Shown: positions 1 through 64,000 of the stretch, in pieces
Layout of the letters: each line of letters starts with the position of its first letter
Numbering within the stretch: the stretch's first letter is position 1
From: Candidatus Peribacterales bacterium
Lineage (GTDB): Bacteria; Patescibacteriota; Gracilibacteria; Peribacterales; Peribacteraceae
Reading direction: 5' to 3'
Assembly (NCBI GenBank): GCA_020058765.1
Contig: JAGVDM010000004.1
Coordinates: 1-64,000 of the forward strand
DNA length: 64,000 nt
The notes under the pieces: model-generated
Database searches by the model: none
Told to the model about the DNA's origin: nothing
Seen by the model: the letters and a program-made list of their open reading frames with translations, nothing else
Program-made: the position numbers and the translations under genes

Positions 1-93
1 ACGTCTGTTGAGTTTGTCACGCCCTAAGTCTGTATATGCCAAGGAGTCTTTTCTCCTCGAAGGCAGACCGTACGAATTAGGCCACGTGTATGT

Positions 94-168
94 TGGCTGG
101 GGAGGAGGGATTCGAACCCCCGAATGCCTGCTCCAGAGGCAGGTGCCTTACCACTTGGCGACTCCCCA
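94..168 (-). tRNA. tRNA-Gln (anticodon CTG)
   Basis: Read on the minus strand it folds into a full cloverleaf: acceptor stem TGGGGAG/CTCCCCA, D-arm GCCAAGTGGTAAGGC, anticodon stem CCTGC/GCAGG around loop CTCTGGA (anticodon CTG), T-arm with GGTTCGAAT, discriminator G and an encoded CCA end. The G discriminator and overall sequence fit glutamine tRNAs. Confidence 0.96.
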
Positions 169-178
169 ATGCCGGGAT

Positions 179-208
179 ATCCTAGCAACCCGGAAGGGCG
201 CAGGACAA
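179..208 (-). promoter_or_regulatory. Promoter for tRNA-Gln
   Basis: Minus-strand -35 TTGTCC (203-208) and -10 TAGGAT (179-184) are separated by 18 bases and lie just upstream of the tRNA 5' end at 168. Predicted from sequence only. Confidence 0.6.
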
Positions 209-231
209 TTCGTTCTTGGGGAAATTCAGGA

Positions 232-768
232 TTACTCCTGTTCTTCCTCTGGCGCGATGACCTTCATACTTCCGCTTGTCGCCCGCATTTCCTTGCGGAT
301 CTTGTTACGGAGCGTATCCAAGCAAATATTCCTTGGGCGGCCGTGAGGCACTTCGGTCATGCAGCGCAGCTGCTCTACTTTGAAGTCGTTCAGGTATGAG
401 CGGCGAGCGGTGTTGTGATCCTCCGCAGGTGTAAATTCTTTGTACGTCTTGCGCTCAGCAGCACGGCGGCGGTTGTCCAACGTGCGCTGGGTTTGCAAAC
501 GATCACGCATGCGCCCCTGGCTCCAGTCCTGCTGATCATAGAGGTCATACGCCCCTGTTGGCTTACTCTTACCGCCCGTCACTTTGGTGCGTGCGAGTTG
601 GCGCAGTTTGCAGCGTTCGTAATCTTTGGTGTCCTCACGCTCGCATACGCGCAGCAGCTCCTGTTGCTGGCCAGGCGTGAGCGATTTCTCCACGGCGTTG
701 ATCTCCGTGGTGCTTACTTGATTCAAATAGAGAGCGACGATGGTGGATCCTGCGATGAGTTCGAGCAT
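232..768 (-). CDS. Membrane-anchored hypothetical protein, charged C-terminal region
   Basis: I do not recognise a family. The chosen start gives 178 residues beginning with a hydrophobic stretch (IAGSTIVALYL, about residues 4-14), which could be a signal anchor. The rest is very polar and rich in Arg, Lys, Glu and Gln, with three cysteines in the middle (CEREDTKDYERC and one near RCMTEV). Alternative in-frame ATG starts lie at 789 and 801; a longer form would run into the divergent gene at 865 and is not needed. The gene is transcribed towards tRNA-Gln. No clear Shine-Dalgarno sequence precedes any of the candidate starts. Confidence 0.6.
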   Translation of the reverse strand: MLELIAGSTIVALYLNQVSTTEINAVEKSLTPGQQQELLRVCEREDTKDYERCKLRQLARTKVTGGKSKPTGAYDLYDQQDWSQGRMRDRLQTQRTLDNRRRAAERKTYKEFTPAEDHNTARRSYLNDFKVEQLRCMTEVPHGRPRNICLDTLRNKIRKEMRATSGSMKVIAPEEEQE

Positions 769-829
769 AGTGGTCTCTATTCTCTCCATATCTGCTCGCA
801 TAGCAAGTGCATTGAATGCATGCAGGTGA

Positions 830-858
830 TTGCGCTCACACTTTGCAGGGATTAGATT
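830..858 (+). promoter_or_regulatory. Promoter for AIM24-family gene, leaderless type
   Basis: TTGCGC (830-835), 17-base spacer, TAGATT (853-858). The start codon at 865 is only 6 bases after the -10, so transcription should begin at or next to the ATG. Confidence 0.5.
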
Positions 859-864
859 GCATGT

Positions 865-1584
865 ATGCAATACGAAATCATTCAGCGACCGAGCTACAGC
901 GCGCTGCGTTGTGTGCTTAACAAAGACGAGGAAATCCACGCCGAATCGGGCGCCATGCTTGCCATGGATGCCACGGCACACATTACGGGCACTATGAAAG
1001 GTGGCCTATTCCAAGCGCTCAAGCGCACAGTGCTCACAAGTGAGAGCTTCTTTGTCACTACTATTACCGCGCAGTCCAATGAGAGCGAAGTGTATTTGGC
1101 TCCGCGCGCCACTGGCGATTTGGAATCCATTGAGCTCAAAGGTGATGAATACATTGTGCAGGGCGGTTCCTTCCTGGCCGCAGAGCCGGGTATAGAGACC
1201 GACGCCAAGTTCACAGGCTGGAAAGGGTTTGTAAGCGGCGAGGGCATCTTCATGATCAAGGCGCGCGGTACTGGCACCATGTTCGTTTCCAGCTTTGGCG
1301 GCATCGTGCACAAGCAGATCAAAAAAGGAGAGCGCTTCATTGTGGATAACGGCCACATTGTCGCGTTCCCCAGTTCCATGACCTACGAGATCCGCCGGGT
1401 GGGGAAGGGGATTGCCGATATGGTCACCACGGGCGAAGGTCTTTCGGTGGAGTTCGAAGGGCCGGGCACGATCCTCATGCAAACACGTAACCTACGAACG
1501 TTTGCAGAAACGCTCAATCCCTTCCTCCGTGCGCCACATCGCAGCCAGGGGAGTGGGTTCCTAGGGCAGATCTTCGGCGGGTAA
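865..1584 (+). CDS. AIM24 / TIGR00266 family protein
   Basis: The 239-residue product matches the AIM24 family over its whole length: ESGAMLAMD near residue 30, GGLFQALKR near 50, then alternating short beta-strands and Gly-rich turns (FLAAEPGIETDAKFTGWKG, SSFGGIVHK, VDNGHIVAF) and a C-terminal GFLGQIFGG. Family members form double-stranded beta-helix trimers and are soluble; their bacterial role is not established, and the yeast homologue acts in mitochondrial membrane organisation. The start at 865 follows a -10 box by 6 bases. It converges with ppa, with 4 bases between the stop codons. Confidence 0.9.
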   Translation: MQYEIIQRPSYSALRCVLNKDEEIHAESGAMLAMDATAHITGTMKGGLFQALKRTVLTSESFFVTTITAQSNESEVYLAPRATGDLESIELKGDEYIVQGGSFLAAEPGIETDAKFTGWKGFVSGEGIFMIKARGTGTMFVSSFGGIVHKQIKKGERFIVDNGHIVAFPSSMTYEIRRVGKGIADMVTTGEGLSVEFEGPGTILMQTRNLRTFAETLNPFLRAPHRSQGSGFLGQIFGG

Positions 1585-1588
1585 TCGC

Positions 1589-2101
1589 TTACTGCTGAAT
1601 CACGCAGCGCCGGATGACATCCTCTGCTGCCTTGCGGTCCTTCCAGCCGGCGATTTCCACTTTCTTGCCTTCGAGCTCTTTATAGACCTGGAAGAAGTGT
1701 GCGATCTCGTTGAGGATCGGCTGCTGGATATCCGTCACTTCGCGCATGGTATCGAAGCGCACATCGTGCACGGGCACACAGAGCAATTTGTCGTCTGGTG
1801 CGCCGCCGTCGATCATTTCGAGCATGCCAATTGGTCGCGCTTCTATGAGTGTGCCGGGGTAGGTTGCATGCGTAACAAGCACGAGCGCATCGAGCGGGTC
1901 TCCATCTTCCGCAAGCGTACCGGGCACAAAGCCGTAATCACCCGGGTAGTGCAAAGGTGAAAAGAGAACGCGATCAAGCTTGAGGATGCCGAGCTCATGG
2001 TCGAACTCGTATTTGTTCTGCGATCCTTTGGGGATTTCCACAAGCACGTGGATGCGCTCAGGCACCTGCGGGCCGGGGGTGAGAGTATGGAATGGTGACA
2101 T
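1589..2101 (-). CDS. ppa: Inorganic pyrophosphatase (family I)
   Basis: Hydrolyses pyrophosphate to phosphate in the cytoplasm, pulling biosynthetic reactions forward. The 170-residue length is typical of bacterial family I enzymes. Motifs seen are EIPKGSQNKYEFD near residue 23 (active-site Glu and Lys), YPGDYGFVPGTLAEDGDPLD with the metal-binding DGDPLD signature near 67-72, and HDVRFD/KDRKAAEDVI towards the end. It lies 14 bases downstream of the lipoprotein gene on the same strand, so the two may be co-transcribed. Confidence 0.97.
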   Translation of the reverse strand: MSPFHTLTPGPQVPERIHVLVEIPKGSQNKYEFDHELGILKLDRVLFSPLHYPGDYGFVPGTLAEDGDPLDALVLVTHATYPGTLIEARPIGMLEMIDGGAPDDKLLCVPVHDVRFDTMREVTDIQQPILNEIAHFFQVYKELEGKKVEIAGWKDRKAAEDVIRRCVIQQ

Positions 2102-2115
2102 GGGCGGTCACCGTA

Positions 2116-2628
2116 TCAGAATCTGCAACCACCGTCCCATAATTCCCACACATTGCAGCTCGCCCCGGCGAGTGTGCATGTGCCCTGCTCTTCACCGTCC
2201 ATTCCGGTCTTGCGATATCGCCCACCAATGAGCATGCAGTACCGCGCTGCCGGTGTTGCACCTGCAACGTGCACCCCGTGCGCGGGGCAGCGGCCATTTG
2301 CGAGTGCACTAGCTTCGCACTGTCGGCCATTTGGCAATAGGCAGACGAGAAACTCTGTTCCCAGTGGCGGCTTACGTTCCGTACGGAGCGTGCCGCCTAG
2401 TGCGGCGCAGTCTTTGGGTGTGTCTTGCGCTGTGGTTTTTTTCCGCACAGAGACGTGCGTATCGTTCTCCATTGCGGCGGGCATTACAGAGCTCAATGTG
2501 TTCGTTGCTGCACTGCTCGTTGCACCAAGCGAAACCACCGTGCCAGAGCCCACTGTAGTAGGAGCGGGCAATACGGGGTTGCATGCGGAGAGTGCAATGC
2601 AGAGAGCTACGGCGAAAATTGGTCGCAT
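2116..2628 (-). CDS. Lipoprotein with two DUF333-like Cys modules
   Basis: The chosen ATG (2628) gives 170 residues beginning with a lipoprotein signal, MRPIFAVALCIALSAC, with lipobox LSAC and Cys16 as lipidation site; upstream in-frame codons would put 30 polar residues before it. After a low-complexity Ser/Thr/Ala linker come two related Cys-containing modules of about 40 residues: CAALGGTLRTE...GRQCEASALANGRC and YCMLIGGRY...GTCTLAGASCNVWELWDGGC. The spacing (C..GG..., then C...G..C..W....G.C) resembles DUF333, a small domain of unknown function common in exported proteins. Likely surface or periplasmic-side anchored. Confidence 0.7.
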   Translation of the reverse strand: MRPIFAVALCIALSACNPVLPAPTTVGSGTVVSLGATSSAATNTLSSVMPAAMENDTHVSVRKKTTAQDTPKDCAALGGTLRTERKPPLGTEFLVCLLPNGRQCEASALANGRCPAHGVHVAGATPAARYCMLIGGRYRKTGMDGEEQGTCTLAGASCNVWELWDGGCRF

Positions 2629-2709
2629 GCCGATATTGTCGGGTACGGTAGCCAGCCAAGGCAATAGCTCGCTGTTCCGTGGCGCGCGTGTCTCGTTTCT
2701 GTCACTATC

Positions 2710-4566
2710 ATGTGGCAAATGTCATTGCCGTTTACTCGTATGCATAGGGAGGATATCGCACGCAAATACCGCAAACTGCGCGAATTGTTTCAGCTGATGG
2801 GCGCTAGGCCGCATCACATTCTTTTCCCGGTGCTTCTTACCTTCCTTTCTGCCGCGTCGTCGGGCATTGGCCTCGGTTTGCTGGTGCCAATTGCACGCGG
2901 TGTAGCATCTGGGGATTTTTCGTTTGTTGCAACTACACCTGTTCTCGGTACGGCAGTTGCATGGGTATTCCGACTCACTGGTGCCGTGCAGAACGACAGG
3001 ATGACGTTCCTCGTTATTGTGCTTTTCGTGGTCTGTGCGCAGCTTCTCTATCATTTGATCTGGTATGGGAACCATGTGTTCATCTCGTATAGAAATACAC
3101 TCTTCCATGAGCGCGTGAGCACACTGCTGTACCGCAGATATCTGTCCTTCGGAAAACAATTCTACGATCGAGAGAGTCAGGGGAAATTGCAGACAGTCCT
3201 GTCGTACCCTACAGAGGTATTGTTCTTCCTGCATGTCATGCAGGTGCTTGCCAATTCACTGTTTCAAGTATTGGCGCGTTTCACGATCATGCTCTTTATT
3301 TCCTGGCAATTATCGCTCTTGGCAACGTTGGCAGCACCAGTGATTGCCATTGGCATTCGGTTCAAGGCAAAGGGAATCCGCACACGTTCCGAGGAGCGCC
3401 ACCAGTTGCTCGTGCAGCTTGGCAAGGAGCGATACAACGTGCTCACGGGGATTGCATTGGTAAAAAGTTACGCCAATGAGGATCGCATGCTCGAGCGCTT
3501 CACGCGCATGCAGGATCGGTTCCGAGAGCTTACGTATCAGCTGCAGCTCATTCATGGTCTGGCAGAACCCATGCAGAAGCTCATTCTTCTCTTCGCGTTC
3601 CTGGCTATTCTCATCTTTGGTGGATCGTTGGTGCAGGGGATCAGCGTGGAGCAAATTTCTTTGATTGCAATCTTCTTCTACGCCGCAAGCGGCATGCTTC
3701 CGCATTTTGCGGAGCTGGGCAAAGCAGGTCTTTCGCTCACAGAGTATGCGGTACCGGTATCCGAATTGCTGCGCATGTTCGACGATGAAGGCAAATTCAT
3801 CATTCCGCAGGGCAGCAAGGAATTCATGGGTCTCAAGCGAGGCATTGCGTTCCACAATCTCACATTCGGTTACCAGCCAGACCAAGAAGTGCTCAAGGAG
3901 CTCTCATTCGATGTGCAGAAGGATTCTACTGTTGCACTTGTGGGCCCGAGCGGTGCAGGCAAAACCAGTACCGTTACATTGCTGCTTCGCCTGTACGATG
4001 TGCAGCCAAACTCTATTTTGCTCGATGGTCAGGATATCCGCGACTTTACCCACGCATCGCTGCAGCGCCACATGGCCTATGTGAGCCAAGAGCCGGCGCT
4101 TTTCAACGAAACATTGCGCTACAATCTCACTTTCGGTTTGGATCGCGATGTGACGGATGCGGAACTAGCGCAGGTAGCCGAGAAGGCGCGCCTCACAGAG
4201 TACGTACAAAGCCTCCCCAAAGGATGGGATACCGAAGTAGGGGACAGAGGTGTGCGTCTTTCCGGCGGAGAGAAGCAGCGCATCTCCATTGCGCGCGCTC
4301 TCCTAAAGGAAGCAGATATTCTTATTTTGGACGAAGCGACGAGCTCCCTCGATTCCCAAACCGAGCGCTTGATCCAGGAGGCGGTGGATGCCGCCGTGCA
4401 GGGCAGAACCGCAATTGTCATCGCCCACCGACTTTCCACCATTCAGAATGCAGACAAGATTGTGGTGCTCCGCGACGGGCGCGTGATGGAGGAGGGAACC
4501 CTAGAGGCCCTGCTCGAACGCAAGGGCCTCTTCAGCAAGCTGTGGGAAGCACAGCAGTTCTACTAG
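2710..4566 (+). CDS. ABC transporter, fused permease and ATPase (MsbA/exporter type)
   Basis: The 618-residue protein has an N-terminal six-helix type I exporter transmembrane domain (about 35-350) and a C-terminal nucleotide-binding domain. In the latter: Walker A GPSGAGKTST, Q-loop YVSQEPALFN, signature LSGGEKQR, Walker B ILILDEATSSLD and H-loop IAHRLSTI. It works as a homodimer or heterodimer in the cytoplasmic membrane; half-transporters of this layout export lipids, peptides or drugs, and the substrate cannot be told from sequence. In-frame ATGs at 2719 and 2740 are alternative starts; none has a clear Shine-Dalgarno sequence. The stop overlaps the stop of the convergent gene by a few bases. 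Confidence 0.95.
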   Translation: MWQMSLPFTRMHREDIARKYRKLRELFQLMGARPHHILFPVLLTFLSAASSGIGLGLLVPIARGVASGDFSFVATTPVLGTAVAWVFRLTGAVQNDRMTFLVIVLFVVCAQLLYHLIWYGNHVFISYRNTLFHERVSTLLYRRYLSFGKQFYDRESQGKLQTVLSYPTEVLFFLHVMQVLANSLFQVLARFTIMLFISWQLSLLATLAAPVIAIGIRFKAKGIRTRSEERHQLLVQLGKERYNVLTGIALVKSYANEDRMLERFTRMQDRFRELTYQLQLIHGLAEPMQKLILLFAFLAILIFGGSLVQGISVEQISLIAIFFYAASGMLPHFAELGKAGLSLTEYAVPVSELLRMFDDEGKFIIPQGSKEFMGLKRGIAFHNLTFGYQPDQEVLKELSFDVQKDSTVALVGPSGAGKTSTVTLLLRLYDVQPNSILLDGQDIRDFTHASLQRHMAYVSQEPALFNETLRYNLTFGLDRDVTDAELAQVAEKARLTEYVQSLPKGWDTEVGDRGVRLSGGEKQRISIARALLKEADILILDEATSSLDSQTERLIQEAVDAAVQGRTAIVIAHRLSTIQNADKIVVLRDGRVMEEGTLEALLERKGLFSKLWEAQQFY

Positions 4567-5138
4567 GATTGCTGCAATGCATCACGCCGCTCTGCGTCCT
4601 GTGATTGCTGTGTGGTAACCGCTTTTTGCACATCTTCACTATTTCGTACGGCATCGGAAACGCCCGGGAGCTGCAGTACCCATGCACGCGCTCCCGCTTG
4701 GATCGCTGCTACGAAGAATGCGGGTGGAAGTGCTTCTACTGCGTCCTTTGGCGCTTGCTTGAGCGTATGCCCTGATGACTCCACAGCCGCTGCAAGCAGT
4801 ACTTGCTCATTGCGTTGCAGGGTTTCCGGGAGCATGTGGAACACACAGCCGAAGCGGTCGCGAATGAGCATGATTGCTTCCTCGGGTGTTTGAGGAAGAT
4901 CGGCCTGCGACCCATTGAATATCCGGTCGATCCGATCATTGTGCTCCCAGCCCTGTTTCAGATAATCACGTTTGTGTGGCGTATACGCGTACACCGGTGT
5001 TTCTGCTTCCTCTGTGCGCGGGTATATCACTTTCTTTCCGGTGACGCGGTACATCTGGTCACGTTCATCCGGTCCGTAGCGGCCTGCTTCATCTACGATA
5101 GTATCGTCTCTGGTTATTGTTTCGATTGCGTTGTGCAT
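4563..5138 (-). CDS. Hypothetical protein, 191 residues
   Basis: No family recognised. The product is soluble and mixed-charge: an N-terminal part with TRDDTIVDEAGRYGPDE and VIYPRTEEAETPVYAY, a middle with TPEEAIMLIRDRFG and LLAAAVESSGHTLKQ, and a Gln/Asp-rich tail. The ATG at 5138 is preferred; a TTG at 5165 would add nine residues but sits directly on the T-tract of the hairpin at 5164-5195. That hairpin lies between the upstream region and the start, leaving no room for a normal promoter downstream of it, so expression may depend on read-through (see attenuator entry). Confidence 0.65.
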   Translation of the reverse strand: MHNAIETITRDDTIVDEAGRYGPDERDQMYRVTGKKVIYPRTEEAETPVYAYTPHKRDYLKQGWEHNDRIDRIFNGSQADLPQTPEEAIMLIRDRFGCVFHMLPETLQRNEQVLLAAAVESSGHTLKQAPKDAVEALPPAFFVAAIQAGARAWVLQLPGVSDAVRNSEDVQKAVTTQQSQDAERRDALQQS

Positions 5139-5163
5139 GATGGGAAGGGGAAAAGGAAAATAC

Positions 5164-5195
5164 AAAAAAACGCCTCCGCTGCTTGGAAGGGAGGC
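5164..5195 (-). terminator. Intrinsic terminator / possible attenuator
   Basis: On the minus strand the stem GCCTCC/GGAGGC with a 12-base loop is followed at once by seven T residues (5164-5170). It either ends transcription of the Tat-signal lipoprotein gene (stop at 5342) or, because the next start codon is only 26 bases beyond, regulates that next gene by premature termination. A second small hairpin, CGGTAGAACTACCG, precedes it at 5202-5215. Confidence 0.65.
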
Positions 5196-5220
5196 TCGCT
5201 TCGGTAGTTCTACCGTATCG

Positions 5221-5310
5221 TTACACGCGCAGCCTGCCTTCCCCTATAAGGAGGAGGTTCTGGAGGAGGCCGAGGAGAAGATCCCTCTGCTGCGTCATGT
5301 GCGCGTGCAT
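5221..5310 (-). other. Possible Leu-rich leader peptide ORF
   Basis: An ATG-to-TAA reading frame of 29 codons on the minus strand contains nine leucines, eight of them in the block LLLGLLQNLLL, and ends just before the hairpins at 5202-5215 and 5164-5195. The arrangement resembles an amino-acid attenuator. Against it: no Shine-Dalgarno sequence, and the best promoter match (TTGACA 5332-5337, AAAAAT 5309-5314) overlaps its first codons, so translation would have to start at the second Met (5298). Confidence 0.25.
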
Positions 5311-5341
5311 TTTTCCGGGTAGGGCTTGTGCTGTCAAGAAA

Positions 5342-5974
5342 TCACTCCGCAAGACGCCGAAACCGTCCGCTCACGGTGCGTTCCATGGGTTTCATGCTGA
5401 GCGGATGTGAGATGCGGCAAGGGATACCGTGCACCCACACTTCGGCATCTTCGGGCGCACTGGTATCCAGCGATTGCCCTGCTCGTGCAAGCGAGTGCTC
5501 ATCAAGCGTAATGCTCCCTAGGTCGGCATGGAGCTTGAGACCGCCTTCGGCACGCACGCCCATATTGGTCAGCATGCTTTTTGCATCTTCAACATTGATG
5601 CATACCCCGTCATTCGTGGAAATCGATTCGCAGCTAAACTGGGCATCACCAATACGTATTGTTGTGGGCGACGTGAACGTCACATCGCCTTCCCACACGC
5701 ATGTGCCGTTCTCATGCAACTGCAGATGGAACGGAATACCTACTACACTCTCTCGCCCCTCGAGAGCAGGTAAGCTGACCGGGATTTCTTTTTCTGGCTT
5801 CGATGCCGGTGTGGTCACGATGTTCATCGCCGCATCTTTGTGCGCACAGGAAGAAAGTGCAGGCACAAGCAAGCCCGCTATACCCAATTTGAGCAGATTC
5901 CGTCGCGTACACACTGTGTCCGATGATGGGAGGCGGAATGCGGCGCTCTCGGGTGTCGTTGGAAACTCGCGCAT
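5342..5974 (-). CDS. Predicted Tat-exported lipoprotein of unknown function
   Basis: The 210-residue protein carries, after a 22-residue polar lead, a twin-arginine motif CTRRNLLKLGIAGLL followed by a lipobox LSSC at about residues 40-43; this combination marks a Tat-dependent lipoprotein. The mature part is mostly beta-prone and polar (CVWEGDVTFTSPTTIRIGD, EGGLKLHADLGSITLDE) with four further cysteines. No family is recognised. The next upstream neighbour on the same strand is purM (57 bases apart). Two other proteins in the window (45051-46652 and 46672-47946) also have Tat-type signals. Confidence 0.7.
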   Translation of the reverse strand: MREFPTTPESAAFRLPSSDTVCTRRNLLKLGIAGLLVPALSSCAHKDAAMNIVTTPASKPEKEIPVSLPALEGRESVVGIPFHLQLHENGTCVWEGDVTFTSPTTIRIGDAQFSCESISTNDGVCINVEDAKSMLTNMGVRAEGGLKLHADLGSITLDEHSLARAGQSLDTSAPEDAEVWVHGIPCRISHPLSMKPMERTVSGRFRRLAE

Positions 5975-6030
5975 GACTCACTCTAAGCGCGATGCGCGCG
6001 CAAGCACAATAGCTGTATGAATCGAAAGGA

Positions 6031-7095
6031 TTACACTCGTAGTTCAGCGCCATCCCAAGCAGAAATCACGATGGTGGGATCTTTGGTGATCGTGCCTGCG
6101 CGTTTCGCCTCGATTCCCTGTGTTTTTAGCAGTGCGATGGATTCGTCCACGTTGCGCTCATCCACAACGATCATCATGCCGTTGCCCATGTTCCATGTTC
6201 GGTACGCTTCTTCTGTTTGCACAGAGCCAAGTGCAATCAGATCTTTCATGGCGTCATGCGGTTCCCACAAATCGGTGAGAGTGGCGCCGAAGCCTGTTGC
6301 CTTGAGTATTCTGCGGAATTTGCTGGGGATACCGCCACCCGTAATGTGCGCGATGCCTTTCACATCCACTGCTCGTTTTTCTCCGTATCGTCCAATGAGC
6401 GACAGAATTGCGGCATGGTAGATCACGCTTGGCGTGAGGAGAATCTGCCCCCATGTTGTGCCGTTGCGCCATTCCATATTGCACCACTCTTTCCCGTGCG
6501 TATCGGAGAGGATTTTTCGTACAAGGGAGAATCCGTTGCTGCGAGCCACGGAATCACGGAGGGTGATTACTGCGTCGCCTGGCTTGATTGTCTTGGGTTG
6601 CATCACCCGATCTTTCGCCACTACTCCCACCGCGGTTGCGCTCCACACCGCGCGCGTTACTGCGCCCGGCACTTCTGCGATCTCGCCTGCGGGGATTACC
6701 ACGCGTTGTACGGTGCATGCTTCTGCAAGACCCTTCAGCAAGGCGTCAATAATCTGCGGTTCTACTTTGGGAACATCGATACAGTTGGAGACGGAAATTA
6801 CCTCCGCACCTGTACACACGGCATCATCCACCACCATGGCGAGCAGATCGTATCCAAGGGTATCAAAGCGACCGACTTCGTAGGCAAGATCAATTTTCGT
6901 TCCTGTGCCATCGTCCGTTTGCACCAAATAGTACTCACCCATATTCAGCAGTCCCCCAAAACCATCGTGCTCCAGTACTGGCTCGCCCACCATCCCTTTG
7001 CGGGAGGCAAAGGTGGAAGCGGCATGTTCATATGCACTGCGGGATGCGCGGTCTCCCGCCTGAATGTCCACGCCAGCATCTTTGTAGGTCGTCAT
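6031..7095 (-). CDS. purM: Phosphoribosylformylglycinamidine cyclo-ligase (AIR synthetase)
   Basis: Closes FGAM to aminoimidazole ribotide using ATP, a middle step of de novo purine synthesis. The 354-residue length is typical. Features: TTYKDAGVDIQAGD at the N-terminus (family usually YxDAGVDI..G), LVQTDDGTGTKIDLAYE (the family's DGVGTK motif with T for V), GYDLLAMVVDDAVCTGAEV, and the glycine-rich AHITGGGIPSKFRRIL. The frame is open further upstream, but that part overlaps the divergent gene at 7145, so the ATG at 7095 is the start. Other purine genes in the window are purE and purN, each unlinked. Confidence 0.96.
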   Translation of the reverse strand: MTTYKDAGVDIQAGDRASRSAYEHAASTFASRKGMVGEPVLEHDGFGGLLNMGEYYLVQTDDGTGTKIDLAYEVGRFDTLGYDLLAMVVDDAVCTGAEVISVSNCIDVPKVEPQIIDALLKGLAEACTVQRVVIPAGEIAEVPGAVTRAVWSATAVGVVAKDRVMQPKTIKPGDAVITLRDSVARSNGFSLVRKILSDTHGKEWCNMEWRNGTTWGQILLTPSVIYHAAILSLIGRYGEKRAVDVKGIAHITGGGIPSKFRRILKATGFGATLTDLWEPHDAMKDLIALGSVQTEEAYRTWNMGNGMMIVVDERNVDESIALLKTQGIEAKRAGTITKDPTIVISAWDGAELRV

Positions 7096-7144
7096 TGGAT
7101 GCAGAGCATAGCAGCCTTCGCTGCTTTGGTGTACTCTTCCCGTT

Positions 7145-7657
7145 ATGCGACCGTCTACCGCCGTATTGCGCGCAATTCTGCTCTTCGTGGCCCTTGCTAC
7201 CTTTGGGTACGGGTACCTGTTCTTGTTCGAGCCAGGTGTGATCGGTTGGTTCTTCGATATTGAGGGGTATCCGGACGTTGCGCATGTACACCTCTCTATG
7301 TCCGTTGGGGTGCTCCTGCTCGTCTTTGCCATCGGTGCGCTCTTGGCCATGTTCCGGCCACTCAAGAGTGGCTGCATGATAACAATGCTTATCTTGCTCC
7401 ATTTCGCAATCTTCCTGTTCGATGTAGTCCTACTCGCAATTGGATCGGTGATACCCATGTGGTTCTTGCTCCCAGAAATGGGATACACCCTCCTTGTAAG
7501 TATTCTGCTCATTCGATTCTTCCCCGTGCGGGACAACAGTGTGGAGCTCTCGGAAAGTGCGGGCCAACTCGTCCGTGCATTCAAAAAGCAGGTCAAAAAA
7601 GAACAGAAGCACGAGCCAGCATCACCACTCCCGCCTCCACCCGAAACAACGCTCTAA
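7145..7657 (+). CDS. Four-helix membrane protein of unknown function
   Basis: The 170-residue product has about four hydrophobic helices (roughly 8-30, 49-69, 76-96 and 103-125) followed by a cytoplasmic-looking, Lys-rich and then Pro-rich tail. No family could be assigned. A TGGTGTACT extended -10 ends 9 bases before the ATG, so the mRNA should be essentially leaderless. It is divergent from purM and its stop overlaps the stop of ftsE by 4 bases. Confidence 0.75.
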   Translation: MRPSTAVLRAILLFVALATFGYGYLFLFEPGVIGWFFDIEGYPDVAHVHLSMSVGVLLLVFAIGALLAMFRPLKSGCMITMLILLHFAIFLFDVVLLAIGSVIPMWFLLPEMGYTLLVSILLIRFFPVRDNSVELSESAGQLVRAFKKQVKKEQKHEPASPLPPPPETTL

Positions 7658-8469
7658 CGCGAGGTGGAAATGATCTTCACGCTGCTTTTGCCACCGTGCT
7701 TCTCGTGTGGGTGTTTCGCTGGTGCGTGCTTGTGCGCATGCGTGGCGTGTTTTGCATGGTGCGCTGCCGCATGAGCCGGAGCGTCTTCCTTCTTTTCTGC
7801 ATGGTACGTGCCCACGCTGTCGCGGGTGATTTTCCCTGCGTCCAAACGAATCACACGTGTGCGCAATGCGTCCACCAAATGCGTATCGTGCGTTGCTAAA
7901 ATAATTGTGGAACCTGCGGCGTGAATGTCTTTGAGTAGGTGCAGGATCCGCATAGATTCTTCCGGATCCAAGTTCCCGGTTGGCTCATCCGCCAAGATCA
8001 CCATGGGTTTGTGTGCAATCGCACGTGCAATAGCGGTGCGTGCTTTTTCGCCGCCCGAAAGTGCATGGCACAGCACGTTCGCTTGCGGCTCCAGTTGCAT
8101 CTGCGTAAGCACTTCCTGCACCCGCGCAGTAATTGCACTGTCGCTCGCACCGCAAATTTCGAGCGGAAAAGCTATGTTCTCTGCAACGGTGCGGTTCCAC
8201 AGGAGCTTGTAATCTTGGAACACGATGCCGAGCCTGCGGCGATAGAGCTGCAGCGCATGCGCGGGAATCTTGCGTAGTTCCACGCCATCAATAGATACCG
8301 ATCCCTGATCGAATGCCTCTGCACCGATCAGAATGTGCATGAGGGTTGTCTTCCCCGCACCGCTTGGGCCGGTAATACAGGCGAATTCATTCGGTCGTAC
8401 GGCAAAACTTACTCCATCAAGGACTGCGCGTGCGCCGAAGCGCTTGGTAAGATTGTCGATCGTGATCAC
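7654..8469 (-). CDS. ftsE: FtsE-like ABC ATPase with His-rich C-terminal tail
   Basis: Residues 1-220 are a complete small ABC ATPase: Walker A GPSGAGKTTL, Q-loop VFQDYKLL, signature LSGGEKAR, Walker B VILADEPTGNLD, H-loop ATHD. FQDYKLL and DEPTGNLDPE are characteristic of FtsE, which with FtsX couples cell division to peptidoglycan hydrolase activation. The last 45 residues are an unusual His/Ala/Lys-rich tail (HAAAHHAKHATHAHKHAP and on). No ftsX lies next to it. GTG start; TATACT (8476-8481) lies 6 bases upstream, predicting a leaderless mRNA. A LolD/MacB-type ATPase cannot be fully excluded. Confidence 0.85.
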   Translation of the reverse strand: MITIDNLTKRFGARAVLDGVSFAVRPNEFACITGPSGAGKTTLMHILIGAEAFDQGSVSIDGVELRKIPAHALQLYRRRLGIVFQDYKLLWNRTVAENIAFPLEICGASDSAITARVQEVLTQMQLEPQANVLCHALSGGEKARTAIARAIAHKPMVILADEPTGNLDPEESMRILHLLKDIHAAGSTIILATHDTHLVDALRTRVIRLDAGKITRDSVGTYHAEKKEDAPAHAAAHHAKHATHAHKHAPAKHPHEKHGGKSSVKIISTSR

Positions 8470-8539
8470 ACGCCGAGTATAGAGTGCATCTGTCTCGGTG
8501 TGTATTTGTCAGGCTCGCGCAATGTTGTAAGGCGATGCC

Positions 8540-9145
8540 CTAGGCGGCGCGAATCTTTCCGCGAAGGATGACATACACCTCCGTGCTGCGATCCCGGGTG
8601 GCTTCCACACGTGCTGTTTTCACATCTTTCCATGTTGCCTTCAGTTCACGGTAGAACGCATCAAAATCCTCACCGCGTAGCACTTTGATCACGCACGCGC
8701 CGCCTGGTCGAAGGAATTGCTCTGCAATCGCAATCACTGCCTGGCTCAATTCTATCGAACGCCATTGGTCTACGTCGTGTACGCCACTGGTGTTGGGCGC
8801 AAGATCCGAAAGCACCAAGTCGACTCGATCGATTTCTAGAGTTGTGAGTGTAGATTGCACTGCATCGACATCGGTGATGTCGGCCTCAATCGTTCGAACA
8901 TTGTCCGCTATTGGTTCAATTGGCGTACGGTCGATACCAATTGCCAGACCTTTTGGTCCAATCTGTTGTGCGGTGAATTGTAACCAGCTCCCAGGTGCCG
9001 CGCCGCAATCAAGCACGGTCATCCCAGGTCTCAGTAAACGCTCGCGTTCATTGAGCTCAATCAATTTGTATACCGAACGTGCACGATAGCCTTCCTTCGC
9101 TGCGCGCTGGCTCCATGCGTCATTTGGGGTATAGCGTTTTGGCAT
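8540..9145 (-). CDS. rlmE: 23S rRNA 2'-O-ribose methyltransferase RlmE (FtsJ/RrmJ)
   Basis: Methylates the 2'-OH of a conserved uridine in the 23S A-loop. The 201-residue protein has the FtsJ layout: RYTPNDAWSQRAAKEGYRARSVYKL at the start, SAM motif VLDCGAAPGSW, ADITD, DLVLSDLAPNTSG, and the catalytic K-D-K-E elements (Lys in RSVYKL, Asp in SDLAPN, Lys in CVIKVLRG, Glu in STEVYVILRG). Start ATG 9145 is 1 base beyond the rsmG stop, so rsmG and rlmE form a tight pair of rRNA modification genes. Confidence 0.95.
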   Translation of the reverse strand: MPKRYTPNDAWSQRAAKEGYRARSVYKLIELNERERLLRPGMTVLDCGAAPGSWLQFTAQQIGPKGLAIGIDRTPIEPIADNVRTIEADITDVDAVQSTLTTLEIDRVDLVLSDLAPNTSGVHDVDQWRSIELSQAVIAIAEQFLRPGGACVIKVLRGEDFDAFYRELKATWKDVKTARVEATRDRSTEVYVILRGKIRAA

Positions 9146-9146
9146 A

Positions 9147-9827
9147 TCAGAGCAGGGGATGCTTTTTGGGAATACCAATGTCACGCGGGTATTCAGCTGA
9201 TGTTTTTGACGTTTTGGTAAACACAAGCAGTTGCCGCTCGCCGAAATCTTTAGAAAGGCTGTAGCGATGCGTGCGTGTCAGATGACAGTGCAGCTCACTG
9301 CGAGCGCGGAGTGATTCCTGTAGCTCTTCTTGTAAATGCATACTCTTCCAGGCGATCACATGGCCGTTGACTTTCGTGAACGGCGCTGCGAATTCCAACA
9401 ATACGTTGAGCGGCGCCACTGCACGTCCTGTGACAATTGCGTACTGGGCGCGGTGTGCTGCATCGTGCCCGAGTTCTTCTGCACGACCGCAGACGAGCTC
9501 GACGTTCTGGAGTTCCAATGCCGTGACGATCCGGCCAATGGCATCAAGCTTCTTCTGTGTGGAATCCATACCCACAAAGCGCACATGTGGCAGACAGATT
9601 GCGAGCGGCAGCAGCGGAAAGCCTCCGCCGGTACCAATGTCGAGCAGTGCGTCGCCTTCTTTCAGCTTTTGAATTTCCTCTATTTCAAGCGCAGGGAGCG
9701 AATCCAATACGTTGCCCTCATAACACAGTTCTGGCGTGCGGAACGCCGATAAATTCACTTTTGCATTCTCTTCGAGGAACACATCCACCAGTGTGTGCAG
9801 CCGTTGTTCCAGTGCGTGGTCGATCAC
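9147..9827 (-). CDS. rsmG: 16S rRNA m7G527 methyltransferase
   Basis: RsmG/GidB methylates N7 of a conserved guanosine in the 16S 530 loop. The 226-residue product shows KVNLSAFRTPE near residue 23, DSLPALE, the SAM-binding LLDIGTGGGFPLLPLAI, VGMDSTQKKLDAI and the VTGRAVAPLNVLLEF motif typical of the family. Start codon is GTG (9825-9827). It is divergent from pyrE and directly followed by rlmE. Confidence 0.95.
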   Translation of the reverse strand: MIDHALEQRLHTLVDVFLEENAKVNLSAFRTPELCYEGNVLDSLPALEIEEIQKLKEGDALLDIGTGGGFPLLPLAICLPHVRFVGMDSTQKKLDAIGRIVTALELQNVELVCGRAEELGHDAAHRAQYAIVTGRAVAPLNVLLEFAAPFTKVNGHVIAWKSMHLQEELQESLRARSELHCHLTRTHRYSLSKDFGERQLLVFTKTSKTSAEYPRDIGIPKKHPLL

Positions 9828-9887
9828 GGAATTGCAGCTTCGGCTTTCGTCGTGGTACCGTCAAGCGCACTCCTCCTCATTTCCTCT

Positions 9888-10541
9888 ATGCCACACGGCA
9901 AACGCATTGCAGAACTCCTCGTAAATATTGGCGCGGTGAAGCTCTCCATCGATCCGCCGTTTACATGGACAAGCGGTATCAAGAGTCCTATCTACTGCGA
10001 TAACCGTATGCTCTATAGCCACCCAGAAGCACGGCGCTTCGTGGTCGACGCGCTCGTGCAACGCGTGAATGCCCTGCATGTCGATCCAGATGTGATTGCA
10101 GGAACCGCTACAGCCGCGATCGGTTGGGCTGCCCTCGTAGCAGAAAAACTCGGTCTGCCCTTTGTATACGTTCGCTCCAAGGTCAAGGAGCATGGCACCA
10201 AAAAGCGTATTGAGGGCGATGTCGCAGCATTGGAAGATCGTCATGTGGTGCTCATTGAAGATTTGCTCTCCACAGGTGGCAGCGCCGTGAGTTCGGTGGA
10301 AGCCCTGCGCGAAGAGGGGAAGGCTACTGTCTCAGACGTTGTAGCGATCTTTAGTTATGAGCTCCACGAGTCTGCAGAGAAGGCACAGGAAGCTCGTGTG
10401 CAGCTCCATCCGCTCTCCACATTCGGCACGTTGCTCGATGTTGCTGCAGAGCAGGGGAGGCTCTCCATAGAGGATATCGGCAAAGTACGTACTTTCTCCA
10501 AAGGGCCAGAGCGCTGGAGTGAAGAAAACGCGGCTTTATAG
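9888..10541 (+). CDS. pyrE: Orotate phosphoribosyltransferase
   Basis: Joins orotate to PRPP to form OMP in pyrimidine synthesis. The ATG at 9888 gives 217 residues with the expected features: FTWTSGIKSPIYCDNR (substrate lid), FVYVRSKVKEHGTKKRIEG (flexible loop with catalytic Lys), and the PRPP motif VVLIEDLLSTGGS. The frame is open upstream but that part overlaps rsmG's start and lacks similarity. Only carA is present as another pyrimidine gene in the window. Confidence 0.95.
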   Translation: MPHGKRIAELLVNIGAVKLSIDPPFTWTSGIKSPIYCDNRMLYSHPEARRFVVDALVQRVNALHVDPDVIAGTATAAIGWAALVAEKLGLPFVYVRSKVKEHGTKKRIEGDVAALEDRHVVLIEDLLSTGGSAVSSVEALREEGKATVSDVVAIFSYELHESAEKAQEARVQLHPLSTFGTLLDVAAEQGRLSIEDIGKVRTFSKGPERWSEENAAL

Positions 10542-10575
10542 CCGTTTCTCTGAAGCTTGACAAAATAAAGAAATA

Positions 10576-10603
10576 TTGACAAACGTACAATTAAACGTAC
10601 ACT
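10576..10603 (+). promoter_or_regulatory. Promoter upstream of the exported protein gene
   Basis: TTGACA (10576-10581), 16-base spacer, TACACT (10598-10603). The spacer carries two direct copies of ACGTAC separated by 6 bases, a possible operator. A second TTGACA lies at 10557-10562. The region between pyrE (10541) and the start at 10776 otherwise holds a leader of about 165 bases with AAAAGGAG at 10694-10701. Confidence 0.55.
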
Positions 10604-10775
10604 ATTCCGGCATTCACGCATGGTTGGCAAAGGGGCGTTCTCTTTGCTTTTGTGAGTGCCTGCGACCTTTCAATCCACAGGCTTTCGATAGAGAAAAGGA
10701 GTATTGAGTAAGTTGCTGTGGGTTTTCTCGTGTACCTGTTTTTCGTTTCACTCTTTCACGTTTGGGGAAAATATC

Positions 10776-12830
10776 ATGATGGTTTCCAAGTCTTCTCGTA
10801 CTGCTCGTTCTACCAACCGTCGCCTGCTGTTCGAAACGTTCGAAGCAAAACTGCCGATGGCAGGCGATGTTGGACTGCTCGTGCAACACCACCTCGATGG
10901 GCAAACTCTCGAGGCTGGCCAGCAAGATGCAGTGATGTCCCAATTGACTGCGTATACTACGGGCACCAAGCATGCCAAGCTTGACGCGCTGTACTTCGCA
11001 GCTCAGCCGGGCACCAACTTCCGAGGCATCGAAGATTTCGATCTCCGTGCAGACCTCGTCGGTCGCAACGGTCGCCCCGGAACCGATGGTATCTACGAAA
11101 CGGTCATCGCTCGTGACGTCCGCCCGCAGGCGAACACTGTCCGGTTCTTTACTGGGCTGGGTATCAACCTGCGTGGTGTGCCGCTACAGGTGACTGCCGA
11201 TATTCGGGAGAATGCCATCACACCGCAGAAGATCGGCCTTAGGGATGCGGTAGGTAAAATGAGTGCGCAGGTGCCGCTGCCGTGGTGGTTCGGGGGTCGT
11301 GTGCTACACAGACCGATCCCGGTTCACACCGTTGGCGCCGACAACCCGACGCACAAGATTGAACAGTCAGATCGCCTGCTCACGCGGGAACTGGCAGGAC
11401 CCAGTACGGATAGTGCGGTCGAGAATGAAAAAGGGATTGTGCTGGGCCGCTTCAGTGCAGCTCCGTCGGGAACCGATCCGTTGTTGCTCACAAGCGTTGT
11501 GTACACGGCCTCGCAAGGGAACGTGTACAACATCAGCCAGTGGCAGCTCTGGGTCGATACCGACAACTCCGGCTCGGTCGATACGATCGTGCAGGACAAT
11601 GCCTCGACGCTCGGGAGTACGCAGGTCAACTTCCAGAATCTTCTGGGTGGTGGCTACGTCGTTACTACCGACACGCTGTTCGAGGTTCGCGGCAATGTTG
11701 GGAGTGCGTTTTCCAGTCATAATTTGCAGATGGGTCTCGCCGGCCTCTCTGTGGAGAAACTGGATACCGGAGCGTCCGTCCATTGGGACATCGCTCACGC
11801 CCCCCAGACGACGTGGTACTTCTACGAGAGCGAAGCCCTGCACGTATCGCCTGGCACCACTCCGGTGCCTCAGCGACAGGTGTTGGGTGGAACTCAGAGC
11901 GATACGCTTGCTGGTTTTAGGGCTGAAGCGCGATTGGGCCCAGTTGATATCTACTACGTTGGTATCGATGTGGAAGGCCAGAGTCGTTCGATTGATCGGC
12001 TGGAAGTCTTCCGCGAAGGTGTGCTCGTGGGTATCGCATCGCGTGCAGGCGCCCTGCCTGGTGACGACTTCGGTCTGCATATGCAGAACCGGCAACTCGT
12101 TATCGCAGAAGGTATCGAAGAGAATCTGGATATCCGCGCACGGGTCAAACGCGACAGCGAAGGCGGTGTTTCGGGTGACGAATTTGCCATTGCAGTCGAT
12201 CAAGTGATGGCTCGCGGCAATATCTCTAGCAACGATATCGACGTGATCATCGATGACATCGTGAGCCGCCCTCACACGGTGGTGATGTCTGAATTTGAAT
12301 CGTTCGACAATGCGAGCTCGACTCCGCATGGAAGCTCTGTTCCGTTCGGCGTTGTCGCGAGTGGTGAGTACCGCGTGACAACGAAGACGAATACGAACTT
12401 CAATGCTGGAACGAATCGTTCATTGTTTGAGCAGTTGTCGTTCGAGTACTACGCCATGGGAACGGTCTTCGATACCAGTGGGTTTGGCCTCTATAACAAG
12501 GCCGACTCCACGATCGTTGATCGTAACTACATCGTGACGACATTGGATTACATTCCGATTGTCAGCTCGACGGTCACTGGGAATTTCCGGGTGATCTACA
12601 GTACTGTGGCGAGTTCTGGCATTGATGCGACAATCGATGCGGGGAGTAGTGCAGTGTTTGTGGCTCAGGCTAATATCCTGAGCGTCGATCTGAATGCGAG
12701 CATGCAAGTGGGCCTAAGTCTGAACCGTGGCGCCATTAAGTGGCGCGATCAAGACTTTGCTCACAGCACGTTGTTCGATTGGGTCGATCTGCCCTACACG
12801 ACGGTTTGGTCCACGAAGCATCAGAGCTAA
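10776..12830 (+). CDS. Large exported protein with LEPR-xLL-like N-terminal motif
   Basis: 684 residues from ATG 10776. There is no classic signal peptide; instead the N-terminus is basic followed by RRLLFETFEAKLPMAGD (residues 15-31), which resembles the planctomycete-type LEPR-xLL sorting motif (R-x-x-FExLExR-x-x-x-A). The remainder is beta-rich, with few Lys and Cys and repeated Val/Asp/Gly/Thr patterns, including an acidic DTDNSGSVD that looks like a calcium-loop element, as in surface or adhesin-like proteins. An alternative TTG start at 10704 would add a hydrophobic stretch that could itself be a signal peptide, but the nearby AAAAGGAG is only 2 bases away from it. Weak ribosome site GGGGA lies 7 bases before 10776. 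Confidence 0.7.
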   Translation: MMVSKSSRTARSTNRRLLFETFEAKLPMAGDVGLLVQHHLDGQTLEAGQQDAVMSQLTAYTTGTKHAKLDALYFAAQPGTNFRGIEDFDLRADLVGRNGRPGTDGIYETVIARDVRPQANTVRFFTGLGINLRGVPLQVTADIRENAITPQKIGLRDAVGKMSAQVPLPWWFGGRVLHRPIPVHTVGADNPTHKIEQSDRLLTRELAGPSTDSAVENEKGIVLGRFSAAPSGTDPLLLTSVVYTASQGNVYNISQWQLWVDTDNSGSVDTIVQDNASTLGSTQVNFQNLLGGGYVVTTDTLFEVRGNVGSAFSSHNLQMGLAGLSVEKLDTGASVHWDIAHAPQTTWYFYESEALHVSPGTTPVPQRQVLGGTQSDTLAGFRAEARLGPVDIYYVGIDVEGQSRSIDRLEVFREGVLVGIASRAGALPGDDFGLHMQNRQLVIAEGIEENLDIRARVKRDSEGGVSGDEFAIAVDQVMARGNISSNDIDVIIDDIVSRPHTVVMSEFESFDNASSTPHGSSVPFGVVASGEYRVTTKTNTNFNAGTNRSLFEQLSFEYYAMGTVFDTSGFGLYNKADSTIVDRNYIVTTLDYIPIVSSTVTGNFRVIYSTVASSGIDATIDAGSSAVFVAQANILSVDLNASMQVGLSLNRGAIKWRDQDFAHSTLFDWVDLPYTTVWSTKHQS

Positions 12831-12877
12831 CCCTTTTATCTATATTCGAAAGCCTTCCAACTGAAAGGAGGACCATC

Positions 12878-12916
12878 GCCGCCTGTTTCCCCACCCGGGG
12901 AGCAGGCGGCATTTTT
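12878..12916 (+). terminator. Intrinsic terminator
   Basis: Long hairpin GCCGCCTG...CAGGCGGC with an inner CCCC/GGGG stem, followed by ATTTTT. It lies 48 bases after the stop of the exported protein gene. An AAAGGAGG (12864-12871) directly before it has no start codon after it. Confidence 0.8.
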
Positions 12917-12950
12917 GACATATGAGAAGGAACATGGGAAATTTGCCTCG

Positions 12951-13262
12951 ATGACAGATCGTTTTGCATTCGATGACACGAGCGACGGGGACAATCCACT
13001 CGATGACATTCTTGAGGAGATCGAACTGGACGCCATTGTCTCTTCGCTTACGCCGGAAGATCGCGATGCGATCTTTGGAGATGATGAATCATTAGAGAGC
13101 ATTCGGCGGGATATTCATGCAGTCCTACAGGAGGAGGCGGCCGTGCGTCGTGCAAAGCAGATGTGTCTGCAGCAGCAGCGCCAACGCGCTTGGGATGTGC
13201 GCCATCCGCCGCGCATGCACAAATTGATTCCCGCGGAAGAACTGCCTCGTCGCGAAATCTAG
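12951..13262 (+). CDS. Small acidic protein of unknown function
   Basis: 103 residues from ATG 12951: an acidic N-terminal half ([34 protein letters not shown]) and a Gln/Arg-rich helical part ([19 protein letters not shown]) ending in a basic [10 protein letters not shown] segment. No family recognised; probably cytoplasmic. TTGACA at 12915-12920 with 17-base spacing to a weak GAAATT suggests a promoter with a nearly leaderless start. Its TAG stop lies in the first bases of the duplicated pheS segment, so the 3' end of the gene may be set by that rearrangement. Confidence 0.6.
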
Positions 13263-13393
13263 AACGCCCGCAGGAACCGCAGATCCCCTTGGTAGAAGCT
13301 CTTAATACTCGGGATCTGGTGTTTGATCATGAGCATGCGCTCCACGCCGAATCCAAAGGCAAAGCCATGTCACTGTTCGGGATCAATTCCCAT
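13259..13393 (-). pseudogene. Decayed second copy of the pheS 3' end
   Basis: About 135 bases match the 3' end of pheS at 13947-14081 at about 90% identity (14 differences counted by eye). On the minus strand it reads GIDPEQ, then an in-frame TGA where pheS has TGG (Trp), then [17 protein letters not shown] and on to the same LRFLRAF and TAG stop. Nearly all other differences are silent, so the copy came from a functional, diverged pheS. It acts as a direct repeat flanking the gene at 13407-13886. Confidence 0.9.
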
Positions 13394-13406
13394 GGTCTTC
13401 TTTCTT

Positions 13407-13886
13407 TCACTGATTGTCGATTTGTGCCCCAATTAAACGTAGCTGGACGATTTCTCTGATTGCCGAATTGATGGCGTCTTTTACAGCTGCCTCAAGTTCT
13501 GCGTTGGGGATTGGCCCATCTGCGTACTTCCGGTCAATGAAATGTGCTTCAATTGGCATTAAACCACCGCCTTGTATGGATTTTGATATAAAAATTTTGT
13601 AGCTAAGCCTGTCGTTAGGAAAAGAAGGCATTACTTGCGTATACATTTCGCAACCCTTTAAGTCGTCATGGTTTTCGACTGTTTTCCAGACTTTCGCGCC
13701 CATCTCTCTGATGCGTTCGTGCTCACTATCCCTCAATTTCCACTGCTCTTTTGTAACCTCAAATTTTACTGGTTCAGATTTCCGGTTCGGAGCCTGTTGG
13801 GCCTGCTCTGCCGGTTTCGGTGTTTCTGGTCCTCTGAAGATGAGCCTGTGCTCTCGGAAGAAGTGTGCTGAATCGAGGTTGAACAT
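13407..13886 (-). CDS. Hypothetical protein between two pheS 3' ends (probable acquired gene)
   Basis: 159 residues, no family recognised. A Gln/Pro/Ala linker (about 22-36) separates a short N-terminus from a domain with FEVTKEQWKLRDSEHERIREMG, a middle section with DRLSYKIFISKSIQGGG and a C-terminal helix, LEAAVKDAINSAIREIVQLRL. It is more AT-rich than its neighbours and lies exactly between pheS and the decayed pheS 3' copy, the layout expected of inserted DNA. Its own promoter is strong: TTGCTA (13937-13942), 17 bases, TATAAT (13914-13919). Confidence 0.7.
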   Translation of the reverse strand: MFNLDSAHFFREHRLIFRGPETPKPAEQAQQAPNRKSEPVKFEVTKEQWKLRDSEHERIREMGAKVWKTVENHDDLKGCEMYTQVMPSFPNDRLSYKIFISKSIQGGGLMPIEAHFIDRKYADGPIPNAELEAAVKDAINSAIREIVQLRLIGAQIDNQ

Positions 13887-13913
13887 ATGTGTGTTTGTTT
13901 AGGAACAATTAAT

Positions 13914-13942
13914 ATTATAACAAATTTATAATGATATAGCAA
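13914..13942 (-). promoter_or_regulatory. Promoter of the inserted gene
   Basis: Minus-strand TTGCTA - 17 - TATAAT in an AT-rich stretch that begins right after the pheS stop codon (13947-13949). Confidence 0.7.
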
Positions 13943-13946
13943 ATTC

Positions 13947-14966
13947 CTAGAACGCCCGCAGGAACCGCAGATCACCCTGGTAAAAGCTCTTGATACTCGG
14001 GATCTGGTGTTTGATCATGAGCATGCGTTCCACACCGAATCCGAATGCGAAACCCTGCCACTGTTCGGGGTCAATGCCCACATTCTTGAGTACGTTGGGG
14101 TGCACCATGCCGCAGCCGACAATCTCCAGCCACGCGCCTTCGCGTGTTTGGCGGTCTTCTCCCTGCCAACGCATGTCCATTTCCAAGCCCGGTTCCACGA
14201 ACGGGAAGTAACCGGTGCGCCAGCGAAAGCTCGCATCGGGAGCAATCAGCTCGCGCACTGCTGTTTCCATCACCGCTTTCATATTTGCGAGGCTCACATC
14301 CTTGCCGATCATCAATCCTTCCCACTGGTGGAACATGGGTGAGTGTGTGGCATCGGCATCTTTGCGATACACGCGACCCGGGCAGATCATGCGGAACGGC
14401 GGCTTGTGTTCGCGCATGTAGCGGATCTGCACAGGGGATGTGTGCGCACGCAGGAGCCACTTATTGTCCTTCGGGGCGTCCTTCTGCACATAGAACACAT
14501 CCTGTGCATCACGTGCGGAGTGCTCCTTGGGGAAGTTGAGCAGGTCAAAGTTCATTTCTTCGTCCTCCACTTCTGGGCCGTAGGCCACATCGAACCCCAT
14601 GCGACCAAATGTTTCTTCCACTTGCCGGATAAACTCAGGGATAAGGTGCAGGTGACCGCGTTCACGTGCAGGGAGCTCTAATGTTGGGTCTATAGCATCG
14701 TCATTTGCCAGGCTCGATGCAGAAGGCGTTTGCAGCGCCTTGCGTTTTGCAGCAATGGATTCATCCAATGTGCGCTTCTGCTCATTGAGCTCTTTTGCGA
14801 GTGTTTTCTTCTCCTCTGGGGTCACATCTCGCAGCTGCTGCATGGCGAGTGTCATAGCACCCTGCTTTCTGCCGAAGATTGCCAATTCTACCTGCTCAAG
14901 ATCCGCGAGTGTCTTCGCGGTCTCGATTTGCTTGCCGTAGGCTGACCAGTCTGTGGAAGGAGTCAT
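13947..14966 (-). CDS. pheS: Phenylalanyl-tRNA synthetase alpha subunit
   Basis: Charges tRNA-Phe as an alpha2-beta2 enzyme. The 339-residue protein has the N-terminal coiled coil (about 10-85) that binds tRNA, then class II motifs: motif 2 PFRMICPGRVYRKDADATH and motif 3 [13 protein letters not shown], plus GDLRFLRAF at the end. No pheT follows, which is unusual since pheST are commonly adjacent; the downstream DNA is the inserted gene and the pheS 3' remnant. Start ATG 14966. Confidence 0.97.
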   Translation of the reverse strand: MTPSTDWSAYGKQIETAKTLADLEQVELAIFGRKQGAMTLAMQQLRDVTPEEKKTLAKELNEQKRTLDESIAAKRKALQTPSASSLANDDAIDPTLELPARERGHLHLIPEFIRQVEETFGRMGFDVAYGPEVEDEEMNFDLLNFPKEHSARDAQDVFYVQKDAPKDNKWLLRAHTSPVQIRYMREHKPPFRMICPGRVYRKDADATHSPMFHQWEGLMIGKDVSLANMKAVMETAVRELIAPDASFRWRTGYFPFVEPGLEMDMRWQGEDRQTREGAWLEIVGCGMVHPNVLKNVGIDPEQWQGFAFGFGVERMLMIKHQIPSIKSFYQGDLRFLRAF

Positions 14967-15000
14967 CGGTGATTATGGTAGAGCGTTGTTGAGTGCTTCG

Positions 15001-15363
15001 CTACTGCAGTAGCGCCATTTCGATGAACACGAATACGGCGAAGATCATAAGGGCAACCCACCAAGTGAGCAGTCCGAGCAGGTGAAAGAGCACGGCAATC
15101 ACGGCAGCCAGGCCAAGGAAGATCGCTTGCCGCATACTCACGCTTACCAGCGTGGCCGTGTCCCACGTGTGGTGGGGGATGCGCTTCCATGCGAAGAGTA
15201 GCAGCAGCATGCTCACGCTTGTGATGCTCAAAAACATGCTTACAAAAAATGCAGAGAGCGCCTGCATTGGCGCGGTAAGCGGGCTCACACGTAGTAGTAC
15301 AATCAGCAACGATGTAATAGAGAGAAGTGCCGATACAGCAACGCCAAACAGGAGGGAATTCAT
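15001..15363 (-). CDS. Small integral membrane protein, four predicted helices
   Basis: 120 residues, strongly hydrophobic, with helices at about 3-25, 33-61, 74-95 and 98-118. The only marked polar piece is KRIPHHTWDT between helices 2 and 3. Function unknown. Its ATG overlaps the TGA of the uracil-DNA glycosylase gene (ATGA), indicating translational coupling. Confidence 0.7.
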   Translation of the reverse strand: MNSLLFGVAVSALLSITSLLIVLLRVSPLTAPMQALSAFFVSMFLSITSVSMLLLLFAWKRIPHHTWDTATLVSVSMRQAIFLGLAAVIAVLFHLLGLLTWWVALMIFAVFVFIEMALLQ

Positions 15364-15917
15364 GCGGTTTGCGAATCCAGAAATGCTTTCAAGTTGGCGA
15401 AGTCTTGGAACAAATCCCCACGCAGTCCGCCGTTATGCAGTGCTGCTGCAGGGTGATAGATGGGGAACACGGTGATTGAGTCGGTGAGTTTTTGCGCTGT
15501 GCCATGGGCATTGGTAATGCTCAGTTTGGAAAAGAAGTGCCCAAGAGCATGACGTCCGAGCGGGACGATCACTTTTGGTTTGATCAGTGCGATTTCCAGC
15601 ATGAGCCACGGCATGCACTGTGCCTTCTCTTCGTCGGTTGGGTCGCGGTTTTCTGGCGGTCGGTACTTCACTACATTGCTGATGTACACATCCTTCCGCG
15701 CAAACCCAATACTTGCGAGCAACTCATCGAGTAGCTTCCCCGCTTGCCCTACGAACGGTCGTTGCATTTCATCTTCTCGCTTTCCTGGTGCTTCACCAAT
15801 GAACATCACCTCGGCATGAGGATTCCCTTCACCCAGTACAGGGTTCGCGCCGTTTGCCAGCGCGCAGCCGTTCCAGGCTTTGAGTGTTTCCTGGAGAGTA
15901 TCGAGGGTGAGTTCCAT
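15360..15917 (-). CDS. Family 4 uracil-DNA glycosylase with incomplete Fe-S ligand set
   Basis: Removes uracil from DNA at the start of base-excision repair. The 185-residue product has family-4 motifs: GEGNPHAEVMFIGEAPGKRED (catalytic GEAPG near 41-45), RPFVGQAGKLLDELL, SNVVKYRPPENRDP, IVPLGRHAL and YHPAAALHN. Family members normally bind [4Fe-4S] through four cysteines; here only two remain (Cys18, Cys101), with Trp15 and Tyr85 at the other two expected places. The enzyme fold may therefore work without a cluster. Downstream membrane gene overlaps by 4 bases; purE lies 6 bases upstream. Confidence 0.92.
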   Translation of the reverse strand: MELTLDTLQETLKAWNGCALANGANPVLGEGNPHAEVMFIGEAPGKREDEMQRPFVGQAGKLLDELLASIGFARKDVYISNVVKYRPPENRDPTDEEKAQCMPWLMLEIALIKPKVIVPLGRHALGHFFSKLSITNAHGTAQKLTDSITVFPIYHPAAALHNGGLRGDLFQDFANLKAFLDSQTA

Positions 15918-15923
15918 GGCGTG

Positions 15924-16373
15924 TTAGTACTGCGACTTCACTTTGGCGATTCGAGCAGCCATTTTCTCCTTCAATCCGCTATCGCCTTCGCCGAGAATTC
16001 TGATCGCAGCAAGTGCCGCATTTTTTGGGCTCAATACCGTCATGGATGGCACTTCGGATGGATAGCGCAGACAAGAGTGAATATCGACCATGTATTCTTC
16101 TAGAGTCGCATAGGGCGGGCAGTTAATTACCGGATGCACAAGACCTGCTGCAGCCACACCGGCAAGACCGTTACTCATGCCTACAACGGTAATCACCACT
16201 TGTGGCTGAGGGTCTGCATTCAGCTTCTCCATTATTTCGTACACCTTCTCTGGAACCTTGTGAGCAGATGCCACAATGATCTCTGAGGGCACGCTGTACT
16301 CTTCTAGAAGTTTTTGAATTTGCTCAGTAAACTCGATGTCGGTCTTGGAGCCGAGGAGGAAGGTAACTTTCAT
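15924..16373 (-). CDS. purE: Phosphoribosylaminoimidazole carboxylase catalytic subunit, class II-like
   Basis: 149 residues from ATG 16373. N-terminal FLLGSKTDIEF and IIVASAHKVPE are the CO2/AIR site motifs of PurE. The second half, HPVINCPPYATLEEY, SCLRYPSEVPSMTVLSPKNAALAAIRIL, resembles class II enzymes (as in animal PAICS), which carboxylate AIR directly, more than class I bacterial PurE, which needs PurK. No purK is in the window. TACAGT (16382-16387) is 8 bases upstream of the start. Probably heads a purE-UDG-membrane protein operon. Confidence 0.88.
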   Translation of the reverse strand: MKVTFLLGSKTDIEFTEQIQKLLEEYSVPSEIIVASAHKVPEKVYEIMEKLNADPQPQVVITVVGMSNGLAGVAAAGLVHPVINCPPYATLEEYMVDIHSCLRYPSEVPSMTVLSPKNAALAAIRILGEGDSGLKEKMAARIAKVKSQY

Positions 16374-16447
16374 AGTGGCTACACTGTATGACACCCGGGC
16401 TCAGAAAAAAAGCCGAGTCTGCACCTCTATGAAAGTCCGGAAGTCCG

Positions 16448-16476
16448 TTGTACACGCTTCATGGCGATGCTACGCT
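16448..16476 (+). promoter_or_regulatory. Promoter of the tRNA-Arg/tRNA-Ala pair
   Basis: TTGTAC (16448-16453), 17-base spacer, TACGCT (16471-16476), about 40 bases before the first tRNA. Confidence 0.5.
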
Positions 16477-16517
16477 TGGCGTCGCCTCGTCGTACGGAGG
16501 CGTTTGGTTTCTCTTGT

Positions 16518-16595
16518 GCGCCCGTAGCTCAGCCCGGATAGAGCGTCTGGTTGCGGTCCAGGAGGTCGTAGGTTCAAATCCTGCCGGGCGCACCA
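16518..16595 (+). tRNA. tRNA-Arg (anticodon GCG)
   Basis: Cloverleaf with acceptor GCGCCCG/CGGGCGC, D-arm GCTC...GAGC, anticodon stem TCTGG/CCAGG with loop TTGCGGT (anticodon GCG), T-arm GTAGG-TTCAAAT-CCTGC, discriminator A and encoded CCA. Bacteria usually use ACG (inosine) for CGN arginine codons; GCG is less common. Confidence 0.93.
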
Positions 16596-16604
16596 TGATT
16601 TTTT

Positions 16605-16708
<104 letters not shown>

Positions 16709-16713
16709 GTGCA

Positions 16714-17124
16714 ATAAAAAAGGGCATTCGCCCAGAGATCGGGGCGAATGCCCGTACCGCAGTACAAGTACTGCGGGTGTCAGGTGACCAACCTGCGAGC
16801 TCCCTGCTCGTGGCACGGAAGTGGGCCGTACCGCCCTGTGTGTTTGTGTAATCGCCCGTTGCCCCGAGCGGGGGTTCCCGAAGGTGCGTTCGGAGACGAC
16901 GCGTGTGTGTTTGTGGTTGTGCGCTGGTCAACGCGCAGATGCAGGGAGAAGCGAGAAGTGACTTGGCGCGAACACCCTGCGGGGTCCGGGCTTGGACTGC
17001 GTCCAAGCGGAGGACCAGGTACCAATGGAACTGCGGAGCCGGAGCCACGCAACCCGCCGGTTTCCTGGTGTCACTTCTCGCTTCTCCCTACAAGGAGAGC
17101 ATCGGTGTTTGCGAATGAACAAAT
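16714..17124 (-). ncRNA. Candidate structured non-coding RNA, about 410 nt, unknown class
   Basis: This interval has a minus-strand promoter (17131-17159), a strong minus-strand terminator (16716-16753) and no credible coding frame. It is packed with inverted repeats: a perfect 20-base stem (16943-16962 with 17070-17089) enclosing a multibranched region that includes CTTGGAC/GTCCAAG nested in GGTCC/GGACC; CCGAA/TTCGG and CCCC/GGGG hairpins; and CCGCAGTAC/GTACTGCGG near 16756-16775. Two CA-rich linkers (ACAAACACACA) flank the middle hairpins. I looked for RNase P, tmRNA and SRP RNA signatures and found none. The class and function are unknown. Confidence 0.7.
16716..16753 (-). terminator. Strong minus-strand intrinsic terminator
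   Basis: Perfect 12-base stem GGGCATTCGCCC/GGGCGAATGCCC (16742-16753 and 16722-16733 read on the minus strand) with an 8-base loop, followed on the minus strand by six T residues (16716-16721). Nothing protein-coding on the minus strand feeds into it, which points to a non-coding transcript. Confidence 0.88.
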
Positions 17125-17130
17125 CCAAAT

Positions 17131-17159
17131 ATTCTACCAGAAACCGGGCTGGTCGGCAA
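17131..17159 (-). promoter_or_regulatory. Promoter of the candidate ncRNA
   Basis: Minus-strand TTGCCG (17154-17159), 17-base spacer ending in TGG, and TAGAAT (17131-17136). Predicted transcription start near 17124. Confidence 0.65.
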
Positions 17160-17186
17160 TGGTCACCCTGCGCTAGGATGGCAGCA

Positions 17187-17771
17187 ATGACGGGCAAACT
17201 CGTCCTCATTATTGGCCCCAGTGGCGTTGGGAAAAGTGTCATTTTGCGCGAGTTGAAAAAGCGTCATCCAGAAATCGTCTTTCCACGCTCAGCAACTACA
17301 CGCCTACGCAGGGCAGGGGAGAGTGACGAGCTCTACAAATTCGTTACGGAAGAAGAATTTGATGCTCTTATTGAAAAAGGAGATCTGCTCGAATGGGCGG
17401 TGGTGCATGGCGGTGCACGCTACGGCACAATCGCATCCGAAATTCTCCCGGCCATTGAGAAGGGGAAAATTGTCATTCGCGAAGTCGACGTACAGGGGTT
17501 TGATAGCATTCGCAGTCATCGCCACTTCCGCGGGAGCGAAGCACTCTATCCACTGCAGTCCATTTTCATCCTGCCGGAGAGCAAGGAGCAGCTCATTGAA
17601 CATATTCGTAAACGTGCACCGATTGCTGGCGAAGAACTCACGCGCAGAATTGCGAGTGTAGAGCACGAGTTGAAGTATGCAGAGAATTGCGATGAGCGTG
17701 TGATCAACCGAGAAGGGAAGATTCGTGAGGCAATAAGTGAGGTAGAACGCCTTTTAGGGCTTCAAGATTGA
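17187..17771 (+). CDS. gmk: Guanylate kinase
   Basis: Phosphorylates GMP/dGMP to the diphosphate. 194 residues from ATG 17187; ATG 17178 is an alternative. P-loop LIIGPSGVGKSV (residues 6-17), GMP-binding SATTRLRRAGESDELYKFVTEEEF and ARYGT, and the lid-region KRAPIAGEELTRRIASVEHEL are present. The GMP site is slightly divergent (family consensus has GxxYxF where this has ELYKF). Family length is about 200, so it is complete. The frame is open upstream, but that stretch lies over the structured RNA and is not coding. Confidence 0.9.
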   Translation: MTGKLVLIIGPSGVGKSVILRELKKRHPEIVFPRSATTRLRRAGESDELYKFVTEEEFDALIEKGDLLEWAVVHGGARYGTIASEILPAIEKGKIVIREVDVQGFDSIRSHRHFRGSEALYPLQSIFILPESKEQLIEHIRKRAPIAGEELTRRIASVEHELKYAENCDERVINREGKIREAISEVERLLGLQD

Positions 17772-17851
17772 CAAAGTAGCAATATTGCACTCGATTCCGG
17801 TACAGTGCTCGCGTACACTCGATTCAACTTTTTCCCGTACTTGTTCTCATC

Positions 17852-18844
17852 ATGGCACGTCCGAAAATCGCACTCCTGTACGTCGGTGGATCCATCGGAA
17901 TGCAAATGAATCAGAAAACCGGGCGCATAGAGCCCATTGAGTCACTCACGGAAATTCATCGGTTCCTCCCTGAGCTTCAGCGCGAAGTGGCGTTGCGGTT
18001 TTTCTCGGTCACCAACGTTGGTTCATCCGATATTGCCCCCGAGCACTGGACCGATGTGGCGAAGCTCATTCAAGAAATTTATGACGAGTACGAAGGGTTC
18101 GTGGTAGTGCATGGAACAAACACTATGAGCTACACGGCTGCAGCATTGAGCTTTGCACTGCAGGGCTTAAGCAAGCCAGTAGTGCTTACCGGAGCGATTT
18201 TGCCCATCAACGATATTGCCGGCGACGGACGCATGAATTTGATCTATGCGATCCGGACTGCGCAACTAGATATTGCAGAGGTGTGTGTTGTGCTCGGCCC
18301 ACAGGCCTTCCGCGGCAATCGTGTGAAGAAGGTGGATCAATCGCTTTTCCGCACATTCGATACGCCCACACTTCCCAAGTTGGTGCTCTTTAATTCCACG
18401 GTTACGCTGTCTCCGTTGCGCATGGTTCGCCGCAAACGCACGCTCAGCTGCAAACCTGGATTCGATGAAAACGTTGTTATGGTCACGCTGCATCCAGGCA
18501 TTAGCAATGCATATCTGGATGCGGTGATGCAGAGCAAGCCGCACGGCATCATTCTGCGCACGTACGGTCCGGGTATGATTCCCGAAAAACTGTTCCCGTG
18601 GATTGAAAAGGTCGCAGAGCAAGATATCCCCGTCGTCATTACCTCGCAGGCGCTCCGTGGTCATGTAGATCTACAGCGCTACCGAAAGCAGATGGCATTC
18701 GAGCAGCTCGGAGTTATTTCCGGAAAGAATATGACCTACGAGTGTGCAACAGTAAAACTTATGTGGGCGCTCACGCAGTCACGCAATCCGCGCCGTCTGC
18801 GCACGCTCATGGAAACAAGCCTTGCCGGAGAGCTCGACGAATAA
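17852..18844 (+). CDS. Type I L-asparaginase homologue with altered catalytic motifs
   Basis: 330 residues aligned end to end with cytoplasmic asparaginases, which hydrolyse asparagine to aspartate and ammonia. The first signature is YVGGSIGM (11-17), with Ser14 replacing the usual nucleophilic Thr of GGTIxM; the second is VVHGTNTMSYTAAALSFAL (86-102), with Asn90 in place of the Asp of HGTDTM. The third catalytic element, Lys in RGNRVKKVD (155-162), is kept. The fold is clear, but activity or substrate may differ. A TTGACA occurs at 17769 and the leader is about 30 bases. It converges on a small minus-strand gene 3 bases away. Confidence 0.85.
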   Translation: MARPKIALLYVGGSIGMQMNQKTGRIEPIESLTEIHRFLPELQREVALRFFSVTNVGSSDIAPEHWTDVAKLIQEIYDEYEGFVVVHGTNTMSYTAAALSFALQGLSKPVVLTGAILPINDIAGDGRMNLIYAIRTAQLDIAEVCVVLGPQAFRGNRVKKVDQSLFRTFDTPTLPKLVLFNSTVTLSPLRMVRRKRTLSCKPGFDENVVMVTLHPGISNAYLDAVMQSKPHGIILRTYGPGMIPEKLFPWIEKVAEQDIPVVITSQALRGHVDLQRYRKQMAFEQLGVISGKNMTYECATVKLMWALTQSRNPRRLRTLMETSLAGELDE

Positions 18845-18847
18845 GGC

Positions 18848-19024
18848 TTATTTCTCTTCGGTTTCTGGGTCGTCTTTGTCGGACTCCTTGTGTTCGCGCT
18901 CGACCTTTTCGAGCACCTTGCTGCCAACAATAGAACCAATTGCTCCGCCGATGATCAGACCGGCAACCACTTCTCGCAATGCGCCTCGTGGAGTGGGAAC
19001 CTTCTGCTTACGAAATGGCCACAT
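18848..19024 (-). CDS. Small membrane protein with glycine zipper (YtxH-like)
   Basis: A 58-residue ORF: basic start MWPFRKQKVPTPRGAL, one hydrophobic helix rich in small residues (VVAGLIIGGAIGSIVGSKVL, about 19-38), then a highly charged tail (EKVEREHKESDKDDPE). The layout resembles YtxH-type stress proteins. Support for a real gene: TATACT at 19034-19039 with a TGG extension ends 9 bases before the ATG, CTGACG (19057-19062) sits 17 bases further up, and the frame fills the gap between two convergent/flanking genes. Confidence 0.75.
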   Translation of the reverse strand: MWPFRKQKVPTPRGALREVVAGLIIGGAIGSIVGSKVLEKVEREHKESDKDDPETEEK

Positions 19025-19065
19025 ACCACATTCAGTATACCACGGGAGTGCTCGACCGTCAGGGG

Positions 19066-20448
19066 TTACAAGTCGATTTCGGGATAGGTTTTTAGATGTT
19101 CGAGAACGAGCGATTCTATGCGTTGCAAGTCATCTGGGCTGCGCGCCTCCATCACAATCGAGAGCTTGGGGCTTGTATTGCTCTGGCGAATGCCTGCCCA
19201 TGCGCCATCACCAAAATCGATTCGTGCACCATCCAGAGTATTCACGGGGAAGCGGTTTTTGAAGTGCTCAATCACGTTCGCAACAACTGTGCTCTTTCGT
19301 GCGTCGTCGCAATGCGGCCGCAGCTCCGGCGCTTGGTACACTCGAGGGAAAGTAGCGAAGAGCGTGGAAAATGGGGTGCCGGATGCGTGCAAGATTTGCA
19401 CTACGCGCATTGCCGCTACAAGCGCGTCATCAAAACCGAAGTAGTTCTCGCCGCAGAAGAAGTGTCCAGACTGTTCACCACCCAAGAGGGATTGGTGGTC
19501 ACGCATAGCGTGTTCCACAAATGAGTGACCAACTTTGCACATGATCGGTGTTCCGCCCCATGCACGGATTTCACTCTCGAGCGCACCGGAATTGCTGACG
19601 GTGAATACCACTGGGGCATTCTTGTGGCGCAATAGATGATCTTGCGCGAGCAGCAGCAGAATGTCGTCCGCTGATCGGATCGTGCCCATTTCGTCGACTA
19701 CACCTAAGCGATCGCCATCGCCGTCGAATGCGAGGCCAATATGAGCCTGTTCTTTCTGCACCAATGCCTGAAGTTCACGCAGTGTATCGTGTTTACTTGG
19801 ATCTGCCGGGTGATTCGGGAATGTGCCATCTGGCTCGGTATAGAGTTCGCTCACCTTGCAGCCAATACGACGGAGCCCTTCACAGTAGGCGGGTCCTGCC
19901 ACGCCATTGCCGGCATCCACTACTACATGCAGGTCTTTGCCTGCATTTGGGAACATTTTTGCGATGTGTGAAAGATACGGTTCTACAGCATCGGTGGTTT
20001 CTTGTGAGCCCGTACCAGAGAGGAAATCTTCGCGTTCAATCCGCTGCCGAAGTACTTGCAGATCGTCACCCGCATGTGCCTCTGCATGGCGGACTTGCAA
20101 CTTGATGCCGTTGTCTTCCGCAGGGTTGTGGCTTGCAGTGATTTGCATGCTGCCATCCAGCTCGCGGTTGCACACTGTAAAGTAGTTCACTGGGCTTGGT
20201 GTTTGCCCTATTCGGATTACATGGCAGCCGCAGGCAAGTAAGCCGCGTAATGCGGCTTCCTCAAAGCTTGGGCCGTGCGTTCGTGCATCTCGCCCCAGTG
20301 CGATTTTGGGATGATCAATGCCGTAGAGTTCACGCACGGTGGAGCCGAATGCCTGGGCAATCTTCTCACATGCTTCCTCTGTTATTTGGCTCCCGGCTTT
20401 GCCGCGGATGTCGTATGCACGAAAGATGTGTGGATCAATTGTCGTCAT
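19066..20448 (-). CDS. Phosphomannomutase / phosphoglucomutase
   Basis: Alpha-D-phosphohexomutase, 460 residues from ATG 20448 (the conserved FRAYDIRGKAG follows within 20 residues). Active-site phosphoserine loop MQITASHNPAEDNGIK, metal loop AFDGDGDRLG, sugar-specificity loop GGEQSGHFF and phosphate-binding GIRQSNTSPKLS are all present. The GEQSGH loop fits enzymes of the AlgC type that take both glucose and mannose phosphates. It is divergent from the glucan phosphorylase gene, so it may convert glucose-1-phosphate to glucose-6-phosphate. Confidence 0.93.
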   Translation of the reverse strand: MTTIDPHIFRAYDIRGKAGSQITEEACEKIAQAFGSTVRELYGIDHPKIALGRDARTHGPSFEEAALRGLLACGCHVIRIGQTPSPVNYFTVCNRELDGSMQITASHNPAEDNGIKLQVRHAEAHAGDDLQVLRQRIEREDFLSGTGSQETTDAVEPYLSHIAKMFPNAGKDLHVVVDAGNGVAGPAYCEGLRRIGCKVSELYTEPDGTFPNHPADPSKHDTLRELQALVQKEQAHIGLAFDGDGDRLGVVDEMGTIRSADDILLLLAQDHLLRHKNAPVVFTVSNSGALESEIRAWGGTPIMCKVGHSFVEHAMRDHQSLLGGEQSGHFFCGENYFGFDDALVAAMRVVQILHASGTPFSTLFATFPRVYQAPELRPHCDDARKSTVVANVIEHFKNRFPVNTLDGARIDFGDGAWAGIRQSNTSPKLSIVMEARSPDDLQRIESLVLEHLKTYPEIDL

Positions 20449-20522
20449 TCCAGCCGATTGTACCGACTCCTTCTCCACACGGCACCCCGAAGTTCAGTGT
20501 TCCAAAATAGATAAAAATGTTG

Positions 20523-20528
20523 TATAAT
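20523..20528 (+). promoter_or_regulatory. -10 box for glucan phosphorylase
   Basis: TATAAT with a GTTG extension, 14 bases before the ATG at 20543; leader of about 8 bases and no Shine-Dalgarno sequence. Confidence 0.5.
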
Positions 20529-20542
20529 AATCATACAAACAC

Positions 20543-22201
20543 ATGCAACTCACCGTCGCGTACTTCACCATGGAAATAGGCTTGCAGAGCCATATGCCGA
20601 CCTACGCCGGCGGTCTTGGTATGCTCGCGGGTGACCTCATGCGTTCCTGCGCCGATTTGCAGGTGCAAGCGGCGTGTATGACCGTGGGGTGGAAGCATGG
20701 CTATTTGCGCCAGAAGATTCACCCAGACGGTAGCCAGGAGTATGAGCAGTTTTCATGGAACAAAGAGGAGTTCCTCACCCGCCTTCCAGAAGTTGTCACC
20801 GTGCAGGTGCAGGGGAGGGAAGTACGCGTGGGTTGTTGGAAACTTGATTTGCAGAGCGGCGGTCACAGTGTGCCGATCTATTTTTTGGATGCCGATCTCC
20901 CCGGGAATACTCCCGAAGATCGAGCGATTACCGATCAGCTCTATGGTGGTGATGGGACCATGCGCCTCTCACAGGAAATCGTGCTGGGCATTGGGGGCGT
21001 GCGCATGCTTCGAGCCCTAGGTTACAACGATATCGGCACATTCCACATGAACGAAGGTCATGCGGCATTCCTCACACTCGAGCTGCTGCGGGAGCGGAAT
21101 TTCATTGATGATGACGTGCGCAAACTCTGCGCGTTTACAACGCATACTCCGGTGAAAGCGGGGCACGACGTATTTGATTACGATCTTGCATGGCGCGTCG
21201 TTGGCGACATGCTGCCCTGGCACATTCGCAAACTCGCAGGCGATGAGCGCCTCTCCATGACGGAGCTTGCTATGAATCTGAGTCGGTACGTCTGTGGTGT
21301 ATCGCAGATCCATGGTCAGGTGTCGCGTGCAATGTTCCCCGATCACGCGATTGACGCCATTACCAATGGTATTCACCACACGCACTGGGCTTGCCCAGAA
21401 ATGCAGCAGCTCTTCGATGATCAGGCGCCCGGCTGGCGCGAGGACCCCACAGTGCTCGAGCGCAACTGTCGCGATTTTGATGATGATGAGCTGTGGCAGG
21501 CACACATGGCCGCCAAACGTCGGTTACTTGCCGAAGTGAAAGCGCGCACTGGTCAGGAGTTCAGAGAGCATCACCTCACCATTGCAAGCGCACGCCGCGT
21601 AGTGCCCTACAAGCGGCCAGAATTGCTCTACACCAACCTCGAGCGTCTCAAGGAAGTCTGTGGCGGACGTGTACAGATCATTCATGCAGGCAATGCCCAC
21701 CCCAGTGATCCGTTCTCGCAGGGCGTGATTCAGCGCATGATCGAACGATCCGATTCATTGCGCGATACTGTGCATATTGCCTACATGGAAAACTACAATC
21801 CCGATCTTGCGAAGCTCCTCGTATCGGGTGCGGATGTATGGCTCAACACTCCCACACGCCTCATGGAGGCATCGGGCACATCGGGTATGAAGGCATGTCT
21901 CAACGGTGTGCTCAATCTTTCCACGCTGGATGGTTGGTGGGCAGAAGCCTATGCGCGCGATCCAGAAGCCGGCTGGCGCATTGGCCCATTGGCCGGCGCA
22001 ATCCAGAACGAAACTGAACACCGAAAAGTGGATGCAGAAGATCTCTACACCCAGCTGCAGTTCGAAGTGCTCCACGAATACGAGTACAAGGATCGCAAGC
22101 GTTGGATTCGTAGAATGAAGCGCTCCATTGGCTTACTCGGCTACTTCAGTGCGCAACGCTGCGTGCAGGAGTACCTACAGAAAGCGTGGCAGTCCCAGTA
22201 A
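20543..22201 (+). CDS. Alpha-glucan phosphorylase (GT35, short type)
   Basis: Phosphorolysis of glycogen or maltodextrin to glucose-1-phosphate. The 552-residue protein begins MQLTVAYFTMEIGLQSHMPTYAGGLGMLAGD, typical of the short bacterial/archaeal phosphorylases that lack the long N-terminal part of E. coli GlgP. Other motifs: FHMNEGHAAFLTLE, HTPVKAGHDVF, NGIHHTHW, RRVVPYKRPELL and the pyridoxal-phosphate region WLNTPTRLMEASGTSGMKACLNG, with Lys in SGMKAC. The divergent phosphohexomutase would channel the product into glycolysis. Confidence 0.94.
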   Translation: MQLTVAYFTMEIGLQSHMPTYAGGLGMLAGDLMRSCADLQVQAACMTVGWKHGYLRQKIHPDGSQEYEQFSWNKEEFLTRLPEVVTVQVQGREVRVGCWKLDLQSGGHSVPIYFLDADLPGNTPEDRAITDQLYGGDGTMRLSQEIVLGIGGVRMLRALGYNDIGTFHMNEGHAAFLTLELLRERNFIDDDVRKLCAFTTHTPVKAGHDVFDYDLAWRVVGDMLPWHIRKLAGDERLSMTELAMNLSRYVCGVSQIHGQVSRAMFPDHAIDAITNGIHHTHWACPEMQQLFDDQAPGWREDPTVLERNCRDFDDDELWQAHMAAKRRLLAEVKARTGQEFREHHLTIASARRVVPYKRPELLYTNLERLKEVCGGRVQIIHAGNAHPSDPFSQGVIQRMIERSDSLRDTVHIAYMENYNPDLAKLLVSGADVWLNTPTRLMEASGTSGMKACLNGVLNLSTLDGWWAEAYARDPEAGWRIGPLAGAIQNETEHRKVDAEDLYTQLQFEVLHEYEYKDRKRWIRRMKRSIGLLGYFSAQRCVQEYLQKAWQSQ

Positions 22202-22205
22202 CTCC

Positions 22206-23291
22206 TTAGTGAGTGTGCAGTGACGGTACACGGTGAGGATCTGGCGCGGGTGGTTTTCTGGAGAATGATCGCGCAGCCAGGAATGTGGAAATCGGCACAG
22301 CAAGAATCAACGCGCTGCTGCCTACGATTGTTCTTGCGATTTCTTCCGCGAGGAATTGTGTATTGAGAATCACCCAAAGCGGTGTATCTGCATCGATGCT
22401 GAACAGGAGCAGCAGAGGGAGCGACGCACCAGCGTACGCAAGTGCGAGTGTGTTCATGAGTGATGCAATGTGTTCCTTGCCCACGGAATTCCCGGCTCGG
22501 TAGAGCTCTCGGAAGGTCAGTAGGGGATTGGCTCTGCTGATTTCCTCCACGGCCGCGGTCTGGGCCGTGGTGATGTCATCGAGCACACCCAATGTACCGA
22601 TGACGATACCGCCGAGCAGTAATCCGCGCAGTTGCGCCACTGTTAACGTGCTGCCTTGCAGGAACAGCGCTTCTTCGGATCCCGTGCCAAAGAGCTGCAT
22701 GGCGTGTACAGCCAACATCGCGAACACCACCGCCACAGCAAGTGTGATCAACATGCCAATGAGTGCAAGCGTCGTTCGTCGACGTATGCCGTGCGCAATA
22801 TAAATAGAAGTGCATGCAATGAGTGCAGCACCAGCCACGCTCACGGGGAGCGGAGGCATGCCCGCAAGAATAGCGGGGAGAACAAGTGCGGTAAGAATGC
22901 CAATGCTTAGTGCCAGCCCTGCTACAGAACGGCAGCCAGTTTTGCCCCCTATTACGGCCGCAAGGAGCAGGAATATTCCTGCAAAAATTCCAATCCACGG
23001 TAAGCGGTAACGCTCCATGATGATGTGTTCCACGGAGCCATCCATGCGCACGAAGCGTTGTAGTACTACGCTTTGCCCTGCGCTTGGCGCATCGGGTTCC
23101 AGGGCGCTCTCTGCGGAAAACGGCACAACAATCTGGGAGCCATCTGGCAGTACAATTGCGAGGGCATCTCCCTGTTGCGACACCACAGTGCCTCGCAGGT
23201 ACACAGTTTCCTGCATCACATCTGCAGCACCGGCACTATGCGTGCATACAGCCCCGATCAGTCCGGTGAGCACTACGAGCAGAAGCTTCAC
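22206..23291 (-). CDS. YibE/F-like multi-helix membrane protein
   Basis: 361 residues: signal peptide (1-22), an exported beta-rich domain (about 25-90, GTVVSQQGDALAIVLPDGSQ), then about seven or eight helices. GVLDDITTAQTAAVEEISRANP and GNSVGKEHIASLMNTLALAYAGASLPLLLL are hallmark YibE/F sequences. The function of the family is unknown. The GTG start overlaps the TGA of the ZIP gene by 4 bases (GTGA), so it is translationally coupled to the metal transporter and probably part of a metal-responsive operon. Confidence 0.88.
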   Translation of the reverse strand: MKLLLVVLTGLIGAVCTHSAGAADVMQETVYLRGTVVSQQGDALAIVLPDGSQIVVPFSAESALEPDAPSAGQSVVLQRFVRMDGSVEHIIMERYRLPWIGIFAGIFLLLAAVIGGKTGCRSVAGLALSIGILTALVLPAILAGMPPLPVSVAGAALIACTSIYIAHGIRRRTTLALIGMLITLAVAVVFAMLAVHAMQLFGTGSEEALFLQGSTLTVAQLRGLLLGGIVIGTLGVLDDITTAQTAAVEEISRANPLLTFRELYRAGNSVGKEHIASLMNTLALAYAGASLPLLLLFSIDADTPLWVILNTQFLAEEIARTIVGSSALILAVPISTFLAARSFSRKPPAPDPHRVPSLHTH

Positions 23292-24157
23292 GACGTCACG
23301 ATACTGTCGTTCTCTTCTGTTTCAAAGAGATGATCCGGGTCATGGTCTTCCTCCTGTTCTCCTTCCACTTCATAATGCGCATCGTAGACAGATTCTTCGT
23401 GGGTTGCGTGCGGCAGCGCTGTCACAAGGCCGTAGAGGATCAAGATCCCCACTACCAGGAATCCCAATTGCATCATGCCGTTTCGGAATCGTGTTTCCTT
23501 GTGCAGTTCCGGCAACAGATCAACACCGGCGATATACAGGAAATTCCCCGCAGCAAGTGGCAGCAGAATATCGCCCAAGCCCTCCACGGAGCTGCTGGTA
23601 ATCAGCACGAGTATTGCTCCAAGTACACCTGTAGATGCTGCAAGTACATTCATCAGCAGCGCCCGTTTTTTGCTGTAGCCGCTGTAGAGCAGCACGGCAA
23701 AGTCGCCGATTTCCTGTGGGATTTCGTGGAGTGCCACTGCGATTGTCGTGGTAATGCCTAGTTCAGGGCTTACAAGGAAGCTCCCGGCGATCAACGTACC
23801 ATCAATGAAATTATGCGCAGCATCTCCAATAATGTTGATGAGCCCCATCGGGTGTACGTGATCATCGCAGTGAATGTGGTGGCAGTGCCTCCAGTGAATG
23901 AGCTTCTCAATGACGAATGAACCAATGATACCCACAAGCAACAGGATCAAGCTGTTCTGGAATGTTGGTTCTTCGGCCATTTCTGGAATCATGTGTAAAA
24001 ATACAGTTCCCAGTAGCGTTCCGGCCGAAAGGCTCACAAGTGGCAGTAGCCATTGATCCTTGAAATTTCTGTGAAGCGAGAACAGGAGAATGCCGCTGAT
24101 CGATATCAGGCTAACAATGAGGACGCTCGCGAGAGTGAAGAGGGCTGTAGAGTTCAT
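23288..24157 (-). CDS. ZIP-family metal transporter
   Basis: 289 residues from ATG 24157, eight predicted helices. Hallmarks: a His-rich loop HWRHCHHIHCDDHVHP between helices 3 and 4, and the metal-site helices AAHNFIDGTLIAG (helix 4) and VALHEIPQEIGDFAVLL (helix 5). ZIP proteins import Zn2+ or Fe2+ into the cytoplasm. The C-terminus is a long acidic tail (EEDHDPDHLFETEEND). It sits 16 bases after the Fur-family regulator gene and is coupled to the YibE/F gene. Confidence 0.93.
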   Translation of the reverse strand: MNSTALFTLASVLIVSLISISGILLFSLHRNFKDQWLLPLVSLSAGTLLGTVFLHMIPEMAEEPTFQNSLILLLVGIIGSFVIEKLIHWRHCHHIHCDDHVHPMGLINIIGDAAHNFIDGTLIAGSFLVSPELGITTTIAVALHEIPQEIGDFAVLLYSGYSKKRALLMNVLAASTGVLGAILVLITSSSVEGLGDILLPLAAGNFLYIAGVDLLPELHKETRFRNGMMQLGFLVVGILILYGLVTALPHATHEESVYDAHYEVEGEQEEDHDPDHLFETEENDSIVTS

Positions 24158-24173
24158 GGGGAGAGAAAGGAAG

Positions 24174-24584
24174 TTATGCGCACTGCGTACATACACCAAG
24201 GATTTCCGTATTGTGCGCTTCTACGGAAAACCCGGAAGATTTGGCATGTGCGCCTACACTTTTGCAAATGCGTTCATCGTGGAATTCTGTGACCGCATCA
24301 CACTGTGTGCAGTGCAGCATGGCGTGATGACCGTGCGTATCGGGCATGGAGCATAGGGATACACGTCCATCTCTGAGGCGGTGGAGTAGCTTTACACGCT
24401 CCAATGCTTCAAGCACGCGATACACCGTAACGGTATTAATCGATACACCGTGCTTCGCGATCCACGTTTCTATATCGCGTGGGCTTGCGCAGCCAAGAAC
24501 CTCTATGCCTTGCACAATGGTTTTGCGCTGCGTGGTTGCTCGCAGGCCTGCCTGTCGGATGATGTCTTCGGTCGTGCGTTGCAT
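24174..24584 (-). CDS. Fur-family metalloregulator (Fur or Zur type)
   Basis: 136 residues: winged-helix DNA-binding half (GLRATTQRKTIVQGIEVL, SINTVTVYRVLEALERVKLLHRL) and a C-terminal metal half with THGHHAMLHCTQCDAV and GVCTQCA, the two CxxC pairs of the structural zinc site. Being first in an operon with a ZIP importer argues for Zur-like zinc control, but Fur cannot be excluded. A promoter with an internal palindrome lies right before the start, suggesting autoregulation. The ATG is 6 bases from the -10 box, so the mRNA is probably leaderless. Confidence 0.92.
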   Translation of the reverse strand: MQRTTEDIIRQAGLRATTQRKTIVQGIEVLGCASPRDIETWIAKHGVSINTVTVYRVLEALERVKLLHRLRDGRVSLCSMPDTHGHHAMLHCTQCDAVTEFHDERICKSVGAHAKSSGFSVEAHNTEILGVCTQCA

Positions 24585-24590
24585 ATCCCT

Positions 24591-24618
24591 ATTCTATCTA
24601 CATGCAAAAAACTTGCAA
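24591..24618 (-). promoter_or_regulatory. Promoter and candidate Fur/Zur operator
   Basis: Minus-strand TTGCAA (24613-24618), 16-base spacer, TAGAAT (24591-24596). The inverted repeat TGCAA-N5-TTGCA (24603-24617) spans the -35 and spacer, where a bound repressor would block RNA polymerase. Confidence 0.6.
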
Positions 24619-24663
24619 GAAAAAATTGCTCTGCTTTGCTCAAGGTGGTGAGTCGTTTTCTGC

Positions 24664-25473
24664 TTAACTCACGAACACAAGATTGATGATAGCCGCACTG
24701 GCGATGATGACAACGAGGCCGATTGCCACACGGAGAATCAGGTTTTTCGCTTTTTGGTACTGATCGTCATTCCCAATGTTGGCAATCATCATGATGCCTG
24801 CAATCACAATCACAATGACCGCGAGCAATCCTACGAAGCCTAGTAGTACATTCACCGCCGTAATGATTGCCGCTGTAAGCGTGCCTGGTGTACCTGTAAC
24901 CGTAAGAGATTCGGCAATGGCAAAGCGCAGCGCGATGATGGTGAAGCCTGCGATACACGCCAATACGGTGCGCTTGAGGTGCTGAAGGCCCGAATCGCTG
25001 CCGTAGGACACAACAGTACGAATGCCGCTTACAATAATCATGAGCACGGCAATCACTGCTGTTGCAGACGTGAGCCAGTCTGCGACTCCAATAAACTCAT
25101 CTCCAATATCACCGAATGTCACGGTAACACCCACAGAACCGCTACTTGGAGCAAGCGCCTGGCGGATCGGCTCAGCAACGTTCACGAGAATAATGGCAAT
25201 CACGCCGCCGATCATGGAGCGGCGGGCATTTGCAAATTGCTCTTCGCTCTGGCTCAGGGCAGTAATAAATCCCGACACCACCACAACCGTGATCGCAACT
25301 CCATTCACAATTGGAACGAAGTACAGAGCAACTACTCCAGCTATGGTGCCGAATTCTGGGGCCGCAAGCGAGGGGAGCGTGCCGCTCGCGGCATTTATAC
25401 CTTCTTGGGCAGCACCGCCCGCGAGTGCGAGAGTGGGCAGAAATAGCTCGGTCAGGATGCTAAAGAGGAGCAT
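24664..25473 (-). CDS. Multi-repeat VirB2/TrbC-like membrane protein
   Basis: 269 residues with a signal peptide (cleavage likely after LALAGG) and three copies of a two-helix unit typical of VirB2/TrbC-type pilins: a hydrophobic helix, a short polar turn and a second helix. The turns are SQSEEQFANARRSMIGGVIA, YGSDSGLQHLKRTVLACIAG and IGNDDQYQKAKNLILRVAIG. Single-unit versions are frequent in Candidate Phyla Radiation genomes, where they are annotated as type IV secretion pilins. The neighbour upstream (25481-26269) has the same architecture, 7 bases away. No other secretion genes are in the window. Confidence 0.75.
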   Translation of the reverse strand: MLLFSILTELFLPTLALAGGAAQEGINAASGTLPSLAAPEFGTIAGVVALYFVPIVNGVAITVVVVSGFITALSQSEEQFANARRSMIGGVIAIILVNVAEPIRQALAPSSGSVGVTVTFGDIGDEFIGVADWLTSATAVIAVLMIIVSGIRTVVSYGSDSGLQHLKRTVLACIAGFTIIALRFAIAESLTVTGTPGTLTAAIITAVNVLLGFVGLLAVIVIVIAGIMMIANIGNDDQYQKAKNLILRVAIGLVVIIASAAIINLVFVS

Positions 25474-25480
25474 TCAGAAG

Positions 25481-26269
25481 TTATGGAACAAGGATTTGGA
25501 TGAGGCCAAGCGACACGGCAATGGCGACAATTGCTACGAGCGATGCGATAATGATTTGCTTCGCGCGATCCTTGAGGCTTTCATCAATCGATACGATGAG
25601 CATAATGCCCGCAACGATGATGGCGACGACTGCGAGCACACCGAAGAACACGCCGATGAAGTTCGCAATTCCGACGAACTCTGCATTAATTCCACCATTG
25701 AATAGGCCTGGGCGTACAAGATTCAGAATGCCCGCTGCGAGCATGACGATTGCTGCTCCAATAAAACTGAATAGCAGATTATTACGTGCGGTAGATATGC
25801 CTCCATCATCCTGTGCAAGGATCATGCGGAAGCTCTGAATGACAATATTCAGTATGAGCACTGCGCCGACTGTCCGCATGAGGAATGCCACGACTCCCAA
25901 GAGAATTCCGGTCTCCGCCGTCTGGGGGTTAATCACGCCCACGGTGCCGAACGCATTGGAGAGCGCAACGGATCCAAGGAAGATCGCCGCACCCGCGAAG
26001 ATCTGCCCGTAGGCCAACGCGGCTTCGCTCACGGCACCATCTTTGCGGCTCTCAGCTGCCAGTTTCAGCCCGTAAAATACGGCTGCTGCAAACACAATGC
26101 CACTAAAGGCGGTCATAAGAGCGGGGATCACTCGTGTGCCAATGTGCGACGGTAATTCCGATACACACGAAAGTTCTCCGGTTATACACGGATCTACAGA
26201 GAACGAGCCTGCCAGCACCTGCATAGGTGAGGAAAACAGCGCAACGGTAAGGAGGAGTCGAAGTGACAT
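25481..26269 (-). CDS. Multi-repeat VirB2/TrbC-like membrane protein (paralogue)
   Basis: 262 residues: signal peptide (1-20, ending VLAGS), a short Cys-containing exported piece (DPCITGELSCVSELP), then three two-helix units with turns AESRKDGAVSEAALAYGQIF, AQDDGGISTARNNLLFSFIG and SIDESLKDRAKQIIIASLVA. It is a tandem paralogue of the gene at 24664. Each unit resembles one VirB2/TrbC pilin, so the protein could be a fused pilin or a membrane assembly with another role. Confidence 0.75.
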   Translation of the reverse strand: MSLRLLLTVALFSSPMQVLAGSFSVDPCITGELSCVSELPSHIGTRVIPALMTAFSGIVFAAAVFYGLKLAAESRKDGAVSEAALAYGQIFAGAAIFLGSVALSNAFGTVGVINPQTAETGILLGVVAFLMRTVGAVLILNIVIQSFRMILAQDDGGISTARNNLLFSFIGAAIVMLAAGILNLVRPGLFNGGINAEFVGIANFIGVFFGVLAVVAIIVAGIMLIVSIDESLKDRAKQIIIASLVAIVAIAVSLGLIQILVP

Positions 26270-26358
26270 AAATCCTATTATTCTAGCGGAAAATGAAGAG
26301 AAATGCCAGATGCCTTCTCCTTGTATGCCACCCCGTCCACTCGTACAATTCTCGTACT

Positions 26359-27054
26359 ATGCAGTACGAATTTTCCCCATCCCGTAGCCGTCCAGTCACA
26401 ATCGATGCTTCTACGGAAGCCCAAGTGTACGGCTTGTTCGCATTTGCCATGTTCATTACGGCGCTCGGTGTATACGCCGGGAACATCGCCGCGCCTATGC
26501 TCCTGGGAGCGGGTTTGCATATGGTGCTGCTGCTTGTGCAGCTTGGTTTGCTCTTCACTGCTTCATTTTGGATGGATCGCAGTCCACTCAATTATGTTCT
26601 GTTCGGTCTGTTCCCGTTCATCTCTGGTTTCACGATCGCTCCGTTCATTGGCATGGTGATGACCGGGTACGAAAACGGACCATCGATTCTGCTCAATGCA
26701 TTGTCTGCAACAGCCTTCATGTCGCTTGCTGCCGCGCTCTGGGCGCGCACCACATCCATCCGTTTGGGCATGCTCGGCAACATGCTCATGCTTTCGCTGC
26801 TGGGGTTACTAGGCATGTCCATTCTGCAGTACTTCGTTCCCGCATTGCAGACTCCGCGTTTCGAATTGTTCCTCTCGGGGTTCGGTGTCGTCCTGTTCGG
26901 GCTCTTCACCGCCTACGACATGCAACGCATTCAGGAGTTGGGCAAAGTGGGAGCGAATCCTTTCATGCTTGCGCTCAGTCTCTACCTCGACATCTTCAAC
27001 CTTTTTGTGTCACTCGTGCGCTTCATGATCGCGCTCTCGGGAGACAGAAGGTAG
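26359..27054 (+). CDS. Bax inhibitor-1 / YccA family membrane protein
   Basis: 231 residues from ATG 26359, seven predicted helices, with family motifs SRPVTIDASTEAQVYGLFA at the start, FPFISGFTIAPFIGM, and the C-terminal GLFTAYDMQRI followed by NPFMLALSLYLDIFNLFVSLVRFM. In bacteria the family includes YccA (FtsH modulator) and YetJ (Ca2+ leak channel). TTGTAT - 17 - TACAAT (26344-26349) places transcription within a few bases of the ATG. Confidence 0.93.
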   Translation: MQYEFSPSRSRPVTIDASTEAQVYGLFAFAMFITALGVYAGNIAAPMLLGAGLHMVLLLVQLGLLFTASFWMDRSPLNYVLFGLFPFISGFTIAPFIGMVMTGYENGPSILLNALSATAFMSLAAALWARTTSIRLGMLGNMLMLSLLGLLGMSILQYFVPALQTPRFELFLSGFGVVLFGLFTAYDMQRIQELGKVGANPFMLALSLYLDIFNLFVSLVRFMIALSGDRR

Positions 27055-27072
27055 AGCGCGCCATCGGAAGTT

Positions 27073-27101
27073 TTGACGAAATGATAAAAATATAGTATAA
27101 T
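27073..27101 (+). promoter_or_regulatory. Strong promoter of the VanW-family gene
   Basis: TTGACG (27073-27078), 17-base AT-rich spacer, TATAAT (27096-27101): 11 of 12 consensus positions. Confidence 0.8.
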
Positions 27102-27135
27102 ATTTTTGTCATTTCTCATACCAACACCCGTCATC

Positions 27136-28548
27136 ATGAACATGAATATCCGCGGTATTTCCGCAGTAGATACGCTTCGTAAGCGCATGACAGGAGTTTC
27201 GCTGGAGTGCCTAGCGATAGTCGGCATTTTTCTTTGCGGCGTGAGCGGTATGGCGAAAATGCTTCCAGAAGATGGAGTGCTCGCAAGCGCTCTTCGTACG
27301 CCGGATGCCGCAGATGCACAGGAGCCGGAGCAGGGGAGCGCGCTCGCCTCTCGGATTGCGTTGCGAATGGGCGAGCGCCTCAAGCGCAACGGTCAGCCCG
27401 TTGCCCCACAGGCGCGCTTGGAGCAGGCAGTGCTGCAGCGCCAGCAGTTGCTCTCCAGCAAAATAGCTGTTGTCTTTGAGCGGCAGGGAGGGGGTATTTC
27501 CGAATCATGGAATGCAACGCCACAGGCGTATCCACTGTGGATCCGTCCAACGTTTAGCAAAACAGAAGCTGTCTTTGCGCTCGATAAGGATGCTATTCGA
27601 GCGAGTATCCACGAACACTTCGGTGCACGTCTGATTGCGCCGCAGGATGTCGTGCTCGAAAAGCTCGAAGAGCGAGGTGAAGGTGTGATTCGTGCACATA
27701 CGACCGGTGTGGCCAAGCCGGGCGAAGTGCTCGATGAAGAAACCGCGGCTAGCGCAGTGATGAACGCGCTGCTCGCCGGCGGATCTGGCTCCCTTACTGT
27801 TCCGATCGATGCTGTAGCAGGGAAAATTGCCAATGCATCGGGTCAGGATCTTGGAGCGCTTACGCTGCTTGCCACTGGTCAGTCGAATTACAAAGGATCC
27901 GGATGGGGTCGTATTCAGAACGTAAAGAAGGCCTTCCGTGATCACGTGAACAACACGGTTGTTGCGCCGGGGCAAACCTACTCGTTCAATCAAATGCTCG
28001 AAGGTCCTGTTACCACCGGTAATGGTTGGTACATGGCCAAGGTGATCGAGAATGGTGTGGATCTGGTAGATGCACCGGGGGGTGGCATCTGCCAGGCTTC
28101 CACCACTATGTTCCGTGCAATGCTCAATGCGGGCTTTGTGCCTGTGGAGCGCAAGGCACACAGCTTGTATGTTACATTCTACGAGGAGCATGGCGTGGGT
28201 ATCGATGCCACTATCTTCCCTGGGAAGCAGGATTTGACGTTCGTGAACGACACGCCCAACTATTTGCTTGTGCAGGCGTACGATGACGGTTTCGATGCCT
28301 ATGTGCACATCTACGGCACAGATGACGACAGAACAGTCGATCTGCGTGGACCGTACTTCTCTAGCACTGCGCACATGAGTGACGTGCCACTCGATGGTTT
28401 GAATCACAACGAAATTGCCTGGGTACACACCGTGCAGTACGCCGACGGTCGTGAAGTGCAGAATCTTGTACGCTCCCGCTACCGTGCGATTCCGCGGACT
28501 CTGGCGCAGAAATACACCCTGCATGCGAGTGCCGGGGATGCACAGTAG
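27136..28548 (+). CDS. VanW-family cell-envelope protein
   Basis: 470 residues from ATG 27136. One hydrophobic helix near the N-terminus (LECLAIVGIFLCGVSG, about 23-38) anchors it outside the membrane. A middle region (about 110-260) resembles peptidoglycan-binding domains often found before VanW. The VanW domain follows: NVKKAFRDHVNNTVVAPGQTYSFN, GWYMAKVIENG, GGGICQASTTMFRAMLNAGF and ERKAHSLYVTFYEEH. The biochemical role of VanW is not settled; it is associated with cell-wall metabolism. The extra in-frame TTG at 27106 overlaps the promoter and is rejected as a start. Confidence 0.9.
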   Translation: MNMNIRGISAVDTLRKRMTGVSLECLAIVGIFLCGVSGMAKMLPEDGVLASALRTPDAADAQEPEQGSALASRIALRMGERLKRNGQPVAPQARLEQAVLQRQQLLSSKIAVVFERQGGGISESWNATPQAYPLWIRPTFSKTEAVFALDKDAIRASIHEHFGARLIAPQDVVLEKLEERGEGVIRAHTTGVAKPGEVLDEETAASAVMNALLAGGSGSLTVPIDAVAGKIANASGQDLGALTLLATGQSNYKGSGWGRIQNVKKAFRDHVNNTVVAPGQTYSFNQMLEGPVTTGNGWYMAKVIENGVDLVDAPGGGICQASTTMFRAMLNAGFVPVERKAHSLYVTFYEEHGVGIDATIFPGKQDLTFVNDTPNYLLVQAYDDGFDAYVHIYGTDDDRTVDLRGPYFSSTAHMSDVPLDGLNHNEIAWVHTVQYADGREVQNLVRSRYRAIPRTLAQKYTLHASAGDAQ

Positions 28549-28626
28549 GCATCAAGAATGTCGTGGATTGGCTTTACATCGATGCTATTTCGTCTAGGCT
28601 GTGGGCGATTTTTCCTCTGATTTTCC

Positions 28627-28812
28627 GTGGCAAAGCGACCTACACCAAAGAAACGACGAGCCAAGAGTTCTGGGCGTGCCCAGTACTCCGAGTACGTCCG
28701 CAAGCAGACTTCGCGTCTCAAGGAACGCCAGAATTCGCCATATGCCGTCATGGCAGAGCCGAAGAACAAGGGCGATAAGGCGCTCAAGGGCATCACGAGG
28801 ATCAAGGCGTAG
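28627..28812 (+). CDS. Small basic protein, possible divergent ribosomal protein bL32
   Basis: 61 residues with GTG start: a strongly basic N-terminus KRPTPKKRRAKSSGR, then QYSEYVRKQTSRLKERQNS and a tail KGDKALKGITRIKA. The composition is that of a ribosomal or nucleic-acid-binding protein. The neighbourhood (upstream of nusB and rnc) is where rpmF is often found, but the sequence lacks the usual bL32 start and any zinc cysteines, so the assignment is only a suggestion. Confidence 0.55.
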   Translation: MAKRPTPKKRRAKSSGRAQYSEYVRKQTSRLKERQNSPYAVMAEPKNKGDKALKGITRIKA

Positions 28813-28833
28813 TTCTTCCCCACTACCGCGTTC

Positions 28834-29238
28834 ATGGCACGGAAGCGCCATCTATCCCGGGTTGCCGTCATGCAGGTGCTCTTCGAGCGGCATCTGCGTC
28901 CTATAGACGAACGCAGCTCACTTGTGATGAATTCTGAGGATCTGGGTGAGCTTGATTCTGGATTTGCTGAATCGTTGCTTCGCGGCGTGCTTGATCATGA
29001 AGAGAAGCTCAAGACCGTGGTGCAGGAGCACGCGCCAGGATGGTCAATGGAACGTATGGACCCCATTGCGCGCTGCGCCCTCATGATTGGTGCGTACGAA
29101 TTGCTCTTCGCAAAAGATGCGCCCCCAGCGGTAGTCATGAATGAGGCAATTGAAATTGCCAAGGAGTACGGCACAGCCGAAAGCGGCAAATTTGTGAACG
29201 GAGTGCTCAATGCACTCGCAAAAACTAACCAGAAGTAA
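28834..29238 (+). CDS. nusB: Transcription antitermination factor NusB
   Basis: 134 residues, all-helical NusB fold: KRHLSRVAVMQVLFERHL at the start, PGWSMERMDPIARCALMIGAYELLF, and the signature MNEAIEIAKEYGTAESGKFVNGVLNAL. NusB with S10 (NusE) binds boxA of rRNA leaders and prevents early termination. It lies 21 bases after the small basic gene and 52 bases before rnc. Confidence 0.96.
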   Translation: MARKRHLSRVAVMQVLFERHLRPIDERSSLVMNSEDLGELDSGFAESLLRGVLDHEEKLKTVVQEHAPGWSMERMDPIARCALMIGAYELLFAKDAPPAVVMNEAIEIAKEYGTAESGKFVNGVLNALAKTNQK

Positions 29239-29276
29239 TAAAAAAGCGACTGTTGTGCCGGATCCATCCGGCGGGC

Positions 29277-29282
29277 TACACT
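29277..29282 (+). promoter_or_regulatory. -10 box for rnc (leaderless type)
   Basis: TACACT 8 bases before the ATG, with TTGTGC (29253-29258) 18 bases upstream. The hairpin GCCGGAT/ATCCGGC (29257-29272) lies in the spacer. Confidence 0.45.
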
Positions 29283-29290
29283 CCGGCCAT

Positions 29291-29983
29291 ATGGATGCTT
29301 CGGCGTCACCGGTTCTCCTAGAACGCACCATCGGCATATCGTTCCGCAAGAAGGATCTCCTGCATCAGGCGCTTACGCACCGCAGTGCTGTGCGACGCAG
29401 TAGAGCTGGCGGTCACAATGAACGCCTAGAGTTCCTCGGAGATGCCGTTTTGGAGCTGGTAGCAACCGAGCACCTCTTTCAGTACACAGAGAAAACCGAA
29501 GGTGAACTCACGAGTTGGCGTGCTGCCTTAGTGCAGGGCGAACACCTTGCGCGTGTGGCGGCGGAGCTCAAGCTTGGTGAATACCTGCACATGAGCCGCG
29601 GGGAAGAGGCGAGTGGCGGTCGCAACAAAGAGTCCACGCTGGCAAACGCACTAGAAGCCCTTATTGGAGCTATTTTTCTTGATCAAGGGTACGACCCGGC
29701 AAAGCAGTTCTGTGAACAATTTATTCTGGTGCGGCTTCGTGCGCTTCTTGCTCAGGGCAAGGACAAGGATACCAAGAGCCTCCTACAAGAGAAGGCGCAG
29801 GAGTTCTTCGGCATTACTCCCCACTACGATGTGATTGCGGATGACGGACCCGATCACGATAAGACATTTGTGTGTGCCGTGTTCGTGGGCGAAGAGAAGA
29901 TCGCCGAGGGCAAAGGCAACAGTAAGCAGAAGGCCGAGCAGGATGCAGCCAAGAACGGCCTAAAGGCCAGGGGCTGGAAATAG
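29291..29983 (+). CDS. rnc: Ribonuclease III
   Basis: Cleaves double-stranded RNA, including the rRNA precursor. 230 residues from ATG 29291. Catalytic signature NERLEFLGDAVLELV (Glu/Asp metal ligands), second acidic cluster LANALEALIGAIFLDQG, and a C-terminal double-stranded RNA-binding domain ending NSKQKAEQDAAKNGL. A 27-residue in-frame upstream part lacks similarity and lies across the predicted promoter. Confidence 0.97.
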   Translation: MDASASPVLLERTIGISFRKKDLLHQALTHRSAVRRSRAGGHNERLEFLGDAVLELVATEHLFQYTEKTEGELTSWRAALVQGEHLARVAAELKLGEYLHMSRGEEASGGRNKESTLANALEALIGAIFLDQGYDPAKQFCEQFILVRLRALLAQGKDKDTKSLLQEKAQEFFGITPHYDVIADDGPDHDKTFVCAVFVGEEKIAEGKGNSKQKAEQDAAKNGLKARGWK

Positions 29984-29986
29984 CGC

Positions 29987-30610
29987 TTACTCTTGGCCAG
30001 AAAGAGCAACTTTCAGACCGAGCGCTACCAAAAATACACCCATACACTGCTCGATTCTGTGCTGCACCCGACGAATAACGGAGCGCACATGGTGCATCGA
30101 GAAGACCGAGGCGAGTGTGCTAAACCATAGGAACGTCGCAATGCTCATATAGGCACCGTACATTCCCTGCACAATTAACGGCGTTGATTGGTCGATCACT
30201 TGCGTGAAGAGTGCCAACATGAAGAGTGTTGCCTTTGGATTGAGTACATTGCAAAGGAACCCCTGCATGAACGCCGCAGAAGCCGAGATATTGCGTACGT
30301 CAGAATGGTCTTGTGAACCGGTCTCCACATGCTTTTTTGCCAGTATTGCCCGTATGCCTATGTAGATCAGGTATGCAGCCCCAACGTATTTAATGATATT
30401 GAAGAGCAGGATGGACTGCGAAATAATCAATCCGATACCAAGGAGCGAATAGGCCGTATGCACGCCTAAACCCAGAGCCACACCTGCCGCAGTCCATACA
30501 CCTGCTTTTCGGGCATGTGCTAGCGCGTTCTTGGTTACAATAGCAAAGTCCGGTCCAGGGCTTGCCACGGCCAGAAAGTGGATAATGGCGACAGTAAGGA
30601 AGGCAGACAT
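29987..30610 (-). CDS. LysE/RhtB-family exporter
   Basis: 207 residues, about six helices. Family motif at the N-terminus FLAVASPGPDFAIVTKNAL, then ARKAGVWTAAGVALGLGVHTAYSLLGI, YLIYIGIRAIL and FLCNVLNPKATLFMLALF. These proteins export amino acids or related small molecules. It is 9 bases after rpsJ on the same strand, in the place where rplC would be expected, and converges with rnc. Confidence 0.92.
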   Translation of the reverse strand: MSAFLTVAIIHFLAVASPGPDFAIVTKNALAHARKAGVWTAAGVALGLGVHTAYSLLGIGLIISQSILLFNIIKYVGAAYLIYIGIRAILAKKHVETGSQDHSDVRNISASAAFMQGFLCNVLNPKATLFMLALFTQVIDQSTPLIVQGMYGAYMSIATFLWFSTLASVFSMHHVRSVIRRVQHRIEQCMGVFLVALGLKVALSGQE

Positions 30611-30619
30611 ACCTTCCTT

Positions 30620-31036
30620 TTATCCCATCTTGATCTCGATGTCCACGCCGGAGGGCAGGCTCAAGCTCTGCAGGCTTTCTACAGTCTTGAACGTGGTCTC
30701 GCGCAGATCGATCAAACGACGGTGCGTGCGCATCTCGAACTGATCGCGTGCGTTCTTGTGCACGAACGTGGAGCGGTTGACCGTGAATTTGCGGATCTTG
30801 GTAGGCAACGGGATCGGACCGTGCACCACAGCACCGCTGCGTTCAGCCGTTTCAATGATCTTTGCGCATGCTTCGTCCAAGATCACGTGGTCAAACGCGC
30901 TTAAGCGAATGCGGATCGACGAAATCCCCTTGGATTCTTTCTTCTTCCCGGCTGCCGGCTCTTTTTCCACGGTCTTTGAGGCCGCTGCCTTTTTGGCTGC
31001 AGGCTTCTTTGTCATTTTCTTCGTCGTGGGGCTCAT
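30620..31036 (-). CDS. rpsJ: 30S ribosomal protein uS10 with N-terminal extension
   Basis: 138 residues from ATG 31036 (ATG 31015 is possible). Residues from about 40 on are standard uS10: [42 protein letters not shown] and [12 protein letters not shown]. The first 38 residues are an added Lys/Ala/Pro-rich tail not usual for uS10 (about 100 residues in most bacteria). uS10 also serves as NusE with NusB. It follows tuf, as in the classical str-S10 order, but no rplC follows. Confidence 0.95.
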
Positions 31037-31083
31037 GGGCAGGAGGGGAGAAAGAACAGGGGGCAAAAAGGGAGCGAGGGAGG

Positions 31084-31104
31084 GGCGACCAGAGGCCGCC
31101 CCAC
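31084..31104 (-). terminator. GC-rich hairpin between tuf and rpsJ
   Basis: Minus-strand GGGGCG...CGCCCC stem with an inner GCC/GGT pairing; a T-tract (TTTTT) follows about 11 bases later. It may allow partial termination so that tuf mRNA exceeds rpsJ mRNA. Confidence 0.4.
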
Positions 31105-31120
31105 CTCGTTACAGTGCAAA

Positions 31121-32302
31121 TTATTCAACGATCTTCGTTACCACGCCGGCGCCAACAGTGCGGCCGCCCTCACGGATAGCGAAGCGAGTGCCTTCTTCCA
31201 AGGCGATTGGAGCGCCCAGAGTGACAATGAACTTCACGTTGTCGCCAGGCATCACCATTTCTACGTTTGCTGGCAGTTCCACTGCACCCGTTACGTCTGT
31301 GGTGCGGATGTAGAACTGAGGCTTGTATCCCTTGAAGAACGGCGTGTGGCGACCACCCTCCTCTTTGGTGAGGATGTACACCTCAGACTCAAACTTCGTG
31401 TGTGGCTTAATGGAACCAGGCTTACAGATCACCTGACCGCGCTCAATGTCCTCGCGCTCAATACCGCGGAGCAGCAGACCAACGTTGTCGCCAGCCATAC
31501 CCTGGTCGAGGAGCTTGTGGAACATTTCCACGCCCGTCACCACAACCTTGCGAGTATCGCGGATACCGACGATTTCTACTTCTTCGTTGATCTTCACAAT
31601 ACCTTGGTCGATACGACCCGTAGCAACGGTGCCGCGACCCTTAATGGAGAACACGTCCTCCACGGACATCAAGAAAGGCTTATCTGTTTCACGCTTTGGA
31701 TCAGGAATGTGCGTGTCGAGGGTGTCGAGCAGCTTCTTGAGGTTCGCTACCTGCTCAGGATCACCTTCCACTGCCTTCAGCGCGCTTCCGCGGATGATTG
31801 GAGTGGTGTCGCCAGGGAATTCGTACTTGTTGAGGAGCTCGCGCACTTCTACCTCCACGAGGTCGAGAAGTTCAGGATCCTTCACCATGTCTACCTTGTT
31901 TAAGAAGACCACGATGTACGGCACGTTCACCTGACGAGCGAGCAGGATGTGCTCACGTGTCTGAGGCATTGGGCCGTCTGCAGCAGATACCACCAGGATC
32001 GCACCGTCCATCTGCGCTGCACCCGTGATCATGTTCTTCACGTAGTCGGCGTGACCAGGACAGTCAACGTGCGCGTAGTGGCGCTTGTCGGATTCGTACT
32101 CAACGTGAGAGGTGGAGATGGTAATACCACGCTCCTTCTCCTCTGGGGCGTTGTCGATATCCTCGAACTTTTTCTTCTCCCCTTCCGGCGAGAAATTGAT
32201 GGAAAGCGCTGCTGTGAGCGTCGTTTTACCGTGGTCAACGTGACCAATGGTACCGACGTTCACGTGCGTTTTCGAGCGGTCGAACTTCTTGCTGTCTGCC
32301 AT
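31121..32302 (-). CDS. tuf: Elongation factor Tu
   Basis: Delivers aminoacyl-tRNA to the ribosome. 393 residues from ATG 32302: G1 [10 protein letters not shown], switch [16 protein letters not shown]3 [16 protein letters not shown]4 NKVDMV, G5 GSALK, then the two beta-barrel domains ending [15 protein letters not shown]. It has a strong promoter and a leader of about 60 bases, and is followed by rpsJ after an 84-base gap with a GC-rich hairpin. fusA and the other str genes are not adjacent; rpsL is 30 kb away. Confidence 0.98.
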
Positions 32303-32367
32303 GTCGAAAGAGGGGAAAATGGAGAAAGATATCGGAAGAATGAAGCAGAGCTTCAATCGCGACGGGC

Positions 32368-32397
32368 AGTCTACGTTTCGTATGCCGCGAGAGTCAA
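32368..32397 (-). promoter_or_regulatory. tuf promoter
   Basis: Minus-strand TTGACT (32392-32397), 18-base spacer, TAGACT (32368-32373). Confidence 0.7.
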
Positions 32398-32457
32398 CAG
32401 TTTCCGCTGCGAAAGACCGCTAATTTTTCGTCCGCGCAAGCTGGTACACTGGCGGAC

Positions 32458-33426
32458 GTGCGACGTAGTGAACGTATTGATGGCTTTGTAACCGAGATCT
32501 GGCGCTGGTTTGATCGCCACAAGCGGCAGCTCCCGTGGCGGGATTTAGCCGATGTTGATGATACGCAGCGTGCGTACAAGATTGTCGTTTCCGAAATCAT
32601 GCTGCAGCAAACGCAAGTGCCTCGCGTCATTCCAACCTATCGCAGGTTTTTGGATATCTTCCCCACACTCAACGATCTTGCTGATGCAACCGACGCACAG
32701 ATCATTCGTGCGTGGCGCGGTATGGGGTACAACAGCAGGGCACTGCGGTTGCGTGATGCAGCTCGAACCATTCGTACGCTCCATGCAGGTATCTTCCCCA
32801 AGGACATGGATGCACTGCTCTCTATAAAAGGTATAGGTCACTACACAGCCGCTGCCGTGCGCAACTTTGCTTTCTATCTGCCTACGCCCTGCATAGATAC
32901 CAACATTCGTCGTATTCTGCATCGTGTGTTCTATGGGCCGGAGCGTGCAGACGGTACGTGGCCGCGTGACGACGCGTTCCTACTCAAGCTTGCCGACGAT
33001 GTGCTCACAGTGGCAATGCAGCATCCTGAGCGTACCAGTGCGGACTGGCACGCGGCACTCATGGATTTTGGCTCTATCGTATGCACCAAGCGCAGTCCCA
33101 AATGGGATCAATGCCCTCTTGCCGCCAAGGGTCTATGTCTCGCTGCATACAGGGTTCCTATGCTCAAGCGAACAAAGAAAAAGGCAGAACCTGGCAGGCA
33201 TGTTGGCTCTACGTTTGTCCCCAATCGCATCTTCCGTGGTCGGATCGTAGAAGCACTGCGCGATGCACCAAAGGGCCTCACGCTAGAGGCAATCGGTCAG
33301 CACGTATGCATTGACTGGTCACCGAGTGAGCATGACGAATGGTTGCGATCATTGCTTTCCGCTCTCGTGCGCGATCGTCTTGTTCGCTCAAATGAGAAGA
33401 AGAGAGAGATCTACGCGTTGCCGTAG
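32458..33426 (+). CDS. mutY: MutY-like adenine DNA glycosylase with atypical Fe-S motif and C-terminus
   Basis: 322 residues, GTG start, 7 bases after TACACT. Residues 1-205 are a MutY-type HhH-GPD glycosylase: catalytic Glu46 in SEIMLQQTQV, helix-hairpin-helix LLSIKGIGHYTAAAVRNFA (120-138) and Asp147 in CIDTNIRRIL. The Fe-S loop is C209-x6-W216-x2-C219-x7-C227, so one of the four cysteines is Trp and the spacing is altered. The C-terminal part (about 245-322) looks like a winged helix (RGRIVEALRDAPKGLTLEAIG) and not the NUDIX-like 8-oxoguanine reader of standard MutY. Confidence 0.85.
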   Translation: MRRSERIDGFVTEIWRWFDRHKRQLPWRDLADVDDTQRAYKIVVSEIMLQQTQVPRVIPTYRRFLDIFPTLNDLADATDAQIIRAWRGMGYNSRALRLRDAARTIRTLHAGIFPKDMDALLSIKGIGHYTAAAVRNFAFYLPTPCIDTNIRRILHRVFYGPERADGTWPRDDAFLLKLADDVLTVAMQHPERTSADWHAALMDFGSIVCTKRSPKWDQCPLAAKGLCLAAYRVPMLKRTKKKAEPGRHVGSTFVPNRIFRGRIVEALRDAPKGLTLEAIGQHVCIDWSPSEHDEWLRSLLSALVRDRLVRSNEKKREIYALP

Positions 33427-33430
33427 TCAT

Positions 33431-34333
33431 CTACTGCTTGCCGCGCATTTCGTCGATCGCCTGTTGGAGTTTGGATTCCTCTGGTGCTGGTGCAGCGGGA
33501 ACGTCTGTTGCTGCTGTCGCCGGTGCAGCGGCACCTGCCTTGCGGCGCATGCCGCCCATTTTGCCCTTGAAAACGAGCAGTACCACACCGAGCGCAATTG
33601 CACCTCCGGCAAGCGCAACGCTCATGAGGGTGCCAGTCAGCCACGAACTTTCCTCCTCTTCTGCAATCGGCATTTCTTTCGCCTCTTCATTCTCTTGCAG
33701 AGCACCTGTTGCTGTCAGCGCTTCCTCATCTTCTAACACTGCACCGGTCATTGCGTCTTCTTCCACAATGATGCTGCTACCAGTGCCACTCTCTTCTATT
33801 GTGTCACTAGGCACTTCTTCCTCCACAATTACGGCTTCTTCCACAGGCTCTTGTGCAGGTTCCTCTTCTGCTGCGGCATGGAATCCTATTCCCGGATCAA
33901 ACACTTTTCCGCCTCTATAGAGCACGGGCTTTCCATTCGACTGAGTCACTGGAGCCATTGTTGTAGTTTGTACAGTTGGTGCAGGTGCAGGCGTTGATTT
34001 CGGCACTTCTACCGGGGGCACAGTCACTTCTTCTTCAGTTGCCAACTCCGCAAAGTTCACACTTGTGTCGGCATCATCAATCCAGTTTCCGTTCTCATCG
34101 AAGATCTGCTCATCAAGCACGAGTGGATCATTGGCTGCTTCCCATAGGGCGGCATCTTCTTCCCACGTTGGCTCTGGCTCTTCTGCGGGCGCAGCGTCCT
34201 CCTCTTGCATCTGTTCCATCACCAGTGGGTCAAGCTCAGGATCCAGCGCTAAACCAAGGAGCTCCTGTGGTGCAGGGAGATACGCATGTCCTAGTGCAGG
34301 AAGGCCAATGACCAATGCGAAGAAGAGCGACAT
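33431..34333 (-). CDS. Exported acidic protein with C-terminal transmembrane helix
   Basis: 300 residues from ATG 34333: signal peptide (about 1-17, ending GHA), then a long Glu/Asp/Pro/Ala-rich region of low complexity, a membrane helix near residues 238-258 (MSVALAGGAIALGVVLLVF), a basic stop-transfer KGKMGGMRRK, and an Ala/Pro-rich cytoplasmic tail. Function unknown; the layout suits a surface stalk anchored at its C-terminus. Promoter TTGCTT (34381-34386), 17 bases, TATAAT (34358-34363). Confidence 0.75.
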   Translation of the reverse strand: MSLFFALVIGLPALGHAYLPAPQELLGLALDPELDPLVMEQMQEEDAAPAEEPEPTWEEDAALWEAANDPLVLDEQIFDENGNWIDDADTSVNFAELATEEEVTVPPVEVPKSTPAPAPTVQTTTMAPVTQSNGKPVLYRGGKVFDPGIGFHAAAEEEPAQEPVEEAVIVEEEVPSDTIEESGTGSSIIVEEDAMTGAVLEDEEALTATGALQENEEAKEMPIAEEEESSWLTGTLMSVALAGGAIALGVVLLVFKGKMGGMRRKAGAAAPATAATDVPAAPAPEESKLQQAIDEMRGKQ

Positions 34334-34357
34334 AGAATCTAATGTGTATTTGTAAAT

Positions 34358-34386
34358 ATTATACAATTAAATTAGCTTTTAAGCAA
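34358..34386 (-). promoter_or_regulatory. Promoter of the acidic exported protein
   Basis: Minus-strand TTGCTT - 17 - TATAAT; the -35 begins 1 base after the rny terminator stem. Confidence 0.7.
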
Positions 34387-34419
34387 ATACAGGGGTGCTC
34401 ACGGCGGAGACCCCTGTAT
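34387..34419 (-). terminator. Terminator hairpin of rny
   Basis: Perfect 10-base stem ATACAGGGGT/ACCCCTGTAT with a 13-base GC-rich loop, 14 bases after the rny stop; only a short T-run follows. Confidence 0.65.
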
Positions 34420-34432
34420 GCCAATAGTTCTA

Positions 34433-35986
34433 CTACTTTGCTGTTTCGATCACGCGCCTCTCGCGGATCACGTTGACTTTAATCACGCCGGGGTAGGTAA
34501 GCTCGGCTTCGATCTTCTTGGTGATGTTCTTTGCGAGTTCTTCCTGACCAAGGTCGTTGATCTTTTCGGTATCCACGAACACACGCACCTCACGACCTGC
34601 GGAGATGGCGAATGCACGCAGGACGCCGTCGAAGCTCTTCGCGACTTCCTCAAGCTCCTTAAGGCGCTTGATGTAGGCCTCAATGGATTCTTTGCGCGAC
34701 CCAGGGCGTGCGCCGGAAATGGCGTCCACCGCGGCAACAATGAATGCTTCTGGTGACTCCATAGGGATATCTTCATGATGCGCTGCCACACAGTGGATCA
34801 CTTCTGGGCGTACCTTGAAACGCTTACAGATCTCCACGCCGATCTCCACGTGTGTTCCGGCGACTTCGTGGTCGAGCGCTTTACCGATGTCGTGGAGCAA
34901 GCAGCCCTCAACAACGGTCTGCACGTCTGCTCCGAGTTCCTCGGCAAGCATGCGTCCAATATTCGCCATTTCCACCGAGTGCTTCAGGATGTTCTGCCCA
35001 TAGCTTGTGCGGAATCGCAGGCGACCAATGATCTTCAGTAAGTCTTGTGAATAGCCTGTAATGCCCAGTTCTGCGGTTGCACGCTTCCCGAACTCCAACA
35101 TCATCTTGTTCACTTCGGCTTTCATCTTCTCCACTATTTCTTCAATGCGAGCAGGCTGAATGCGTCCGTCCTTGATCAGCTTCTCCATTGCGAGTTTTGC
35201 TACGTAGCGACGGGCAAGATCGAAACCAGAAATGATGATTGCCCCCGGTGTGTCGTCGATGATGATGTCGACACCGGTGAGCTGTTCGAAGGTTGTGATG
35301 TTGCGACCCTCTTTACCGATGATCTTCCCTTTGATGTCGTCACTCGGGATCTGCACGATTGTGGAGGTCGACTCGCTCGCTACTTCGGATGCGTAGCGAT
35401 GCATTGCTTCGACCATCAAGTTCTTTGCCTCTTCTTCGTAGTCTTCCTTCGCCTGCTCTTTGAGAAGTTTCACCTGACCTGCAAAGTACGTGGAGTACTC
35501 ATCTTTCAGTTCTTCCCAGAGCTGTTTCTTTGCTTCTTCCTCGGAGAGCTTGGACATCTGCTCCAACGCTTTGCGATGCTCCAACGCTGCAGCGGAGAGC
35601 TCGGTTTTGAGGCCGGCGACTTCCTCCTCTTTGCTAGCCAGCGAAGTGCGCTGACGCTCGATCTCGCGCACTTTTTCGTCGAGACCTTTCTCTTTTTCTT
35701 CCAGGCGCGCCTGATCGGCTTCGATCTTCGATTCAATTTCCGCTGCGCGAATCTTCGCTTCGCTCAAGACTTCCTTTGCAGTGGCACGCGCCTCGGCCTC
35801 TGCCGATTTGATCATGCCCTGTGCATCAGCTACTTGGCGCTTGAGGTCAGAAAGCTTTTGTTCCTGTTCACGAATTTGTGTTTGCACGGCTTGCGAAACC
35901 TTCTTGTTCTTGGAGAAGTAGAATCCACCCGCGGCCAAGCCAAGGCCAAAGCCCGCAAGTGCAAGAATTATGGTGAGAGTGTCCAT
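34433..35986 (-). CDS. rny: Ribonuclease Y
   Basis: Membrane-anchored endoribonuclease that initiates mRNA decay. The 517-residue protein has an N-terminal helix (TIILALAGFGLGLAAGGFYF), a long coiled coil (about 25-200), a KH domain (IVQIPSDDIKGKIIGKEGRN, then FEQLTGVDIIIDDTPG) and an HD domain with LLHDIGKALDHE and CVAAHHEDI. It matches standard RNase Y in length and order of domains. Confidence 0.97.
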   Translation of the reverse strand: MDTLTIILALAGFGLGLAAGGFYFSKNKKVSQAVQTQIREQEQKLSDLKRQVADAQGMIKSAEAEARATAKEVLSEAKIRAAEIESKIEADQARLEEKEKGLDEKVREIERQRTSLASKEEEVAGLKTELSAAALEHRKALEQMSKLSEEEAKKQLWEELKDEYSTYFAGQVKLLKEQAKEDYEEEAKNLMVEAMHRYASEVASESTSTIVQIPSDDIKGKIIGKEGRNITTFEQLTGVDIIIDDTPGAIIISGFDLARRYVAKLAMEKLIKDGRIQPARIEEIVEKMKAEVNKMMLEFGKRATAELGITGYSQDLLKIIGRLRFRTSYGQNILKHSVEMANIGRMLAEELGADVQTVVEGCLLHDIGKALDHEVAGTHVEIGVEICKRFKVRPEVIHCVAAHHEDIPMESPEAFIVAAVDAISGARPGSRKESIEAYIKRLKELEEVAKSFDGVLRAFAISAGREVRVFVDTEKINDLGQEELAKNITKKIEAELTYPGVIKVNVIRERRVIETAK

Positions 35987-36371
35987 AGAATGGGGGGTCA
36001 GAAAATCTAGATCAGCCCCCTGCGGTATGCGATTTACTCCTTGCCGATGACGAGTGCGGTATCAGGTGTCATGGGATGGTTGTCGAATGTCAGAGGAGAA
36101 ACGCCCGCAAGGGTGCGGAGTTCATTGAAGGGAACGCTTGGAGTATACCAGTGGCAGCGAAAGGCGCCAGACGCTGCTTGTGGCTTCCAGAAGCGATCGA
36201 ACAGAGAATACTGGCGAAACTGGACTTGCGTAAAAATGGAAAATATCCCAAACAGTTCTTTGGTACTGCAGAACGAAATACGGGGCAAACAGAAGCTGGT
36301 TGTATACAACCAGCAAAACGTTCATCGCGTGTAGCCGCCACAACGCCATGTGCCTATGGTTTTCTGTACGC
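35987..36371. other. Intergenic region between divergent rny and the lamin-tail protein
   Basis: No convincing gene. A TGGTATACT extended -10 on the minus strand near 36145-36153 could serve rny. A perfect 20-base palindrome lies at 36295-36314. Several open frames on both strands cross here but none has family similarity or a supporting ribosome site; the minus-strand one ending at 36034 reads plausibly near its C-terminus but has no identifiable start. Confidence 0.5.
36295..36314. promoter_or_regulatory. Perfect 20-bp palindrome, candidate operator
   Basis: GCTGGTTGTATACAACCAGC is exactly self-complementary. It lies 58 bases before the start of the lamin-tail protein, a usual place for a repressor or activator site. 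Confidence 0.5.
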
Positions 36372-38564
36372 ATGCAACTCTATAGCCACGCTCTGTCGTT
36401 TGTGGTGTTCGTCGCACTGGTGCTCGCGGCAAGAACCGCACATGCATCCGCTGTTATTAGCGAAGTTTGCTGGATGGGATCCGATCTCAGCACTGCAGAT
36501 GAATGGATCGAGGTAGCCGGAGTAGGGGAGTCGGCAACCGATCTTACCGATTGGTGGCTCACGAGCCAAGCGAGTGATGGCACAGAGCGCGTCATCGCCA
36601 CATTCGCAACAGGAACATTCCTCATGCCAGGTGATACATTCATCATCGCGAATTATGCAGCAGGGCAATCGCGTGTTTTGGAGGCGCCGGATCTCGTGAC
36701 GAGCGGCTTATCGTTGCCCAATACCAAACTGCTCTTGCGACTGTACGACGCAAGCGGATCGCTTGTGGATACCGTAGATGACGGCATCGGCGCACCTTTT
36801 GCAGGCGTAAGTGCAACCGGCACGGGGACGCGTGCAACTATGGAGCGTATTGATGTGCTTGCACCCGGGTCCGTCATTACTAACTGGCAATCGGCACGTG
36901 CAAGCGTGGGCATCGATGCAGCTGCACCGCTGCTCGGCTCACCTGGGTTTCTGCATGTTGACACTCCACTTCCAGAGCCCGATCCGCTTCCAGAAGTAGA
37001 GAGCACTTCTTCTTCATCTTCCTCAGAATCATCGAGTGAGTCATCTGCTTTTGCAGATGCTGTACCAGCCTCCGTGTACTTTTCCGAAATTATGGCAAAT
37101 CCCATCGGTTCCGACGATGCCGAGTGGATCGAACTGCGGAACTTCGGCTCAGGAGCAGTGGATATTGCCGGATGGGAATTGCAAGTGGGTACCAAGATCA
37201 TTCCCATTTCGGCACAGTCTGCATCCGGATACGTACTCGAAGCCGGTGCGTACACACTCCTACACAAACGTGATTTTGGTTTCACACTTCCAAATGCTGG
37301 CGGAACGATTTCGCTTGTTTCGAATGATGCACAGCAAGATTCCATTATCTATCCCGAAGCATTCGATGGCATTAGCTTCGGAAGGCTCTCAATGGAAGAC
37401 GCACCGCGTGCGTTCTGCCGTTCTACCCCGGGCTCACAGAACATCGTTGTTACTCCAGATGTGTCCATCGCTGTACAGTCAGTGAGCAACGCCACACAGC
37501 ATGGGACACTCATAACCGCAGAGGGAAAAACGACACTCAATCTTGAGGGGTTACTGCACAACACATCAAGTGCAGGCGCGCTCTGCAGCTGGAACTTTGG
37601 CGATGGTTTCACGAGCGCGAGCTGTAATCCGCCGTCGCATACATTCACGGAGCGCGGTATCTACAGCGTCCTCTTCGTTTTTCAAGATGCCTGTGGCACC
37701 GCGGTTGAGAGGCAGCTTATCGTGGAAGTTCGAGAGCCGCCAAAGACGGTTGTTCCGGTCGTGCCCCCGGTTGAGCAGGAACAGGAAAACTCAGAAGAAA
37801 CACGATGCATCCCGTCGGAAAACGGTGGCGTAGTGCTCTCTGAATTTTTACCCAATCCAGCCGGAGATGATGCAATAGGGGAGTGGATTGAGCTTGCGAA
37901 TCCCACAAGTACATCGATCGATTTGTGTGGATGGAGCATTGATGATGGCGATGGCGGGAGTGCGTCCTTTTCACTCGATGCCTATGCAATCGCAGCAAAC
38001 GGGTTCCTGCTTCTGCATCGAAATATCACTAATATTGCGCTGAACAACGACGGAGATAGCGTGCGTTTGTTGGCACCTGATGGCATGGAAAAGTTCTCGC
38101 AGATTGTCGAATATACGGCTTCAAAAGAAGCCCTTTCCTATGCCATGTTTGGCGATTCATGGCATTGGGAACATGCCCCTACTCCGGGCACACAGAACCT
38201 GCCAAAGAGAAATGAAACAGTGCTTTCGACTACATCGGGGGCAGTGGTATCGCTTGTGGCTAAAAATCCTAAAAAGCCCATAAAGAAGAGCACAATCACA
38301 AATACTGAACAAAATTTGTATACAAAAAAAATTTCAGCAATCCAAAACGCACTCACAACACACTACGAAAATGTACCTCAATTACCTCTGGTATCTTTGA
38401 GCGAAAATCAGCCTCTTTTGCCTGTTTCTCATCGGAATCTTGCACGTTTCCTCCCCGCATATTCCGCTGAACAGGCTTCCTCTTTCGCCTCTGACTGGTG
38501 GCTGCTTTTCCTAGTCGTTCCGCTTGCGACGATTCTCGTATGGAAGGGCTCACTTCGATCTTGA
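36372..38564 (+). CDS. Surface protein with lamin-tail and PKD-like domains
   Basis: 730 residues from ATG 36372. Signal peptide (1-25, ending ARTAHAS); three lamin-tail domains marked by the WI.L/V.....D..GW pattern: DEWIEVAGVGESATDLTDWWL (about 45), AEWIELRNFGSGAVDIAGW (about 250) and GEWIELANPTSTSIDLCGW (about 510); a PKD-like segment with CSWNFGDGFTSASC near 410-425; Ser-rich and Pro/Glu linkers; and a C-terminal membrane helix (WWLLFLVVPLATILVW) with a short basic end. Such proteins are cell-surface anchored and often nuclease- or adhesion-associated; no catalytic domain is visible here. Confidence 0.88.
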   Translation: MQLYSHALSFVVFVALVLAARTAHASAVISEVCWMGSDLSTADEWIEVAGVGESATDLTDWWLTSQASDGTERVIATFATGTFLMPGDTFIIANYAAGQSRVLEAPDLVTSGLSLPNTKLLLRLYDASGSLVDTVDDGIGAPFAGVSATGTGTRATMERIDVLAPGSVITNWQSARASVGIDAAAPLLGSPGFLHVDTPLPEPDPLPEVESTSSSSSSESSSESSAFADAVPASVYFSEIMANPIGSDDAEWIELRNFGSGAVDIAGWELQVGTKIIPISAQSASGYVLEAGAYTLLHKRDFGFTLPNAGGTISLVSNDAQQDSIIYPEAFDGISFGRLSMEDAPRAFCRSTPGSQNIVVTPDVSIAVQSVSNATQHGTLITAEGKTTLNLEGLLHNTSSAGALCSWNFGDGFTSASCNPPSHTFTERGIYSVLFVFQDACGTAVERQLIVEVREPPKTVVPVVPPVEQEQENSEETRCIPSENGGVVLSEFLPNPAGDDAIGEWIELANPTSTSIDLCGWSIDDGDGGSASFSLDAYAIAANGFLLLHRNITNIALNNDGDSVRLLAPDGMEKFSQIVEYTASKEALSYAMFGDSWHWEHAPTPGTQNLPKRNETVLSTTSGAVVSLVAKNPKKPIKKSTITNTEQNLYTKKISAIQNALTTHYENVPQLPLVSLSENQPLLPVSHRNLARFLPAYSAEQASSFASDWWLLFLVVPLATILVWKGSLRS

Positions 38565-38589
38565 AGCCAAAGCGTTTTTGAGGTACACT
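38561..38589 (+). promoter_or_regulatory. Promoter of the 1810-residue protein
   Basis: TTGAAG (38561-38566), 17-base spacer, TACACT (38584-38589), inside and just after the 3' end of the preceding gene. Confidence 0.6.
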
Positions 38590-38610
38590 ATTGAGATTTA
38601 TTCGCATTCC

Positions 38611-41600
38611 ATGCGGAACACACACCCAACATTTTCTTCTCCGGATTCCCCAGAACGTGAGCACCGTCTCGCGTTTGAGCGCGTACCGGAATCCGTCAGT
38701 GGACCTGAACTGCGCGAGGATCGACAGGAAATGGAAAAGTCTACGACCATCGTGTACAGCAAGCTGAATCAGGTGACAGCGAACGATGAACGCAAACGCG
38801 ACACGCTGTACGTGGATAAATGGACTCGCTTCATGTTGATGGCGAGCACGCAGATGCAAGGAGGTAATCGCGTGCAGTGGATGCCTGGTGGCCTGATGGC
38901 TACCGCAGAGAAGTGGCACCCTGCGTTCAAGAAAGCGAACGAGGAATTTACACGTCTCAAAGACCGCTCGCCCAAAGAAGCCAAGGCATTGCTCGAACAG
39001 TTGCGTTCGCAATTGGATGCCTGGAAGAAGGCGATCGCAGATTATGATAAAGCCTTTGGTGGACCGCTGCAGGGAGACCTAGCTGCAGCAGGAATCGATA
39101 CAGATGTTGCCGATGTGCTTGGCAAATATGTGATTGAGCAGAAGCAACTCACGGAGCGCATTGATGCCATGCTCATCCGCATGCAACAGGCGGTTGCAGA
39201 AACAGATGCAACGCGTGCAGAGAAAGTGAATGCACTCAAAAAGAAAATCGCAGCGGAAGAGGCTGCAGGCAGAGATCCAAAAGCGCTCAAAGATGAGCTG
39301 GCATTCGCGGAGCTTTCGAAAGAAGACAAGCTCAAGAAGCTCGAAACCGAGTGGAAGGAGCAGATTTCACTTTCCGAGGAAGATCGCAAAAATCTCGATG
39401 CGGTTGTTGTTGAGCTTAAAAAGAAACTCACAACCATCAACGAAGACGAGCGGGCATTCCTTCGTGATCATGCAGAGCCTCGCCGCAAGTATCTGCTCAA
39501 GTTCGGCGGCTACAATGCCGAATGGCTTGTGGGTCAGGCTGCAACGGACAAAAAGGGCGAGTACAACGCTCGCTTGCTGTTCATTGACCTCCAGGTTCTC
39601 GGCTTTACGCCAGATTTGGTAGAGCTAGAAAAGCGCCGCACCAACAAAGACGAATTGATGGTGTACATCAAGAGTCTCACTCGTAAAGATGAACGGACGG
39701 GCGACACGATTCGCTTCTTAGACAAGGGGCCAGGCATTTCGCTACAGGACATGTATTTGCGTTCGCAGTTCCCACCAGATGTGGTGCAGCAGCTGCAGCG
39801 GCCGGATCTGCAACCGGTGAGCACAGCGATGCTCTATGAGCTGCTTGCTTTGGATCTGGATAAACCTTTCGAAGAGAACCTTTCGCAGATCATTAAGATC
39901 TGCACAAAGGAGGAGAATGGGAAACTTGCAGTCCAAGAAGACCGTTTTGTTCAGTTGGTCACTTTTCTGTTGTATACGAAGAACGGCGCAAAAAATCATG
40001 AAGACGCGAATGCGGCAAACCCCAAAAAAGAAGACCACATTTCCTTTGAAAAGGAGGCGAAAGCAAAGCTCCAGCAGCTTATCGACGATAACACATTGAT
40101 GAGAGGCGGAGATGGTCGCCTCTACGTACAACACGACGCTACTACAAAGCCTGAGAAAGTACTTCTCGATAAGCTCAAAGGGCTTGGTATCACCTGGGAT
40201 GGTGAGCCGCTTAACATGCTTAAGCAGATCAAGGCTACTGGTGTGGATACGCAGGAGCTTGGCGTCACGGTGGACAAGCTCTGGGATGAAACCAAAACTA
40301 CCGTGGCAGATGCCGCTCAAGATTGGTGGGAGTATGTTCGTTCGATTCCCAAGCTTGCGTACGATCCGGAGCAAGATCCAACCATTCGGGAATATATCAA
40401 AAAGCAGGATGCACTTTCCGCAGCTATCGGCTCCATAGAAGGCACTACCGGTTCCTTCGATGGAATCGAGAAGTTCTTCCAAACGGGCAGAAAGTCACTG
40501 GAAGGCAGCCAGACGGCAATGGAGAAAGCATTGCTCCCGGTGGATATTGCCGCGGAAGCAATGGATCACTACAAGGGTGCCGAGACACTCAGCGATGCAG
40601 CGCTCTACCTTATTGATACGCTCAATGCACGATCGGATTGGCAGCAGCGCCCGCTTGATGTGCGCAAAATTGCATTCTGGCTGGCGATGAATAAAGGAGA
40701 AGGAGGTTTGGACATGGCGGTGAATTTCATGCGGCAGGTTTCTGCCTCTGAGCATGATGACGATGCCCGCCGTGTAGTCATCGATGCCTACATTGCAGAT
40801 CTACCAGAGGCAGATCGCACAGCATTGCAGCAGTACCTTGCAACAATCAGTCGCGTGCAGGAGCTTTCGCATACAGACATTCTTGATGAGGCGAAGAATC
40901 GCGATATCAAGGTAAAGCGAGATGCACTCATGGTGCTGGAATCCATGGGCCATGCAGGCAAGATTGGCCGATGGCACATTGATGATCCTGCAAAGGATGA
41001 TGGCGCATACATCGAAGAATCACTTCGTGCGATTCTATACGGCAATGGTGCTGATGCAGTTATTACAGCTTACGTAACAAAGAAGTCACAAAAATATGAC
41101 TTCAATGGTGTGGAGCAAGTGATCGAAGTAGAAGATGCGAACCTCTACGTTCGCCAAATTCAGAACGACCTCATTTACAAGTCGCAACAGGAAGTGGCAG
41201 CAGGCAAGCAGAACAAGGAGTACGAATTGCTCCAGGACCCCATGGAGAAGGGCTTGCGCGGAATTGCCGATACGCTTGGCGAACTCTGGCAGGGCGATAA
41301 CGTGGACAAAGCAAAAGTCATTGCGGCAATCGTTGCTGGTCTGTGGCTTATGAAGTCTGCGTGGAACAAAGGGGGACTAGGTAAGAAGCTTCTGGTTGGC
41401 CTACCGCTTCTTATGGTGGCAAACACCGTGTACAAGAAGCAAACAGGCAAAGATCTGCTCGGCCAGCACCTTACGTTCATGAGCAAAGAGCAGCGCGGAA
41501 CAGCACTCGAGCGCTTCCGCCGTCGTGGTGCAGCGATCGATAAGTATAAGGTACTTGGTACCAACGCTGGGCACGAGGCCATCAAACAGCTCACCGACCG

Positions 41601-44043
41601 CGATAATCCCATTCGCGTGGAGGAGCTCTTGGCATGGCGTGAACAGGTGAAGGGTAAAGGCCATCGTGATTACACCCAGGGTGCGCCAGCCAACTTGAAT
41701 ACCATGGCTATTTGGCAGCACATGGGGAATAAGAAGGAGATGAACGATGCGTATGAGGTGGCATTCCTTGCATTTGAATCTCTCTGTGTAGACGTTGCTC
41801 AGCTCAATGGAATGGGCGGCGACTACGAGAGCATTGCTGAGCAGGGCGCAGATTTCATTAAGAAGCATTACGTAGACATGACCGAGTATCACAAAGACGA
41901 TCCTCGTCGTGATCGCTCAAAAATGCCGATCACCATGCTCGATGTGATCATCAACGAGGCTCGCACTCCAGGGAGTGCAGAAGCCATTACTGAAGATCGC
42001 ACATTTGTAGAGTGGCTTGCAGGCAGCATCGGCAAGAGTACCGAGTACGTCTACGGCAAACTGAAAGAAGGCTACACGGCGATCGATATTCGACGCGAAG
42101 CCTTGGTAGAGAAGATGCCGGAGTACTACGAACAAGGAAAAGATTGGGTATTCGATACGTACGAAACGCTCGAAAAATTCTTGCGTGTTACTTGGCACAA
42201 ACTTGAGCCAGAACTTCGAGAAGATTTCCAGGCTACGTGGAAATTCTTATACGAAGCAGGTACAGAGCTTGGGTTCACTATTGTTGTAAAGGGAGGTGAG
42301 GCCATCGAATTTATTGCAGAGAAGGGGTACACGATTACCGCAAATGGTCTGGATGCTCTCCACAAAGCACATGAGCGTATCCTGGCAATTCCCGAACTGC
42401 ACTACATGCTTCGCCCGGTTGAGGAGCTCATTATGCATGTTGTGGGTGTGGATTATATGGTTACGCTCAATGAGGCGGATGCCAAAAAACAAGCAGGTGT
42501 AGAAGATCATGCAATGGATACATTCGTGTCTCCAGATGGGCAGTATGCCATTCGCGATGTGTCGCGACCGTATACGCTGAGCACCTTCTTCCCTGTAAAA
42601 CGTTCCAAAGGATTTGGATTTGAAATTCCTGCCGGCAAAGAGCCAGAGACAATCATGGATACGTACAAGGAACAACTGGCAAAAGCTCTCTATGAGCCAG
42701 ATGTACCGTTTGACGATCTTCGACCTTCGCAACAGCGCATGGTGCTTGAAATGCTGAAGTCCAACATGTTTAGGCAGCTAGCACATGAGGCAAAGTTTAA
42801 AATGAGCGAGACGGCATACGATACCGAACTTGCGAAGCGTGAAGCGCAGGCAGCCACTGCAGATGCCGCTTTGGCTAATGCTGAATTGGATTTCAAGACA
42901 GCAGAGCAGGCGATGAAAGACATAAACAAGCATTACGATCTGGCATTCAATACGCCACTTGGTACCCTGCAGGCAGAACATTCGAAAATTACAACAAAAG
43001 AACAACAGATTAAAAATGAAGCATCACCACATCGCATTCAGCATGCAGTGCTGAGCACGAGAATTAGCAAGGTTAAAGACGACATTGCCGCGCTTGATAG
43101 GGCTGGCAAAAAAGACCAAGCCGATATAAAGCGTGAAGAGCTTAAGGAGATGGAAAAGCAGTTAGAAACTGCACAGCTTAAAGTCCGTCATGCAGATCAA
43201 AATATCAAAAAATTGGCGGATGAAGAGGCGCAATACTTCACATATGTATTTATCGCGCAGGCAATTGCAGATGGCAAAGTGCCACGAGCACCGCTGCGTC
43301 CGGGCGAGGGCGATTCTCTGAAGGCGCTATTGCAGGCAGCATCAGCACGAGAAACTATTCCTGAACGCATAGCGTTCATGGTACAGCTTGCAGACATTCG
43401 TGCGAAGCATCGCGATGCACTGCAAAGGGTTACTGATAGCAAAACACAGCGAGATGCAGCTAGCACGAAAGCTGTTGAGGCACGCCAGGAATTCTCGCGG
43501 TTCAAGCAAGATGGTCTGGAAAAGGTCAAATTGCCTTTGGATTCACTGTTCACCGGACCTGGTGGTACTTCACTGCTTACTGCGGATGTGCTCATCGAAG
43601 ATCCCGATACGGGCTCACTCATTAATCAGGTCTTCCAACAGAAGCGGGAATTTATGGGTGTTTCCTTCGAATGGTTGCGTGGTGATGTTCGTACAACAGT
43701 AGAAAAAGGTGCAAAGGATTGGAAAGAACACATGCTTGCCAGTGAACCAAAATACCAGGAATACTCCACTGCAGATGCATCTACGCTCGATGGTAAGCGT
43801 AAAATGAAGATTGCCAGTGCATACGCACGCTACTTGGAAATCATTGCGCTGAATGAAATTCTTCAGCGCGCAACATTGAAATCTATTTCGCATCCAGTAG
43901 AAGGTGAAACGTCTCACGTACTCCACTTGTCTGTGGAAGAGGCAGATCGCATCTACTTGTATTTGCGTGAGCGGGAAGGGCTCATTCGCTTTGATCGCTA
44001 TGTCAAAGACTTTGATGATCTTGACGCAAGTCTACAGAAGTAA
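38611..44043 (+). CDS. Giant protein of unknown function (1810 residues)
   Basis: No family recognised. From ATG 38611 there is no signal peptide; the protein is helical and strongly charged, with coiled-coil-prone stretches near 105-290 (KKKIAAEEAAGRDPKALKDE) and 1390-1560 (DTELAKREAQAATADAALAN). Close to the midpoint (about 900-945) are two hydrophobic segments, AKVIAAIVAGLWLMKSAW and KLLVGLPLLMVANTVY, that could form a membrane hairpin separating two cytoplasmic halves of about 900 residues. It is followed after 11 bases by a Gly/Ala-rich membrane-interacting protein gene, a likely partner. No enzymatic motif seen. Confidence 0.85.
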   Translation: MRNTHPTFSSPDSPEREHRLAFERVPESVSGPELREDRQEMEKSTTIVYSKLNQVTANDERKRDTLYVDKWTRFMLMASTQMQGGNRVQWMPGGLMATAEKWHPAFKKANEEFTRLKDRSPKEAKALLEQLRSQLDAWKKAIADYDKAFGGPLQGDLAAAGIDTDVADVLGKYVIEQKQLTERIDAMLIRMQQAVAETDATRAEKVNALKKKIAAEEAAGRDPKALKDELAFAELSKEDKLKKLETEWKEQISLSEEDRKNLDAVVVELKKKLTTINEDERAFLRDHAEPRRKYLLKFGGYNAEWLVGQAATDKKGEYNARLLFIDLQVLGFTPDLVELEKRRTNKDELMVYIKSLTRKDERTGDTIRFLDKGPGISLQDMYLRSQFPPDVVQQLQRPDLQPVSTAMLYELLALDLDKPFEENLSQIIKICTKEENGKLAVQEDRFVQLVTFLLYTKNGAKNHEDANAANPKKEDHISFEKEAKAKLQQLIDDNTLMRGGDGRLYVQHDATTKPEKVLLDKLKGLGITWDGEPLNMLKQIKATGVDTQELGVTVDKLWDETKTTVADAAQDWWEYVRSIPKLAYDPEQDPTIREYIKKQDALSAAIGSIEGTTGSFDGIEKFFQTGRKSLEGSQTAMEKALLPVDIAAEAMDHYKGAETLSDAALYLIDTLNARSDWQQRPLDVRKIAFWLAMNKGEGGLDMAVNFMRQVSASEHDDDARRVVIDAYIADLPEADRTALQQYLATISRVQELSHTDILDEAKNRDIKVKRDALMVLESMGHAGKIGRWHIDDPAKDDGAYIEESLRAILYGNGADAVITAYVTKKSQKYDFNGVEQVIEVEDANLYVRQIQNDLIYKSQQEVAAGKQNKEYELLQDPMEKGLRGIADTLGELWQGDNVDKAKVIAAIVAGLWLMKSAWNKGGLGKKLLVGLPLLMVANTVYKKQTGKDLLGQHLTFMSKEQRGTALERFRRRGAAIDKYKVLGTNAGHEAIKQLTDRDNPIRVEELLAWREQVKGKGHRDYTQGAPANLNTMAIWQHMGNKKEMNDAYEVAFLAFESLCVDVAQLNGMGGDYESIAEQGADFIKKHYVDMTEYHKDDPRRDRSKMPITMLDVIINEARTPGSAEAITEDRTFVEWLAGSIGKSTEYVYGKLKEGYTAIDIRREALVEKMPEYYEQGKDWVFDTYETLEKFLRVTWHKLEPELREDFQATWKFLYEAGTELGFTIVVKGGEAIEFIAEKGYTITANGLDALHKAHERILAIPELHYMLRPVEELIMHVVGVDYMVTLNEADAKKQAGVEDHAMDTFVSPDGQYAIRDVSRPYTLSTFFPVKRSKGFGFEIPAGKEPETIMDTYKEQLAKALYEPDVPFDDLRPSQQRMVLEMLKSNMFRQLAHEAKFKMSETAYDTELAKREAQAATADAALANAELDFKTAEQAMKDINKHYDLAFNTPLGTLQAEHSKITTKEQQIKNEASPHRIQHAVLSTRISKVKDDIAALDRAGKKDQADIKREELKEMEKQLETAQLKVRHADQNIKKLADEEAQYFTYVFIAQAIADGKVPRAPLRPGEGDSLKALLQAASARETIPERIAFMVQLADIRAKHRDALQRVTDSKTQRDAASTKAVEARQEFSRFKQDGLEKVKLPLDSLFTGPGGTSLLTADVLIEDPDTGSLINQVFQQKREFMGVSFEWLRGDVRTTVEKGAKDWKEHMLASEPKYQEYSTADASTLDGKRKMKIASAYARYLEIIALNEILQRATLKSISHPVEGETSHVLHLSVEEADRIYLYLREREGLIRFDRYVKDFDDLDASLQK

Positions 44044-44054
44044 ATCTATTTATT

Positions 44055-44945
44055 ATGACAAGCGTACAAACACCAGAGGCAGAGCCAGAGCAGCAGAAGC
44101 AGCCTGCAGATGCTGCGCCCGCTAAACCACAAAAATCTCCGGGAGGAGACGGTGCGTCTGCACCCATTAGCCCCGCACAGCGTCAGCAAATTATTCAAGA
44201 GCATCTCAAAGAGCAGCAGCAAAATGCTCCAAAGGCTCCCGAGCATGATGATCATGCGGATATTCCACATTCTATTTGGAATATCTCATACGAACACGTA
44301 CGTGGGCCCATGCGTAAACTCCTGGGAGTTGGAGCGTTTGCACTCAACCCTGTTGTGGGAGTGAGTGTACTTGCTGGCGATGCAGTACTGCGTAATACAG
44401 TGGGGAAATTGCCAGTTGTAGGAAATCTGTATAACGCCCCACGCGATGCGGTTGTTGGTGCAGCAACAAAAGCGTCAGACTTCATTGCCGGAACTGTCAC
44501 AGCGCCTACAGCGTCAATCGACGTAGTCGAGAACGTGTATGAAGGTATCAGTGGTACTGTGCGTCGTGAGGCACATGGACCGGTTGCACGCTCAGTTGAA
44601 TGGAGCACAGAAAAGGTCGGACAAATTCTTGGTGGCGGTATTAATGCTCTGAAGTGGACTGGTAAAAAACTTGCAGAAGTACCGTGGCAGAAAGGCGCAG
44701 AGAACATTGGTCATATTGTTGCTGCGCCTATTACCCTTCCTGTTCGCATTTTCAAAGGAGCATCTGACACATTGAAGCCATTCACTGGTGGTGTTGCAGG
44801 TGGTGTGATCGGACTTGGCTTAGGTGCAGGTGCCGCATATCTCGGCTACTTGGGTGCTGCGCAGTATGCATGGCCATTGTTGCCAACTGGCGTACAGCAA
44901 GCTCTCGAGCAGGCTGCGCTTCATGTCGGGCATCTGTTCAAATAA
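44055..44945 (+). CDS. Partner protein of the giant protein, hydrophobic C-terminal half
   Basis: 296 residues. The first 75 are polar (Gln/Pro/Lys-rich, with HDDHADIPH); the rest is a series of amphipathic and hydrophobic segments with repeated small-residue patterns: ALNPVVGVSVLAGDAVL, VGAATKASDFIAGTVTAP, GHIVAAPITLPVRIFKGA, and a Gly zipper GGVAGGVIGLGLGAGAAYLGYLG near the end. It resembles in style the smaller protein at 48086-48544. In operon with the 1810-residue gene (11-base gap); probably membrane-associated. Confidence 0.78.
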   Translation: MTSVQTPEAEPEQQKQPADAAPAKPQKSPGGDGASAPISPAQRQQIIQEHLKEQQQNAPKAPEHDDHADIPHSIWNISYEHVRGPMRKLLGVGAFALNPVVGVSVLAGDAVLRNTVGKLPVVGNLYNAPRDAVVGAATKASDFIAGTVTAPTASIDVVENVYEGISGTVRREAHGPVARSVEWSTEKVGQILGGGINALKWTGKKLAEVPWQKGAENIGHIVAAPITLPVRIFKGASDTLKPFTGGVAGGVIGLGLGAGAAYLGYLGAAQYAWPLLPTGVQQALEQAALHVGHLFK

Positions 44946-45050
44946 ATATTCCATTTAGAATGATCTTCTGGTGATACACGTGGTTCCCAGTTTTTTGCTA
45001 ATCACTATTATTCTCTCGCAAAAATGAAAATGCGGGAGTCGCTCCTCTTA

Positions 45051-46652
45051 CTAGAGGAGATAATCCTCGTTTTCGCCACTTGGTCTGCGGGGTGGCGGTG
45101 GTGTCTCATCGTCGTTGTTTGGCGTATCGCCCAATTCACCTAGATCATCGAGCAAGCCAGCAGGTTCATCATCCTCATCTGCCGAAGGGCGTTCTCTCTC
45201 AACAAGATCATCTCCAAGATCATCTCCAAATTCGATGATGTCGCTTGCATCCTCGACTGGTTCATCTTCATCTTCATCTATCACATCCAAAGGATCCTCA
45301 TCTACTTCAATCTCGTTTTCTACATCCTCGTCTCGTTGGTCTTCAGCTTCATCACCCCCATCCAAAGGATCTACCGTTGGTTGGGCGGCTGGTGCAGGCG
45401 GGGGATTTACAGCTGCAATCTGACGATTGCGCTGGATAGTTTGAAGCTCGGCAGTAATTGTTGCAACAATGTTGGGTACAAGCTCATGACTGCTCTGCAT
45501 GTTTCGGAATGTATTTGATTGGTTGAGTATCCCCAATATTCTGTCGTTCGCAGCAAGATCCCTCTTCCGTCTTCCTGCGTTTGTATCCAGAAAATCTATA
45601 GCCTCATCGTGTATTTCCGAATATTCATCTTCTGGCAGCGTTTGAATTTCCATTTCCAGGATGAGCCCATCCAATCGGCGAATGGAACGCTCAAGGTTTA
45701 TGGACATCTGTTCCGCGCTCGAACGTTGAGTTTCAGACAATCTTGCAATGTCTCGACTCCAGTCAGTATGAATGAGTGGCGCATGATGCCCCACAACTCT
45801 TCGACCTCCTTTTACAGCGCCGTAGAGAGCTAACGATGCACCGGTTCTCATGAGTCTTGATCCAGCATCTTCTACAGCTGCTCCCGGCATCAGGCCAACG
45901 CATGCAATTAAATTGTGCGCCCCTTTTACAACGGCAAGCACATCCATTCCGCGATCGGCACCGTTCATACCCATGCGTAGCGCAGTATTCAGACGGAGTG
46001 CATTTTGCATCTGTGAACGAAGCTCAATGAGCTGGTTCCTATTCATATTCGTGCCTCTTCCAGTTGCCCAAGCGCGTTGCTGCTCTGCATAGCGGTTATA
46101 CATCACGCTCAATGTAGTATTGAGCCCTTGCATGGTAGGCAGCAGCACATCCCCCAATAGCCAGTCGCCCACAAAATATGGATTGTTCTCCCGTGGCTTA
46201 TTGGGTTTCTGTACCTCTTCAGATGGTAAGTTGCTGCTTTCTGGCTTCTGTCGCATCTTCAGCTTTCCGCTTTCATGGTCTGCGATAATGCCCTGCCAGA
46301 TCTCCTTTTGTAACTCGGGTGGAGTGACGGCCCAGTCTTCCTTACTTAGGGGAATGGCAACTTCGGTGCTATTGGGCACATACGTACTCAAGTCAGGTTT
46401 CTCCTGCTTCAATAACGTTCTGATGCTGTCGTAGACAGTATCGTCGCGAACAGCTTCCTGCGCTTCGGCAGATTTTGGCGACCCTCCAAGTACACTCGCA
46501 GCGCCCGCAGCGAGTGCACCACGTCCAAGCAATGCTCCAAAGGAACGACGGGTCATAGACCGCTGTTCAAGCGGCAAGTTCTCATGCGATGCCTTTTCTT
46601 CATTCTCAGGGAACTGTTCAGCATTCTCTTCGGAAGGATTGCGTGGTCTCAT
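45051..46652 (-). CDS. Tat-signal protein, paralogue A, acidic C-terminal tail
   Basis: 533 residues. After a 32-residue polar lead comes a Tat signal, MTRRSFGALLGRGALAAGAASVLGG, ending SAEAQE. The mature domain shares several blocks with its neighbour: AIPLSKEDWAVTPPELQKEIW, LPTMQGLNTTL, RRLDGLILEMEIQTLPEDEY and FRNMQSSHELVPNI. The last 130 residues are extremely acidic (Asp/Glu) and absent from the paralogue. No known family and no cofactor motif. It is second in an operon, 19 bases after the paralogue, and converges with the giant-protein operon. Confidence 0.82.
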   Translation of the reverse strand: MRPRNPSEENAEQFPENEEKASHENLPLEQRSMTRRSFGALLGRGALAAGAASVLGGSPKSAEAQEAVRDDTVYDSIRTLLKQEKPDLSTYVPNSTEVAIPLSKEDWAVTPPELQKEIWQGIIADHESGKLKMRQKPESSNLPSEEVQKPNKPRENNPYFVGDWLLGDVLLPTMQGLNTTLSVMYNRYAEQQRAWATGRGTNMNRNQLIELRSQMQNALRLNTALRMGMNGADRGMDVLAVVKGAHNLIACVGLMPGAAVEDAGSRLMRTGASLALYGAVKGGRRVVGHHAPLIHTDWSRDIARLSETQRSSAEQMSINLERSIRRLDGLILEMEIQTLPEDEYSEIHDEAIDFLDTNAGRRKRDLAANDRILGILNQSNTFRNMQSSHELVPNIVATITAELQTIQRNRQIAAVNPPPAPAAQPTVDPLDGGDEAEDQRDEDVENEIEVDEDPLDVIDEDEDEPVEDASDIIEFGDDLGDDLVERERPSADEDDEPAGLLDDLGELGDTPNNDDETPPPPRRPSGENEDYLL

Positions 46653-46671
46653 AGAAAGAAAGAGAAGTAAC

Positions 46672-47946
46672 TTAGGGGGCAGTACGCTGTTGCTTCACGG
46701 CTTCTAGGTCGCTCACGATGTCATCAATAATCTTGGGCAAAAGCTCAGTGCTCGATTGCAGATTTTTAAATGTGGTTGATTGCATAACTAATGCACGAAT
46801 CTTGCTAGAGAGGTTCAGTTCGCTTTTCTTTTTTCCTTCGTTATTCCGCAGTTCTGTGACCGCTTCGTCGTGCAGCTCTTCATATTCGTCCTGCCCGAGT
46901 TCTTTAATTTCTAGTTCTGCAATTTGTGTATCCAGTCGCTTGAGTGCCTCTTGAATGTTCAATAAGAGTTTTTCGGCAGAGGTACGCTTACTGTCATCGA
47001 GTTTTGCTGGATCACGTGCGCCCTCCAGTCCATGTGGAGCATGAAATCCACCTGCTCTGCGCATGCGCTTAAGGCCATAATACACTCCTATCGACACAGC
47101 GGATTTCCCCGCTTCCAAACCGGCACCTGGTAAATTCAACAGTGAACCATTTTGCCCTGCAATGGAGTGTCCAATCGAGGATGCGTCGTAGAGAATTTTC
47201 CCCAATACTGCCCAGTCGAGACTTCGGTCGACGGTTGCTGTGAAATACCGTTCCATATCCGTAGCCAAAAATTTCCAATACTGCAGGCTTGTTTGCAAAT
47301 TGCGCAGTTCTTCAAGCTTTGCACTCTTTGGTATCTTTTTCCACCCTTCAGATTGGCCAAGAAGGCATTTCCCAAGAACATTCGTTGCAAGATCGACTGT
47401 TGCATTTGCGGCCTGCATTGCAGGCAGCGTCACATTGCCAAACATTGAATTCAGTAACTGCGATTCCTGCTCTGCGTTTCGCTCATTTGTTGGTGCGGTC
47501 TGCGTGACTGTCGCGGTGCCGTCGGGATTTTTTTCAACAGTCAGCTCACCGGATTTATAGTCTTTCAAAATCCCCTCCCAAATCTCCTTCTTCAAATCTT
47601 GCGGTGTGGCTTTCCAGTCTTCTTCCGAAAGGGGAATGGCAAGCTCTTCTGGTAGAGGGCGGAATGGCGTGAGATCAAGATTATTTCGAACTGCGTGCTC
47701 AGCATCTCTGCGTCGTTGTGCCAATGTCGCCTCTGTTGCGGGGGTTTCTTGTGCTTCTGCACCCTTCGGCATTGAGCCGAGAATACCCGCAGCACCTATT
47801 GCCGCTGCGCCACGAGTAAACAAGCTGCCAAATGCGCGTCGAGACATCTTTCGATGTTCGATTGGCAAATTCTCTGCAGGAGCTTGTTCCTGCGCATCTG
47901 GAAACTCTTCACTGTTTTCCCGCGGTGTGTGTTGTTTGCTTGTCAT
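46672..47946 (-). CDS. Tat-signal protein, paralogue B
   Basis: 424 residues with the Tat signal MSRRAFGSLFTRGAAAIGAAGILG after a 33-residue acidic lead that also matches the paralogue (ENLPIEH versus ENLPLEQ), and a likely AxA-type cleavage region GAEAQE. Shared blocks: AIPLSEEDWKATPQDLKKEIW, LPAMQAANATV, RLDTQIAELEIKELGQDEY and FKNLQSSTELLPKIIDD. A possible GLKRMRRAGGFHAPHG basic segment lies mid-protein. Function unknown. A near-consensus promoter precedes it. Confidence 0.82.
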   Translation of the reverse strand: MTSKQHTPRENSEEFPDAQEQAPAENLPIEHRKMSRRAFGSLFTRGAAAIGAAGILGSMPKGAEAQETPATEATLAQRRRDAEHAVRNNLDLTPFRPLPEELAIPLSEEDWKATPQDLKKEIWEGILKDYKSGELTVEKNPDGTATVTQTAPTNERNAEQESQLLNSMFGNVTLPAMQAANATVDLATNVLGKCLLGQSEGWKKIPKSAKLEELRNLQTSLQYWKFLATDMERYFTATVDRSLDWAVLGKILYDASSIGHSIAGQNGSLLNLPGAGLEAGKSAVSIGVYYGLKRMRRAGGFHAPHGLEGARDPAKLDDSKRTSAEKLLLNIQEALKRLDTQIAELEIKELGQDEYEELHDEAVTELRNNEGKKKSELNLSSKIRALVMQSTTFKNLQSSTELLPKIIDDIVSDLEAVKQQRTAP

Positions 47947-47972
47947 GTGGCATATGTGGAAAGTTCATGAGT

Positions 47973-48001
47973 ATTATACTATAAATTCGAATAAATTTCA
48001 A
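47973..48001 (-). promoter_or_regulatory. Promoter of the Tat-paralogue operon
   Basis: Minus-strand TTGAAA (47996-48001), 17-base spacer, TATAAT (47973-47978). Confidence 0.8.
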
Positions 48002-48034
48002 TAAATCTATGGAGCAAAGCCGTTCGTCCATCCA

Positions 48035-48063
48035 TTGCGTAAATACGAGAAAAAATGTATAAT
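48035..48063 (+). promoter_or_regulatory. Promoter of the 152-residue gene
   Basis: TTGCGT (48035-48040), 17-base spacer, TATAAT (48058-48063). With the divergent promoter at 47973-48001 it forms a 90-bp bidirectional control region. Confidence 0.7.
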
Positions 48064-48085
48064 ATTCATGAAATACACAAAATCC

Positions 48086-48544
48086 ATGGACGCAAAAGAT
48101 CTACAAAAATCCATTTGGCAGAACGTCACAGAGTGGTTTGCGCGTCCCGCGAGTAGCGGAGATCGAGCTAAAGAGTGGCTTGAGGGCATTACTCCGGAGC
48201 ATACGATCGCCAAAACCTCCCGCGAGGTGGTGATGAGTATTTACGATTTATTCACTGCGCCAGTTGTTGCCGCAGCGAATGCTGCCGGCAAGCTCACTGG
48301 TGCGGCTATCCGCTTGCCCCTGGCGGTGCCTGCTGCGCTCGGTTGGGGTTTAAGCAATACCATTACCGCTCTTACTGTAGTTCCTGCGCAGACCATTGCG
48401 GCCGGCGCGGATCGTTTGGGTCACGAAATTGAGCAGTATCCGTCTAAGCTCTTTACAGGCGAAGTGCAGAAGCTCAACAACAGCACACGTCAGGCGTTGC
48501 AAAGCACCCTGGGTGTGGATGTGCCGCCGGCATTGGCATCGTAA
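48086..48544 (+). CDS. Small membrane-interacting protein, related in style to 44055-44945
   Basis: 152 residues from ATG 48086; the ATG at 48068 lies at or before the expected transcription start. Sequence: polar N-terminus AKDLQKSIWQNVTEW, then Ala/Gly-rich amphipathic segments (LFTAPVVAAANAAGKLTGAA, LPLAVPAALGWGLSNTITAL) and LGHEIEQYPSKLFTGEVQKL. Similar runs (AAPITLPVRIFKGA) occur in the partner protein of the giant protein, so they may be homologous or act together. Function unknown. Confidence 0.7.
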   Translation: MDAKDLQKSIWQNVTEWFARPASSGDRAKEWLEGITPEHTIAKTSREVVMSIYDLFTAPVVAAANAAGKLTGAAIRLPLAVPAALGWGLSNTITALTVVPAQTIAAGADRLGHEIEQYPSKLFTGEVQKLNNSTRQALQSTLGVDVPPALAS

Positions 48545-48643
48545 CAAATAATGTTGCTATTACATATAATGTTAATTATATTTAACAGTTGTTTGAGCAT
48601 GTCGCTCTTTCACAGCTTCACGTTTTTTTAGGAGGATGCGAAC

Positions 48644-49276
48644 ATGATTCGCTTCATTGAAGAGCTTACAGCGTTGATTTGGTGGTTTGTTCAACTTGCT
48701 GCGGAGGCCTTTTACCATCTTTTGATGTTTTCTTTACGCATGATTGAGGCCTTCAGTAGATTAATTGCTCGGATATACCTTGGGATCGAAGCCTACATTA
48801 GAAAATTGGTCGTACGTCTTGTGTGGCTACTATTTCAGTTGTTACTCCTAGCCATTGTCATGAGTCCAGCAATTGCTGCTTTGGTGACATACTTTTTCTT
48901 CTGGGGTCACCGGGCACTTATTCCGGCAGCAGTGCTTTGGGCATGCTTTCTTTTTATGACTGGTCTCGTGATGTTTGGCAAAATGGAGAAGGAAGGAAGA
49001 AAGCCATCTTTGCCAACCCAAGAAGATTACATAGCAATGGAATCGTGGCTTTCAACAGTCTTGGTTATGATTACAATTCGTTCGCTCCCTGGAATTTTGC
49101 TCATAGTCTATGCACTAAATTTGGTCGAGCAGGATTATCCATGGAGTGATAAGAAGATGCCAGCCAGGGCACAATGGATTGTCGGAGCCGGAATGATTTG
49201 GATCATTACATGCTGTTACCCGCTATATACGTGGGCTGAGCGTCTCCTAAAGAAGTTTAAAATTATCGGTAACTGA
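48644..49276 (+). CDS. Integral membrane protein of unknown function
   Basis: 210 residues; amphipathic aromatic-rich start (LIWWFVQLAAEAFYHLL), then about four membrane helices (near 58-80, 84-110, 138-158 and 180-198). AT-richer than neighbours. It has a clear Shine-Dalgarno AGGAGG (48629-48634) 9 bases before the ATG and a promoter TTGCTA - 17 - TATATT upstream, unlike most core genes here. No family recognised. Confidence 0.7.
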   Translation: MIRFIEELTALIWWFVQLAAEAFYHLLMFSLRMIEAFSRLIARIYLGIEAYIRKLVVRLVWLLFQLLLLAIVMSPAIAALVTYFFFWGHRALIPAAVLWACFLFMTGLVMFGKMEKEGRKPSLPTQEDYIAMESWLSTVLVMITIRSLPGILLIVYALNLVEQDYPWSDKKMPARAQWIVGAGMIWIITCCYPLYTWAERLLKKFKIIGN

Positions 49277-49303
49277 AGTTCTGTGAAAACTGCTCAAACC
49301 CTA

Positions 49304-49332
49304 CCCTCAGCATGGATGCTGGGGGTTTTTTT
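49304..49332 (+). terminator. Intrinsic terminator
   Basis: Stem CCCTCAGCAT/ATGCTGGGGG followed by seven T residues, between the membrane protein and carA. Confidence 0.88.
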
Positions 49333-49375
49333 GGAATTCTACATCCGCTTCGTGTACCCTTTCGCGGACGAAAGA

Positions 49376-50470
49376 ATGGCAACACTTCTCCTCTCCGACG
49401 GCACCAGGTTCACGGGTGAACCGTTCGGTGCCGCTGTTGATAGTGATGGAGAGGTAGTGTTCAACACCGGTATGGTTGGCTACCCCGAGAGCCTTACGGA
49501 TCCCAGTTACCGCGGGCAGATCCTCACATTTACGTTCCCGCTCATTGGCAACTACGGTGTACCGGGGACAGAGAAGAATGCCTGGGGGTTTAGTGACAAG
49601 CTCGAGAGCGAGCGCATCCAAGTGCAGGGGGTGATTGTGAGCCAGGTGAGCGACACGTACAGCCACTTTACTGCGGTGAGCTCCCTGCAGAAGTGGATGG
49701 AGCACCACAAAATTCCAGGGATTTCCGGCATCGATACGCGTGCTCTCACCAAAAAGCTCCGTGAGCACGGCGTGATGCTTGGTCGCATTGTGCAAGACGA
49801 CAACGCAGTCCTCACGAGTATCGACGATCCGAACCTCCGCAATCTGGTGGCGGATGTAAGTGTTCCAGAGGTGAAGACCTACGAGCCCGAGGGCGAAGTG
49901 GTCGCAACAGTCGCGTGTTTCGACTGCGGGATGAAGAACAACATCCTCCGCTCCTTCCTCAAGAGAGGAGTGCGCGTGCACCGTTTGCCTTGGGATTACG
50001 ATCTTGCGAAGAGCACGCTCTCATACGATGCAGTGTTTATTAGCAATGGTCCTGGTGATCCGAAGAGTTGCACTGCAACCATCGAACAAATTCGCATCGC
50101 GCTGAGCAAAGATCTCCCTACTTTTGGTATTTGTCTTGGTAACCAGTTGCTCTCCCTTGCCATTGGCGGCGATACGTACAAGTTGCCCTACGGTCACCGC
50201 GGAGCAAACCAACCATGCATTGAGATGGATGCAGATGGCCAGCCCACCACCAAGTGCATCATCACTTCGCAAAATCATGGGTATGCCGTAAACGAGGAGC
50301 TGCCTGCCGACTGGCAGGTGTGGTTCCGCAACGCCAACGACAACACAGTGGAGGGTGTGCGTCATCGTTCGGGGAAGTTCTTCGCTGTGCAGTTCCACCC
50401 AGAGGCCACACCTGGTCCTGAGGATGCGAATTATCTTTTCGATGTGTTCTTGGCAGGATTGCGGAAGTAG
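49376..50470 (+). CDS. carA: Carbamoyl-phosphate synthase small (glutaminase) subunit
   Basis: Releases ammonia from glutamine for carbamoyl phosphate, feeding pyrimidine and arginine synthesis. 364 residues from ATG 49376. N-terminal domain with VVFNTGMVGYPESLTDPSYRGQI; class I glutamine amidotransferase domain with SNGPGDP, nucleophile Cys in FGICLGNQLLSLA, HGYAV and QFHPEATPGPED (catalytic His/Glu). The larger carB is not in the window. purN follows 39 bases later. Confidence 0.97.
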   Translation: MATLLLSDGTRFTGEPFGAAVDSDGEVVFNTGMVGYPESLTDPSYRGQILTFTFPLIGNYGVPGTEKNAWGFSDKLESERIQVQGVIVSQVSDTYSHFTAVSSLQKWMEHHKIPGISGIDTRALTKKLREHGVMLGRIVQDDNAVLTSIDDPNLRNLVADVSVPEVKTYEPEGEVVATVACFDCGMKNNILRSFLKRGVRVHRLPWDYDLAKSTLSYDAVFISNGPGDPKSCTATIEQIRIALSKDLPTFGICLGNQLLSLAIGGDTYKLPYGHRGANQPCIEMDADGQPTTKCIITSQNHGYAVNEELPADWQVWFRNANDNTVEGVRHRSGKFFAVQFHPEATPGPEDANYLFDVFLAGLRK

Positions 50471-50509
50471 CAGTGTGCATCTTCTGAAAGACCTCCGTAC
50501 AATGCCATT

Positions 50510-51091
50510 GTGAATTTCGTCGTTCTCTCCTCATCGCGCGGTACCACCTTTCAGGCAGTGATTGATCGATTGCAGGATGGATCGCTTACAGCAACGTGCT
50601 TGGCACTCGTTGCAGACAAGCGCGATCGCGCGTGTGTGCACAAAGCGGAGGCGGCAGGCATTCCGGTTGTAATAGTGGAGCGCATACAAGGGGAAGAGCG
50701 AGAAGCATACGATCAACGCCTGGATACAGCCATTCGTGCACTCGGCCAGGTAGATGTGATTGCAGCAATGGGGTGGATGTGGATCCTTACACCGTGGTTT
50801 GTATCCAAGTGGCGGAATCGGATTTTGAATGTGCACCCAGCACTGCTCCCCAAATTCCCCGGTGCGCATGGCATAGAAGATGCTCTAGCAGCAGGTGAAT
50901 CGGAGTCTGGCATGACGATCCACTGCATTGATGAAGGTGTAGATACAGGGCCAATACTTGTACAAAAAAGTTGTACAATAGATCCAGGTGAAACGGCAGA
51001 AAGCTTGAAAGAGAAAATCCAGACCCTCGAGCGAGAGTGGTACCCGCGTACGCTGCAGATGCTTGAGGAAGGGGAGTTGCGTCTACCCTAA
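50510..51091 (+). CDS. purN: Phosphoribosylglycinamide formyltransferase
   Basis: Transfers formyl from 10-formyl-THF to GAR in purine synthesis. 193 residues; GTG start 6 bases after TACAAT (50498-50503), predicting a leaderless mRNA. Catalytic elements: Asn and His in ILNVHPALLPKFPGAHG, and Asp in IDEGVDTGPILVQ. The N-terminal phosphate loop is SSSRGTTFQAV, where most PurN have SGxGSN. Confidence 0.93.
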   Translation: MNFVVLSSSRGTTFQAVIDRLQDGSLTATCLALVADKRDRACVHKAEAAGIPVVIVERIQGEEREAYDQRLDTAIRALGQVDVIAAMGWMWILTPWFVSKWRNRILNVHPALLPKFPGAHGIEDALAAGESESGMTIHCIDEGVDTGPILVQKSCTIDPGETAESLKEKIQTLEREWYPRTLQMLEEGELRLP

Positions 51092-51115
51092 TATTCCGTA
51101 CCCTAGCGATTCTGC

Positions 51116-51832
51116 ATGGCGACTCCGATCTACACCATTCGATGCACCAAAAACGAGCGCATAGCGAATGCCGTGTACGACATCACGTTCACGAAACCAG
51201 ACGGATTCACCTTCGCGCCAGGGCAATTCCTCATGTTCGATGTTCCGCTCGTGTCCAACCCGAGTGACATTCAGCCACGTGCGTATTCCATTGCTTCCCA
51301 CCCAAGTGAGCCCGAACTGCGTTTGGTGGTTCGCTTAAAGCCCGGGGGTCGTGCGAGTGAATGGGTGGAGAAGATGCTCACAGCGGGGATGGATGTTGTC
51401 GTCAAAGGGCCAATGGGGCTCTTCCATCTGCATGCCGATGCGTCGAAAGACATTCTCTTCGTGTGCACCGGTGCGGGTATTGCGCCCTTTCGACCGATGA
51501 TGCGCCAGGCTATTGAGCTGTGGCCTGATCGCCGTATCGATCTTCTTCACGGCGTGAGCGTGCATGAAGATCTCTTTTGGCAGGAGGAGATGGGCGCGAT
51601 TGTCGCTGCACATCCGCACGCACATGTGCACTATGCATTGAGCAGACCGACCGAAGAGTGGAGTGGTCTGCGCGGTCGCGTGCAGGAAGTGCTGCCTACA
51701 ATTATCACAGATATTGCACACAGGAACATATACGTGTGCGGCAATCCAGACATGACCAAAGAGCTCAAGGCGTTATGCCTGCAACAGTGGGGTGTGCCGA
51801 AGGAAGATTTCCATATGGAGGGATACGTGTAG
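51116..51832 (+). CDS. FNR-type flavin oxidoreductase (ferredoxin/flavodoxin-NAD(P)H reductase-like)
   Basis: 238 residues: FAD-binding barrel with QPRAYSIASHPSE (the RxYS motif) and LKPGGRASEWV, then the NAD(P) domain with FVCTGAGIAPFRPMM, NIYVCGNPDMTKELKAL and a C-terminal aromatic-poor end (FHMEGYV). There is no 2Fe-2S cysteine cluster, so it is not a PyrK-type or phenol-hydroxylase-type reductase. It would shuttle electrons between NAD(P)H and a ferredoxin or flavodoxin; the partner is not evident here. Confidence 0.88.
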   Translation: MATPIYTIRCTKNERIANAVYDITFTKPDGFTFAPGQFLMFDVPLVSNPSDIQPRAYSIASHPSEPELRLVVRLKPGGRASEWVEKMLTAGMDVVVKGPMGLFHLHADASKDILFVCTGAGIAPFRPMMRQAIELWPDRRIDLLHGVSVHEDLFWQEEMGAIVAAHPHAHVHYALSRPTEEWSGLRGRVQEVLPTIITDIAHRNIYVCGNPDMTKELKALCLQQWGVPKEDFHMEGYV

Positions 51833-51854
51833 ACCATGCAACGGTGCGCGTTCC

Positions 51855-51889
51855 AGCGTAGAGCCGTGCCGCCGGCACTGCTCTACGCT
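51855..51889. terminator. Strong hairpin between convergent genes
   Basis: AGCGTAGAGC/GCTCTACGCT outer stem with inner GTGCC/GGCAC stem, 23 bases after the FNR stop and 15 before the CofE stop. It has no long T-tract but could terminate in both directions. Confidence 0.6.
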
Positions 51890-51904
51890 CAATAATTTCC
51901 ATTG

Positions 51905-52678
51905 TTATAATGCTCCCTTAAACAAATCTTCCTCTGGCTCAATGCCCGGCACCCAACCATCAAATGGTGTCAGTGCGATTCCGTGATCACGAATCACCGC
52001 TGCAGGAATCGATTGTGCGGCATTGCCCATCACAGCATTCGCTGCTGTAGCGAGTTGATCGGCAACCGCTTCCTCGGTCATCTGCATTGGTCGGCCGAAT
52101 AAATCCGGTTTGCCGATTTCGCTCATGAGCGGCGCGAAGCCACTCACCGTGAGGGCAATGGCTGTTACGCCGCGCCGTCGTGGGCGGCAACAAGAGTCTG
52201 TAAGTAGTACGCCAATCTGCACGCCAAAGCGCTCCGCGAATGCAATACGAATGCTGCGTGCAGTGGCTACCGGATCCACCGGCCAGCCGATCGCTGTTCC
52301 TTCTGGAGTGTTGGAGAGATCGAGACCGGCGTTTGCCGACAGAATCGTTCCTTCGGGGAGCCCATCGGGTCGCACTTCGGCAAGCATCGCCATGGGGCAG
52401 CCTTCTTTCAATTCACCGTTCAAGCGGTGGGTTTCGTTGAGTATGGCCTGCCGAAATGCGGGGTTGCGGTGTGGTCGCTGCAGGCGATCATCCCATGCTT
52501 TGGCTTCTGCGCTGGCTGTAAGTGTTGCCAGGTCAATCACAGCTCCTTCTGCGGCTGCCGCGGCTTTGGATGATACGGCGAGAATGTCGCCGTCTTCCAG
52601 TGCGACCGATGCCGCAAAGAGAGACACCAAGTCGTCACCGGATCGAACAATCGGAGTGGGAACAGGGAGTATCAGCAC
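51905..52678 (-). CDS. CofE-like coenzyme F420-0:L-glutamate ligase homologue
   Basis: 257 residues from GTG 52678 (GTG 52699 would add seven). Family features: DGDILAVSSKAAAAAEG near the N-terminus, a GWPVDPVATARSIR segment, metal-site-like LLTDSCCRPRRRGVTAIAL, and GKPDLFGRPMQMTEEAVADQLATAANAVMG. CofE adds glutamates to F420-0. No other F420 genes are in the window, and F420 is not expected in such reduced genomes, so the substrate may be different. The family also includes FbiB-like and uncharacterised ligases. Confidence 0.85.
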   Translation of the reverse strand: MLILPVPTPIVRSGDDLVSLFAASVALEDGDILAVSSKAAAAAEGAVIDLATLTASAEAKAWDDRLQRPHRNPAFRQAILNETHRLNGELKEGCPMAMLAEVRPDGLPEGTILSANAGLDLSNTPEGTAIGWPVDPVATARSIRIAFAERFGVQIGVLLTDSCCRPRRRGVTAIALTVSGFAPLMSEIGKPDLFGRPMQMTEEAVADQLATAANAVMGNAAQSIPAAVIRDHGIALTPFDGWVPGIEPEEDLFKGAL

Positions 52679-52705
52679 GCAGTGATGGTACCAGACCACG
52701 CCTCG

Positions 52706-53218
52706 TTACCAGAGCAGTGTTGGTTCGTCGTGCACGAGAACAATTTCTTGCAAGGTGGTTTCGGTATCCAAGTCCACGCGAATACCCCGTACTTTGAGAG
52801 GCACCCTCCCTGGGTTATGGATCAGAAGATTGACGGGGGAATCTTTGCTGTAGTACGTCACGCTTGCGCCTTCGGGGAGTGTCCAACGACGGTAGCCAAG
52901 CATGGGGGGTTCTTCCGTTACCGATTGCAATGGCACATTGCGCACCTCCGTGCGCCGCCAGTCTTCCGGCACACTCACGAGGATCGTTTCCTTTCCTTCG
53001 TGGCTCACCTCTATAAGTGACTCTCCCTTGAGTGCACTCATGCGAATGTGTGCCGCAAGAGGGGAGGCGTGCTCAAATGCTATGTCTGCAACGCCAGCAG
53101 ATGGCGCATCTGGAAGAATGGATCCCTCAAACGGAGCCCAAGGACGCAGCGCAAACGTACCAACAACGGCAACCGCGCCGAGTGCCAGAAAGCCGTGCAG
53201 AATGGGGCGAGAACGCAT
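52706..53218 (-). CDS. Membrane-anchored exported protein of unknown function
   Basis: 170 residues: N-terminal signal anchor (HGFLALGAVAVVGTFAL, about 8-24), then a beta-rich exported domain with ESLIEVSHEGKETILVSVPEDW, MLGYRRWTLPEGASVTYYS and VRGIRVDLDTETTL, ending DEPTLLW. It lies immediately upstream of the CofE homologue on the same strand, 27 bases apart, so they may be co-transcribed. No family recognised. Confidence 0.7.
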   Translation of the reverse strand: MRSRPILHGFLALGAVAVVGTFALRPWAPFEGSILPDAPSAGVADIAFEHASPLAAHIRMSALKGESLIEVSHEGKETILVSVPEDWRRTEVRNVPLQSVTEEPPMLGYRRWTLPEGASVTYYSKDSPVNLLIHNPGRVPLKVRGIRVDLDTETTLQEIVLVHDEPTLLW

Positions 53219-53297
53219 GGGAACAGAAGACGATTTTCATCCTATCCTGTCAATGCTTCCCGTGCCCGGTTTTTTTGTTGCGCAAGGCATGTTCTGG

Positions 53298-53303
53298 TAT
53301 ACT
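53298..53303 (+). promoter_or_regulatory. Extended -10 (TGGTATACT), leaderless type
   Basis: TATACT ends 7 bases before the ATG at 53311; TTGTTG lies 17 bases upstream (53275-53280). Confidence 0.55.
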
Positions 53304-53310
53304 GTCGTTG

Positions 53311-53694
53311 ATGGAAATGGATCCACACACCCTCCAGCAAATACTCACAAGAATCCACCAGCAGATGCGGTGCCCACAGTGCGGGCAGCGCGTTCCGGTT
53401 GATCTTGCTGCGATCAAAGTGGTATCCGAATCGGCGATGTTGCTGCAGCTCAAGTGCGATGCGTGCAACGCGTACATTGTGCTGCAGGCTTCCCTCAAGG
53501 GAATCGAGAAAATCAGTGCTCCCCCGTACGAGGAGAACGCATTTGCCAATGCATCGAGCACGCTTGAGGTAGACGAGATCACCGTGCGTCAGGTGCGTAA
53601 TGCCCTGCAGGAGTCGGATGGATCATTCGAAAAGCTCTTCCAGCGCATTGAGCAGGCTACCGAATCCTCTGATGCCGGTACGCAGATCGCGTAA
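53311..53694 (+). CDS. Small zinc-ribbon protein
   Basis: 127 residues from ATG 53311. A CPQCGQ pair near residue 21 and a CDACNAY pair near 49 form a likely zinc ribbon; the remainder is a polar helical region (VDEITVRQVRNALQESDGSFEKLF). Function unknown; probably cytoplasmic. It is the first of a run of four small overlapping or adjacent genes that leads up to rpoC. Confidence 0.75.
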   Translation: MEMDPHTLQQILTRIHQQMRCPQCGQRVPVDLAAIKVVSESAMLLQLKCDACNAYIVLQASLKGIEKISAPPYEENAFANASSTLEVDEITVRQVRNALQESDGSFEKLFQRIEQATESSDAGTQIA

Positions 53695-53989
53695 GTCAGC
53701 AAAGGGTTTGCTGGTGATTGCGCTGAGCGTTGCGCCGTTTCTTGCTGCGTGTGATTCGTTCAATGCACTGCGCTCCAATGCCGATGAAACATTCGATGGC
53801 GTGCGCCAAGTGATGAGTGGGGGAGTGCTCCATCCCGCAGCAATTGTGGATGATGTTCTGGAAGATGTGGAAGCAGTGCGTGCTGATGTGGAACGTCGAG
53901 TGGATAACGTGAGCACGGGTATCCAAGCGATTCAGGAAGGCCAGCAGCTCATTCGTGCCGGCTTGAGCGGCTCGGGTTCGGTCGATTGA
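53672..53989 (+). CDS. Small lipoprotein
   Basis: 105 residues from ATG 53672, overlapping the zinc-ribbon gene by 23 bases. N-terminus PVRRSRKSAKGLLVIALSVA ends in lipobox LAAC (near residue 27). The mature part is a helical, coiled-coil-like segment (DDVLEDVEAVRADVERRVDNV) with a Gly/Ser end. No family assigned. Confidence 0.7.
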   Translation: MPVRRSRKSAKGLLVIALSVAPFLAACDSFNALRSNADETFDGVRQVMSGGVLHPAAIVDDVLEDVEAVRADVERRVDNVSTGIQAIQEGQQLIRAGLSGSGSVD

Positions 53990-54014
53990 GAACCAAGCCA
54001 AAAGGTGGTATACT
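53986..54014 (+). promoter_or_regulatory. Promoter of the 92-residue gene
   Basis: TTGAGA (53986-53991), 17-base spacer ending TGG, TATACT (54009-54014). Confidence 0.65.
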
Positions 54015-54031
54015 ATGGGTTGAACATCCAC

Positions 54032-54310
54032 ATGGATATTTCTGCATTCCGTACGGGCATGGGTCGCCTGCAGGCACTCCCTCCAGAGGAGGTTGCGTTT
54101 GCCGTGCAGACTGCCGAACGTTTGGATGATCGCGATCGCGAAGATTTGTATGACCGCCTGGTAGATATGAATAGCGAGCTTTCCGCTACGGCAAGCGAGC
54201 GCCAGGGTGTGATTGGCGATATGCATCTGTTGGCCAAAAGCCTCGATGCGGCCGTACAAGAGTTCGAAGATGCATTCGACCAACCAGCACTGTCTTCCCC
54301 TCAGTCCTAA
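54032..54310 (+). CDS. Small acidic helical protein
   Basis: 92 residues from ATG 54032; about an 11-base leader and no Shine-Dalgarno. Acidic and helical: ALPPEEVAFAVQTAERLDDR, EDLYDRLVDMNSELSAT, LDAAVQEFEDAF. Function unknown. Its TAA overlaps the next ATG (TAATG), implying coupling. Confidence 0.65.
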   Translation: MDISAFRTGMGRLQALPPEEVAFAVQTAERLDDRDREDLYDRLVDMNSELSATASERQGVIGDMHLLAKSLDAAVQEFEDAFDQPALSSPQS

Positions 54311-54645
54311 TGCGTTTCTTCTCTTCCCACTTCGGCGAACGTCGTCTGCTTGGGTTTGGCGTAGAGGCTTCCGGAACAGAACGTATGCCAGAATCCTCCG
54401 GCATGTCGCCTCAGGAAAATCCCGATGCCAAAGAAGCACGCGAACATGTAGAGAAGGCGTTTGAACATGCGGATGGGGTTTTGCGGAATGCGAGTGGCAA
54501 TAACGTGGAGGAATTGCAGATAATCCGCGTAGAGGCACATCGTGACTTTGCAGAGCAGCAGCAGCGGCTCGCGGCCATCGATGCGCGTGAGCAGGCGCAA
54601 CGCGCACGATTGCACATGATGATCGAAGGGTTCGGTCGAGCGTAG
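54310..54645 (+). CDS. Small helical protein
   Basis: 111 residues; the stop of the previous gene overlaps its start. Polar, with a Gln/Arg/Glu-rich helix (HRDFAEQQQRLAAIDAREQA). The N-terminal MRFFSSHFGERRLLGFG may be followed by an internal start at Met26. No family recognised. Confidence 0.6.
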   Translation: MRFFSSHFGERRLLGFGVEASGTERMPESSGMSPQENPDAKEAREHVEKAFEHADGVLRNASGNNVEELQIIRVEAHRDFAEQQQRLAAIDAREQAQRARLHMMIEGFGRA

Positions 54646-54666
54646 GCGAATTCTCTACAAGAGCGC

Positions 54667-54694
54667 TTGCGTGACGATCTCTTTTGCGTACAAT
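54667..54694 (+). promoter_or_regulatory. rpoC promoter
   Basis: TTGCGT (54667-54672), 16-base spacer, TACAAT (54689-54694), giving a CU-rich leader of about 105 bases before 54806. It suggests that rpoC is transcribed independently of rpoB. Confidence 0.55.
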
Positions 54695-54805
54695 GACGCC
54701 GTCATCACTGGTGTTCCCGTCACTGATTCAGACGATCAGCCGACTGGAGCAGCGGTGTCTTGCGCGTATATTTCCGCGCTTTCCTCTTCTTTCCTTCTTC
54801 ATCCC

Positions 54806-58690
<3,885 letters not shown>

Positions 58691-58708
58691 GCTTTTCTGG
58701 TGTACCCC

Positions 58709-58748
58709 TTCCAGCGGTGGTATTGCTCTCTACAGGCAATACCGCCGT
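58709..58748 (+). terminator. Terminator hairpin after rpoC
   Basis: GCGGTGGTATTGC pairs with GCAATACCGCCG around an 11-base loop, followed by TTGTTTG. Located about 20 bases after the rpoC stop. Confidence 0.6.
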
Positions 58749-58786
58749 TGTTTGTATAGGGGAAATATGGTACAATATTGGGAAAA

Positions 58787-59137
58787 ATGCACACCAAACC
58801 ACACATTGCTGCCGGGCAGACTGCGCATCCGTGGCTCACTGCAGAGTGGGTCTACGACGCCATTATGCGGCATATTGACGAGGATTTAACGACAACGGAA
58901 CTTCCAGGGTTGTCCAAAAAGTACAGCAAGGAATCCGAAGGGGATCGTGCCCAGCGCAGGGAACGGTATGTGCGCTCATTCACGGTATTTGAAGATGCAC
59001 TTGCTCGCCTGGAATCCGGTTTGGTCTCCCAGGTGCGCGAGCGCCGAGCACAGCAACAGCAGCATCTGCAGCAGGTAGAACAAGGTCAAGTGGATGACAT
59101 TTCGCAGATGATTGATCACTTCCCAAGCGGCAAATGA
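58787..59137 (+). CDS. Small Gln-rich protein, partner of the 982-residue protein
   Basis: 116 residues from ATG 58787. N-terminal HPWLTAEWVYDAIMRHID segment, a charged middle (KKYSKESEGDRAQRRERYVR) and a Gln/Arg-rich helix (RERRAQQQQHLQQVEQGQ). Promoter TTGTTT - 17 - TACAAT (58771-58776) with a leader of a few bases. Stop overlaps the next start (ATGA). Function unknown. Confidence 0.68.
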   Translation: MHTKPHIAAGQTAHPWLTAEWVYDAIMRHIDEDLTTTELPGLSKKYSKESEGDRAQRRERYVRSFTVFEDALARLESGLVSQVRERRAQQQQHLQQVEQGQVDDISQMIDHFPSGK

Positions 59138-62082
59138 TGCATTGGTATCACAGCCCTTTTCGGCACATGGAACAGGAGCATCGGCTTCTGCACAAAGCCG
59201 AAGCCAATCCGGAATCGCCGCGCGCGCCACAAGAGCAGCCGCTCACCGATTCAGATGGGTTACGAGACACTCTCGGAAACAAGGGTATCGAAGAGTTTTC
59301 CAGAGTGGCGACGCGCGAATACATCTCAAAAATTGAAAAAAAACTGCCGTTGTACGGCCAACCTGTAGACAGGAAGCAACTGCAGGAGAAGGGGATTGAT
59401 TTGGATTTGTATATGGATCTCTTGGCGCAAGCGAGGGGTGGTGATCGATTTGCCGGTGAACGCCTAGAAAAGATGCGCGCTGCAGCAACACAGATGAATG
59501 TCGAATTACCTCGACCAGATCAAGTGCGCCAAGTATTCAGCAAAAGCCTAGGGAGGCTGTACTGGGAGGTGAATGTGGACAGTGCTATTGCTAGTAGTGG
59601 CAAAATAAATCCAAGAGGGAAATGGCAGGCACTCGACGTACAGACAATGGAGGAGGAATTCGCGCAGAAGCAGCTGGCGGAGCAGGCGGCACATGCTGCG
59701 GAGCAAGTGCGAATTGCCGCTGAGCAGGCACAGTTCAACGATCCTGGCTACGCCAGTGTCGAAATCCCGTACGCTGAAGGATCAATTATCATTAGCGTAT
59801 CGCCAGGTTTAGCTGATACCAGTTCTGCATTGCAGAATGTGCCTGGCACGCAGGGTGCGAATCGCAAAGGACTCTCTCCCTCCATTATGTTGGAGAATCG
59901 TCGGATTGGTTTGAATCCTTTCTATACAGATGTTCGCCATCGTACGACAGCTGAACAATCATCTGTGCACCGCGATGCAGAAACGCAGGCTCGTGCATTG
60001 GAGCAACTCGGCATTCGGTTGATCCAAACAGAAGACGGCACTCGCTTCAAGGTCGTGCGTCCGCTGCCGGAAGGCGAGTGGGTCACAATCAACGGCCACC
60101 GCATTTCGGGGCACGAAACCCAGGTTGAAGCTCGTAGACGTGAATGGGAGGCGAAGATGAAACTCCTTTTCGATCGTAGAGATGAACAGCAAAAACGCAT
60201 GACAGACATCGTAAAACGTATGGATCGGGTAATGGCAATGACCAAGGAAATTGCGCGCGATGGAGTGGCAGACGAAATAAGCCAAATTCCCGTGATTGAG
60301 AAGCAGTACAAAGAACAAGGGAAGGAATTCCTCAGCCGTTGGTTTGCGGTAGGGTGGCCGATGACAGGGGATTTCACAGTCATTGAGGGCACACTTTCGG
60401 CTCGCGAGAAGATCCTGTCGGATGGTTCTGGAGCTGCTGCATCGTTGGAACTCCATTTACAGCCCTATCTGCAGCGCAAAGCTCGCGAGGAGGCTGCAGC
60501 AAAGGAGAAGCTTCGCCTAGAGCAAGAGGCAGCCGCACAGCGCGCGCGTGAAGCGCAAGAAGTACGTGCGAATGCTGCTTTGCATTTCGCGCCGATTGCC
60601 AAGCGCGTACAGAAGATCGATGAAAGCTTCGTGGTGGATGGTGAGGCGAGTGTAGATCCGGACACGAAAGCTGCTACGTATGCACTGAAGCGACCCGACG
60701 GCCGCAGCGTGCAGGTAACCGTGAGTGCAGAGACGGATGAATCTGCACCTGCGACGCTTATTCCTTTCAAATCCGATCCCGTCTCCAAAGGCAATCAAGT
60801 ACTATTGCGCAAAGAGTTCCCCAGGCCTAAAGGCCATATTGTGGACGCGGATTTCCAGGAAGTGCAGATGGCCGGTGCCACGGGGCTGCGCCTGCAGATG
60901 CAGGCCGGGAAAGACAAGAAGGAGTACATTATGCTTTCACGAAAAGAGAATGGCGGTTTCTCCATCGACTTCTTCGAAGACGGAAAGTTCCGCTCCGTAG
61001 CTGTCTCGGGTGACGAAACAACCGTTCGTGCACTCTTTGATCAGATCAATCTGCAGCGCCAGACCGAGATCCAAGTGGAAGAAAATGCGCGCTCGGTGAC
61101 GCCATCTGCATCCGATGAGAGTCCATCGCCTTCTGATGCACCTGCAGCACCTGAAACTCCTGGGTTTGCTGGCCTGAACGTGCGGGGAAATGTTGAGAAG
61201 CTGGTCGAAGCTTTGCCGTTTTTGAGAACTCTCATTGGAGAGAATAAGAAAGTTGACGCAGCGAAAGGCGAGAAGGGCACAGTGTCTCCAGATGTGCAGC
61301 GCCAGATCGATCTGAAAAAGAGATTTGCGACAGTCATTGCCGATTCTTCCCTTGATGGAAAGGCAGAGTTCACTGATCTTGGTGATGCGAATTGGTCCGG
61401 CAGAACAGTTGATAAATATCTGGTGCGCATTGACGGCAAAGATGTGGCGCACGTGTACATCGGAGGGAAAGAAGGGGATCCAATCTATGTCGTTGATCCA
61501 CTAGGTTCCATAGTCCTTCCAATGCTCAATCCGTCTGGGAACGTAGAAGTCAAAGATGAGAAAGACACAAAAAAGGCAGACGGGACATTAAAGGACGTTC
61601 TCTTACAGGTGATTGATGCAGCGAATGGCGGTGGTGCACCAGAGTATTGGGGTGATTTGCCGCTGAAGCGTAGTCCGCAGACCAAAGAGGAGCGCGTACA
61701 GCTCAATAATGGTTTGATTGATATGAAGCATGCTGAATTTCTCCGTGTGTATGCATCGTTGCGGCCTATCGCCATTACAAATCCATCACCGAATGCGGCA
61801 CTAGCTACCTCTGTTGAGAGACACAATAATGCGTTGCCTGCAGTGCGTGCTGCAGTGCAAAAATTACTTGAAGGCACCGACGAGGATGTGCGTAAAACAT
61901 TGGCGAAAGCAGCGGTGGAAAGTACGCAAGGTATTCCTGCGTTCATGGAAGTGTCGTTACTCGAGGGTGTAGCTACTGCAGATCACCCAGAGCATGATGC
62001 TCTGTGGAAGATGAACGTGAATTCGATGCTCATCAATCGTCTGCGTGCTATAGAGAAAGACGGAAATTTGGATACGAAATAG
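59134..62082 (+). CDS. Large cytoplasmic protein of unknown function (982 residues)
   Basis: No family recognised and no signal peptide. Helical, with a long Ala/Glu/Gln coiled-coil-like region (EEFAQKQLAEQAAHAAEQVR near 180 and ARKAREEAAAKEKLRLEQE-type sequence near 450), two internal beta-rich modules with similar endings (LRLQMQAGKDKKEYIMLSRK near 590; VDKYLVRIDGKDVAHVYIGG near 760) and a Ser/Pro/Ala linker around 660. The C-terminal 180 residues are helical. Translationally coupled to the 116-residue gene (4-base overlap). An alternative start is the Met at residue 12 (MEQEHRLL). Confidence 0.8.
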   Translation: MMHWYHSPFRHMEQEHRLLHKAEANPESPRAPQEQPLTDSDGLRDTLGNKGIEEFSRVATREYISKIEKKLPLYGQPVDRKQLQEKGIDLDLYMDLLAQARGGDRFAGERLEKMRAAATQMNVELPRPDQVRQVFSKSLGRLYWEVNVDSAIASSGKINPRGKWQALDVQTMEEEFAQKQLAEQAAHAAEQVRIAAEQAQFNDPGYASVEIPYAEGSIIISVSPGLADTSSALQNVPGTQGANRKGLSPSIMLENRRIGLNPFYTDVRHRTTAEQSSVHRDAETQARALEQLGIRLIQTEDGTRFKVVRPLPEGEWVTINGHRISGHETQVEARRREWEAKMKLLFDRRDEQQKRMTDIVKRMDRVMAMTKEIARDGVADEISQIPVIEKQYKEQGKEFLSRWFAVGWPMTGDFTVIEGTLSAREKILSDGSGAAASLELHLQPYLQRKAREEAAAKEKLRLEQEAAAQRAREAQEVRANAALHFAPIAKRVQKIDESFVVDGEASVDPDTKAATYALKRPDGRSVQVTVSAETDESAPATLIPFKSDPVSKGNQVLLRKEFPRPKGHIVDADFQEVQMAGATGLRLQMQAGKDKKEYIMLSRKENGGFSIDFFEDGKFRSVAVSGDETTVRALFDQINLQRQTEIQVEENARSVTPSASDESPSPSDAPAAPETPGFAGLNVRGNVEKLVEALPFLRTLIGENKKVDAAKGEKGTVSPDVQRQIDLKKRFATVIADSSLDGKAEFTDLGDANWSGRTVDKYLVRIDGKDVAHVYIGGKEGDPIYVVDPLGSIVLPMLNPSGNVEVKDEKDTKKADGTLKDVLLQVIDAANGGGAPEYWGDLPLKRSPQTKEERVQLNNGLIDMKHAEFLRVYASLRPIAITNPSPNAALATSVERHNNALPAVRAAVQKLLEGTDEDVRKTLAKAAVESTQGIPAFMEVSLLEGVATADHPEHDALWKMNVNSMLINRLRAIEKDGNLDTK

Positions 62083-62100
62083 TCATTCACACATACAAAA

Positions 62101-62131
62101 ACCCCGTTCGCACATCGTGCGCGAACGGGGT
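62101..62131. terminator. Bidirectional terminator between convergent genes
   Basis: ACCCCGTTCGC/GCGAACGGGGT stem; read on the minus strand it is followed by TTTTT, so it best serves the gene at 62165-63355. Confidence 0.8.
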
Positions 62132-62164
62132 ATTGCTGCAAGGATTCAAAAAATCACAGTAGTG

Positions 62165-63355
62165 TTAACGGCACCACCGGTGGCACCAGCGGTAGCCGTA
62201 GGGGCCGCTTGGGCAGCTCCAGGCCACTTGGTACACCGGGCAGTGTGCAACCGTACTAATGCGGTAGGTCTCGGCTTTCGCTTTGAGCTCCCGCAGGAGA
62301 GTAGTCACTGCCGACGTTTGCGCGGACGTTGCGAGCCCGTGCATTTTCGCTTCCATGCGATTGAGGAGGGTAACGACCTCCTTGGCTTTGTCCTCGGGGA
62401 ACTTCATGCTCGAGATTTGCTCCGTAAGCTTCTTGATCTCCGCGCTCTGCGCTTCGACCAATCGGCTGACATTGCGAACCTCCGTCGTCACAGCTTGCAC
62501 ATCCGTGCGCAAGCCTGAGACTTCTTCCTTCAAGCCGGCGATAGCCACACTGGCTGCCACTTGCTCACCTCGGATCGCTCCGACGCTCGTCGTGAGTCTG
62601 TCCACTTTCGTGTTCAACTCAGCGATGTGTCGAGAGATTTCCAGTTGACCAACAAGTGGGAGAATGTCCTTCAGTTGGTGCTCGGCTTCGCTTAGCTCAG
62701 CCTTTGCACCCCTCAAGAACGTTTCTGCCTTTTCGACGTTTTCCGCGGCTGTCGCCAGCGCGCGGCCAAGGTCTCCGACCGTGGTCGTCATGGCTTCAGT
62801 TGCGTCTTCCAACGCACTTGAAGCACTGGACGGCTCAACATCGGTGTCGATCTTGCTTCCGGTTTCGGCGTTGAGTGCCGAGAGGAAGCTCCGGAGGGCG
62901 ACACGCGCATCCTTTGCCTTCGTGGCAGCGGCTTCGCGCATCTCCTTGTTCTCACGCTCGAGGCGTTCGATAGCGCCTTTTTCGCCACCTGGCACAAGCA
63001 CTGTGGCCTTGCGTGCCTCCACAAGCGCTTCGTCAGCCTCTTCGCTTGCAGTGACCAGCGTGTTCAACTCGAGAGCTGCATCACGCAGGCGGGTAAGGCC
63101 TGCACGCGCGCGATCCAGATCGGCGCGAGCTTGGGTCACCTTGGCTTCGGCGACCAGTTTGTCTTCTTCGGCTTTGCCAACCACAGTCTTGGCAGCTTTG
63201 AGGCGCTCCTGCGCCTGTACAGCCGCGTCAACGGTGATGGTTCCACCCGCGGTGTAATCCACCTCGGGAGCCTTGCTGGGGGTTTGCGCCGTAGCGGCGC
63301 CAATGGTCAGAGCGACGATCGCCGTGACGTACACGAACATGAGGGAACGGTTCAT
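62165..63355 (-). CDS. Exported coiled-coil protein with Cys/Trp-rich C-terminus
   Basis: 396 residues from ATG 63355: signal peptide (about 1-23, ending GAATAQ), then almost wholly helical with heptad-like patterns (LKAAKTVVGKAEEDKLVAEA, IAELNTKVDRLTTSVGAI, LVEAQSAEIKKLTEQISSM), resembling the organisation of spike or stalk proteins. The end, HCPVYQVAWSCPSGPYGYRW plus two more Cys, is a small aromatic/cysteine cap. GAGGA lies 8 bases before the ATG. Promoter TTGACA - 17 - TATTTT (near 63606-63634) implies a leader of about 230 bases. Confidence 0.75.
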   Translation of the reverse strand: MNRSLMFVYVTAIVALTIGAATAQTPSKAPEVDYTAGGTITVDAAVQAQERLKAAKTVVGKAEEDKLVAEAKVTQARADLDRARAGLTRLRDAALELNTLVTASEEADEALVEARKATVLVPGGEKGAIERLERENKEMREAAATKAKDARVALRSFLSALNAETGSKIDTDVEPSSASSALEDATEAMTTTVGDLGRALATAAENVEKAETFLRGAKAELSEAEHQLKDILPLVGQLEISRHIAELNTKVDRLTTSVGAIRGEQVAASVAIAGLKEEVSGLRTDVQAVTTEVRNVSRLVEAQSAEIKKLTEQISSMKFPEDKAKEVVTLLNRMEAKMHGLATSAQTSAVTTLLRELKAKAETYRISTVAHCPVYQVAWSCPSGPYGYRWCHRWCR

Positions 63356-63511
63356 TCTCGGGGTCCTCAAACAAAGGAAACAATCGGGAAACGGAAACGA
63401 ACAACAAACAGCACAACGAACATAAACAGTCGGTCGACAATTCTCCTTTCGTACAAAAGTAGTGTGATTTGGATAGAATCCCTGCCGCAGCCCTACGGAA
63501 GAACGTTGCAA

Positions 63512-63745
63512 TCATTGCAACAATCCGCAGGGCGCGGAAGGGGCAGAACTCCGGTGCTGTGAAGGAGCTCGCTGTATAGTTAAAAATACAATAAAAACTG
63601 CTATTTGTCAATGTTCTCTTTCTCTGCGTCAGGCGGGGCACGGGTACGTAAAAAGATCGTGCTTTCCCCTTTACTTGGGAAAAGTGAGCTACTAGGATGC
63701 GCCAGCGCGTACGGCATCTGCCGTGCCGTCCCTCATTCTGTATTC
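63512..63745. other. Divergent control region between coiled-coil gene and rpsL
   Basis: On the minus strand it holds the TTGACA/TATTTT promoter; on the plus strand the rpsL leader, which includes a small ACGGCA/TGCCGT hairpin near 63714-63727. The minus-strand leader also contains a GTTGCAATGATTGCAAC hairpin near 63500-63516. No gene seen. Confidence 0.45.
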
Positions 63746-64000
63746 ATGCCTACCGTTAATCAGCTCATCCGCAAAGGTCGCACCAGCAAGCGCAGAAAGT
63801 CTAAGGCGCCTGCACTCCAGTACACCTGGAATGCGCTCAAACTCCGTGACGTGCCACTCCCAAAGGGTGCGCCGTTCAAGCGTGGTGTGTGTCTCAAGGT
63901 CACAACCATGACACCAAAGAAACCAAACTCCGCTCTCCGAAAAATCGCCCGCGTACGCCTCACGAATGGTCACGAAGTGAAGGCCTACATTATGGGTGAA
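63746..64000 (+). CDS. rpsL: 30S ribosomal protein uS12 (5' part, runs off the window)
   Basis: 85 codons are present. [20 protein letters not shown] at the start, then a longer loop ([19 protein letters not shown]) before [20 protein letters not shown] and [18 protein letters not shown]. It belongs to the long-loop form of uS12, as in Firmicutes. The Lys in TPKKPNS is the streptomycin-sensitive wild type. rpsG, fusA would be expected beyond the window. Confidence 0.97.

Follow-up and report, generated by a model that had tools for sequence, protein, structure and literature searches.

A predicted large structured noncoding RNA gene beside gmk in Peribacteria and related Gracilibacteria-type bacteria

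The window analyzed in this study, a stretch of 64,000 nucleotides from a Candidatus Peribacterales genome, contains a minus-strand interval between a tRNA-Ala terminator and gmk that raises a simple question: does this interval hold a gene of its own, and if so, what kind of molecule does it encode? The original prediction was that it specifies a new structured RNA, separate from the plus-strand tRNA genes, and this view is borne out by homologues in related genomes, covariation, a conserved promoter and terminators, and negative Rfam searches. On comparative sequence evidence, we consider it highly probable that a large structured noncoding RNA is encoded here by a single-copy gene and that it is the founding example of an undescribed family in Peribacteria and related Gracilibacteria-type bacteria. 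The RNA is approximately 410 nt long in the window and approximately 270 to 610 nt in relatives with a recognized terminator.

Positions 16716 to 17159 of the minus strand constitute a predicted self-contained RNA gene that has a promoter, a 5' boxA-like element, a structured region of approximately 410 nt, and a terminator with a 12-bp stem. The predicted promoter is present, consisting of a -35 element, TTGCCG (17154 to 17159), and a -10 element, TAGAAT (17131 to 17136), which is preceded by TG and therefore of the extended -10 type; TTGCCG-17-TAGAAT (17159 to 17131, minus strand) is the sole promoter-like site of the region, with 0.1 expected in shuffled sequences. In most of the 53 family copies, TTG lies 17 nt 5' of the -10 element. 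The probable start of the transcript is a few bases 5' of position 17124, the end given in the original prediction. The intrinsic terminator (16716 to 16753, minus strand) has a 12-bp stem (16753 to 16722) followed by T6 and, as had been described, lies back to back with the plus-strand tRNA-Ala terminator, which ends at approximately position 16702. On the other side, gmk (17178 to 17771, plus strand), which encodes guanylate kinase, is the divergent neighbor.

The 5' end of the RNA (17110 to 17125, minus strand) carries a boxA-like element, GATTTGTTCATTCGCA, for which the family consensus is TTTGCTCTTTNACA. This consensus or a near variant lies 6 to 8 nt downstream of the -10 element in 52 of the 53 family copies, so that the transcript of the RNA gene qualifies by sequence as boxA bearing; the element is weaker in some other families. 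When the whole genome was scanned for a promoter combined with a boxA, the RNA locus gave the top score (21), followed by a next-best site at 18, with shuffled genomes reaching 17 to 18. A similar motif, TCNTTCACA, precedes 16S in 9 of the 11 rRNA leaders read from family genomes. Among rRNA leaders, loci L120 to L130 carry the element TCNTTCACAGCATCGCAGAGT upstream of 16S, which is boxA-like and has a conserved extension past the boxA.

The minus strand from 16710 to 17124 is predicted to fold with an energy of -197.6 kcal/mol (z = -8.4), which was not equaled by any of 100 shuffled sequences; the claim of dense secondary structure over some 410 bases was therefore upheld. Since the plus strand, too, has a stable predicted fold (z = -5.9), folding energy alone cannot set the strand, which is instead set by the promoter, boxA, terminator, and relatives. 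The case for expression, like that for the strand, rests on the conserved promoter, boxA, and terminator.

All features of the fold lie on the minus strand. The outermost helix, P0, pairs the leader sequence GCTCTCC (17094 to 17100) with GGGAGC (16799 to 16804), which is part of a conserved AGGGAG. Inside it, the 5' arm of P1 (17070 to 17089) forms the perfect 20-bp long-range stem of the original prediction with its 3' arm, GTCACTTCTCGCTTCTCCCT (16943 to 16962). Domain 1, which is carried by P1, comprises P2 (17014 to 17069, in which 17064 to 17069 pair with 17014 to 17019) around P3/P3b, followed by the P4 hairpin (16990 to 17008) and the P5 hairpin (16967 to 16990), the P4 boundary being approximate. 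Next comes the P6 hairpin (16920 to 16937), with the loop TGACCA (16925 to 16930). In the 3' domain, the P7 and P8 hairpins (16853 to 16895; P8 is atypical in the copy from the window) are placed between two A/C-rich single-stranded linkers with the shared character ACAAACACA, namely, linker 1, CCACAAACACACAC (16903 to 16916), which is conserved in alignments A2 and A3, and linker 2, TTACACAAACACACA (16837 to 16851). Past linker 2 are P9 (16812 to 16836), a predicted H-type pseudoknot in which GGG (16834 to 16836) pairs with CCC (16823 to 16825) and the stem is GGTACGG/CCGTGCC, and then AGGGAG. The P10 hairpin (16781 to 16795), with a loop, TGGTCA (16785 to 16790), that would kiss the P6 loop, and an extra 8-bp hairpin (16757 to 16776) 5' of the terminator complete the molecule. 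The boxA-like element, the kissing loop, the pseudoknot, and the A/C-rich linkers are features that the original prediction did not contain. AGGGAG occurs both after P9 (16800 to 16805) and in the 5' arm of P1 (17084 to 17089); the two strands that carry it could pair in competition with the P1 3' arm, which makes a conformational switch possible.

Compensatory changes support P1 to P5, P7, and P8, and both P0 and the P6-P10 kissing loop pass permutation tests. The helix set and the kissing loops were picked partly by eye on sequences that were also used for the tests, and the permutations ignore phylogeny; read in that light, 88.3% of the P1 to P5 cells were paired in 26 distinct sequences, compared to 42 to 51% when the partner strand was slid. 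The alignment behind this figure was fitted to the structure, which favors it; however, a MAFFT alignment made before fitting agrees (85.9% versus 43 to 53%). Changes on both sides were seen in 33 of 50 pairs of P1 to P5, and the number of two-sided cells was 182, compared to 63 in shuffled data, with none of 500 shuffles as high. Covariation was weaker for P5, where 74.8% of cells were paired. For P7 and P8, 95.6% of cells were paired in 52 distinct sequences, with 96 two-sided cells versus 23 in shuffles. The native duplex energy of P0, summed up in 25 copies, was -289.7, compared to -235.5 ± 12.3 for permuted partners (0 of 20,000 as low); the helix is absent in some genera (g18, g34, L003, and L005).

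The P6 loop (NGACN) is complementary to the P10 loop (NGUCN) at 184 of 190 pairs in 38 copies. All five pairs are standard in 32 of these copies, compared to an expected 18.4 (0 of 20,000 permutations), and in 20 of 26 compared to 13.2 when one copy per genus and type was retained. The P6 loops were curated by hand, as automatic detection chose the wrong hairpins in some copies. An earlier permutation test of the longest run in 21 copies was not significant (p = 0.28); it missed the signal because the GAC/GTC core is invariant, and it was the flanking positions in 38 copies that provided it. The five copies that have no P10 (L026, L040, L044, L060, and L061) also have no P6 loop motif. In other families, comparison of the sequences indicates that both kissing loops have changed together and are still complementary: seven copies carry CCGGCUA/UAGUCGG, CCAACA/UGUUGG, CCAAC/GUUGG, CCAAUC/GAUUGG, GACUC/GAGUC, CGACGA/UCGUCG, and UUGCUGG/CCAGCAA, and these loops, which were chosen by eye, have 42 paired positions versus 27.7 expected, with 3 of 5,040 permutations as high. 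Variants of the pseudoknot stem (GGG/CCC, AGG/CCU, UGG/CCA, GUGG/CCAC, GGU/ACC, and GAGC/GCUC) were collected by eye, without a controlled count.

How widespread is this RNA? BLASTN comparison with 59 relatives gave matches chiefly in both P1 arms, and a one-arm P1 pattern allowing up to 3 mismatches matched 51 of 74 family genomes, frequently with a pair of matches on opposite strands that lie approximately 125 to 210 nt apart. Across genomes of 84,980 species, the exact P1-arm pattern was found in 21 stretches, 19 of which were labeled Peribacteria, Peregrinibacteria, or Patescibacteria, so that the family of the window is Peribacteraceae-like. Among 353 class genomes, a covariance model of domain 1 (R1, P1 to P5, built from 18 sequences) matched 32, every one of which belongs to the same family as the window. 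The 3'-domain model (R2) found one copy in 53 of the 74 genomes of that family (Peribacteria), with a second, weak match in one genome, and it gave no match in approximately 280 other genomes of the class or in approximately 275 other genomes of a phylum sample (approximately 550 together, with slight overlap). In some lineages, domain 1 is cut down and P1 is a plain hairpin (L010, L007, L168, and others). The 21 family genomes without an R2 match comprise 5 in which a diverged copy was recognized by eye (G008, G019, G028, G035, and G075), 4 in which the contig ends at the locus, 10 with no recognizable gmk, 1 with no gmk match, and 1 that was not examined. The RNA is present in nearly every family genome in which the locus is readable. 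Neither a recognizable gmk nor an RNA copy was observed in G027, G059, G021, G061, G070, G087, G089, G076, G090, and G091, where the best gmk matches were distant P-loop proteins; G027 is a single contig, and its lack of both may reflect a real loss or a missing stretch.

The same architecture was recognized by eye at gmk in 12 genomes from eight other families (f4, f7, f9, f15, f16, f17, f28, and f29), of which f16 is the least certain, and a model built from eight other-family copies (R3) added L237 and L242. No such RNA was recognized by eye at the gmk loci of f3, f5, f6, f11, f12, f14, and f34. The gmk frames in L250 and L252 (f12 and f14) contain nine and three in-frame TGA codons, respectively, consistent with the use of TGA as a sense codon. 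A further conserved element near the 3' end of the RNA, a long stem around CACCTCTG and GTGYAAAT motifs, was observed in L232, L233, L235, L240, and L248, which belong to other families. The placement of the gene beside tRNAs, which was emphasized originally, holds in part: the examined flank includes a tRNA-Arg and/or tRNA-Ala gene in 17 of 54 loci, which makes the tRNA pair a frequent neighbor, but the constant neighbor is gmk. In 46 copies, gmk lies upstream in divergent orientation, and in two loci, it follows the RNA on the same strand. BLASTN against phages matched the tRNA gene only, and viral contigs contained no exact match to the P1 motif.

Comparison with Rfam 15, including the ROOL, GOLLD, OLE, 6S, and SRP models, gave no match at the gathering threshold apart from the tRNAs, and at E ≤ 10, the window region yielded three subthreshold, chance-level fragments only; the gmk loci of the other families likewise had no match. 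The Rfam search and the search for conservation proposed with the original prediction have thus been carried out, the former giving no confident match and the latter finding homologues and compensatory changes. The absence of RNase P and tmRNA signatures from the locus was also confirmed, as both RNAs are encoded elsewhere in the same genome (RF00010 at G000:C7:82039-82405 and RF00023 at G000:C4:93-493), the match at 16605 to 16681 being tRNA-Ala. When all Rfam models were applied to approximately 618 kb of the 1.17-Mb genome, only tRNAs, 16S rRNA, RNase P, tmRNA, and a SAM riboswitch were detected; the last of these, at L268 19655 to 19764 (G000:C7), is just over the gathering score. We agree that there is no credible reading frame: ATG occurs only at positions 24 and 399 of the 410-nt RNA, and no open reading frame is conserved in relatives, in which the longest range from 13 to 166 amino acids and similarities are mostly among close relatives, as expected, because the DNA itself is similar. 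In the open-access papers searched, no noncoding RNA has been described from these bacteria, and the paper in which Peribacteria were named does not mention such an RNA.

What, then, could the element be if it is not a new RNA gene? The region is GC rich and has a constant place upstream of gmk, as would be expected of chance structure or of a cis-acting gmk 5' region; however, the RNA is divergent from gmk, it has its own promoter and terminator in relatives, gmk is downstream on the same strand in two loci, and covariation far exceeds the controls. This reading is contradicted by the covariation, and we regard it as extremely unlikely. A more serious candidate is a very divergent signal recognition particle RNA. 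SRP RNA is expected in all bacteria, yet the small SRP model (RF00169) found nothing in 14 of 14 genomes of the class, that of the window (G000) included, whereas it detected SRP RNA in 11 of 14 control genomes, and a search of the whole 1.17-Mb genome with an SRP core pattern (up to 3 mismatches) gave unconvincing matches only. The candidate is also single copy, is present in nearly every readable family genome, and has an rRNA-like promoter. Against this, as the original prediction had noted, no SRP signature is apparent: no SRP model matched at E ≤ 10 in the region or at E ≤ 0.5 to 1 in 29 homologous loci, the core CAGG..GGRR..AGCAG was found in none of 53 family RNAs and none of 12 other-family RNAs, and the best-conserved parts (ACAAACACA, AGGGAG, and the kissing loop) are not characteristic of SRP RNA. 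Coverage by the large-SRP model was approximately 618 kb of the genome, so that the remainder may contain an SRP RNA of the large type. SRP identity is unlikely, and we attach very little weight to it.

We propose that the RNA acts in trans. The boxA-like element would recruit NusB/S10, by analogy with rRNA operons, enabling polymerase to read through the dense structure and leading to high RNA levels; we infer from the motif that Nus factors act at this gene. In the fold that sequence comparison supports, P0 closes the molecule, P1 carries the multihelix domain, a predicted pseudoknot lies near the 3' end, and the P6-P10 kissing loop ties both ends of the 3' domain. The locked fold may hold out the two conserved single-stranded A/C-rich tracts (ACAAACACA), to which a single-strand RNA-binding protein or an RNA rich in G and U could bind. 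The function that we favor, tentatively and at well below even confidence, is that of a scaffold or a titrating sponge presenting these tracts. The main alternative, which is possible but unlikely, is an ornate RNA-only homo-oligomer of the OLE/ROOL/GOLLD type. In those RNAs, separate chains are held together by kissing loops and by loop pairs that covary (PMC12286853); the candidate is similarly large and elaborate, with a pseudoknot and a kissing loop, its L6-L10 pairing could be intermolecular, and the AGGGAG repeat (in the P1 5' arm and after P9) could allow strand exchange. However, it has no Rfam homology to OLE, ROOL, or GOLLD, it lies on the chromosome beside gmk and its P1 motif has no exact counterpart in viral contigs, whereas ROOL and GOLLD were described from phages and prophages (PMC12286853), and intra- and intermolecular L6-L10 pairing are equally compatible with the comparative data. 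The long P1 helix with conserved internal mismatches and the strong promoter might suggest a 6S-like RNA that regulates RNA polymerase, or else a base-pairing small RNA, which we consider improbable: the 6S model did not match, the architecture differs from a single hairpin with a central bubble, several lineages have reduced or diverged forms of P1 and its domain but retain the 3' core, and the conserved single-stranded stretches are low-complexity A/C. An Hfq-sequestering sponge like CrcZ would account for the A/C-rich tracts, and L247 has a subthreshold CrcZ match (17.9 bits), but Hfq was found in none of 17 genomes tested, compared to 5 control genomes in which it was detected; this version of the sponge is rejected as almost certainly wrong, and another RNA-binding protein is possible.

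The presence of the RNA in nearly every readable family genome and its rRNA-like boxA suggest a central rather than an accessory role. We place roughly even confidence in the broader proposal that this is a class-wide housekeeping RNA, made under rRNA-type antitermination, whose fold is locked by both a kissing loop and a pseudoknot and whose task is one that no known bacterial RNA has been assigned. Conserved yet unexplained large structured RNAs are rare, and each has tended to open new biology. The shape of this one is kept across many related bacteria, even where the sequence has changed almost completely, and it was recognized at gmk in eight families besides that of the window, within a branch of the Candidate Phyla Radiation. 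The family alignment yields testable predictions, such as helix swaps between L6 and L10 and partners for the A/C tracts, and the apparent lack of a recognizable SRP RNA in the tested genomes of the class raises a second question.

The putative regulation and architecture of this RNA are reminiscent of several known systems. As in rRNA leaders, where boxA is bound by NusB/S10, the RNA begins with a boxA-like sequence: the family consensus, GCTCTTTNACA, matches in its core the gammaproteobacterial boxA consensus, GYTCTTTAANA (PMC5725501). Unlike in rRNA leaders, the element lies 6 to 8 nt past the -10 element of a stand-alone noncoding RNA gene, and no rRNA follows it. RNase P RNA and tmRNA are of similar size, contain pseudoknots, and share the style of a conserved, single-copy housekeeping RNA, but each has its own locus elsewhere in this genome. 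SRP RNA, although expected throughout bacteria, was not located in the searches above, and the candidate has neither the SRP core motif nor a match to an SRP model. ROOL, GOLLD, and OLE are likewise large and elaborate, with pseudoknots and kissing loops, and two of the three have no known function (PMC12286853). The RNA described here has no covariance-model match to these families, including the GOLLD and ROOL RNAs with which it had been compared, and unlike them, it is chromosomal at gmk, is known from one bacterial class only, and has an architecture of its own, built from P0, P1, the L6-L10 contact, and paired A/C-rich linkers.
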